Positions 1-64,000 of a stretch of DNA of 64,000 nt are shown here, piece by piece (the first letter of the stretch is position 1; each line of letters opens with the position of its first letter). The stretch spans positions 22,961,873 through 23,025,872 of the forward strand of contig OZ020248.1 of the NCBI GenBank assembly GCA_963971285.1, written 5' to 3'. The translations under genes and the position numbers were made by a program. The notes beneath the pieces are model-generated. The model saw nothing but the letters and a program-made list of their open reading frames with translations, made no database searches and was not told the origin of the DNA. This DNA comes from Astropecten irregularis (lineage: Eukaryota; Echinodermata; Asteroidea; Paxillosida; Astropectinidae).

Positions 1-94
1 GAAGCAAGTTGTTGAGAGAAAGAATCGCTAGGTTTTACAAAGGTGGTAGGTCGAGTTGATATTAAAATGCAGGACATTAGCGTGACTTTCTCAC

Positions 95-3000
95 CATTTC
101 CAGGAACATGGCCAGCTTGGAGATAGGCATCGTCGTGTACAGCTTCAAGAAACTGGCAGAAACCAAACCAAACAAACAAGAGCAGATTATATGTAGGCAC
201 AGAAAGACAACAATTAAAGGTGTCCACTTTCCGCATATTAAAGGAAGACCTGGAATAGCCCGCGGCACAATTGCAGAATTCCCTGCCACTCACCTTGCCC
301 ACCCCGTAGCCGCGGATCCGCGGATATGGAGTCACGCTTCAGTGAATGTGCTTTGTACACAGTGTGTGCAGTTCACTTTGTCTCTCCGCGTATCCACATA
401 TCCACATTCTTCCAACCTTCCCCATTCAATTTGCATTGCTGCACAAGACACAAGGCCTGTAACAGCTTCACTTCGTATCCACGTATCCGCGTATCCACTT
501 CCCAGGACCCACATTGGATTTTTTCCAACCTTCCCCATTTATTTAGCGTGGTTCACATAGGGATGCTTCGTTCTCTAATAAGCTGTACACAACACTGGGC
601 CTAGCCAGATTGCACTGCAAGTTAGAATTCTCCCCCGCCATTCGTGATCCGCTCGACCTCGTATCCATTGAATTTTAGGGGACATTAACAATACAATGCC
701 CATAATATGTTTACAAAACTTTACACACACAAACAAAACTGGAACAGCGAAGCTGTCATGGCTCGCTGCAGCCTTACGTGCAGTTACAAACATGATAACA
801 AATTTTAAAAAAAGAAAAAAAGAAAAAAAAAACTACAAAATTTTCTATTGTCTGTCCAGATTAAAATAATTAATTTTAAGAGTATAAACTCTAATTTGAG
901 GTTGTAGAGATGAATTTTATCACGTTCCCAAAAATAAGCACTGAAGAACTTCAACTTTTCATCTGATTAAAAAAAAAAAAAAAAACATTTCACAAAAATG
1001 ATAGCAAATTTAAAAAAAAGGAAAAAAAAGAAAAAAAAAACCACAAAATGTTCTATTGTCTGTCTGGATTAAAATAATTAATTTTAAGAGTATAAACTCT
1101 AATTTGAGGTTGTAGAGATGAATTTTATTACGTTCCGAAAAATAAGCACTGAACAACTTCAACTTTTCATCTGATTAAAAAAAAATTAACATTTCACAAA
1201 AATGATAGCAAATTAAAAAAAAAGAAAAAAAAGGAAAAAAAATATATAATTTTCTATTGTCTGTCTGGATTAAAATAATTAATTTTAAGAGTATAAACTC
1301 TAAATTTGAGGTTGTAGAGATGAATTTTATTACGTTCCGAAAAATAAGCACTGAACAACTTCAACTTTTCATCTGATTAAAAAAAAATAATTAAAATTTC
1401 ACGCCGGTCACAAGCTTATTAACAGTAAATGCCAATTGAGAATCTGTAATTCAACTGGTACCCTGCCGTCACACGTGAATTACCTGCGGATGGTTGGTAT
1501 GGCCAACTGCTGCTGGATTTCCTCCCTGAAGACCTTCATCTGCAGAGAGAAGGGCTCACGGTGGAAGTTGCCCTGGGGCTGGTCGTAGTTGGGCGGCACC
1601 GGGGACAGGAAACGAGGGCAGGAGAAGCTGAACGCATCTTCAAAGGCTTGCATCTCCCTGTATCCCACCCCAAAAAAGAAAAAAATCGGTTCAGTGGTTG
1701 AGCTTCTTAACCCCTTCAGCCGGGGTTTTTGCTGGTAAAGACTTCATTATCAGTCAGTCACCGGTCAAATAGAGGTCCCTTGGCCCGACTACGTATTTAG
1801 GGAGCTCAACGTTAACAATGCTGTCACACAGTGGTTGAATACCGCTGCACAACACCCCGAATTCCAGGCGGACTGTACTCTAAGTATTCAGCTGTGTTCA
1901 GAACTGACAGATTGCATTCAAAAATGCCGATCTTTTATATAATGCTATCCTCTTGTTCCAGACAGTCCCCCAAGGCTTGAATTTAACGGAGGTCACGGAG
2001 GCCATGACCTTCGTTGCCCTGGTTCTTGGCCTTCGTGTCCCCTTCAAATGTTTCCATCTGATTTTCCAATGGAAGTGCCCCTTGCAATGGAAAAGTGGCC
2101 TTGCCTCTTTCAGAACCAAATTCAAGGCCTGGTACCCCCATTCAATGTAATAACAAAGCAATCATGGATATTATCACGCCATGAGACAAACTGCTATAAG
2201 ATGCTTCCCGGGCGGAAGGGGTTAACAACAGACTCTCAAAGTCATCAAATTCGCTTCGACTTGAGCCATGCATTGTAAATGAAACATAACTGTGAGGGAG
2301 TAAGTGAAAATGTATTATGTCCAAAGGTGGTGCTGGTGATTTCAAGTGACTCAGATGTCCGATTGAACTTAAATTTTCACAGGTTTATCATTTCATTGAC
2401 ATGTTTGATCGTACAAAGTGTGAGTGCTCTTCTGTGACATTTGCAAATCATCCATTTGGATGGAGTGAATATTAGCAAGCAGCTTCTGTCTTACCCTCGC
2501 TGCATTTTGGCCAGCTTGTCGCCCATCTTGTCTTTGAGCTGCATGTGGACGCTCTCGTCGATGCGCATGGGGTGGAGGGTCAGAGCGATGCCCAGCAGGG
2601 TGTAGATTTGCTCATTGATCTTTTTGATCTGTCACAGCGAAAGGAGGACAAAACAGCAAGTCAGATAGGTGAACTACGGGGGTTTACAAAACGGAGGCTC
2701 AGGCTCCTTGGAAAGTATACAGCCCTGGCTGCAGTAAGGTGCACAAAGGCTAATCAAGCACACAAAACCATCTCTACCCTCACAGGTACCCATTTACACC
2801 TGGGTGAAGAGGAGCAATATGTGACAAAGCGTCTTGCCCAAGGATGCAAGCACCACAAGCCCATGGCTGGATTCTAACACCCACAATCTGTAGATTAGGA
2901 CAGGCCAGACCACTTGGTCACAGCACCTCACTGTGGTCTACTATGCCTCCAAATACCGTGACCTCACTTACCAGATCCACCTGGTAGGAGCCGGCCGGCA

Positions 3001-6000
3001 TCATGCGACTGGTGCGCTGGATGTACAGCAGGATGTTAGTGAAGCTACGTATGGCATCCTGGTAGCGTCTCATCATAAGATAGGCAAAGCCCACGTAGTA
3101 GTACGTGGACACCTGACAGGCCGTCACCCTGGAGTACAGAGTCTAAGAGAGAGGGTAAGGAGGAGAGGGAATAAGACTCCGTCATCAAGATGCAGCAAAG
3201 CACAAAACATCAAGTCCTCAATATTTTCACAAAGGGACGATTTTGCCCACAGGGCGTTGAAACATAGGGCATTTACGAAATGGAGGCTTAGGCTCCAGCT
3301 CTGTCATCCATATGCTGAAAATATAGAATGTGGTTTTTCATTGAAGCTGAAACTCTGTTTTCCTTTTCAAACCAGAGAATCTACTTCAGAACCGCAGCCA
3401 AAAGCCTCTATTTTGATACCCGTTATTTCAGAATGGATTCACGAAATGGAGCCGAAGCCTGAGACGGCGCCTGAGCCTCCGTTTTGTAAACGCCCATAGT
3501 TTTGAGAAAGTCAGCTTTGAAGTTTGTTCCTTTTTCAATTTCGCCCACTTTTGGAGGACATAATGATTAATTTTTTTTACCGGTTTCAAGCTGAATGCTT
3601 TCACTTTTGTCTTTAATACAAGATGTACTAATTAAGAGTTGATAACTTGATATATTATTTGATTGCGGAGTAATTAACGTTCAAAGATATTCGCCCCTTC
3701 GTGAAAACTGAGAAATCCACGAGCTATTTCTTTTTAATACCGGACAATTGGCAAAGACAGTAATTGTTCTCCTCTTGTTGTTGCCATTTCTGCTATTGTT
3801 GTTGTCGTTAGCATAGTAGTTGTTATTGTCATTGTCATCTTTTGTTATTGTTGTCATCAGTGTTTTGTTTTGTTTTTGTCGTTGTTAACTTCATCGTTGA
3901 TGTAGTTGCTGTTGTCATTGTTGCTGTTGTTGTTATCATTGTTGTTGTTGTTGCTGCTATTGTTGTCGTTGTTTTTGTAAATTGTTGTTGAAATCATTGT
4001 TGTTGTGGTTGATGTTGTTGCTGCTGCTATTGTTGCTGCTATTGTTGTCGTTGTTTTTGTAAATTGTTGTTGAAATCATTGTTGTTGTGGTTGATGTTGT
4101 TGCTGCTGCTATTTTTGCTGCTATTGTTGTCGTTGTTGTTGTTTTTGTAAATTGTTGTTGAAATCATTGTTGTTGTGTTTGATGTTGTTGTTGTGATCAT
4201 TGTTGTTGCTGCTGCTATTGTTGTTGTTGTGGTTGTTGTTGCAGTTGTTGTTGTTGTTGCAGCTGCTGTTGCTGTTGCTGCTATTGTTGCTGCTATTGTT
4301 TGTTTTTGTAAATTGTTGTTGTGGTCATTGTTGTTGCTGCTGCTATTGTTGTTGTTGTGGTTGTTGTTGCAGTTGTTGTTGCAGCTGCTGTTGCTGTTGT
4401 TGCTGTTATTGTATTCCTACCTGCTTGTTGAGCTCAATATTTTCCAGGACTTTGATGGCCTGGTAGTAGTCACCCAGGAGCGAGTGGAGGCGCAGCAGGC
4501 CAATCAGACTGAAGTAGCCCAGCATCTTGTACAGAGGGTGTCGGCCAAAGTCCCCTGCTACACTATCCGGTTCCCCTGCAACAACCAAGAACCCAACACC
4601 ATAATACAGCAGCCAAGCAGGAATATGCTTTTGCTATTGCAAAGTTCGATCCTAGAGCAATATTTGTCAATTGTACAAGATTCAAAGCCCTCTGGGTAAA
4701 ATTGTTGCTACGGCTGGCACAAAGTGATGTACAATGTATACATTTTAAACATACTACGAATGGACATAAATTTCAACTAAGAATAAGTACCCAATTTCAC
4801 ATTGCTGGAACAAGTGACTCGACAGTGACATTCCATGGGCTGCAGCCGTGTCATGTATAAACAAACTCGAAAGAAAGGATATCTTCCAGAAATAAATACA
4901 ACTTTAAATTTCGCGGGCCGGCAACAGTACACATATATGCGTGTCAATAATGAAGATCATTGTTTGTTTACCACAACATGACCCACTGTGCTTTGCATGC
5001 GCATGCGTAGTGCCGAAAATAAGGTCCACCTTCGTCACTTTGTATACAATACTGCCCTCTATAGAGGTGGAAATTCAGAGAAACAAAGCAGATGGAAGGA
5101 TAAGCTTGGCATGTTATACAAAAACTTACCGGCACTGGCGTACACCTCCAGTTGTTTGTTGATGTTGGACTTATCCACGAGGGAATGCAGTACGTTCAGC
5201 ACGCTGTGCACATTCCAAATCTGAGAAGGACAAAATCAGAAGCCACAACGTTTTTGAGAACGACGGCTCATTCGACTTTTTTCATTCGTCTCGCGGACGA
5301 GACGAATGAAAAAAGCAATTGTTAGGCTTATGAGGGCGCTCTTTGAACAAATGCTGATCCTCTTAACACTGCAAGAGAGAGAAACTTTAATGCTGGTTGG
5401 GCCAAGCCATTGAAAAGCTAGGCCAAGCCTGGACCAATTTGCCTGGGGTCTTGGGCTTCTATAATGGACCATATTCACTGTGCATCCATTCTACATTCGA
5501 AGCAGTGTAATCAATCCAAGGCTTGGAAAGTAGTCTGGTACCCGTTTTCTTTTAAGAATTCGTGTTATCCTTTCTAACGGGTATACAAGGAAGGTGACAA
5601 GATGGATGCGCCATGAATAAGGCTTCAAGCCCCTGCTTTGTCCTGGATCATAAGTTGGCACTATAAACATGATAGAAAGGTCTAGTCAACACTGATCATG
5701 GACAGTATTTGGAAGCCGGGTTTTATTGAGTTTATTGAGCTTTTTTTTTCTGTAGTAAAGTTAGGTTCACGCTTGACAAGAGAAGGATTTCAAGCCCGAA
5801 GGCCCAAGCTTTTCGATAGCTGGGCCAGTATTAAAGTTTCTCTCCCTAACGGAAACATTATTATTTGACCTGGGATTTTGCAAACTTCATAGCCAAACAG
5901 CCTTGCTGCCTCTGTGAAATCACAGCCCCGCAGGCAACAATGGGAATCTTAGCTTAGCACAAAAATTTGCTAACCATGAAATTTCTGTCTGAATAAAAAC

Positions 6001-9000
6001 AGGATTTACAACCAAATTTCCATACATTGTGTGTCGCTTGTGATCATTCTTCGGCTTATGTTCGATGACCATATGTCAAATGGAATTTGAAACGATTTGC
6101 CTACGATTTGCCAAACCTACCTTGGGGTTTTCCCTGAGTATGGCTATCTCATCGTCAGTCTTCCCCGGGAGCTTGCTGCGATACTTGCTGAATTCTTGAA
6201 ACTGCACGTGGGACCAAAACAATCAACATTTAGCTTCACCAACAAGGTTGCTCAGGGAGAGTCAGATGAGACCTATTACCTGCATGATACGTGAGCGCCA
6301 GATGCGACTGTACAGTCATGTGGCTAGATTCCCTGCGAGTGATCCTGCCAGAGACGGATTCCCTCTATTAGAGAACCTACCGGTAGGACTCACCCGGTAT
6401 AGGGCGTCCACATAACACGTGGTTGGACATTGGTCGTTATTTTGCTGAGATGGGGATGGGTCACGTGGCTGCCTGGGGGATGGTTATCAGAAGACCAAGA
6501 GAGTACTGCTCGAAGGTAGATGCGGCAACGCACTGCATGCTCCCACTGATTGATTGATTGATTGATCAGCAAGGGCTGTAAATTATTGAGTTTGTTCAGA
6601 GGCAGTCGGCCACGAAGCTGGGACATTGTCGTTTTGTCTACTTGTGTTCCGACAAGTGCAAATGCCAGGGGATGAAGTTCAGTGTACTTGTCATTATTCA
6701 AACTTTAATACTTTTGCCTGGAGGATTAGGCAATGATGGAAGCATCATATCTACAGCTTGAAAATTGAGACTCTGTGTAAAAATTGATGTGGCTGCTACC
6801 ACAGACACAACGGACATAAATTGCAAAGCCAGCGCAGAAAAATGCCAGCGTGAACCAATTCAAAAGTGAGCAAAGAAAAGAAATGGACTAGAGTGGGATT
6901 CGAGCCTGCAACCCCCGGAACGTCGTACCATAATCAAGTAAACTTTTGATGTCTGAAGCAGGTTTCCCAAATGCAGTTAGGAATCACGTTATATGCACTG
7001 AGATCGCAAACTGGAAAAATGTGCCATAGCCAAGGGCATCATTGCAATTCCATGAACTTTTCCCATGACACGCAGTTAGTACTTTCCACAACTTTTGGGG
7101 AGTAATTTTCATATTTCCTGACTTTTTCGTGACTTTCTATGACTCAAGGATTTTTCTAGGACTGCAGGAGCCCTGTTTGGAGACTCCACATCATCATACA
7201 AATAAAATACAATACAGGCGTTTCACAATTTAGAGCGCCACCAAGAGGGCAGCAGGGAGAGGCCGATTTACGTGGTGCATGATGGGAAATTGTTGACATC
7301 GGAGATTTTTCCCCTATATGTTCAACGTTATTGCTAATTCTTGGGTCGTCGTTGTGCGTTTATTTCACGTGTTATCAAAATGGTTTATGTTTGCGAATCT
7401 TTCGGATGCACAGCACACACATCCAAACTGGAAAATATTGAGAAATACCTATGGATGAAAGATATACGGCGGGTTAAATGGCGAAGACGATTGAACGTAT
7501 AGGGGAAAAATCTCCAATATCGACAATTTCCCATCATGCACCGCGTAAATCGGCCTCTCCCTGCTGCCTTCTTGGTGGCGCTCTAAATTGTGAAACGCCC
7601 GTACTGTCTCCTGTTATGTCACCCCGGGCTACAAATTCTGCCCCTTGACCCACCTGATAGATGAACTCATCAATGATATCCCACAGCCATTGATCAGGCA
7701 GTTCCAATCGCACCGGGCCATCGGCATCTAGGACAACAAAGTATAAAAACATACATGAATGCAATGAGAGACACTCTGCCAAGTTTCTGGCTTGTTTATA
7801 GTAGACGGAAAGTCCTAAGCCCAAGCGTGTAAGGCCAAGTAAAACAAAAAATATGTTTCTCGTCCCCGCCTGCCTCGTTTTTTGAGGCCGCCTCGATTTT
7901 TTTTTTTTTTTTTTTTTTTTAAATGAGATTTTTTTGGTTGAAAACTTTGTTTTTAACATTGAAAAATCCCGAAATCCCATCGTGAAAAGAATATTTTCAA
8001 CGTCGTAGCTTTCTTCATAGACTCTTTTGTATCGTACCATCTGATATTTAAACATCATTTGCTATGCACTGACATACTACCGGTACTGCACATTTACATA
8101 TTTATGTTGTGTGCGCTGTAAAAAGCAACTGATACTATCCCTTCATCACTAAATTTTACAAAATATCATTGTCTGCATTGAATTTTATATGCTTAGAGGT
8201 GCTAACACTTGAGCTGACATTATTAAAACATTGTAAATATGTTATTTTCTTGTGTGAATTACAATGTCTCCATTATTTTAATGTTTTGCGTGATTGGAAA
8301 AACACACGGGATTAACAAAAATCTCAGATGGCGGCCATTTTGAAAAATAAAAAAGCTCCTCTTTTTCATTTTTTTGAAAAACCCGGACGAGAAACATATT
8401 TTTTTTTACTTGGCCTAATACTATGCACACCTTAGTTCAGTCCAAAGATAGTATAACACCGCTTGTGGCGCAATATAGCCTACTCACTTTACTCAGCCCA
8501 AAAAGTGAAGTATCATTTGACCGGCATTTTAGTAAGCAACGGAGCTACAAATTCAACTGTTGTAAGACCAAACTTACACCTGAACAGTTGTAATTACAAA
8601 TGGGGTATTAGGAAGACACGTTTATAGCATCTAAAAGTGGACATTAAGGAGACATCGGGAATTAGGGAGACTTTTCGATGTCTCCCTTAGGTACTAGCTA
8701 CCTTTTAAAGACATATTTTTACTATTCATATTTTAATAGAAGATAGAGAATGCTCTCAATATGAACATAATATGTCAATTTCAAGTTCATTGGTTTGGAG
8801 GATGATTAGAAATAGGTAAGTTAAGTTTTGTGCACGACCCTATGGGAAAGTCACCCTAAGGTAAGGTGACCATATTTTGTTGAGATGATCCGGGGACAGT
8901 GATCCGTGTCCTGGGGGAGGGGTATAATTTTGAATTCTTTTTTAATCCAGATGGTGCCTACATGCAAAATGGTGGCATCTATGGACATCTTGTCCAGTTG

Positions 9001-12000
9001 GCATGAGTGGGTTACATACTTACATGTCTTAGGCGGTTGTCTTCGCATACTTCTCTGAAGAATGGATCTTCTTCATCACAGTATTTGTGTTCAGTTTTTT
9101 GTTTTTTAGGACAATTAGAATTTTCGGGGGCATTTCGTCGAATCGGGGGACATTTTCAGGGACAGTTTTTCATCGGGGACGGCACTGTCAAATCGGGGAC
9201 TGTCCCCGGAAATCGGGGACGTCTGGTCACCTTACCCTAAGGTCCCATCCTCGGTTATTATTAATATTATCATTATTATTAAGGCCTATTATTATTATTT
9301 ATTCGGCCAGAATAACACATCAAATGAAAACAGTCAATTTTGCTACCTAAAATGGCCGCTTAAGCGTACTTCATCACGTACTTGCGCGTGATTTTGAAAG
9401 AAAAGGCTATCTTGCACAGCTATAGGATCTTTGGTTCTGTACATGCAATGCCAGCATTATTTTATGATACATCAGCAACATGACTGAGGCAATATTGCAT
9501 GTAGGAAACAGCACAAAATGCACAAAGTATGTTTGAACGTGCTTTTGGTTTTAACTTTGAACTGCGCCATAATACAGTTTAGAACCCATACCAATTGTTA
9601 TTAAAGGTACAGTACAGGATTGGTAACATACCCGAACAGAAATGTTCACAGATTTTACGTTTAACTTTCAGGGTATGAAGATGGTGCTGGTAGAAACATA
9701 CCGTTCAAATATTTCTGCCTGAAATGGTGTATTTATCCAGAAATTAGTCAAACAAAGATCAAAAACAGTTTTGGGGTAAGATCAAACCATTATTTATGTT
9801 TTATAAGGAAAATAGAGACAGGTTTTATCTATTTTCTTGTGACTCAGATGTCCGATTGAGCTCAAATGTTCACAGGTGTGTTATTTTATGTACATGATGG
9901 TTTCTATTAAAAGACAAAGTGTGAGTGCTGTTCTGTGACCTTTACCAATTATGTATTATACCTTTAGTTTAACTTAATGTCTAAAATGGGAGGCAAAAGT
10001 ATGCCACGTTCATTACTGAAGATGATTTCACTACTTACTGAGAATGAAGTTGAAGAGGTTACAGTAGTTGAAGTAGGACTCAAAACGCTGCTCCTGGGTT
10101 GGCCCTCCCTGGGAAGGGGAAAAAAAGAAAGCAAGGCGAAAGTGCTGTGCGTTAGGACCAGGTACAAGAGTTCAGGGATGAGATTGACCACTGATAAAAA
10201 CAAATCTGAAAACAACTGACAGGGAGGCACAAAAAAATCTGAACTGTCAAAAATCTCCTATACTATTACTCTTGTACACAGCATGTGAGGAAACAAAATC
10301 TGAAATCCAAAACAAAAAAATCTGAAATCAGATAAAATATCTGAGAAATCTCATCTCTGAAAAGATATACGACCAAAGATTTTAACAACTTCGGCCAGGG
10401 TTTCTTTTGTTTTGTTTTTACCGGCCTCACTATCAGTCACCGGTCAAATAGAGGTCTGCCCGGGCCATAATGTGCAGGGAGCTCGGCATAAACAATGTGG
10501 GCACACAATGGTTGAATACTGCCGCACAATATCCCAAATTCCAGGCAGACGTAATCTTTGTCATGACGCCTGTGTTCGGAACTCACAGATTGCACATTGA
10601 TCATGGACCAGGGTTGTTGATTTTTTTGATTTTTTTTAAAAAATCAAAAAAATCGGATTTATTTGATTTAAATCAGATTTTTTTGATTTAAATCGGATTT
10701 ATTTGATTTTTTTAAATAAACAAATTATGTTCATACTTAACATGTTGTAAACTATATTTAGAATGCTTTTAGATTAATGATAGTGGTCAAACACACTTTT
10801 GAACATTGTGTATTGTAAAACTTGACAGAATAATCCACTAAAGAAAGGATTTTTTTTTAATTTGTGTAATTTATTTGCTTTATTATGATGGACAGTTTAT
10901 GGAAGACTATATGCATGCACTATACTCAGAATTTTCTGTGTCAGTCAGATCAAAATGTGAGAGGTTAATACTCCATGACATAAATGGATTACCCAAAGTA
11001 GCTCTTGAGAATTCCAGTTGGGAATTTCCAACATCTTTCACACAAGGGATCCTCCAACTAACAGCTGAGCTGGGGATTTCCAATAAGGAGTTTTGTAGTA
11101 CATGTATTTGTGTTCTTGCATAACTTAAACATCATGTCTGAAAGAAAACCAGACCACTTACTCCCGGGGTATTGAACTACGTGTACATGTACATGTACAT
11201 GTATGCTTTCAAGTTCATAAGCAACTGAAAGTACGGGTATAACAAAAAACACAAACAAATCAAGTTCAGCTTTTTGTAAAAGTATCTGACAGGTGGACAT
11301 CCTTGCATTATGTGTTCTCCTTCAAAAGGGTTTATAAATTCAGCTTAATGAAAGTTAGATATTTTCATTTATTTGGGGAAATGTTGGTTATATATATTGG
11401 TTTTGCATTTTACAGATGAAAATAAGAACAATGCTGTTAAATCAGACTTCAAGGGGGTGTAACATTCTTTTAAAGTGCCTCTTAGGCACTTTGTTTAAAA
11501 ATGGAGATGATTGAATTGAAAAAATTGTAAAAAAAGAAGAGAAAATAGAGAAAAACTAATATTTTTGCTAAAAGTTGATTTAAATCAGTGATTTTTATAA
11601 AAAAATCAAGTGATTTAAATCGCGATTTAAATCAACGTGATTTAAATCAAACAACCCTGTCATGGACAGTATTCAGAGAGCAGTCTTTAGATTTGATTTC
11701 AGATTTGAAGCAGCTCTATTGTAGTCAGTGAAGTTCAGGCTTGACAAGAGGAGGTTTTCAGGCCTGAAGGCCCCGGGCTTTGCCAGGCCTTTCGATGACT
11801 GGGCCCAACCAGAATTAAAGTTTCTCTGCCAAGTATGAGTGCTAGGTCGAAATAGACTATGATGGTCACGTTCTGGGAATTTGGGAAAAAGTCGTCCGAG
11901 TTTACTCACCGCGACTCTGGCATAGATGTGCCTGTAGTACAGCTCCTTATACAGGATGTTGAAGACAGGGTCTGAGCACGGAAAAGCATAAGAATAAGAA

Positions 12001-15000
12001 GACATTTCAAAGATGCTGGGAACGCATATCTGGTGCCTTGTGGAGATTGAGGACAATAGGTTGAAAATGGGCCTTTAAGAAATGGAGGCTCAGGCTCAGG
12101 CTCTGGCTCTGGCTCTGTCATCCACATGCTGAAAATATAGGTTTTTCATTGAAGCTGAAGCTCTTCATTCTTTTTCAAACTAGAGAATCTACTTCCGAAC
12201 CGCAGCCAAAAGTCTCTATTTTGATACCCGTCATTTTAGAATGGATTCACAAAATGGTGCCGGAGTCGCCTCCGTTTCGGAAAGGCCCTATGTCTCCACA
12301 GGGAAATAGTAATGGTGCATAGGTCTCCACAAGGTTTTCACGAAACTGATATTAGGGAATAAACTCAAAAAAGAGGAATTTCCAAGGTATACTTATCCGT
12401 CGCAGAGAGAAGGAGTTGTTTTTCAACCCAGAAAGTGATTCTGGTTCAAATGGGAGCGATTTCAATTCTGCTCTTCGGAGAGCGTCCGTTGAGTACACAA
12501 GAACAAAGCCATGTCTACAGATTGAGGTATGCGTGATGTGAGAAAGACAGCGTGTCTACTTACCCAGTCCCACAGCAGCCTGGATACTGTCGGCATCGGG
12601 CCACGAGTTATTCTTGAAGAATCTCTCCGTCAGCACGTTGAAACTAAGGAAAATAGGGAAGGGCAAAGAATAGAAAAGAAACGAAATGAGACAAGTGTCC
12701 GCATACATGTCAACAGAAAGTTTTCAACATGAGAACAGCCTTAACAGAAGTAAAAGCTATGCACAGCATAAAGGCTGGTTCATAGACTCCGCGTTTAGGC
12801 ATACCCAGAACACAATGCAAATGTCACATTCAATGTTCATACTCTGCCATCTTTCTAGTCTAGGGCTGTAAGTTTACAAATAATTTTGTAACCGGTTACC
12901 CGTCTTTGGGTCTTGGGTCTTTTAGGAACTTGGTTGACAACATTCTTTTGTCACAACATTTGGCAGTGGTAGACATAGCAAAATGTCTGGCCTTTGCTTT
13001 GCATAAGCCTGCTGGTTAAATTTGCAAAAGATCATTGACATTTTTTTCTTTGTGAACTCTAGAAGTGTCTATGTTTAAAAAAGAAGAGGCCATTAAAAAG
13101 ATACTTTTCGATTAACCTAACTGGGAAAATGTACCCGGGTACCCTTTTGAACAGTCGGTTTTAACCGGTTAACTGGATACAAACTGCAGCCTTATTCTAG
13201 TCTACGCATCTGGCAATATTTTAACTTGTCCGAATACAGGTCAAATAGGTGCGTATGAACTTTGTGCAGCGAATATGCAGCGAGTATGAATCGGCCTTCA
13301 GGCTGTACATCAATCAATCAATCAGTGGGAGCATGCACCGCGGCAGCGTGTTGCCGCATCTACCTTCAAGCAGTACTCCTTCGGTCTTCTGATGGCCATC
13401 CCCCAGGCAGCCACGCGACCCATCCCCATCTCAGCAAAATAACAATCCATCTGACGCAACCACGTGTCATGTGGATGCCCTACCGGGTGAGTCCTACCAG
13501 TAGGTTCTCTCATAGAGAGAATTCACCTGGCAGGATCGCTCGCAGGGAATCTAGACACATGACCGTACAGTCGCATCTGATGCTCATGTATCATGCAGGT
13601 AATAGGTCTCATCTGACTCTCCCTGAGTATTACTATTAGACACATTGTTTGTCCGACCAGCAGTACCCAAGGATCCTCCTCAGAGACCCAGTCCTGAAGA
13701 CATTGAGTCGTCTCCCCAGGCCCCCAGTCAAGGTCCATGCATTTAAATAATGCCCTTGAGATAACACTTGACTGTCAGTCATGGAATAGGACGTGAGCCT
13801 TACTCTCGCTCGTAGCACAGGCTGATGTCCCTCAGCTTGTTCTCCTTGACGTTGCGCTGGAAGAACACCAAGAAGTTCTTGATCTCGTCGGGCAGGATGT
13901 AGGAGTTGACCGGATTGGGCTGCTGACGCTCATAGGCCAAGTCCCGCTGTGGGTCACCTATTCAATCGATAAAACATATTTTAATGACAAGAAGAAATGC
14001 TATGGGACAGAAACTTAAATACTGGTTTGGCAAAGCCACTGAAAAGCCAGGCCAGGTCTATAAACTGTTTAACATGGAGAAATCCAAAGTTTGAAAAAAA
14101 AACACACACTTTGACGTGATGAAAAAAAGACAACTCGACTCAAACTCGACTCGAGACAAATCAAGTCTCTGCCAATGCGATGTGCGGTGCGGTACGGTGT
14201 GCACGACATAGCAATGTCGCGCACTTGGAATCGAGTTATCTTTGCGGTCGACCTGTGTCGAGTCGAGTTGTCTTTGCGGTTGACCTGTCTCGAGTCGAGT
14301 TGTCTTTGCGGACGACCTGTCTCGAGTCGAGTTGTCTTTGCGGTCGACCTGTCTCGAGTCGAGTTGTCTTTGCGGTCGACCTGTCTCGAGGCGAATTGTC
14401 TTTGCGGACGACCTGTCTCGAGTCGAGTTGTCTTTGCAGTCGAGCTGTCTCGAGTCGAGTTGTCTTTGCGGTCGACTTGTCCGGTGCCCGTAAAGTGAAG
14501 ACAATGTCCAACGTGGACTAGGGGTTTGACTTACCTGTGTGATATCCGTAACTGTCCCCTTGGTACTCTTCATACTTGATTCCATGGAAGGAAACAAAAA
14601 AACACAGTTGTCAATGGAGAAAATGATTCCATAAAATCATCAAAGAGCATGGCAGAGACTGTACTGAGAGTCTCGAATTTGCCTGTCGCAAACAAAGTTA
14701 ATGACAGTTTCTATTAACCCTCACCCACTTACCACACAAGACAAGAGCTGCTTACCATACACTACAACAGTCTCCGCATGGAATGGATGGGAGCTGGATC
14801 ATAAATTCACGCATGACCATGAAAACCACATTGGTGTAGGCCTATTGTGGTATTCAGGATACCATACTTACCTCAGAAAAAAAAAAGGCATTTCGTGTAT
14901 ATGAGCCATTCTGTCTATTTCTGTTTAGTCTGGTACCCGGCCATGGATGGAGAGTCGTATTTTTATTTTAGGAACTTTACTGTAGAACTAGAAGATGGGT

Positions 15001-15723
15001 ACCAGGCAAACCGGACTGACAAATTTGGAAAATGCCGAAAATCCAAAAACTGTGGTAGGCCTATTCAGGAGGGTTAGGGTCAAATTTATAATAATTAATA
15101 TTTCAAGGGCAGAATTCCACTGATGGCCATCACTTGTGCACAAACCTATGGGACCGACAGAGGGCGTTATGAGAAAAATGGCTAGGCCTAACAGTATTTC
15201 AGTAACACTAACCATGCTAACACTTACAGTTACCGCTGCGCATTCAAAGTGTATCATTTGACATTTTGGTTTAAAAAAAAATGAAAATCTCACTTTTCAG
15301 ATATATGCTACCCCAGTGTTATACGGTTATACACCTGAGATTGAAGTTCATTATGACTTGCATCCAATAAGTTAACTCTTGGAGGATATAACCCTTTTTC
15401 CGTAATTCGTCGCAGACTCAAATAAAATGTGGGAAGTCAGTGAAACATGGTGAAGAAATAATAATACAGAATTTATAAATTAATTTTCTTTACTGTTATA
15501 CTGCTCATTGTATTGATTATAGATGGAAATAAATGTCATTGAATTGAATTGAATTGAATGATATCACAAATAAATAGTGAAATACTGTGTTAGCCCTTCC
15601 TTATTCCTACTTGACAGATGTTCGGTCATTTCAAGGTAATTTAGGCCTAAATAAATTTTACATTCACCTGTACATACTTACATCATCATCTCCATACTCA
15701 ACTTCATACCTCACCCGGCTCAT
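95..15723 (-). CDS. EIF3L: Eukaryotic translation initiation factor 3 subunit L (3' end beyond the left edge)
   Basis: EIF3L is a PCI-domain subunit of the eIF3 complex, which binds the 40S ribosome in the cytoplasm during translation initiation. I placed exons by GT..AG sites that keep frame: 15723-15682, 14574-14535, 13957-13804, 12643-12564, 11971-11910, 10108-10039, 7727-7654, 6201-6121, 5220-5130, 4575-4421, 3142-2972, 2628-2495, 1657-1484, 152-95. They sum to 1386 nt, exactly 462 codons with no stop. The protein starts [14 protein letters not shown] and then has diagnostic blocks: [13 protein letters not shown] (exon 5), [16 protein letters not shown] (exon 7), [18 protein letters not shown] (exon 9), [20 protein letters not shown] (exon 10), [18 protein letters not shown] (exon 11), HPMRIDES (exon 12), [14 protein letters not shown] (exon 14). 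These match the human protein (564 aa) in order. By comparison about 85-90 C-terminal residues, including the end of the PCI region, lie outside the window. Introns are full of mobile elements; exons are intact. Confidence 0.97.
785..1403. repeat. Tandem repeat, three units of about 205 bp
   Basis: Three near-identical AT-rich units lie in the EIF3L intron before the last visible exon. The landmark CTATTGTCTGTC recurs at 845, 1053 and 1254 (periods 208 and 201). Length differences are mostly in the poly-A/poly-purine tracts at the unit junctions. No coding potential. Confidence 0.9.
1711..2221. mobile_element. TTAA-flanked MITE (piggyBac-like termini)
   Basis: A 511-bp element flanked by TTAA (1707-1710 and 2222-2225). 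Inverted ends read CCCCTTCAGCCGGG on the left and CCCGGGCGGAAGGGG on the right. TTAA target sites and termini starting with CCC are typical of piggyBac-class transposons. The interior is composite: the left half is shared with a second, degenerate copy near 10386-10600, and 1965-2135 is shared with 33493-33680. No transposase is present. Confidence 0.7.
2335..2455 (+). mobile_element. Fragment of TTAA-flanked MITE family B
   Basis: About 120 bp match the right part of the element at 9605-9968 (ACTCAGATGTCCGATTGA, then CAAAGTGTGAGTGCT). The left part is missing. Confidence 0.6.
3225..3740. mobile_element. MITE copy shared with 60185-60465, interrupted by a second MITE
   Basis: The sequence outside 3267-3495 is the reverse complement of the region around 60185-60465: a TTTCACAAAGGGRCGA end, GGGCGTTGAAACATA, then GCTTTGAAGTTTGTTCC and a GGCGAA..CTTCGTGAAAAC-like end. 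The 60.4-kb copy lacks the inner insertion and so acts as the empty site. Confidence 0.65.
3267..3495. mobile_element. MITE with GGGC(A/G)TTTAC termini
   Basis: A 229-bp element with inverted ends (GGGCATTTACGAAATGGAGG on the left, CCTCCGTTTTGTAAACGCCC on the right), inserted in another MITE. Related copies lie at 12069-12288, 46324-46574 and 60937-61172. Here ATA flanks both ends; at 46324-46574 CAG flanks both ends, suggesting a 3-bp target duplication. Confidence 0.7.
3777..4410. repeat. TTG/CTG trinucleotide-rich array in the EIF3L intron
   Basis: A ~630-bp low-complexity tract of TTG, CTG and ATTG units with longer repeats (GTTGATGTTGTTGCTGCTGC blocks recur). On the gene strand it is (CAA/CAG)n and begins about 10 nt inside the splice donor of the exon 4575-4421. 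Open frames through it are all Val, Leu or Cys runs and are artefacts. Confidence 0.9.
6240..6570 (+). mobile_element. LINE (non-LTR retrotransposon) 3' fragment
   Basis: The plus strand carries broken coding sequence reading [19 protein letters not shown], which matches the conserved end of LINE reverse transcriptases (RLYGHVARxPxxDPA). It ends in a short (TGAT)n tail at 6546-6566, as in CR1/L2-type elements. A second copy in the opposite orientation lies at 13310-13740. Dead copy. Confidence 0.75.
7215..7601 (+). mobile_element. Palindromic MITE with THAP-like short frame, copy 1
   Basis: A 387-bp element flanked by TA, with inverted arms of about 110 bp (right end ..TTGTGAAACGCCCG). Between the arms, 7380-7502 holds a 40-codon frame starting ATG and stopping at TAG inside the right arm. 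It has CESFGC (C-x4-C) near the start and [13 protein letters not shown] near the end, resembling the beginning of a THAP zinc-finger domain. Same element at 34611-34985 in reverse orientation. Confidence 0.75.
7830..8418. mobile_element. MITE with AGGCCAAGTAAA termini
   Basis: Long inverted ends: TAAGGCCAAGTAAAACA at 7830 and TTTTTACTTGGCCTAA at about 8403, followed inward by a matching ATATGTTTCTCGTCC / GGACGAGAAACATAT pair. The ~590-bp interior is AT-rich and non-coding, with a poly-T run near 7898-7921. Confidence 0.75.
8862..9234. mobile_element. hAT-like MITE (family a) with 8-bp target duplication
   Basis: A 373-bp element bounded by TAAGGTGACCA and TGGTCACCTTA, flanked on both sides by the octamer CCCTAAGG (8854-8861 and 9235-9242). 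Near the right end a GGGGAC-containing motif recurs. The 8-bp duplication fits hAT transposition. No transposase frame. Confidence 0.85.
9605..9968 (+). mobile_element. TTAA-flanked MITE family B, near full-length copy
   Basis: About 364 bp starting AGGTACAGTACAGGATTGGT and ending with the inverted form ACCAATTATGTATTATACCT, bracketed by TTAA (9601-9604; 9969-9972). The interior carries landmarks seen in all copies: GAAGATGGTGCTGGTAGAAA, TGGTGTATTTATCCAGA, ACTCAGATGTCCGATTGAGC. Confidence 0.75.
10386..10600 (+). mobile_element. Degenerate second copy of the 1711-2221 TTAA element
   Basis: Preceded by TTAA (10382-10385). The left part aligns with 1711-1900, including a block that reads [20 protein letters not shown] here and [20 protein letters not shown] in the first copy. 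Its right part is lost or replaced near 10609. Confidence 0.6.
10609..11659. mobile_element. hAT-like non-autonomous element (family b), 1051 bp, 8-bp duplication
   Basis: Termini CAGGGTTGTTGATTTTTTTG and AAATCAAACAACCCTG, with subterminal GATTTAAATC motifs at both ends. The octamer TCATGGAC flanks it exactly (10601-10608; 11660-11667). The interior is AT-rich, has a (CATGTA)n-like run near 11180-11204, and shows no recognisable transposase. Confidence 0.9.
12069..12288. mobile_element. MITE with GGGCCTTT termini (same family as 3267-3495)
   Basis: GGGCCTTTAAGAAATGGAGG at the left is matched by an inverted CCTCCGTTTCGGAAAGGCCC at the right. The interior has TTTTTCATTGAAGCTGAAGC and AACCGCAGCCAAAAG, as in the other copies. 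Confidence 0.7.
12768..13300. mobile_element. MITE with GGTTCATA/TATGAATC termini, split by a hAT MITE
   Basis: Left end AAAGGCTGGTTCATA and right end GAGTATGAATCGGCCTT are inverted versions of each other. The same termini bound 25931-26180. The 12861-13194 element sits inside this one, with its target duplication, so it arrived later. Confidence 0.65.
12861..13194. mobile_element. hAT-like MITE (family c), copy 1, 8-bp duplication
   Basis: A 334-bp element starting TAGGGCTGTAAGTTTA and ending AAACTGCAGCCTTA, flanked by TTCTAGTC at 12853-12860 and 13195-13202. Contains subterminal GGTTAACCGGTT-type motifs at both ends. Second copy, inverted, at 37201-37580. Confidence 0.9.
13310..13740 (-). 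mobile_element. LINE 3' fragment, reverse orientation
   Basis: The minus strand reads [19 protein letters not shown], a LINE reverse-transcriptase C-terminal motif, with the (ATCA)n tail at 13310-13325 on the plus strand. Homologous to 6240-6570 and extends further upstream. Frames are broken. Confidence 0.75.
14225..14486. repeat. Minisatellite, 32-bp unit, about eight copies
   Basis: The landmark TCGAGTTGTCTTTGCGG recurs every 32 bp from about 14231. Units contain TCGAGTCGA and GTCGAC palindromes, so single strands could fold. Unit variants (GTCGACC, GACGACC) alternate. No spacers between units, hence not a CRISPR. It lies in the EIF3L intron just beside the exon 14574-14535. Confidence 0.92.
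15541..15559. repeat. Short (GAATT)n microsatellite
   Basis: About four GAATT units in EIF3L intron 1. Confidence 0.7.
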
Positions 15724-16251
15724 TTTTAATTTTTTATTCACTATCACACGACAAAATGTGTGCCAAAATGAGCAGAAATTGTACCGAAAATCGCTTCGCA
15801 GGTGCAGCGTGCAGGCAAACCACACACGATGTGAACAGCGCCCTCTAGAAAAAAAGATGTAGTCTCGTTTCGGAACCAACTCATCATAATTTCTGGCTTT
15901 CAAGTTTCAAGAAAGTCTAATATCGGAATTTTTCTTAAAAGAAATATATCATGAACAAGCAAATGAGAGGAAATTTATAATCTCTGAAAATCTAAAATGA
16001 TAAAATTAAGAAAAGAACGCTTCAATAGAACAAGTTTTAAAAAGAAGCGGCTGAATTTGCGACTGGCGGATTAGACGTAAGAAGCGCGCCGTACCGTATG
16101 TTGTGTTACTGCACGATCAACAACTGAGTCTGAGCAAGAATTTATCATTGTGCAATCTCGCATTTTTCAGTGTTTTTGAGGATTTCAGGAACTCCGATCG
16201 TAGTGAACTCATCTACGGTGCCATTACCCGGTGATTTTGAAGTGTTCAATA
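15724..16251. promoter_or_regulatory. Putative bidirectional promoter between EIF3L and PDAP1
   Basis: The start codons of EIF3L (minus, 15723) and PDAP1 (plus, 16252) are separated by 528 bp and point away from each other. The stretch holds both 5' UTRs and presumably both core promoters. I saw no member of the repeat families that fill the rest of the window, and no obvious TATA box in a suitable place. A shared promoter is inferred from geometry and from the absence of insertions, not from a recognised motif. Confidence 0.55.
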
Positions 16252-19200
16252 ATGTCAAAAAGGGGTATGTGTGATAATTAAGTCGTGTTTCGTTGAGTTT
16301 CATTTTTACCAATTTCAGTTCCACATGTTTCGATAGTCAACCCATGTTCTCACACATTATGTATGGGAAACAAACAGGGCAACAAATGAGTAACTAGGCC
16401 TACCTACGCCTAAATGAATGACATTTTTTCGGCATTAGGGCCTAGTGTAGTTTACGCCACCCATATTATTTTCAGTATTTATTTGGGTAAGAAACTGTTT
16501 TGTTTTCACTGAAATATTGCCGAAATAAGTTCATTTCAGGACCCATGGATGAATAAATTTGCTTTAACTTAAGTCAGTCAGTTTCCCTTGTGGTTATTTC
16601 ACGAATACGGAATAGGCCAAGGCTATATTAATTAAAAAGCCGTATCCTCTTTGAGTGATCCCCCATGTGCCGTTCCCAGGTTGCAGCATTGTTGCGTGTA
16701 TCATTGAAACGATCCCTGGGGTGTGGCGGTGTGTGCGTGGTTTCATGGCTTCTGACTGCCAAACGAACAAAGATAGTTGACTATTGGGGTCACCACCAAC
16801 ATAGAGCTGGATGGCTCAGTTGGTGGAGCGCCTGTACGGTATTCAGGAGGTCGCCGGTTCGAGTCCCGCTCCAGTCAATTTTTCTTTGTTCACTTTTCAA
16901 TGACTTTAACTTAAGTAACGAATCTCATTTTGGAACAGAAGAAGGTGATAAATAAATAGGGCCTACTGAAAATAATATGGGTGGCGTAAACTACACTAAC
17001 CCACATTTTTCGCACCAAAAAATGCTTCTAAGTATTTATTAATTTTGCCGTCACTTGCGTTCTTCTGATTTGGCCAATTCTCAATTACGTCATGTGCCGT
17101 CCTACTTTCTTTCTTTCTCTAAATTTAACGTTATTTTGCTGGAGCCTCGTACTGTCGTAGCCTAGGGCCATGTATGTAGCCTACGATGCTACGTTCATCA
17201 TATTTGTCCTGGCACGACGTAATACAAATTAGCCAATCAGGAGGGAACGTCAGAATAGCGTTTGCAGGAGGAATGCCAATGCCGGCAAAATATACACCAG
17301 TTGCCAAAATATTTTGGGACAATATGTGTTTGTGTGTACCTATTAATTATGTCGGTCGGCAACACGTCACTTATTGTGTAAGTACAATGTAAGTACTCTA
17401 CGCGTGCTGTTTTCACTCCATCCACATTGTTAAGCATTGTTCAGTGACCAAAAAGAGCCAGGATGTACGACCGAGACAATTCAAGATGCGACTTGAAGGG
17501 CGATTGTAAAGTTCGGGACGCTCCTGTGTTTTTATCAATCACCTCTCTGGCTCAAAGCCTTGCTTTTTTAACCTGTCACAAGATTGAACAACTGATTTTT
17601 CTTTCATCACACGTCGATATGTTTCTGGCCAATTTACAGGAGGACGTAAAGGAGGGCACAAGGGTCGCTCACGGAGATTCAACAATCCAGAGGAGATTGA
17701 TGCTCAGCTGAGGGATCATCAAAACTTTAGAGTGAGTGTCTGGCTGATTCTAGGTCTGCAAGAGCTCCTGCTTATAGCTCCATTTGATTGCCATGGCTTC
17801 CTGTGTCTCCATTTCCATGCCACAGAGAAAAGCCCCTCGTCCGTGTTACCTACACACACAGTGCTAATCAAGTTTTGCGATGAAAATCCTGACCATCGTT
17901 TCGGATTGTCCACCATCTTGGTTTGGCTCTCCACCAATTAGAAACAAGCATGAAGTCACATGTGTGTGGCGGAGAACCACACAAGATGGCGGACGATGCG
18001 AAAAAGTCGGAAACGATCGTCGGAAAAGATCAATTTTTTATCACAAGGAAAGATCGTGAGCACAAACAAATAAGCTGCATTTCATCCTTGACATTCGGAG
18101 AAGAGATGGAGCGATTTTCAAACCGATCTGTGATGTCTTTAATGTCATTTGGGGACATGTTTTGGCCGAAGTACCGTGAAGTACAATTTGTCTGGGGCGC
18201 TAGACCGACCGTTAACCCCCAAAACTAAAAAAGGGAGTTCAGTGCCCTAGTTACTGGGTCTAGACTGGGCCCAACTTCATATAATAGCTTGCTTTAGGAC
18301 TAACATTTGCTAAGCGCAGAAATCTTTTGCTTAGCAGACTCAGGTTACAAACCCACTGTAAATCCTGTCCCATTAAGTCACTCACAACGACAATAATGTT
18401 GCTGCTCATGCTCATATTTTGATGATCTTTGTGATTTGTTTGACGTGCAGGACCCCAACAAAGAAGGAAGTGGTGATGAGCAATCTGAGACGAAACCGTT
18501 CAAGACGATATCAGACACCGACTCAGACTCGGACTCGGAAGAAGAGGTGAGGTCATGTTAGAATGTCTGCGAGCGTTGAGTTCCAAAAGCTACAGCTCTT
18601 AAAGTTGTGCAAAAATTAATATTAAAGTAATAAACTGCTGCAAACTGTTCATCAACCAAGATATTGACCGGGAGCCGATTTCACCAACGCTTTGTGATCA
18701 TCGGTAAAGCCCAAATCCATCGCTAGACGGAAAATCGATCGCTACTTTGCGTAGCAATTTTCCGTTTAGCGATGGATTTGGTTTTAAGCGATGATCGCAA
18801 AGTGTTAGTGAAATCGGCCCCTGAAATATATCAAATGCTTGGAGTTAGGAGGGGCTGATGTTTTGATCCAAGCAGGATCTTTCTCAAATGCTAAAAAAAA
18901 GCCTTTGAGAATGATCCTGCTTGGATCAGAGCGTGAGAAAGATCCTGCTAGGATTGTAACGTCAGGCTAAAGCCTTTGAGAAAGATCCTGCCAGGATCGA
19001 AACGTCACACCCTCATCAGCCCCAAGCAGGGTTCCATTCTCAAAGTTGAAGAAGCTTATACATTGTGGAATCTTTCTTTTCTTTTTTTTCGCTCGGACCT
19101 CCAGGCTCGTAAAGGTGTGAGTCACTTGATAGAAATAGAGAATCCCAACAGAGTGGCCAACAAAATGAAGAAAGCATCTCAGGTCAACGTCAACGAGTCC

Positions 19201-21520
19201 GGTACCTCCGCCTTATCCCGAAGAGAAAGGTTAGATCTGAAAACCAGATGTTTATCATAATCATCAAGTAACCAGGAGGGAAACTGATTTAAGTCATTGA
19301 AAAGTGAACAAAGAAAAATTGACTGGAGCTGGATTCGAACCAGCGACCTCCCGGAATACTGCACTGGTGCTCTTACCAACTGAGCTATCCAACCCTATGT
19401 TGGTGGTGTCCCAAATTGTCAACTATCTTTGTTCGTTTGGCAGTCGGAAGCCATGAAACCACTCATATACCACTATATCCCAAGGATCATTTTAGATACA
19501 TGCAGCATTAGCGATGCTGCAACCTGCGACCAGGCAGAATAAAATGTGATCTGCTCTGAATGTCCCCCTAATATTGTTTTCTCAAAAAACAAGAAAGAAC
19601 TTTACCGTTGGAAGTGGGTTTTTGGGGGAATCCTCGTAGTCTCAAACCTATAAAGTTTGGTTCAGCTCGGTTTACTAACAAGGGAAAAAAGAAGGGTTTA
19701 TTTTTGTAGTGCATAAGTCTATGGAATTGTCGCCCTAACATAGCATTTGGTGTTTTTGTTATTATTGTTTTTATTTTTAATAATGCAAGTAATAAACGGC
19801 TGCAAACTGCTGATCATCCAAAATATTGACCCGATGGAATTAGGAGGGCTGTGTGATGTCCGAGTGATGTTTCGATCCTAGCAGGATCTTTCTCAATGGC
19901 TAAATGACAAGAGGACAAGAACATGCAAGGAAAGATGTACATAAATGGATGAGAGGTTCGGAGGCTTTGAGATAGATCCTACTTGGCCCTTCAAACTCCA
20001 AGCATTATTTTTGTTTGTTTACCGTACGTACTTTTTTCTTCTTTTTAGGGAAGAGATTGAAAAGACCGAAGCGAGAGAAAGATACGCAAAGCTCCATAAA
20101 GAGGGGAAGACAGCCGAAGCTCAGGCCGATCTGGCTCGACTAGCTATCATCCGCAAACAGAGGGAAGAAGCGGCCAAGAAGAAAGACGCAGAGAAGAAAG
20201 GTATTAAAAGGCTGTAAGGGGGGGGGGGACTGGCTGGGTGGATGGCATAAAAGTGGCATACACACTGAGGACCTCACAACAAAGGACGTCCGCATAATGC
20301 AGGATCCCAAGACGTTATGTGGACTCGCACACGTCCACATAATGATTTGATGCCAACGAAAATGCCAAAAGGACACATCTGTCGCAAATTGAAGTTTATC
20401 ATTCAAGGGATATTCGGCCCAAATTCCATCATGAAAAAATGGGAACAGTTCAAATACCAATGGTTTGAAGTTTCTATTATGGGTCTATACCAGGGTTCTA
20501 GCCACGGTGGGCGGCGCTGGGCGGGCCAGCCCGGCACTGGAAATTTGTGCCCGGAATGTAGGTCTGAAATCAACTCTGCCGCCCAGCATGAATTTTCGTA
20601 GAGTGAATAAAAGTATTGCCAATATCGTGAATTTTGATCACATTCCTGAATAAAAGTTCACTCTTTTCTGCGTTTTGAAATGTGAAGCACTGATTCTCAA
20701 TGTTTACAAGACGATATAATTTCCAATTGTTAGCGTAGGCCTACCGTATATCTGTACATGTATTGGACTAGGGCTCAACTTCATTTCTAGAGCCCACCAC
20801 TAAAATTGATCTGGCCAGAACCCTGGTCTATACATAAGAACAAATGAAAGTCCACATGTGAAACAAATATGTGGGGTTGGGTGGGTTTAGTGTGGCTGGC
20901 TTGGGTGGATAGGGTAGGATTAGATTGGACTCGGGCAAGATGGGTTTGGTGTTAGGTTCGTATGGGTTGAACAGGATAAGTTTGGGTCAGCTTAAGGATG
21001 GGGTTTGGTTCTTGTTCATTTGGGATGAATTAGCTGTTGTTCGAGTTTGGTGTGGGCTGTACTGGTTGGAGTTGGGTTTGAATCCTTGAGTTCGGTTTCA
21101 GCGGGTCGAGCAGGATCAGCTGGGCAGCTGAATTTCATTTTTGTGAGGAATTTTACTCTTGTTTGGGCGTGTTGAAGCTGGGTAGAGATTGGTTTTTGAA
21201 TGGGGTCAGTGGAATATTAAAGGGATGTGAAACTTCAGTTTTAAATCTGAATTCCATTTTTGGGTTTAGATTTCAACTCAGAATTTCAGCTTTTTCCTTG
21301 GTGTTTTCAGATTGTGTGTGTGTGTTGTGTGTTGCCACTTACATCCCTGATATGAAGTCTGGGCTTGGTTACTTGGTGACTTTTTCACAAACTTTTCCCC
21401 GCTCTTTCAATTGTGCAATCACCAATCTTTGTACTAGTGATGATATGAGTGCATTTTTTCGTTTCCTTTTTGTGTTTTGCAGCAAGAGATGACGCAAAGG
21501 CCTCACAACGGAAAAAATGA
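16252..21520 (+). CDS. PDAP1: PDGFA-associated protein 1 / 28 kDa heat- and acid-stable phosphoprotein (complete)
   Basis: PDAP1 (HASPP28, PAP1) is a small, charged, largely disordered phosphoprotein reported to bind PDGF-A; its biochemical role is not well defined. Exons: 16252-16264, 17640-17731, 18451-18546, 19105-19229, 20049-20200, 21483-21520. Total 516 nt, 171 aa plus TGA; human is 181 aa. Exon 1 codes only MSKR plus one base. Exon 2 gives [14 protein letters not shown] and PEEIDAQL, matching the conserved N-terminus. Exon 3 ends in an acidic Ser/Asp/Glu run ([11 protein letters not shown]) typical of CK2 sites. Exon 4 gives [19 protein letters not shown] and LSRRER. Exon 5 gives the conserved core [20 protein letters not shown]. 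The short last exon ends [12 protein letters not shown], shorter than the mammalian tail. An AATAAA lies 160 nt past the stop. Confidence 0.96.
16443..16998. mobile_element. MITE with perfect 35-bp inverted ends carrying a SINE
   Basis: 16443-16477 and 16964-16998 are exact inverted copies (start TAGTGTAGTTTACGCC). Most of the interior is a tRNA-derived SINE. It lies in PDAP1 intron 1. Perfect ends suggest recent mobility or gene conversion. Confidence 0.75.
16793..16925 (+). mobile_element. tRNA-derived SINE, family A
   Basis: Has tRNA-like A box (TGGCTCAGTTGGTGGAGC) and B box (GGTTCGAGTCCC) followed by a non-tRNA tail TTTTTCTTTGTTCACTTTTC. No proper acceptor stem, so not a functional tRNA gene. 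Other copies: 19262-19440, 28872-29520, 31617-31725, 45487-45592, 58290-58420. Confidence 0.8.
18669..18822. repeat. Compact long hairpin (about 65-bp arms)
   Basis: The arms starting GGAGCCGATTTCACCAACG and ending GTTAGTGAAATCGGCCCC are inverted repeats covering nearly the whole 154 bp, with only a short loop. It lies in PDAP1 intron 3. Probably a small MITE; as RNA it would form a long stem. Confidence 0.75.
18832..19030. mobile_element. Repeat with GATCCTGCTAGGATC-type motifs
   Basis: Several inverted GATCC..GCAGGATC..TTTCTCAAA motifs. Related segments at 19795-19990, 45785-46000 and 50560-50720 share AATAAACTGCTGCAAACTG and TAGGAGGGCCTGA. Termini not resolved. Confidence 0.5.
19262..19440 (-). 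mobile_element. tRNA-derived SINE, family A, reverse copy
   Basis: Complementary B box (GATTCGAACCAGCGAC) and A box (CAACTGAGCTATCCA) with the same tail as 16793-16925. In PDAP1 intron 4. Confidence 0.78.
20491..20825. mobile_element. hAT-like MITE (family d), copy 1, 8-bp duplication
   Basis: 335 bp with ends CAGGGTTCTAGCCA and TGGCCAGAACCCTG, flanked by GTCTATAC at 20483-20490 and 20826-20833. Second copy at 36616-36949. In PDAP1 intron 5. Confidence 0.92.
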
Positions 21521-21680
21521 CGTCCTTTGTTGTACTGCTGGGTGAAATATGTGTAAATTAAATCCATTCACAGCTGGGAATTGGAAATCAATTCTTGTTT
21601 TTTTCTTTGAAGGCAAAAGTCAGTCTGGCTTTGATACGTAGCCAGAGACGCTGTTGCCAGACCAGCGGAATCTTCCTTTT

Positions 21681-21686
21681 AATAAA
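21681..21686 (+). terminator. Candidate polyadenylation signal of PDAP1
   Basis: A canonical AATAAA hexamer sits about 160 nt after the PDAP1 stop codon, before the first downstream repeat (starting near 21748). Position and sequence fit; no transcript evidence is available. Confidence 0.55.
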
Positions 21687-21747
21687 TACGTCCAAACCTG
21701 TGACAAAGTTCATACAATGTTTAAGTTTTATTCATACTAAAGCAAAA

Positions 21748-22208
21748 AAGCCCTTTCGCACCGGGCCTAAGTAGAGTTGCGCGGCGTACCGTGTACACCA
21801 AAATAAGGCTGCGTACTCGAGGTGGGGCTACACCGTGCCAACATAAATGTGCGATGGCGTATGGTTGCGTACCCTGTGCATTGACACCACGTATCTATCG
21901 GCATAATATAATTGGCGAACCTAGGCATACGATTGCATATAATAGGCATATGGTAGCGTTCTATTGCGTAGGCATGTCGTACAGTAGCATCATGTAACGT
22001 ATACTTGCGTAACAACTTCGTGCCAGTGCTCTTTGCCAAGAGTACGCTAACAAATTTGCGTTCATCTCGCATACTTCTGCGCGCCCGGCGTATTGTTCTG
22101 CAAGCCAGCATAGGCTAGCGTAGGAATAGCGTAGGAATTGCATAAGGCAGTGTACTCGCTACGCAACGCTATGCAACTTTATGCAAGGCCCGGTGTGAAA
22201 GGGGCTTT
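21748..22208. mobile_element. MITE with GCCCTTTCGCACCGGGCC-type termini
   Basis: Left AAGCCCTTTCGCACCGGGCC is matched by inverted GGCCCGGTGTGAAAGGGGCTT at the right. The interior is full of GCGTAC / GCATACG motifs. Such ends are common in PIF/Harbinger-type MITEs (inference). Confidence 0.7.
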
Positions 22209-22841
22209 ACAGTGGAACGCAGCTAAAACGAACACGGCTGGTTTCCATAGATATTGACCGTTATAGTGGTTGGTCTTTACAGTGATTTTAAGCCGTCAGT
22301 GCTTAGGCATTTACAGTATTTTGTACACAAAAACTGGGAGCCAAGGATGATGTATCCAAATTACGTGTTAACTTTTAACATTCAGTTGAATTACTATTAA
22401 AGTGTCTGATTTTCTTGTGCCTAAAAAAATGGGGAAAATATGTCAAGATTTCTTTTTGAGTAACGTGCTTCAATCCCAAACAAATTGTTCTTGAAATGGT
22501 TATTTTATCTTGTTAAAAGAAATGCGTCAATTTTGATGGAAGAAGTTGAAGAAAAGTGCTTATTTATTGTAGTGCGGTGTGGGTCTAATTGAGAGGATAT
22601 TGTGAATGTAATGAATTACTGTGCAGTATAAATTGTGGTGCTAAGCCAACGTAACGGAACCAGTGCGAATGCATTGTATGAAATAATAATCTTTTCCCAT
22701 CACTTCTCAGAATGAAAAGTCTATTGGTAGGACCTCTGCACTAGTAAACCAATGGTTGCTGGTTCAATTCCCACACGAGTGATGAATTAAGCCTTTAATG
22801 TCTTTGCCCTTTGATGCAAATAAGCTCTGGAAAGTATTTAA

Positions 22842-23199
22842 GGTATAATACATGATTGGTGAAGGTCACAGAACAGCACTCACACTTTGTCTGATCCAGC
22901 ATGTGCATAAAATGTTAAACCTGTAAAAATTTGAGCTCAATCGGATATCTGAGTCACGAGAAAATAGCGAAAACCCAACTCAATTTTTCTTATAAAACAT
23001 AAAGAATGGTTTTGATCTTACCCTGAGATCATAACTGTTTTCGGTCTTTGTTTGACTAATTTCTGGATAAATACACCATTTCAGGCGAAAATATTTTAAC
23101 AGTATGTTTCTACCAGCACCATCTTCATACCCTGATAGTTACGTAAATCGTAACTTGCGTAAATCTGTTTGGGTATGTTACCAATCCTGTACTGTACCT
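22842..23199 (-). mobile_element. TTAA-flanked MITE family B, full-length reverse copy
   Basis: 358 bp exactly between TTAA 22838-22841 and TTAA 23200-23203. Ends GGTATAATACATGATTGGT and ACCAATCCTGTACTGTACCT are inverted repeats. The reverse complement aligns with 9605-9968 along its length. Confidence 0.85.
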
Positions 23200-23817
23200 T
23201 TAACCGAGTGTGCATCAGATGTGGGTACAAGTGGGTTGAACAAGCCTGTCGCAAAAGCGAAACAAAGCTGAACTAAGTCACATCTGTAATCAACTGAGAA
23301 ACATGGATGTTTTGTAATTGGACTAAAAATGTTTTTTTCATGAGACGTTATGCGTGATACAACATTTTTGTCCAGACCCGATGCAGAATATGGGGGTTGA
23401 TTCAAAAGTGCTATTACGATTGGTCATAAAATAAAGTGAACCATTCTTAATTGCTAAGCAGATTGTGGTAAAGTAATGTAAATTATTGTGGCGATCATTA
23501 ACTACACATCTTCCATTTAACCTGGTTCTCGATTTCACGAAACGCTTAGACAGATCGCAACATGCGTATCAATCTTAATTGCTAAGCAAAGTGTGACGTC
23601 ACAATACTAGCTGCTATGGAAACATGAACAATGAATCACACATTTTTGTGAAATCGACCACTGAACATTTGTGAAATTGAGCCCTGATAATATTATTCAC
23701 TCATTTAAATTTTACAAAAGGCTTGTGTTTCTATCAACTTTTTAAAAATGCTTCTCCTCTGTAAGTAACCGCTTTGTGCTTTTATGCAGAATGAATCAAA
23801 CTGTACATTGAACAAGC

Positions 23818-24190
23818 ATTTGAAAGGTAGCTTTCATACTTTGGTTTTTGTCAAAGAAATGCAGATTCACGGGCAAAAAATATCAAGAAAGATACAGTCA
23901 CAGTCATCTGTGAAATGTCTGGTACCATACGGTGCCAACTTTTTTAGAAAATCTAAACAATACTCACAGTATTTTCAAATCTATTCACAGGAGTTTTTAT
24001 CTCACCCCGAGATCAAAACTTTGGTCTTTGGTTGTACTCTTTATTGGATAAATACAGCATTTCAGGCAGAAAACGTTTTACGGTATGTTTCTACCATCAC
24101 CATCTTTATACCATGTACGTTACAGGTAAAATCTGTGAAGATTTCTGTTTTGGTATGCTACCAAAGTATTGTATGATGTTACTTTTAAGA
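23818..24190 (+). mobile_element. TTAA-type MITE family C, diverged copy
   Basis: Contains the family C landmarks CAAAGAAATGCAGATTCA, CATACGGTGCC, TGGATAAATACAGCATTTC and a right end near TATGATGTTACTTTTAA. Confidence 0.6.
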
Positions 24191-24779
24191 AAAATGTTCT
24201 TCACAGATTGTCTTTTAGATTTAATACACCTTCTATTACCATCTTTGTTTTGGGTGGAGGCTTGAATATGATCAGGATTCTATGTGACTCTGGATATGCA
24301 TGCAGCCTGCAAATAAGTCTCAGTTACTATGTGCACAATCGATGTAGTTTTAGTTTTATTTTCTATGTTCATTTGTAATTGGAACTAGACCTGTGTTTGT
24401 TGACAAACACTGAGCTGTTTCGCGTATGTTTTATACATAATATGAAAAATAAACATGAACGCAATTGGCCCAGTACAGAAAAAAGCAAATCAGTGGTGTC
24501 TTCATTGCCGTTAACAACTATCAGGAGCGTCGTCAGTTGTCCATCAATACACACATATGTATGTATACCGATACACCCATATATACACGTGGCAATACAC
24601 AAGTCTACTATAGGCCAGCGTGCATAGTATGTATGGTTGTGCTTATGGGCAGTGGAAACAGCAAAATGATTCATTTTCTAGCTCGTCGTGCTCCATTCAC
24701 GTGTACACAATTGTCCCACCACTAGCCATATCAGCGGTCCAAAAAGTTCCAAAGCCCGTGTTTTGTGTTATGTTTGACT

Positions 24780-25430
24780 CTAAATGGCCAAATTAATTAT
24801 TAAAAAAATTAATAAAAAATCAGCCGATGACATCATCATGACGTCACTTCACATTAGGGATACTAATACCATTTCCTACCCATCCACCAAGTTTCTTTAC
24901 GATCAGATATTCGCTTATGTGTGTTTCTGGGGAAAAATGGCAACATTAAATATTCAAAAATCAATAAAAAATCAGCCGATGACGTCATCGTGACGTCATT
25001 TCACATTTAGGATACTAGTACCATTCCCTACCTACCCACCAAGTTTCATCACCGTCGGATATTCCCTTATATGTGAATCTGAAAATCGGCTTTTTGATGA
25101 CGTCATCATGACGTCACACCTTTTTGGTAAATTGTGGCTTATGGCTATAACCTAACAAACATTTTACCGAAAGAATTTCGAAATTACGATTTGTCGTTCA
25201 GGAGATATAAAGAAAAGGTCCAAAAATTGAATAATTCGTATAAAATCAAAAGATGACGTCATCGACACGTGACTGCAATTTTTGTCTATAACATGTCCCC
25301 ATATACTTGCATACCAAGTTTGAGTTGCATCGAACTTGCCGTTCCGGAGATAAAGAGCCCTAAAATTTGCACTTTTATGATGACGTAATTGTGCACGTGA
25401 TGACGTCACGATGACGTACATACGCGGGAC
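24780..25430. repeat. Repeat region with seven perfect CRE octamers
   Basis: TGACGTCA occurs at 24839, 24980, 24991, 25098, 25109, 25254 and 25401, in GATGACGTCATCATGACGTC-type surroundings. Spacer text (ACCAAGTTT.. and GGAGATA.AAAG) also recurs, so this is an old internally repetitive element rather than an enhancer chosen for CRE sites. Confidence 0.75.
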
Positions 25431-25930
25431 ACTATTCGGGGTGGTGGTCCAACTATGTGCCAAGTATGAAGTTGATCGGAATATGCATAATGGTAGAAGT
25501 GACTTGCATAAAATCCCTGTGTTATGTCTATGGGAAAAAAGTGGAAAAAGAAAAAAAAAAAAAAAAAAAGGAAAGAAGAAAAAAAAAAATAAGAAAAACA
25601 AAAGCTGTTCCGCTGCATGCGAAACAGCTAATAAATTACTCCTGGACAAAGTACACACTAGATCATTTGCTTGTTTTTTGGTATTGTATATTGTTTCTGA
25701 ATAATGATTTCACATTAGCTCCATTTGAGTATATCCGCATCGAAACTGAGGCTCTCTGTTCTGAACTTCAGCAGTGCCACTGCAGCCACTCGTCATTGTA
25801 GGGCCTGCATGCGTTATACAAATATCACACTTTCAGCTCAGGTACGAGTTTGCGTACTTCGTTCTAGCAGACCGTGAAAGTGCATTGTATTGTATACGCA
25901 CCTGAGTGTTTGGGAAACGGAGTCTTAAGG

Positions 25931-26180
25931 CTGATTCATACTCGCTGCGCATTCACTGCGTATGCAGCGCGTCTTTGAGCGAAGCATTTGAAAATGAAAA
26001 AAGTTTGTTCAAACCAATTTGACCCGTATACAGACAAGTTAAAATAATATTTTAACAATCAGTGGATGCATACACGCAGTAGAGACTCGAAAGATGGCAG
26101 AGTATGAACATTGAATGCCACATTCACATTGTGCGCTGCGCGTGCATAAACCCAGAGAGTATGAACCGGCTTTTACAGCC
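25931..26180. mobile_element. MITE with GATTCATACTCGCTGC termini
   Basis: AAGGCTGATTCATACTCGCT at the left and AGAGTATGAACCGGCTTT at the right. Same family as the split element at 12768-13300. Confidence 0.6.
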
Positions 26181-26360
26181 TTGTTTATCAAATGAGAAAG
26201 TGCGCAGATCGATTCTACGTCAAAATCACGTGATTAGTGGCCAAGCTTTTTTATGTTGTCCATGGTTACCCGTAGGACAGTTGTGTGTGCACTGAAGCGT
26301 ATTGTTTTGCGTGTGCAATCATTGTGCTTGACATGACGGCAAAAAACGTCATGTGAATAA

Positions 26361-26856
26361 GGGGCCGTCCATAAAGTACGTACGCACGAAATGCCAACTT
26401 TTTTGACCTCCCTCCCCCTCTGTACGCATGGCGTACGCAATGGTCCCAACCACCCCTGTACGCATACGCATTCCACATAAGGTTTTTCACTTCTCGTGGT
26501 CCCTTGCTTTAGCATCATAAAAATGTCACCGTAATCCGGGCCGGTACCGTTATTGGGACCTCACTTTCGAATTCTGAAATGAATGACTAAAGTTTAACAG
26601 GTTTTTATACATTTACAGATGGATTTTACTATTTTTGTTCATGTTGAATAAGGAAAAAAAGGAAAAAAACAAAACAATCCCGGTGCTTTTTTCACGTTTT
26701 TTACCTCTCTTTTCACATGATAATGGTATGCAAATTTTTTGTTTGCGTACGGTACGCATTGGCCTGAACCCCCCCTCCCCCCCTGTACGCATGGCGTACG
26801 CATCGGTAACAACCCCCCCTCCCCCCTTCGTGCGTACGTACTTTATGGACGGCCCC
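26361..26856. mobile_element. MITE with GGGGCCGTCCATAAAGTACG termini, TAA duplication
   Basis: A 496-bp element with ~25-bp near-perfect inverted ends (GGGGCCGTCCATAAAGTACG; CGTACTTTATGGACGGCCCC). TAA abuts both ends, fitting the 3-bp TWA duplications of PIF/Harbinger elements. The interior has mirrored C-rich blocks and GTACGCATGGCGTACGC motifs. Confidence 0.85.
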
Positions 26857-27317
26857 TAAGCTCTATTGAATGGATTGAACAAATATTCTCCAGGGTTCAA
26901 ATTGTATACTACTCTGCCGGCCAAACACAAGTCAAGAGGGTCTTATAAATCATGGAACTCGATAAACTTAAAAATATCACCATTAACATTTTGGTTCATA
27001 ACAGATAAAATTCATGTTTTTATTACTTTTCGTATGATGGTACAGTAAATAATAATTAATAATAATCATTTCTTGGGTTAACTATTAATGTCATGACAAC
27101 CTATTATTCAAGTATAATTCTGGCAACATTTTTACAGTGAAATTTGGGAGAACGTTACCCTCAACTCAAGAGGGGGAGGGGGTGGTGGGGAAAGAGTTTA
27201 ACTTCCTAACACTACGTTTGTAAACATTTATGCTTTTTTCCAGTTGTTTGATTTACTGAAAATTTGTCCCATGCGCAATTCACTTAATCAAGTTTCATTT
27301 TTTTTTTTTTTATCATA

Positions 27318-27540
27318 ACTGTGAAGTACGGAAGTTTCAAGTGGCTGTCGTAGTTTCCCAGTTTCCGTGATATCTTTTCTTGGGAAAGATGTCTATCTCC
27401 GATATCCTGTCTCTGAAAGACGTCTTTCCGTGATATCATATCAGGGAAGGACGTCTTTTTGCGACAGGGTATCAGAGATAGACGTCTTTCTGAGGTGATT
27501 ATCTCGGAAATTCTGACGTTCACTTGGAAGTTCCGTAGTA
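27318..27540. mobile_element. Palindromic element with GACGTCTTT repeats
   Basis: Ends ACGGAAGTTTCAAGTG and CACTTGGAAGTTCCGT are inverted. Inside, GACGTCTTTC and GATATC motifs alternate in inverted orientation. It lies just downstream of ETFA and may be in its 3' UTR. Confidence 0.6.
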
Positions 27541-27689
27541 AAGGGATGTATAGAAGGGGAAGAATCAGGATGGGATCACAGCCCGGACTCTCTTGGTAAA
27601 TTTCTGTGGCAAATGGATATTAAAAAAGGACTATTAATTTCCAAGCCTTTGCACTGCACGGCTGCGGGATCACGGTCGCGGGATCTTCA

Positions 27690-39792
<12,103 letters not shown>

Positions 39793-42591
39793 GTTTCTAG
39801 TTGTAAAATCACGCAAAACAACGACAATTTCTAGTCAACTTCACCGCTTGAATTGAATAAAGTGGTTTATGTAAACATGTATGATAACTTGTGTAAGACG
39901 TGAGCGTGTGTACAGTACAGTACAGCCGCAAACCGGTTTAAAGTGAAACAGCGCCCTCTATATTGATTAAACAAAGTGAAACTAGCCTTAGACCATTATA
40001 GAGCTATTAAAAGGTAATAATAATATTATACTTTGCTTTTTAAAAAAGAAATACAGATTCATTTCATGGGCAAAAATATCAAGACAGATACAGAAACAGT
40101 CATCAATTTCAGTCCCATACGGCGCCCACTTTTGAGAAAACAGTGAAAAACAGCCACAGCATTTCTTAAGTCTTTTCTGTTTTATTTTTGATCTTTTAAT
40201 TAACGATCAAAAAGATTTTCGGTCATTGGTTTACTAATTTCTGGATAAATACACCATTTCAGTGGGAACATTTTAACGGTATGTTGCATCTTCAATTCTT
40301 CATACCCTGTATGTTATAAGTAAATCTGTGAACATTTCTATTTTGGTTTCTTAGTGATTTTAATAATTATAGCTTCATGCCTTAGCTTAGACCCATTTTT
40401 TTTGGGGGGGGGATTGGAATAAACTGTTTTATTTATTCAAATCATTTTTATTTATCCCACCCCCACCCCCAAAAAAAAAAATCATGCTCGATGACCACGG
40501 TTCAAGCATTATTATTTTTACTAGGTGTCAAACGGCCAGGGAGGCGGCTCGATCTACTCAGTGCCCCAGTGCTCTCTAGATCTTGAGCTGCCAAAATCAT
40601 TTCAATGTAAAAGCAAGGGAATTATCCTCATGGTTACCTAAAAAGTACAATACACACTGGCAAAAGAACAGCATAAAACGACGTCACATTCATTAGCCAA
40701 TCAGATTAGGGAAAGTTAAAAAGTGTATTGTACCAAACACTGTAATGGCCAATCACGTTTATTCCAATTTCTAGGCTCTACAAACTCCAGCGGGGTTGGA
40801 ATGTTTCTGGATTAATCAGGAAGGTTAAAGGCATTGCATACGTTTGGTAATGACAATTTATGGCAATAAAAACTTACTTGGTGAGAAGTACAGCTGCTTT
40901 GGATAGTGTGTTCCTTCCTCCATGGTATAATGCATATTGAGAAACGTTCAATTCGAAGTACCGCGGTTATGGAAAAATGTGTCACTTTTTATCTCCAAAA
41001 ATTAATATGAATCTGAGAAGCGTTATGGCCGTAACGCTTATCAGCTATTGACTATAACTGTTCTCTGGCGTGAAATAACCGCTCTAGTTTGTCGCCAAAA
41101 TCTCAAAAACGCTACCACCTTTTGAATTGAAACTTTCACAGGTTAGTTTTATGGTATATATATACAATTATATTGGTTTGAAACAAACAGTAGGCTAAAA
41201 TTACCAAACGTATGCAATCCCTTTAAACTTTCTGTTGCACTTTGATTCATCCTTATGTCCCTATATAATTACACATGAGAAAGATTTTGGTTTGTTAACA
41301 ATGTTGTCTGGTCCATACTCTTTAACTAATGACTTCAATAAAGTAAGAACCGAAAGCAGGTGGTCGTGGGTTCGAATCCCTCTTTAGTAGTGGCGTAAGT
41401 ATAATGGGCGTGGGCAACGGGGGCACGTGCCCAAAAAGGTACCTGACTGTAAGTGAAGTTATTTAAAGTCTAATCAAAATGAACAAACAGAACAAAAAAA
41501 TTCAAATTTCAAGTAATAAATTGTCTCATTTTTCTCCGTCGGCAAAAAAAGCCGACGGCCCTCTGCACCCCAAACCTGCCCCGCCCCTACCCCCCACCTC
41601 CAAAAAAAAAACTCTTCAAAAAATGTGACTTTAAATAGCGCCCTCAACATTTCACGTGCATCTCACGCAGGAAGGGGAACTGGACGTCTCGTCTGCATAA
41701 CAAACACTTTTGAATAGGAAAAGCGTGACCGCTTGAAGGTGGAACCAGACTGTCCAATAGAAACAAGAAACACAAGTTATGAAACAGACTGATTAAGAAA
41801 TAAAAGGACAGTGAATAAATCAGGTAAATACATTTTTTTTTCTGATTGTTAAAACTGTTTCAAGCACGATCTTCTATTTCAATTGAAGACTTTCTTCACC
41901 TTTTTTTATTATGACATTACAGGAAAACGGCAGTCATCTTTGTGGCTAAACATTTGCTGCCCGTAAACGGTAAAGACATTAGAAATTTTAACGTTAGGCT
42001 TCGGCTCTGTTTTAATAATGTTACAAAGGGGATTGTAGCTTTACGGGTCCTAAAACTATAAAGGAAAGGAAACTTCTTTTTGAAAAGTAACTTACCTACA
42101 TAAACTTTGTTGGTCTTCTCCTCTATATTACCAAGGTTAATTTTTTGGAAAGAGGGCAGGGCTTTGATTTTTGAGGGAAATTATGGGGTAAAAACGGTAA
42201 CCAAGATTGTAACATTTCACCGCTGCACGGACGGCCGCACACGAGAATAGTCTGGTTTCCATTCTGACATTTTGAGGACTCTTGATATGGTGGGTCTGGG
42301 CACTAGACTAACCAGACCAGACAAAATGGCCTCACGCGATCAGACGGCCTGCAAAGTTTACAAGAAGCGCGTAAGAAAATTGAATTTTAACCCTGAAATG
42401 TTTAACAAATTTCTTCAATCTAGGCTTTTAAGGACCCAGGAACATTTGCTGGAAGTCAAAAGTATCATTTTTGAGGAGTAGAAGTTAGTTCAGAGCCAAA
42501 AAAATCAATGTGTTTTTAGGATCCCGTCAACCCACAATCGCCGTTACAAAACTGGCTGTTGTATGTTATGTCATTGTCAATGCAGTAAATG

Positions 42592-43596
42592 GGTGCCAGT
42601 CAACTCGGTCCGTAACCAACTCGGTCCGAGTCAACTCGGTCCGTGACCAACTCGGTCTGAGACCAACTCGGTCCGAAGCCAACTCGGTCCGTGACCAACT
42701 CGGTCCGTGGCCAACTCGGTCCGAGGCCAACTCGGTCCGTGACCAACTCGGTCCGTAACCAACTCGGTCCGTGACCAACTCGGTCCCTATGGGAAAACGT
42801 ACACAAACAAGAATCCATGCAGTTTGCAGCATGCAGCAGCAGTGTACAACATGTAGGCTACTTGCATTAATGTTTTTTAATGTCATCATAACATAATATG
42901 TTTTGCTTGTGGCTGAAACCGTGAAGAAATAAATTATGTTGATACCATAATTATTAGATAAAATGGCACAATACAATTTTAATTAAAATATTAATTAAAT
43001 TATACACGAAGTCAAATGCCTTATGAAAACGTGCTTTTTATGTTTAAAATTAATAAATCAATTAATGAATAATAATGATGATTGTTTTGTGTTTTTGTTT
43101 TTGATTTTTTAGCTTTGTTTTAATTAATCTGTGTATTTAACATATAACATAATTTTATATAAGATTTATAATTGGCAGGTGTTTGGGAAGGCACTTCTTT
43201 TGAAGACAGGTTTTTTTTTTTTTTTTTTTTTTTTTTAACTTTTTGTCAGGCCCATGGACCAATGTATTTTTCATTCTTTTAATGTTTTTAAGATAATAAA
43301 TGAATAAATAAATAAATAGACCTAAATAAATAGTTAAATTCACGCAATTTGCGAGACTAAGTACTCGTTTTGCTGCAACAAAATTACCAGACGTTTTTGC
43401 GTGCATTTTCCCATAGGGACCGAGTTGGTCACGGACCGAGTTGGTTACGGACCGAGTTGGCCTCGGACCGAGTTGGATACGGACCGAGTTGGGCATGGAC
43501 CGAGTTAGTTACGGACCGAGTTGGTCACGGACCGAGTTGACTCGGACCGAGTTGGTTACGGACCGAGTTGGTTACGGACCGAGTTGACCTGAAACC
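42592..43596. mobile_element. Foldback-type transposon with minisatellite arms
   Basis: A 1005-bp element whose arms are opposite-orientation arrays of one ~16-bp unit: GACCAACTCGGTCCGT at 42600-42788, its complement ACGGACCGAGTTGGTC at 43418-43586. Inner edges carry matching CCCTATGGGAAAA / TTTTCCCATAGGG. CAGTAAATG(G) flanks both sides (42583-42591; 43597-43605), a 9-10 bp target duplication. The ~600-bp middle is AT-rich with a poly-T tract and has no long frame. Confidence 0.88.
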
Positions 43597-43649
43597 CAGT
43601 AAATGGCTGCACAGTGCATTAATGTATTATAAAGACTATGACGCTTAAG

Positions 43650-43903
43650 GTAAAGGTAGTAAAACTAGTACTATCGTTTGGTAGCCTACCAAAACAGAAA
43701 GATTAAAAAAATACTGTTGTGTTGGTGTTTTTCACTGTTTTCTCAAAACGTGTGCACCTTTTTATAATGATGGCGTATGACATGGGACTGGGAAAACTTG
43801 TTGATGTAACTTCCTTGATATTTTTGCCCATGAATCTGCATTTCTTTGACAAAAATCAAAGTATGGTATTACCTTCAAGTGAAGTTTGGGTCTAATAAAT
43901 AAA
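43650..43903 (-). mobile_element. MITE family C, reverse copy
   Basis: Carries GTTTTTCACTGTTTTCTC, GCCCATGAATCTGCATTTC and TTTGACAAAAATCAAAGTATG, the reverse complement of the family C left part. Confidence 0.65.
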
Positions 43904-44061
43904 TAATTACATGTTTACATACTAACATATCTGTTTTGTTTGCTGATTGTCCTGTTATATCATAATCATATATGAATGATTGTTGATTGTTTGAAGGTAT
44001 TTGCTTATTGTTGTGCATCTTAATAACATAGAAGTATTTACTTTGTCTTCATTATATCAGG

Positions 44062-47000
44062 ATGATACAGATGGCGGGTCTACTAGGACGGAGCGTCACC
44101 TTAACTGGCCATCTGAATGCTCTCCAAAGATGTCTTGTTAAGAGGACCTGGCATAGCTTAGCACACAGCAGGAAAGGCACCAGTCTACGACAGACCTGTT
44201 TACTCGGTGTTGCAAAACAAGGAAACGCAGAGAGAACTAACGTGCAAAGTATTAAAATCCGTCCACTCTTCAGTCGCACGTCAAATGTGCATCCTGGACT
44301 CGGCCAATGGACTGGTCGGTATTATCACACATCGGGAAATTTGATCAGCAGAACGTTTTGTATGCACGGTGCGGCAAGGCAAAGGCGAGACTCCTCTGGA
44401 ACAAGAAGAGCCATTAATGGCACAATATTACTGGGGTGCCGTTGGATTTCCAGCAGTCAGAGGCAGGCGTGGCAGCATCGGAATAAGTCTGTGATGCTGT
44501 ATGGGGTGGCGCTGGTCATTTTGGTCATCGGATTCTCGTATGCAGCCGTGCCTCTCTATGCCGTCTTCTGTCAGGTAAAATTCTCTCCCCCCTCCCCCGA
44601 ATGATTAGCCAATCAAATTGAAGAGACAATTTTGAATAACCTGTATTGGTTATTTTGATTGGTTCATGCAGATCCATATTCTGTCAACTTCAGATCATCA
44701 TGTTAACCCTAACCCACCTGCATACCACAGTATGGTATCCTGAATACCACAATACACCACAGTGTGGTTTTCATGGTAATGTGTGGGACAAATACAAAGG
44801 TATAACAAAGACGTACTTGCCATTTTAATATACACCATTGTATCTGGCCCAGTAAGATGGCCTCAGTCGATACAAAAGCGTTGCAAGTCAAGGGACCAAT
44901 TTCATGAAAAGTCTTCCTTGATCAGACAGGATTACATGTACCAACCAAATTTTCATGTGGTGTTTATTGCTTTTGACTCGTATTCGGCCATTGTTTGCTG
45001 AGCATAACATTCACAAGGAGTTTTGACTGGCATACTGATTTTATTGACCAAGGATTTTGGTGCTTTAAAAGCAAATTTTGGTGCTTAAATAAGCAGCTCT
45101 ATGAAATTGGCCCCTGATTGTTTCAAATTCATACAACATCCGTGATTTGTCTATGTCTCTATGGTGTGCGTCAGGATCGGAGTTCAGATATTTCTCTACC
45201 ATTTTTACCCTCAAAAGGCAACTGGGTTAGGAGGCCAGGCAACCAAGGGTCACAACGTTGAACAGGTCGAGGACATGGTCCCAGTACGCGGTCGGACTAT
45301 CTCAATCCGCTTCAACGCCGACACGGCCGCCAGCATGAGATGGAACTTCAGACCCCAACAGCTTGAAATCAAGGTGAACACAATCATCGCAGAGACATTC
45401 TGATTTTGGAAAATTAGAAGTTGACGCTTAAGATTGAAAATCAATTAGATGCATTAAAATTGTCTCCCAAAGTTCAAATTGGAAAATGAACAAAGAAAAA
45501 ATTGACTGGAGTGGGATTTGAACCTGCGACCCCTGGAATACCGTATTCCATTCTGAGGGTCGCAGGTTCGAATCCCACTCCAGTCCATTTGGGTACCTGT
45601 GAGGGAAGAGATGGCTTTGTGTTTGGTTAAGAGCCTTTGTGCGCTGAATACGGCAGCCAGGGCTGTATACTCCCTAGGGAGTTGAGAATGTTTTAGGAAT
45701 CATGTTAATGGGCCCGATGACCAGGGATAACATTACAGATGTCATACGTTGATTGTGATATGCGCTATGTAAAAGCATTTCATTTAAAAAATTAACAATA
45801 CAAGCAATAAACTGCCACAAACTGCTCATCAGCCAAAATAATGACCTGAAATAAAACAAAATGCTTGGAGTTTATAGGAGGGCCTGATGCTTTTCAATCC
45901 TAGCAGGATTTTAATCGATTATCATATAGTCATCAATTAAGGTCCTGCTAGGATTGAAACGTGTCAGACCCTCCTAACACCAAGCAGTTATCATTAACTT
46001 CACCATAGGTTGCACCTGGTGAAACAGCCCTAGCCTTCTACTCGGCCGTCAACCCCACAGATAAGCCCATCATCGGCATCTCAACCTACAACGTGGTGCC
46101 CTTCGAGGCCGGCCAGTACTTCAACAAGATTCAATGCTTCTGCTTCGAAGAACAGAGGTTGAATCCTCACGAGCAGGTACGATATTATTAAAGGGGATCG
46201 CAAAATGGCTCCACAATTCCCGATTCCCAGTTCTACTCACATGGTGTGGACACATACCCAAATATGCATCCTAGTGGAGACATTGCTTTGTTTTCGTGAA
46301 CTGCAAACGCTCTCCGCATAGCAGGGGCCTTTCTCAAAGCTTGGATCCGGCCGAAAAAGGCTCCGGCTCAGGCTCCATTTCGTGAATCCATTCTAAAATT
46401 ATGGGTATCAAAATAGAGACTTTTGGCTGCGGTTCAGAAGTAGGTTCTCTGGTTTGAAAAGGAAAACAGAGCTTTAACAGCTTCAGTGAAAAACCACAAC
46501 CTATATATTTTCAGCATATGGATTACACAGATAAGTGGGAGCCTGATCCCGAGCCAAGCTTTGAGAAAGGCCCCAGAATTGAAATTGCTCCCATTTGAAC
46601 CAGAACCCGAGTTTTATTCTCAACATGGTCAAGCGGTGTTTATATTTTCATTGTAATCCTGACTCTTGATGCCCTGGCTGAGAGGAAATGTACATTTTTG
46701 GTCTTTTGCAATTTATTAGCCAAAGTCCAACGGAGAGAGGTGCTTTCGGTGGTTGAGAGTGTGCAACGCTTTACGTTTGGGCGATAGTGACGTGTGCGTG
46801 TGGGTTGTTGCTTGGACGTTGCTATGGTGGGCGTGGCCTACTGGATCAGTGTAGTGTCCTCGGAGCAAAATACCACCACGCAAAATATAATCAGAAATTG
46901 ACAGTACAGAGTGGTTTCTTCCAATTGCAGGTTGACATGCCCGTGTTTTTCTACATCGATCCCGAGTTCGCCGAAGACCCCAAGATGTCCAAAGTAGACA

Positions 47001-47089
47001 TGATCACACTGTCCTACACGTTCTTTGAAGCCAAGGAAGGGCTCGTCCTGCCAGACCCCTTCACAAGACCGGCCGAGGTCCAAGCCTGA
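44062..47089 (+). CDS. COX11: Cytochrome c oxidase copper chaperone COX11 (complete)
   Basis: COX11 is an inner-membrane protein that delivers copper to the CuB site of COX1. Exons: 44062-44574, 45218-45373, 46009-46176, 46931-47089; all introns are phase 0; 331 aa plus TGA. Exon 1 encodes a long basic N-terminus, then a transmembrane helix (about residues 144-166) running into SYAAVPLYAVFCQ with Cys170. Exons 2-4 encode the intermembrane-space copper domain: MVPVRGRTISIRFNAD, WNFRPQQLEI, ETALAFYSAVNPTDKPIIGI, the copper-binding CFCF motif (Cys266, Cys268) in KIQCFCFEEQRLNPHE, and VDMPVFFYIDPEFAEDP. I chose the ATG at 44062; the in-frame ATG at 44071 is an alternative, and an AG just before 44062 means a 5' UTR intron is possible. 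The protein is longer than human COX11 (276 aa), all of it N-terminal to the membrane helix. Confidence 0.96.
44890..45115. mobile_element. MITE with GGGACCAATTTCATGAA termini
   Basis: GGGACCAATTTCATG at the left pairs with ATGAAATTGGCCCCTG at the right. In COX11 intron 1. Similar ends appear near 18265, 32975 and 50480. Confidence 0.6.
45487..45592. repeat. Head-to-head SINE A palindrome
   Basis: Two tRNA-like B-box ends face each other: GACTGGAGTGGGATTTGAAC.. and ..GGTTCGAATCCCACTCCAGT. They give ~32-bp arms around a short loop. In COX11 intron 2. Confidence 0.75.
46324..46574. mobile_element. MITE with GGGCCTTTCTC termini
   Basis: Same family as 3267-3495. GGGCCTTTCTCAAAGC and GCTTTGAGAAAGGCCC are inverted ends with CAG on both sides. 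In COX11 intron 3. Confidence 0.75.
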
Positions 47090-47224
47090 ATTCAAAATAG
47101 ACTGTGAAATCAAAACTCCGAGTGACGTTCCTCTTTTGACCTCAACGTGAAACAGCCAGATTTCTAAAGCAACAAAAATATCGCAATCTTACAGAAGATG
47201 ACTTGTATTTTTTTTTAATGTTGC

Positions 47225-47555
47225 TTTTGGTTAGAGGTAGTATCATACTTTGGTAGCATACTGAAACAGAAATCACCACAGATTTACCTATAACTTACAG
47301 GGTATAAAGATGGTGATGGTAGAAACATGCCATTAAAATGTTTCTGCCTGAAATGCTGTATTTATCCAGAGAAGAGTAAAACCAATGACCAAAAACAATG
47401 TTGATCTTTTAAAGATAAAAAGTAACCGTGAAAAGATTTTAAAAATACTGTGGCTGTCTTTTTTTTTTACTGTTTTCTCAAAAAGTGGGCAAAATTTGTG
47501 CCCATGAATCTGCATTTCTTTGACAAAACCAAAGTATGACATTACCTTTACATTG
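47225..47555 (-). mobile_element. MITE family C, reverse copy in the COX11 3' flank
   Basis: GAGGTAGTATCATACTTTGG at the left and CAAAGTATGACATTACCTTT at the right are inverted ends. The interior matches 48832-49195 reversed. Confidence 0.7.
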
Positions 47556-47795
47556 TGTGTTTTAAATACGAATTTTGGTCATTTTCATTTTAGTATAAGA
47601 ATGCATTGGAATGCATATGCATAAAGCTTGATATTATAAGTGCAACACTGTTTGATACTGGTATTAACTACAAATGACCCCTTTGTAAAGTGACTGACTA
47701 CATGTATATTAATCTAAACATGTTTGTTCCTCTTGAAGAAAAAAGAATTAGAATGCATCATTTCCCCTTCTGTTTAGTAGGGGCTTCATATGAAC

Positions 47796-47801
47796 AATAA
47801 A
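47796..47801 (+). terminator. Candidate polyadenylation signal of COX11
   Basis: AATAAA about 710 nt after the COX11 stop, past a mobile element (47225-47555) that would then be part of the 3' UTR. Only the hexamer supports it. Confidence 0.3.
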
Positions 47802-48831
47802 ATGAGAATTTAATAATGAATGAATTTGTACTGTGTCAATATGTAACTGCCTCATATAGTGTAAATTACATGATCGGTATTAAAGGTTCCTAGCTCTATG
47901 GTATAATACATGATTGGTAAAGGTCACAGAGCAGCACTCATACTTTGTCTAATCCAACATTTGTACACATAAAATGATAAACCTGTGAAAACTCGAGCTC
48001 AATTGGGTATCTGAGTCACAAGAATATAGTGAAAACCCGACTCAGTTTTCTTATAAAACATAAAGAATGGTTTTAATTTGATCTTACCCCGAGATCAAAA
48101 CCTGTTCGTCTTTTGTTTAACTTATTTCTGGATAAATACATATATTTGAAGGGTATGTTTCTACCATCACCATCTTCATACCCTTTCTGTTTTGGTAGGG
48201 AAACTTTAAAGGGAGCATAGGATTTGCAAGGCCTCCCAAACAAAATTATTGAGTTTGAGACAGAAAATGAACTCAACAGTTCGTAAACAGTGCAAACAGT
48301 CACCATGGGAAATCTTGGTTCATCAAATGCTGGGGTTTTCAAGGAAATGAAGATTTAGTGTCTTTTCCAAAGATTGTTCGTCCGAACGATTTTTAGAACA
48401 AACATAAAGTAAACTATTCTTCATGTTTTATAAGAAAAATCGGGTTTTTGCCATTTTCTTGTGACTCGGATGTCCGATGAGCTCAAATTTTCACAGATTG
48501 ATTATCTCATGTACATGTTTGATCAGACAAAGTATGAGTGCTGTCCTGTGACCTGTCCTGTACCTTTAATACTGGTCGGGCCAAGCCACTGAAAAGCCTT
48601 TAATCTTGTCAGCCCTGTACTTCACTACAATAAATGCTTGAAATAAATAAAGCCCGGCTTCTGGATACTGTCCATGATCAATATGGACTCAATCTCATTA
48701 TCTGTCAATAATGTTTAGGCCAAGAATGGTCCAAGACAAAGCCAGGGTTTGAATTTGATAGTTCAAGGCTAGAGATTATAAAAGCACAAGTCTGGCATGG
48801 CTTTTCAGTGTCTGAGCCCAAGCAGTATTAA

Positions 48832-49195
48832 AAGGTAATACATGTATCACACTTTGGTTTTTATCAAAGAAATACAGATTCATGGGCAAAAACATCAAGA
48901 CAGATACAGTAACAGTCATCTGTAAAAATTTCAGTCCCATACGGTGCCCACTTTTTGAGCAAACAGTGAAAAACAGCCACAGTATTTCTTAAGTCTTTTC
49001 TCTTAAATTTTTGGTCTTTTAAAAGATCAAAAAGATTTTTGGTCGTTGTTTTACCAATTTCTGGATAAATACACCATTTCAGGCGGAAAGATTTTAACGG
49101 TATGTTTCTACCACCACCATCTTCATACCCTGTAAGTTATACATAAATCTGTGAACATGTCTGTGTTGGTGTCTTACCAAAGTATGATACTACCT
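48832..49195 (+). mobile_element. TTAA-flanked MITE family C, full-length copy
   Basis: 364 bp between TTAA 48828-48831 and TTAA 49196-49199. Ends AAGGTAATACATGTATC and AGTATGATACTACCT. Landmarks: CAGATTCATGGGCAAAAA, CATACGGTGCCCAC, AAACAGTGAAAAACAGCC. The right half resembles family B, so B and C share an ancestor or an end. Confidence 0.8.
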
Positions 49196-50011
49196 TTAAG
49201 TTTCCCTAAAGTCTCCTGTTGATATTTAAAAAACTGAAAAACAACAAAAACCACAACATTACAAATATGAACGCTTCTTTTTTAATAGTTTTTATCATTT
49301 TGTTTATTCACTATTTTCTTCTGTCGTATTTTTATAAGATAACAACAAAATAAATTCACAGTACAACATAATTTTTCAGTACATTGGTATTATACCAGTC
49401 TATGTGTCATGCCAAGCATGATTTCAAAATTATTGATTAATCAACTTTATAAAACATGAAATCAAATAAACATCATAAACCTCGAAGCACAAAAGGAATG
49501 TGGAACAGAACAAAAGAAAAATAGTTGGCAAAGTAAAAATAAACAATAAATCATTATTAAGACGGATAATTAAATTTTTTCCGCTATTTTCTTGCACCTG
49601 GCAACTTCGATCACGAAAATTATAAAAAAAACACCTCAAAATAGAAGAAATAAAATAATGTATTATATAAACATGCTTCTCTTTATAAAAGAAATGAAAT
49701 GGTAAAATGCACTTTTTTTCAAAAAGCAACGTCTTCCTATTTTGAGCAACCTACCTTGGAAATGTACAAGAAGCAGCAGGATACACATTTCAAGAGTTAA
49801 AGTGGAAAAATAAGCACCCAAAAAGTGACCAAAAGATGGCAGCCATTTTGTTTTTACGGCCAATGTGCCATCCGGAGCCAATCTTTCTCATGACACCGAA
49901 GAAACATGATCTGGGCCCAATTTAATGGAATCAGTTTTGGTAACTGTAAGCAAGGACTTTGTGCAGAATGCATATGACAGTTACAAAAATTAAGGTTAGC
50001 CTAGAAATTCT

Positions 50012-50390
50012 TCGCTTATGCTAGGACTAGGAGTCCACTGGGCCAGTTCTCGCCAATGCAATTTGATGTGGCGCCTAGTGTCGCCAATAAGGTGCCTAGT
50101 GGCGTGCAGTGGCTCAAACTGCCTCCCAACTGGCTCGTGATGGCCCGTACAGTGCCAAAAATTGAATTTGATGGCAAGAAAATTTCTAAATTTTTGAAAT
50201 TTTCGTCGCGTCACTTGCATCGAACAACAAGCGCGAAGTGTCCACCAAGTGGCACCAAATGGCGCAAACAATCCGCCTATTGGAATCCACTTTAATGTAA
50301 TGGCGCGCGCCAAGTTGCGCCAATCACATAATCTTTGGCGCGAACTGGCATCAACTGGCGCCGGCCCAGTGGACTCCTACCATAAGCGAC
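50012..50390. mobile_element. Palindromic MITE rich in TGGCGC motifs
   Basis: CGCTTATGCTAGGA and TAGGAGTCCACTGGGCC at the left pair with GGCCCAGTGGACTCCTA and CATAAGCG at the right. Inside, TGGCGC/GGCGCC and AGTGGCGTG-like words recur in both orientations. Confidence 0.72.
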
Positions 50391-51575
50391 TAAGTGCCGG
50401 AAGCCTTCCTTAATACAGGTTCCATGAAATTGATTTTACGAGTACCAGTGCCCGTAAGCATAAAAATAGGCCGTAATGGATTCCATGAAATTGGGCCCTG
50501 GTTGAAAGAAACATTAAAGAAACATATTCAGTTACAAAAACATCTTCTTCTTTTTCTTATGAATAATCCAAGTAACAAAACTTCTGCAACTGCTCATCAA
50601 CCAACATGACCAAAATAATGACCTGAAATATACCAAATGCTTGGAGTTAGGAGGGCCTGACCTTTTGATCCTAGCCGGATCTGTCTCGAAGCCTCCTACT
50701 CCAAAAGATCCAAGTAAATGTTTCTTTCTTTAATAGTTTCTGTATGTTTTTTTTTCCAATCCACAGCCAGCTGATCACAAACATTCGTTGTCACGAACAC
50801 AAATTTGTTTTCTATTGGGCATGTTTGCAAAAACCAAAAAACTTTTGTTTGAAATAAAAATAAATAAATTCAAGACGACAAGTATAGTCTACATTAACCG
50901 CATTTAAAGAATATTCCACTGCAAAGTCAAATTCAAGTTTTCTGATGTACTTTTGATCACACTGTAATAATAATTTGCATATTATATTGCATATATATTG
51001 TAAGCCTGTGTTCCAAATCTTTGGCTGCGGTTGCATGCAAACGGCTGCAGTCATTGGCTAGTGGCTGCCATAGGTGCGTGTGTGATTTGCAGCCACAGCC
51101 AGAGCTTTGGGACACGGTCTAACATTCTGCTCAATTATTTACCTATTAAATCAAGCAAATCCTAACATGTTTTAACAAGAAAATGTCAGTGTTTCATTTC
51201 GAGAAGACAGACGTCTGTCTGAAGAATTTAATTTTCAGAAAAATAATTTCAAACTCTGATTTATCCACTCAAATTAAGAAGAAAAAAATCGGAAAAATTT
51301 CAGTGTACAAAAATAGTCAAATTAGACTCGATTATCATCTAACCCTCTGAACTAGCTTTCACAATTTTTTTCTAATTTTTTTTTACTTAGGATTCACAGA
51401 ATCCATGGGTGAAAAAAAGAAAAAAAAAAAAAACAAAAGCGATTTTGCACCAATTTGTCATAAAAAATATTCTTTGATATAAAAGCTTGTGTAGCAACAA
51501 TTACATGCATGCTGCGTTTATCCATAATAGCAGGTTGTTTGGGGTTGATTCAGCTTCTCTCCTATACCACCAGGG

Positions 51576-51882
51576 CAGGCGCGGTTCTAGAGGCAAAATT
51601 TTGGGGGGGCTAGAAGAGCCATTATTTTTTTTGGGGGGGGGGGGGGCTAGAAGACCCAATATTTTTTGGTTCTTCTAACACTCTCTTGTGCTATGTCTTA
51701 TTAGGGGTCGAAAAACATGCACATTATAGGCCACACAACGCGGTTTTTATGTAATTGGCGCTTAATAACTGAAAATATCCAGTATTTTCAAGATTTTTTT
51801 TTTCACTTGACTGGGGGGGGGGGGGGGGGGGGGGGCTAGACAAAATTTTGTCCCCCCCCACCCCCCCGTAGAACCGCGCCTG
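51576..51882. mobile_element. hAT-like MITE (family e), copy 2
   Basis: 307 bp, ends CAGGCGCGGTTCTA and TAGAACCGCGCCTG, inverted relative to 30625-30924 with long G runs. Flanks CACCAGGG (51568-51575) and CACCACGG (51883-51890) are an 8-bp duplication with one mismatch. Confidence 0.9.
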
Positions 51883-52151
51883 CACCACGGTTTGAGCCTA
51901 CAATCAAAACTCATTGCTCTATGGTAAAAAAAACTCGGGTTTGTAAAAGAATTGCCTTGTACAAACAAAACAGAATTTAACACAACGAAAAGTGTGTAGT
52001 ACAGAATACAAAATTTATGATGTTATGTCGGACAAAAATGCAGGCAATTTGTCGGACCTTAAATAACGCGTTGTAAATGGCCAGTTTGTCATGGGGCGTG
52101 GCCTACTGGATCGGAGTATTGAGACCAGTCTACAGTACATGTAGTATTAAA

Positions 52152-55100
52152 TTAATCCTTGTGCCTACTCTTCTTCTTCTTGGGCTTTTTGTGTTTGTGC
52201 TTATGGGATGTGGAGCTCTTCTTAGCCTTCTTGCTGGTCTTCTTGTGTTTCTTGTGGTGCTTCTTGTGATGCTTCTTGCTGCGTTTCTTCTTGGAGCTCC
52301 TCTCCTTGCTGGGGCTCCGGCTGGGGCTGCTCTCTTCGCTAGAGCTGCTGGAGCTCTCTTCCTCCTCGCTGCTGCTGCTACTGCTGCTGGGGCTTGTGCC
52401 TCGACTGGCACTCCTGCCCTTATGTTTCTTGGACTCTGGCTTCTCTTTGACGGGACTGGTCCGCTTATGCCGATGCTCTGGACTTGGTTTCCTTTCCTTT
52501 GGAGGGCTGGGACGTCTGGGACTCGCGCGTCTATCCCGAACGGGGCTGCTCTTTCTTTCTCTGACCGGACTGCGGTGTCTCTCACGTACTGGACTAACCA
52601 TTCTCCTCTCCCTGTTGTGAGTGTCTCTAGAGGGACTTGATCGTCTCTCTCGAACAGGACTGCTGCGTCTTTCTCTGCTGGGGCTACTTCTCCGCTCTCG
52701 GGACGGACTGGCAATTCGACCTCTTCCGGGACTGGGTCTTCTGTCGCGGACGGGGCTGTTTTGTCGTCTGTCTTTGATCGGGCTTTGTCTTCTCTCTCTG
52801 TAGCTTGGACTTTCTCTTCGATCTCTACTCTGTACAATTCGGAGAGGACTGGATCTTCTCGATCGCAGTGGGCTAAGTCGGTTGCCCTGGTTAGGTGTAT
52901 GTTTTCTGTCCCTGGGTGGGCTTGCACGTCTGTCCCGAGGTGGACTTCTTCTCCTTTCATGCTTGGGGCTGCTCCTCCTTTCTCTTGGCGGGCTACTCCT
53001 CCGCTCCCTCGCCGGGCTGCTCCTTCTGTCTCTCTGTGGGCTACTCTTCCGTTCTCTACCTGGGCTGCTCCTTCTTTCCCTCTGCGGACTTCTTTTCTTG
53101 TCCCGCACAGGACTTAGTTTTCTTTCCTTTACATGAGGGCTTGTTGGAGCTCTGATAGGACTGATCTTTCTTTTCCTTGGAGGACTTGATTTGCTTTCCT
53201 TCTCTTTCTTCTCTTTCTTCTTATCAGGACTTTGGCTTCTCTGGTCTTTGCTGGAGCTGGACTTCCTTTCTTTGGAGGATGTTTTCTTCTCCTCCGAGAG
53301 ACTTTCTGCCTTCCTCTCACCTCCTGGAGTCTTGGCGTCTTCCTTATCCACTTCAAGCTCTTCCTCATAATCGGGCTCAAAGGTCTCTTCACTGTGCTCC
53401 ATGTCAAGAAGCGTCTTTGGGGACTGGGCAGCGGAAGGGCCCGGTGAGGGTTCGGACTCGTACTCATCTTTGTCCCAGCGCGACACGGGCACTGCGACTG
53501 TGATCAATTCACTTTTTACGCTGGTGACGTCAGACTGCATGCTGACACTTTTCTCCAATTTGGGAGTGACGTGCGGTTTACTCTCGACATCTCCTTCAGG
53601 TGTTTTATCGGTATCTCTTAACGGGTCGGCTTTTAGTTCAGCTTCTTTTAATTTGGTGCTTTCCCGAACAGGCTCTTCTGTTTCCTTTGGCTCGTCCTTG
53701 ATCTTGGCAGCTTCTTGTGAGCCATCCTTCGTTTCATTTTCCTCTTTAATTGTCTCAGAAGACAAATCTGTCGAGGCCTTGTGCTCTCGTACTTGGATGA
53801 CACGGCGCTCGTCCATTTTTGGTTCTTGTTTGATGTGCTGTTCAGTCACGTCAGTGCTGGAGATGTAAGCTGCTTTGAGAGGACTTCCGCCTGTTGAACT
53901 GGTGCTTGAGTAATTAGCTATTATGGCCGACTTATTGGTCACGCCCGCATCTGACTGCCCGTCTTTCTCTGAAGTCTTTGAGGTCTTGGGCTTTTTATTC
54001 TTTTTGCTTTCCTTCTTGGACTTCTTTGAAACTTTAGCTTGTTCGCTGTCGTTTTCCATCTTTGCTTTCTTTGTTTGAGGTTCCTCTGAGGTTGACGCTT
54101 GCTCTGCACTGGTCTCTGACTTGGAAGTCAGTTTCCGCTTCTTCTTTTTCTTCTCCTCTTTGTCTTTGCTCTTTTCCTCTTTGTCTTTGCTCTTCTTCTC
54201 CTTCTTCGTCTTTGCACTGTCGCCGTCTCCAATCACGTTCTGAGAGTCGGAGTCCGATTTCTTACTTTTCTTGGTTTTCTTGTGCTTGGGAGATTTGGGC
54301 TTCTTGGCGGAGTCGGCATTTTCATGTCTGTCTTCAGAGTTCTCCTTGCTGATCTTTTCCTCCTTGTCGTCATGTTTGTCTCTAGACTTGGAATCCTCGG
54401 GTTTATCTTCTTTATGCTTGTGCTTCCGTTTGTGCTTTGAGGTTGAATGTTTCCGCTCCCGCTCCCGTTCTTTGTCCTTTTCGTCTCTTTTCCCTCTCTC
54501 CTTTTCCTTGTCTCTGTCTTTGGATTTTTCTTTGAGCTCTCTGTCCCTAGTTCGGCTCCGTTCTTCCCTGTCTCTTTCCCGGCTTCTCTCGTGGCTTCGA
54601 TCCTTCTCGGAGCTCTTTCTCTTCTCCACATTCTCCTTGTTCCTGTCCTTGTCTCGGTCCTTGTCTCTGGATTCTCTCTCTTTCGATCTTGTTCTGTCAC
54701 CCCTTCGCTGTCTGTCTCGACTAGCAACGTCTTCACTGAATCTGTTTGGTCTGTCATCCGTCTCCCTGAATGGTGAACGGCTTGGGTGGTCCCAGGCTTC
54801 CCTGTCATAACGCTCATCAAGTGGCTCATTGGGAGTAAGTGGAGGCCTTTCTGGGTAATCATTAGGGTACTGGTTTCTGTACAAGTGGAACTGTTCATCG
54901 TGCTCTGGCGGATAGCCTGGCTCTCTGATGTCTGGCCTGATGCCTAGTGGTGGGCCGATATCGGGTCTAAATTCTGGACGGTAATCCGGCCTATACTCGG
55001 GCCTCACGTCAAACTCTTGGGAGTAGGGCTGATCATATCTTGAAAACCTTTCATCTGGGTAGCGGGAAGAAAAATGGTCACCTGGATGGGCAGGGACCAT

Positions 55101-58100
55101 GAGTGGTGGTGGGTACTGTTGAGGAGGTGGAAGTGGCGGTGGCGGGGGCTCGTATCTCTGATCAAAACGTGGATCAAAGCGAGAATAGGGGGAATGTTCT
55201 CTGTAACGAGGCGACCTTGGAGGGGGAAAGTAGGGGCGAGGGGACCGAGACCTCGATCTTCTCTGCATGTAAGGCCTCGGTCTGAGAGGAGCCCGTATCC
55301 TTGGGAAGGAACGTGATCGGGATCTGCGTCTCCTACGTGGAGACAGAGATCTGCGCGGAGAGCGAGTTCGCTGCCGACGAGGGGAGCGTGATCTCCGCAG
55401 TGGTGGCCTACGGTTCTCTCTGGACCGGGAGCGTGTCCTACGGCGAGGCTTTACCCGCGGCCTCGACCGCGAACGTGACCTTGAACGCCGCTTCACCTTG
55501 GACCGAGATCTGGATCTGGACCGTGATCTACTACGAGACCGCGAACTCGACGAGGATCTGGAACTGGAGCCCAATGAGGTGGACCAAGAGCTGCTTCTGG
55601 AGCGAGAGGATCGGCTGCGAGACCTTGACGAAGTCTGTTTAAGCTTCTGGTCACGTTCGTATTCCATCAAGTGATTGGCAAACTCATCCATGGGGTCCAA
55701 CTTCTTAGGAACAACTTGCCTGTTTGAAGAAACAAAGAAAAACAAATTAAAAATTGCCCAAGGCAGAAACTCATTTTAATAATGAAAGTTTTAAGCAGGC
55801 AAAGCAATCAGCTTCGTGTTTTACAATGAGAGTACAATGTTTATAAAAAAAAATTCGGAAAATATTAGAAAAGATGTGACAAAGAACTGGCATAGGTACC
55901 GGTACCTACATGTAATTGAGACCAGCACACTTCATTCCATATCTAATAATGAAATAACTATGGTATTATACTGAAGTTTCAAATGTCGAACCCCGTTCCA
56001 GTAAATTTTTCTTTATTCACTTTTCTGTCATCGAATTAAATTATTCTTACCATTCTACGAATGTGAAACTTTCATGATTTTGCTTGATATCATGCCCGCA
56101 TAAATCTTTGTCATCTGATTGGTTGACTTTTAATAATCTTTAAATGAAAGTCAGGGTGGCACAGCGTTTTTTTCCTCGCCTTTCACCTCTGACGGACCGG
56201 GTTCAAGTCCGGCTCGGTCCACAAGTGGATTGGGTTTTCAGTCCCTACCTGATTCTGTGGGTTTTACCCAGAATATTACTCTGGGGTTTTTGTCCCACCT
56301 TTAAAACTGTATCTTCTTCTCATCATCTTTCTATAAAAAGGTTTCATCAGGCTTTCGAGCTACAGTGCCTAGGGCGCTTTTGAGGAATCCTTGGTGTTAT
56401 CTATTACCAGAAATAAAAAAATAAACAGATAATCTGCTTCTACTTAGTTCTACTTTTTGAAACTGCGGCCAATTTATTTGAGTATCATTAGCTTCTGCCA
56501 TGTTATAGATTCGAGTCATGCGCGCAGGGGTTACTAATGCGGACGTAACTAGTACCATTATTGAACGGTACCCGTTTATAAGTGCAGATAATTTGGTGAC
56601 ATGAGATCAAGATCCCCCAATCAGATGTCTGGGATTTATGCGGGCATGATATAAAATGAAATATAATGATGTAAGCGATGTGTACTTACTGGAGTCTCTT
56701 TTTCTCCTCGTAGAATTCTTCTTCAGTCAGCGGTCTGAGTCCAGGACCTGCCGGCACAAATGGTGGTGTGGGGTTAGCTGCAACAGCAGGCTGTTGAACT
56801 GGAGGTCCAGCAAATGGACCACCCTGATGAGGAAGTGTCGGCGGTGGCATGGGGGCTCCCACTGGAGGTCCATTCACCCGGGGAGGCGCATTCATGTTGG
56901 GTGGAGGGGGCATGCCAGGTTGTGGTGGCCCCTGATTGTTTGGAGGATGCTGCTGCTGGACCGGTGGTGGCCCTTGAGTTTGAGGAGCCGGCAGCGGCAG
57001 TGACTGAGGTGGCATCTGATAGCCGGGCTGAGATGTAGGAGGTGGACCTGAAGGCAGCGGAGGTCCCTGAGGCGAAGGACCTGTATGATGAGGTTGCGGA
57101 GGTACATGACGAGGCGGCGGTGGTCCTTGATGCTGGAGTGGCGGCTGATTCGGCGGTTGTGGTGGTCCTTGGAATGGGGGCTTCTGTTGGGATGGCCCGG
57201 GAAAAGGGGGTCTCATAGGGGGTGGGCCTTGTTGTTGGGGCGGGCCCTGTTGAGGTGGAAGCCCTCGAGGAAGAGAACCTCGGGGTGGAGGCCCTCGAAG
57301 TAATGGCCCTCGAGGTGGTGGCCCTCGAGGTGCAGGACCACGAGGTGGAGGACCGCGAAGTGGAGGACCTCGAGGCGGGGGACCGCGAGGTGGAGGACCA
57401 TGCTGGTTTTGAAATGGAGGGGGTCCTTGCATTGCTGGACCTCGGTCATGCATCTGCTGAGGTGGACCTCTTGGTGGAGGAGGACCTCGTAGAGGTGGAG
57501 GACCTTGTTGTGGTGGTGGCCCTTGATGGGATGGACCATGAAGTGGGGGACCTGGGTGCCGTGGTCCACTGGGTGGAGGTCCGCGAGGTAGAGGTCCATG
57601 AGACTGAGGTCCACCATGACTTTGAGGTCCGTGAGATGGAGGCCCTTGGGGAGGCCCTTGAGGAGGTCCTCTATACAGAGGCGCTCCAGAGAGGTGCGCT
57701 GTGGACGGCATGCTGAGAGGAGGATTCTGATGATTATTAGGTGGTCCTGGGAATCTCGGCCCAGGAGGAGATTGGTAACTCTGGCCGGGAGGATGTCCGC
57801 TCTGATTGTCCATGGGATGCCGTGGACCATGATGATCAGTGTGATGTCTGGGCTGGAACTCGGGTCTGGGACCACCCGGGCCAGGGAATCTGGGAGTGTA
57901 TCTCTGCTCAAATGGCCGCCGTTCCTTTACACCAAGAGCTGGCACTTGTTGGGTTGGCTGCACAAGAGAAACAAGGAGAAAAAGACATGTTAGTTTCTAA
58001 TGTCTAATGACTTGTAATGTCTGAAAATTCATCAAATACCTACAAGGGTAACCGAGTGAAGCTGCTTTTTTCTTTGTTCACCTTTCATTCAACGACTTCA

Positions 58101-61100
58101 AATTAATCCGGTCAGTATCCCTTGTGGTTATTTGATGATTATATTGATTAACAAGCCGCATCCTCTTTGAGTGATCCCCCATGTACTGCTTTTCAGGTTG
58201 GAGCATTGCTAATCCTGCATGTATCTTAAATGATTCCTTGGAAAATAATAATATGTGAGTGGTTTTATGGCTTGTGACTGCCAAACAAGCATAATATACC
58301 ATTAGGGCAACCACCAACATAGGGCTGGGTAGCTCCAGTTGGTAAGAGTGCCGGTACGGTGTTCTGGGGGTCCCTGGTTCGAATCCTGCATCAGGCACTT
58401 GTTCTTTGTTCACTTATCAATGTCTACATTTCATATTTGATTAAAGCAGACACATCCAAATATGACTGCGGAATGCCGCTTTCAAACTTTGAAACCGACC
58501 TGATTCGGTTTGCTGGTTTCAGGGGCCGTTGTTGAAGTCGGCGTTGGTGCTGCAGTGGGTGTAGGCTGTGTCGAGACCACGGTGGGCTTTGGGGCATCCC
58601 GAACCGGTTCTGGCTTGCTGGGCGGAGGCTGGACGGGCGGAGCAGGGGGAGGGGGTCTGGGTTTGACCTGCCTCGGCACAATCTTCTTGGTGAAGCCCGT
58701 CTCCGTCTGAAAATCCAATGCGCTCTGTGGAGAAATTGCATAGACACAGACATAAGCAATGAAGAAGAAGAAGAAATCAGCACTTTTTAAAAACCTATGC
58801 ACTGGAAATTGGAGAGAATCAGAAAGTACAGTGGAATGCCGATATAATGGACACTGAGGGATGCACAAAATAAGTTTGCCATAGCGGTCATTTGTTAACA
58901 ATTTTCAGCCTTGGGCGGTGTTTGGCGGCCATTTTTATAAAGCGCCCTCTTGCCCAATAAAGTACACCCTCTCTTGATATTTCTTTTTTTACAAACATGT
59001 TCTCCACTTTTTCCACTGTACGTACGTAAGTTCATAATTTTTCGGGAATTAGAAATGGCCAAGCGGTATTTGATTTTAATAGATTTTTTTTTCTACAGGA
59101 ATGCTCGGTTAAATTTAGTATACAAAAATTGAGAGTCAAGGATGATGTTCGGTATAGCCGAATGTGTATAGCGGTGTCTGTAGTATAACCATGAAGAAAA
59201 TGAAATCATATGTATTTTCTGAAAAAATCATATCCTTCCTTGTCACATACTACAGATTTGAAAAACCAAATTAATTTCATGATCTTGGGTTAAATACTAA
59301 TCAATATAAAGACACGATATTTCAAACAAACACAAGGAAAATTCATCTTACAAATTTGACTTAAAAACTAAAAACATTGAGTGAAATAACTATTCCTTAA
59401 ACATTTGGGCAATTCCAGCGTAACGGACATGACAATCACACAGTTTTTGCCAAATTCAGAGGATCACAAAGTAGGATTGACAGTTTGCAAACAATTTTAA
59501 TTAGGCTTATCAGACACATTTAACTATCAGTGACATATGTAGTAAATTTTTTGTAATTTCATTGAACTGTTGTAGAGAAAATGCACTTCTTGTGACCGTA
59601 ACGGACATGACACCAAATGCCACTTGGTGTGGTCCTACTTTGTGATCCTCTGACTAAGGCAAAAACTGTGTGATTGTCATGTCCGTTACGCTGGAATTGC
59701 CCATTTCGGAACTCCTACATTGTCCAAGCAATTTTGGTGAAACTGAATTTTGACATTTGAAAATTCATTATTCTCCTTCAAAAGAAGTGAAAATGAGGAT
59801 AATAGGCAATACAGGGGGGAAGGGTCTGGCTTGTAAACCTACCTGTCTCAAAACTTTGTTTGGGCAGAGCGAATTGGGTGAGACGTCTGTTTCCTTGCAC
59901 GTGGGGCACTGGTGATCGTCAGTCTCTAGAAGATAATTTCTGATACCTGCGAGATGAAGGCCACCAGTGAAAAATTAGATATATATCTATACATAAAATT
60001 ACATTTTGTTGTGTTTTGTTGTTTAAGGATGTTCATATTGTCCCAGTTTTCGAGAAGTTTTCCAAAAATCAGTATTTTTTTTCGAAATTCCTTTTTGGCC
60101 TAAATCGATTTAGGGTATTGTAACAGACATCTTGGCAAAATTCTTCTGTCAAAATCAGATGGGGGCGAATTTAGCAAAAATGCACATTGTTCATGGGGAC
60201 GAATTCAGCACGTATGCGAAATTTTCATTTTCACAAAGGGGCGATTATCTTTTAACACTCTGCAATCAAAATATCTATCAAACTCGTAATTAGTATGTCG
60301 TGTAAGTGAAAGTCTTCAGCTTGAAACCGGTATTAAAAAATTAATCAACATGTTCTCTAAAAGTGGGTGAAATCTTCAATTTAAAAAACAGGAACAAACT
60401 TCAAAGCCGATATTCTCAAAACAATATGTTTCAACGCCCTGTGGGCGAAGCGCCCCTTTGTGAAAACGGTGGAGATTTATACTCACATTCATCACAGAAG
60501 CTGGCTCCGCAGCAGGGTATGAGCACTGCGTCCGTCATGAGATTACTGCAGAGAGGGCAGAGCAGGGAGGCGGGGATCTCAACCATCTCCTCCTCGGGCT
60601 CCGGGGAATCGCTCCTGAGGAAAGGATGCTTCTCCTTCTTGATGGTCTGGTAGGCATTGCTGCAGGGACAGATACCGGGGGCAAAAGAAATTAGGATTTG
60701 GGAGGTTTGCATGGTGGAGAGGTAGAATGAAGATTTAGGGAGGCAATGATGTCGATTACGGAATTGGTCTGGATCTGAGATCGCTCAGCTAACGCAGTAA
60801 TTCTAAAGTATTCTACTTTCATCTTCAACATGTTCAAGTGGCAACTTAATTACTATTGTTCGCTTGGCTATCTACATGCATTTTCAGAGATGCAACTGAG
60901 CTATTGCCCAAAAACATCTGAAAATGACCGTCTATGGGCCTTTCCTAAACCTCGGCTCCGGCTCAGACTCCGGCTTCGTCTCCGTCATACACATGCTGAA
61001 AATATAGGTTGTGGTTTTCCATTGAAGCTGAAGCTCTGTTTTTCCTTTTTCAAACCAAAGAACCTACTTCTGAACCGCAGCCAAAAGCCTCTATATGATT

Positions 61101-63630
61101 GATAACCGTTATTGCAGAATGGTTTCATGAAATGGAGCCGGAGCCTGGGCCTGACCCTTTTGAAAAGGCTGGCATACTGATTTTATATTTGGTTCTTGGT
61201 GCTTGAGCAAATTTTATTTCTTAAGCAGCGCTCTATGAAATTGGCCTCTGGTCAAAGGATAGTCATAACAAAACAGGAAAGACAAACTTACTGGTCAATT
61301 GTGGGCACTGCGTAGTGTCCGGAGCTGGTCAGTTTGGCCCCCTTGATGTTTGGGTTGCTAACTTGGGTCATAAACTCCCTGGGGATTCCCGCGCTGACTC
61401 TAGGATATCGGGTCTGTGAGTAGGCTGGCCGGCTCATATCCTAAATCAAAACGAGACAAATACAATTGTTTAGACACAAATACAATTGTTAAGACACAAA
61501 TACAATTGTTTTAACACAAATACAATTATTTTAACACAAATACAATGGACATTTCCGGCCTGTCCATCAAACTGTGCGCATTGGCCAATTGGAGGACACC
61601 TTTTAATCAGTCAAAAGCCTCAGTCAAATGAGGGTAGGGCTTAAGAGCAAAGCCGGAACGGCCCATTGTTTAGAATCACACATGATTAATACATCTTTGC
61701 CTTAAAAGGGGAACGTCGATATAAGGAACACCACAGGATTTACAAAATTTGTTTGGTATACCGGTCATTCGAAATAGCAATTTTCAGCTGCCGGCTGTGG
61801 TTGGCGGCCATTTTTATAAAGCGCCCTCTTGTTCAATGAAGTGCATCCTCTTTTGATGATAGTTAAAATACATGTTCTACATTTTTTCCCGCTGTATGTA
61901 CCTGTACATGTATGAAAATCGTTCATAATTCTTTCGGGAATTACAAATGGCCGCAGTCAGCATTTCACATTTCTGTAAAATCTTTTGATTTTCTTTCCAC
62001 ACGAATGTTCAGTAAGTTTTATACCCAACAATTGGGAGTCACGGATGATGTTTGGTACAGCCGAATGTTCAGTATAGCAGTGTTCGTTAAATATCGCTGT
62101 TTCACTGTACATGTAGCAAGATCTTTCTCAAAGGCACATATAAATGGATAAGAGGAGCAGAACAAAGGGTGACAGAGTGACCTGGGAAACAGGACTAGGA
62201 AATCATAGAGAGAAGAGTGGGGTGGACTTACATGTACAGGTCCTCGAACTGGACAGTCCCTGATGTAGTGGCCTGGCTTGCCACATCTATGACACGTATA
62301 GTTCTGCCCTGGCCGCATACCTCCATATCGTCTGCCAAACTCGTACCTATTACAAGAAAAACAATTTAATTATTCAATAAATGTTTATGATTTAAAAACT
62401 ATTACTATGCCTTATTTATTCATGACCTAGAGCCAATTCCCAATTGGTCAATTCACCATTGCGTGCCAGTGGATATATTTGCTGATCACCAGCGAGTAGG
62501 CCGGGGAATCTCCGAAGGAACTGTTACACTTGTAACATCTCACTGCGCATGTAACATCTCACTGCGCATCTATCCTAGTTTGCAGTGCCTGTGCGCAATA
62601 CATGAAGTTCATGAAACAAAAAGTTTTGCCACATTTCTCAATGAAATTGTGGACAATAAAGATTATTTATGAGGTAATGTCCAACAAATATCACACGGTT
62701 TACTTCGGGTGGACAGTCGATTCTAGCTGTTGGAAGTTGACAAACTAGTTCCCTCAGCTGCGCCATGGGAATTACAGTTTGTCAACTTCTAACACCTCGC
62801 GAGCCATGGGCAAATTAGGCTTGTCACTGCAAGTTTGGTTTGTTTCGATTTCCGTCAGTGATGCAACACTTATGCCGAGGAAGCAAGATTTTTTGGAAAT
62901 TTCCCTAGGCTACTTACTTGGAGGGGTCATACTCGTGGCTTGACTGGTATAGGATGGCCTGTATTTTGTCATCTTCGGAGGCGTTGGCGTTGGCAAGATC
63001 GGACGTCTGTTGTGTCAATAAAGAACAGGTTATAAAAAAACGGCAATTCAAAATTTATTTCTGGTCAAAATTGTAATCCTACAGACTCTGGATGATATAC
63101 ATGCATGTTTTTCAGTGCTCTTGTGCCAATTTCTTTTTAACCGAAAGGCAAACATGATGACAATCAGTCAACTCACATACTACAGACATGATATTTATTT
63201 CAGTGCTTCTGTTCCAAAACTGGGGTATAGACTTGGGGCCTGTTTGATTCAGGCACGAGATCAGTGATCCTGCTGATGAGGATCCCATCTTAGCATACCG
63301 TATCCTGCATGGGACGAAGGATCTGCAAGATCAAACAGGCTCTTAGTTTAATACTTTGTTGCAACATGCCTTTCAAAGTCAGAAATTGCTGATGATTTTC
63401 TGTTGAATTTCATCTCTTAATGGACAAAACTCACTCCATTTGAAGAAACCAGCAAGTGCGAGATCATCAAGGGGAAGAAACGTAGCAGAAAAAATTTCAG
63501 AACAGTGTTAGAATGAAAGAGAAAAAGGACCTAAAAAAGCCAAGAATGATGACAGAGAGTCTGACTTGGTCCTTAGAAGAAGACTCACCTTCTTGAGTTG
63601 TTCTACTGTCAATCTAGATGGATCATCACC
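52152..63630 (-). CDS. RBBP6: E3 ubiquitin-protein ligase RBBP6 (5' exons with the DWNN domain beyond the right edge)
   Basis: RBBP6 is a nuclear RING-type ubiquitin ligase that binds p53 and Rb in vertebrates and is part of the mRNA 3'-processing machinery. Exons: 63630-63589, 63006-62918, 62346-62232, 61440-61292, 60659-60487, 59946-59843, 58724-58500, 57957-56690, 55719-52152; 5733 nt, 1910 aa plus TAA, all junctions in frame. Order (residues counted from the first in-window codon): zinc knuckle CHRC..H..C (C62, C65, H70, C75); GIPREFM and YAVPTID blocks; RING/U-box-like finger with C166, C169, C181/C182, C187, C190 and CPTC (203/206); Pro-rich region (~225-720); EEFYEEKKRL; MDEFANHLMEYE; RS-rich stretch; Lys/Glu-rich region; SSTSSTGGSP and VSRWDKDEYES blocks also found in human RBBP6; SR-type octad repeats; Ser run and a Lys/His-rich tail. 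No start codon is in the window. Confidence 0.95.
52560..53130 (-). repeat. Coding tandem repeat: SR-type octads in RBBP6
   Basis: The last RBBP6 exon encodes more than twenty imperfect octads of the form RRSSPxRE or RRxSPxRD. Period is about 24 bp at DNA level, written mostly with CGn/AGn arginine and TCn/AGn serine codons. The frame is preserved across the whole array. Each unit offers a Ser-Pro phosphorylation site in an Arg context, as in SR-family splicing factors. I do not recall such an ordered array in human RBBP6, so it may be a lineage expansion (inference). Confidence 0.8.
56147..56425 (+). mobile_element. tRNA-derived SINE, family B, copy 2
   Basis: GTCAGGGTGGCACAGCG head, GGGTTCAAGTCCGGCTC B box and the same body as 31293-31590. 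In the RBBP6 intron between the two largest exons, opposite to the gene. Confidence 0.85.
57230..57560 (-). repeat. Coding tandem repeat: (R/x)GPPP array in RBBP6
   Basis: A GC-rich minisatellite inside the large proline-rich exon encodes serial RGPPPRGPP-type units with lengths in multiples of three bases. Frame is kept. It belongs to the disordered proline-rich linker after the RING finger; human RBBP6 is also proline-rich here but less regular. Confidence 0.75.
58065..58430 (+). mobile_element. SINE family A composite copy
   Basis: Tail of one unit (TTTGTTCACCTTTCATT) is followed by the upstream block CCGCATCCTCTTTGAGTGAT and TGACTGCCAAAC. A tRNA-like part then follows (58320-58385, TAGCTCCAGTTGGTAAGAG and GGTTCGAATCCTG). 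The 16560-16925 region has the same order, so the mobile unit may be ~350 bp. Confidence 0.7.
58825..59170. mobile_element. Pogo/Tigger-like MITE, copy in RBBP6 intron
   Basis: TACAGTGGAATGCCGATATA at the left and GTATAGCGGTGTCTGTAGTA at the right are diverged inverted ends. GGCGGCCATTTTTATAAAGC is shared with 61800. Confidence 0.62.
59407..59702. mobile_element. Long-TIR MITE, about 65-bp arms
   Basis: GGGCAATTCCAGCGTAACGG at the left pairs with CCGTTACGCTGGAATTGCCC at the right, and pairing continues through ACATGACAATCACACAGTTT and the GGATCACAAAGTAGGA block. ATTT lies beside both ends. In the RBBP6 intron 59842-58725. Confidence 0.85.
60185..60465. mobile_element. MITE copy without the insertion seen at 3267-3495
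   Basis: Shares GAAGTCTTCAGC-like, GAAACCGGTATTAAAAAATTAAT and TTCAACGCCCTGTGGGC with 3225-3740 reversed. ACAAAGGGGCGA and CGCCCCTTTGTG mark inverted ends. Confidence 0.6.
60937..61172. mobile_element. MITE of the GGGCCTTT family, right end eroded
   Basis: GGGCCTTTCCTAAACCTCGG at the left; the interior AACCGCAGCCAAAAGCCTCT matches the other copies. Confidence 0.65.
61453..61546. repeat. Tandem repeat, about 20-bp unit, five copies
   Basis: ACAAATACAATTGTTTAGAC-type units directly beside the splice acceptor of the RBBP6 exon 61440-61292; on the gene strand they form the last ~100 nt of the intron. Confidence 0.85.
61722..62105. mobile_element. Pogo/Tigger-like MITE, second RBBP6 intron copy
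   Basis: GGGAACGTCGATATAAGGAA and AGTATAGCAGTGTTCG are diverged inverted ends; interior shared with 58825-59170. Confidence 0.6.
62445..62800. mobile_element. Interspersed repeat shared with 30305-31030 (uninterrupted copy)
   Basis: Near-identical blocks GTGCCAGTGGATATAT and GGCCGGGGAATCTCCGAAGG. It gives the empty-site sequence for the hAT MITE at 30625. Confidence 0.75.
63237..63346. mobile_element. Small MITE with GGCCTGTTTG termini, copy 2
   Basis: About 110 bp. GGGCCTGTTTGATTC and GATCAAACAGGCTC ends, interior GATCAGTGATCCTGC and TATCCTGCATGGGACG as in 33011-33149. Confidence 0.72.
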
Positions 63631-63724
63631 CTGCACAAAAGTGATTGGAAATTGAAAGAGACATGGTTTTGCAAAAATCGACACATTTAAAAAAATTTTT
63701 TTGCATTCAGTTGGGTCTTTGTTT

Positions 63725-64000
63725 TAAAGGCATAATACAGGATTGGTAAAGGTGACAGAACAGCTACAGACTGTTCATAATTTGATTTGTCATGGAATAA
63801 AAACAAACCTGTGAAATTTTCAGCTGACCTTATAATTGGAAACAGTGAAAAACGCTCATGGTATTTACAAATCTATTCACAGGAGTTCTGATCTCACCCC
63901 GAGATCAAAACTGTTTTTTGGGTCAATATTTTACTCATTTCAGGATAAATACAGCATTTCAGTCGGAAATATGTTAACAAAATGTTTCTACCAGGACCAT
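63725..64000 (+). mobile_element. MITE family B/C hybrid copy running off the right edge
   Basis: Starts AAAGGCATAATACAGGATTGG and contains GGATAAATACAGCATTTC and ATGTTTCTACCAGGACCAT; truncated by the window end. Confidence 0.6.

Follow-up and report, generated by a model that had tools for sequence, protein, structure and literature searches.

A high-copy foldback transposon family in Astropecten irregularis with arms of a repeated 12-bp word, probably non-autonomous and probably Mutator-like

The window analysed here is a stretch of 64,000 nucleotides from the genome of Astropecten irregularis, in which a foldback element lies between two genes. On its left side, the minus strand has two exons with an ETF domain (PF01012), one at 35702-35878 that scores 28.2 bits against a cut-off of 26.7 and one at 37634-37849 that stays just below it with 26.4 bits, and on its right side a COX11 domain (PF04442) lies on the plus strand at 46757-47086. 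With one ETF-domain exon above the Pfam cut-off, one just below it and the COX11 domain, the position between ETFA and COX11 given by a first-pass annotation, which had been made from the letters of the window, is supported. Upstream of the COX11 domain there is a reading frame with an ATG at 44062, 457 bases beyond the right target-site duplication, and this frame has no Pfam match of its own. Another dispersed repeat, at about 42015-42548, ends a short way to the left of the element; it is 94-97% alike at five other loci (L017, L043, L060, L061 and L067) and 84% alike at L056. The parts of the element, together with a solo arm of a sister family, are collected in Table 1.

Table 1. Parts of the foldback element and a neighbouring solo arm, in window coordinates
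Feature	Position	Strand	Basis
8-bp target-site duplication CAGTAAAT, left copy	42583..42590	.	sequence and aligned copies
10-bp left tip GGGTGCCAGT	42591..42600	+	identical in 40/40 aligned copies
Left arm, 12 copies of CAACTCGGTCCG with 3-4-bp spacers	42601..42786	+	TRF and monomer reading
AT-rich core, no recognisable coding	42787..43416	+	28% GC in family consensus
Right arm, 11 copies of the CAACTCGGTCCG unit, inverted	43417..43586	-	TRF and monomer reading
10-bp right tip, GGTTTCAGGT read inwards	43587..43596	-	aligned copies
8-bp target-site duplication CAGTAAAT, right copy	43597..43604	.	sequence and aligned copies
Decayed solo arm of the sister (second) family, unit GGGGCGAGTTGGTCAG, tip inwards GGTAACAGGTCAACTCG	39366..39609	-	TRF and end likeness

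The two opposed arrays of a unit of about 16 bp, on which the element had originally been recognised, are present (11.7 copies in the left array and 10.7 in the right one, according to TRF), and their matched inner edges (CCCTATGGGAAAA and TTTTCCCATAGGG) are real. Over 157 nt the two arms show 90% complementarity, and for one strand of the element a single long hairpin is the predicted fold. With at most two mismatches allowed, an 11-base piece of the unit has 35 matches in the window, compared with 9.7 ± 2.95 in shuffled sequence, and none of 100 shuffles reached that number. The unit is better described as a 12-mer followed by a spacer of 3-4 bp. Read from the tip inwards, each arm consists of a 10-bp tip (GGGTGCCAGT on the left, GGTTTCAGGT on the right), a row of CAACTCGGTCCG copies with their spacers, and CCCTATGGGAAA at the inner edge.

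A search of the genome (475.7 Mb in 168 contigs) with the element gave 384 first-look candidates, the best 40 of which, once scored, comprise the window copy and 39 others at 91-98%; these 39 were fetched with their flanks for alignment. All 40 aligned copies start with GGGTGCCAGTCAACTCGG, and 39 of them end in GAAACC, the exception being L013; the longer end GAGTTGACCTGAAACC is exact in 38, with one mismatch in L032 and three in L013. Because the aligned copies have common starts and ends, the element can be placed at 42591-43596 (1006 bp) and its duplication fixed at 8 bp. Of the span first given to it, 42592-43596, the right edge therefore stands and the left one is replaced by 42591. The duplications of 9-10 bp that had been proposed are likewise revised: the 8-bp duplication is perfect in 38 of the 50 copies for which both ends were placed, has one mismatch in three and is absent from nine, and the surplus G or GG of the window copy is accounted for by the 5' GGG of the element itself together with a GG that stands by chance in the 3' flank. 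The 50 copies are the 40 closest ones (31 perfect, two with one mismatch, seven without duplication) and those 10 of 20 further loci in which both ends are exact, the other 10 being without an exact 5' end. Exchange of flanks among the nine copies without duplication was considered and set aside, as the three near-matches all involve L044 and are not convincing. In copy L040, seven extra bases of tip-like sequence (GGGTAAC) stand between the 8-bp duplication and the left tip. Inspected by eye, the 33 target duplications of the 40 closest copies show no base preference. The target of one of these copies (L039) is a palindrome of about 30 bp around CATGGAGGTAGAAATATTTCTACCTCCATG, and a similar sequence is inserted in the left arm of L059.

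The family is large. Patterns for its two ends, with at most two mismatches, are found 295 times (5' ends) and 386 times (3' ends) genome-wide, and not once in reversed-pattern controls. When 100 of the 295 5' ends were paired with 96 of the 100 3' ends listed, 85 of the former had a downstream 3' end on the same strand within 15 kb, and 68 of these 85 pairs span 900-1100 bp (median 1009). Copy L045 is inserted within a repeat, and its flanks, joined after removal of one duplication, align across the junction both to window positions 419-667 (80.5%, with a 2-base gap beside the junction) and to L056:3995-4234 (76%, with no gap at the junction); both alignments are gapped elsewhere, and neither place holds an element. 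By these alignments, paralogous empty sites exist. With hundreds of ends genome-wide, target duplications and empty sites, the initial view of a mobile foldback element is supported, and other inverted array pairs were found in the genome, so that the window's pair is not a solitary one. Both marks of the foldback type are present, namely long inverted ends made of tandem repeats, and dispersed copies with target-site duplications. Viral contigs contain no match to two adjacent units.

The cores of the 40 closest copies differ from their consensus by about 2% on average. The core of the window copy has a poly-T run at 43211-43236, and among the 40 copies the longest T run varies in length between 6 and 34. 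Two stop-to-stop frames of at least 110 codons (138 and 117 codons) exist in the window copy, both running through arm sequence; neither has a Pfam match above the cut-off, and there is one match below it (E = 0.045). Since the window copy has no recognisable coding sequence, it is most likely moved by an enzyme encoded elsewhere. The search for an autonomous partner covered the seven paired elements of greatest length (>1.7 kb) and the surroundings of 3' ends at 13 places (11 with no 5' end listed and two lying past the last 5' end listed), and no transposase with arms of the window's family was recognisable in the copies read. The candidates L048, L049, L051-L054 and L060 turned out to be family copies split by insertions. 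Locus L050 (3430 bp) has the family ends, 8-bp duplications and short arms, of about eight monomers each by reading and six exact ones per arm. Its interior is scattered with TAATTCCGTTACCG, and a Pfam search with six of its 17 frames of at least 60 codons gave no match. A site about 140 kb away with a smaller element (L069) shares the 34-bp left flank of L050 and is 94% alike over 602 bp; from this likeness the two sites seem to be duplicates of each other, and both are among the 12 places found with a pattern for family copies that have a different interior. The MULE domain (PF10551) has 33 matches genome-wide, and none of the 13 that lie on stretches with fully listed exact ends is less than 145 kb from a family end. 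One locus (L068) encodes a protein with FLYWCH and MULE domains, and no inverted arrays or arms are found there.

Several known systems come close to the family. The Drosophila foldback element FB has long repeat-containing inverted ends and a non-coding middle, with other repeat lengths and 9-bp duplications, and in the TU elements of sea urchins, whose likeness is one of description, the inverted ends are long, the tandem units short and the duplications 8 bp in size. Tetris, also a Drosophila foldback, has the same kind of ends and a non-coding middle, and differs in its repeat lengths and its duplications of 8-10 bp (PMC4079207). In the case of Tm1, a Mutator/foldback element of root-knot nematodes, the published account (PMC3169594) describes repeat arms that are preceded by short tip motifs, different at the two ends, and a MITE-like nature, as in the window's family, but duplications of 8-10 bp, mostly 9, and a known copy with a Phantom-type transposase. 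Muta1 of Aedes aegypti is an active Mutator-like element with over 300 non-autonomous derivatives, the ends of which are made of a 10-bp tip and nine copies of a 12-bp repeat with 3-4-bp spacers, flanked by duplications of 8 or 9 bp (PMC5225508). The window's family is like Muta1 in its 10-bp tip, its rows of a 12-bp repeat, its 3-4-bp spacers and its 8-bp duplications, as well as in its hundreds of derivatives and its little or no target preference. It differs from Muta1, as described there, in having 12 and 11 repeats rather than nine, duplications of 8 bp only rather than 8 or 9 bp, and non-palindromic instead of imperfectly palindromic tips; and whereas Muta1 encodes a transposase of 504 amino acids (PMC5225508), no coding copy of the window's family was found. 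Each tip of the window's family agrees with its reverse complement at 2 of 10 positions; an imperfectly palindromic 10-bp tip is a feature of Muta1, not one shown to define all MULEs. As regards the other features of MULEs of the Muta1/Phantom type, duplications of 8-9 bp and subterminal tandem repeats (9-15 bp) set apart by short spacers, the family has duplications of 8 bp where present, and the 12-mer with its 3-4-bp spacers. The MULE relationship first suggested for the element is thus plausible from its architecture and duplication length, the arm layout matching that of Muta1 and resembling that of Tm1, and it is unproven because no transposase with the family's arms was found.

We consider it likely, with a probability of roughly 0.7, that the family consists of non-autonomous, MITE-like foldback transposons that move by cut and paste, with a transposase supplied in trans that is most likely Mutator-like (of the Phantom/Muta1 type) and with the 12-mers as its putative binding sites. 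A transposase encoded elsewhere would act on the element in trans, the 10-bp tips marking the sites of cleavage, while the rows of CAACTCGGTCCG would provide multiple binding sites, recruiting the enzyme and pairing both ends; insertion would follow through an 8-bp staggered cut, at sites without evident sequence preference. The 12-mers are read as docking sites for a Mutator-like enzyme because of the layout of Muta1 and Tm1 and because Galileo, an element of the P superfamily, has binding sites for the THAP domain identified in its arm repeats (PMC3688188). Galileo resembles the window's family in its long repetitive arms with repeated transposase-binding sites, and differs in its THAP/P transposase and in the three widely spaced sites reported per arm; in 2013 its authors described tandem repeats as transposase-binding sites as untested for Foldback and Phantom elements (PMC3688188).

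The same foldback element might instead be served by another transposase that leaves 8-bp duplications, whether of the P/Galileo type with a THAP domain, hAT or Merlin, its repetitive arms having evolved independently, as in Galileo. We regard this as unlikely. The duplications, where present, are indeed 8 bp, but the combination of 10-bp tip, 12-mer and 3-4-bp spacer is that of Muta1 in detail, and the tips of the window's family begin with GG, a start from which hAT and P tips differ. What Galileo brings to this alternative is a precedent for long repetitive arms, each with several binding sites, that are usable by a P-type transposase (PMC3688188).

The arms themselves had been expected to be prone to length change. 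This expectation is not borne out by the 40 closest copies, the best of the 384 candidates, in which the left arm has 12 monomers in all 40 and the right arm 11 in 38, with 10 in L033 and nine in L046; these copies are the best matches to the window copy and hence biased towards similarity. The order of the spacers is also nearly the same across them, so that the spacers act as a bar code for the monomers. Several arms among the more diverged loci have lost monomers or are interrupted, and in the window copy itself the right arm, compared with the family, has one extra outer TAAC monomer and has lost one inner monomer. Array change does occur, but as an exception in the closest copies. At the far end of the range, a collapsed copy of 53 bp (L061:8022-8074) retains both tips, and between them a left monomer fused to a right one and a single further right monomer, with a duplication matching at 7 of 8 positions, and looks like the product of a deletion between the arms.

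Within the consensus, the string CAACTCGGTCC, by which the monomers were located, is exact in all 23 of them (12 left, 11 right), and no monomer was missed, because the stretches between matches are only 3-4 nt long. A 4-nt spacer follows 19 of the consensus monomers, and when these are compared, differences affect 0.9% of positions in the 12-mer and 29% in the spacer, a contrast reached in 145 of 20,000 column-shuffling trials; the last spacer base, C, is constant too. Slippage alone would leave the spacers as uniform as the word, so their variation points to the word as a functional unit, and the uniform 12-mer with its varying spacers suggests putative transposase-binding sites. A signal of selection was also sought in the sharing of variants between copies. 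In a set of 35 rows, from which five of the 40 with rearranged or interrupted right arms were left out (the window copy, L026, L033, L039 and L046), shared variants are rarer in the 12-mer (7 of 273 positions) than in the core (58 of 610), and the comparison of shared with private variants gives P = 0.03. This was not reproduced in a set of 52 rows, with arms that had gaps or more than nine mismatches dropped (7 of 52 on each side), where P = 0.59, and selection on the 12-mer is not claimed from variant sharing.

It could be argued that the arrays are a by-product of hairpin or slippage expansion in a long inverted repeat, and that the tips alone suffice for movement. The variant-sharing result in the larger set leans this way, as do the long hairpin predicted for one strand and the junction of the 53-bp copy, which falls inside the arms. 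However, slippage of this kind does not fit with spacers that differ where the 12-mer does not, nor with the stable number and order of monomers in the closest copies, and a sister family nested in one copy has the same layout built of a different word; we find this explanation rather doubtful. That the arms are ordinary minisatellites which arose or were inverted at this place, with no mobile element involved, would agree with each array being on its own a TRF minisatellite, but is already refuted by the dispersed copies, with their hundreds of ends, 8-bp duplications and empty sites.

The nested sister is an element of 879 bp at L051:1217-2095 with 10-bp tips, 11 units of CGACTCGCCCC per arm (at most two mismatches) and 8-bp duplications, CCTACATG. 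When the flanks are joined across it, they agree with the consensus core of the first family at all 48 bases of the comparison, which makes this an exactly known empty site. The tip pattern GGNNNCAGGTCAACTCG is common to the right end of the first family and the left ends of the second. An end at L059:8305 resembles the second family, as does the end of the solo arm at the left of the window's element, for which no partner array on the left turned up in a short regular-expression scan from 35000 to 39700. A third type of inverted pair, of which one example was seen (L059, about 4257-4925), has seven and eight units of CAACTCGTACCC (at most three mismatches) with AAGT spacers, and its inner edge, CCCTATG, is that of the window's family; no clear duplication was read around it. 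The words of the three types have a near-constant half, CAACTCG or CGACTCG, and a half particular to each family: GTCCG in the window's, CCCC in the second and TACCC in the third. These likenesses make it conceivable, as a tentative proposal that we would not yet favour, that the genome holds a clan of foldback families with one layout, a short tip and 7-12 copies of a word of about 12 bp, in which the word would be a recognition code tying each family to its own transposase and the arms would be copied whole rather than expanding and shrinking as minisatellites do.

From a more general point of view, the family offers a clean natural data set on arm repeats as putative transposase-binding sites: a single genome supplies hundreds of ends, the copies are closely similar, the spacers number the monomers, one copy is collapsed to 53 bp, and the words of the sister families differ. 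It illustrates that repeat-built arms can stay stable over many copies, contrary to the minisatellite reading, and its main interest lies in these stable, bar-coded arms and in the sister families whose words are altered. In other respects the family is MITE-like and of known type, a good representative of a class of mobile elements already described. Two further tandem arrays were noted. One, with a 19-bp unit, CATTGCGTCAACTCGCAAA, that contains CAACTCG, lies at L048:1877-2184 with no inverted partner array listed; the other, at window positions 14231-14481, consists of 7.8 copies of a 32-bp unit, TCGAGTTGTCTTTGCGGTCGACCTGTCTCGAG, which itself has inverted ends.
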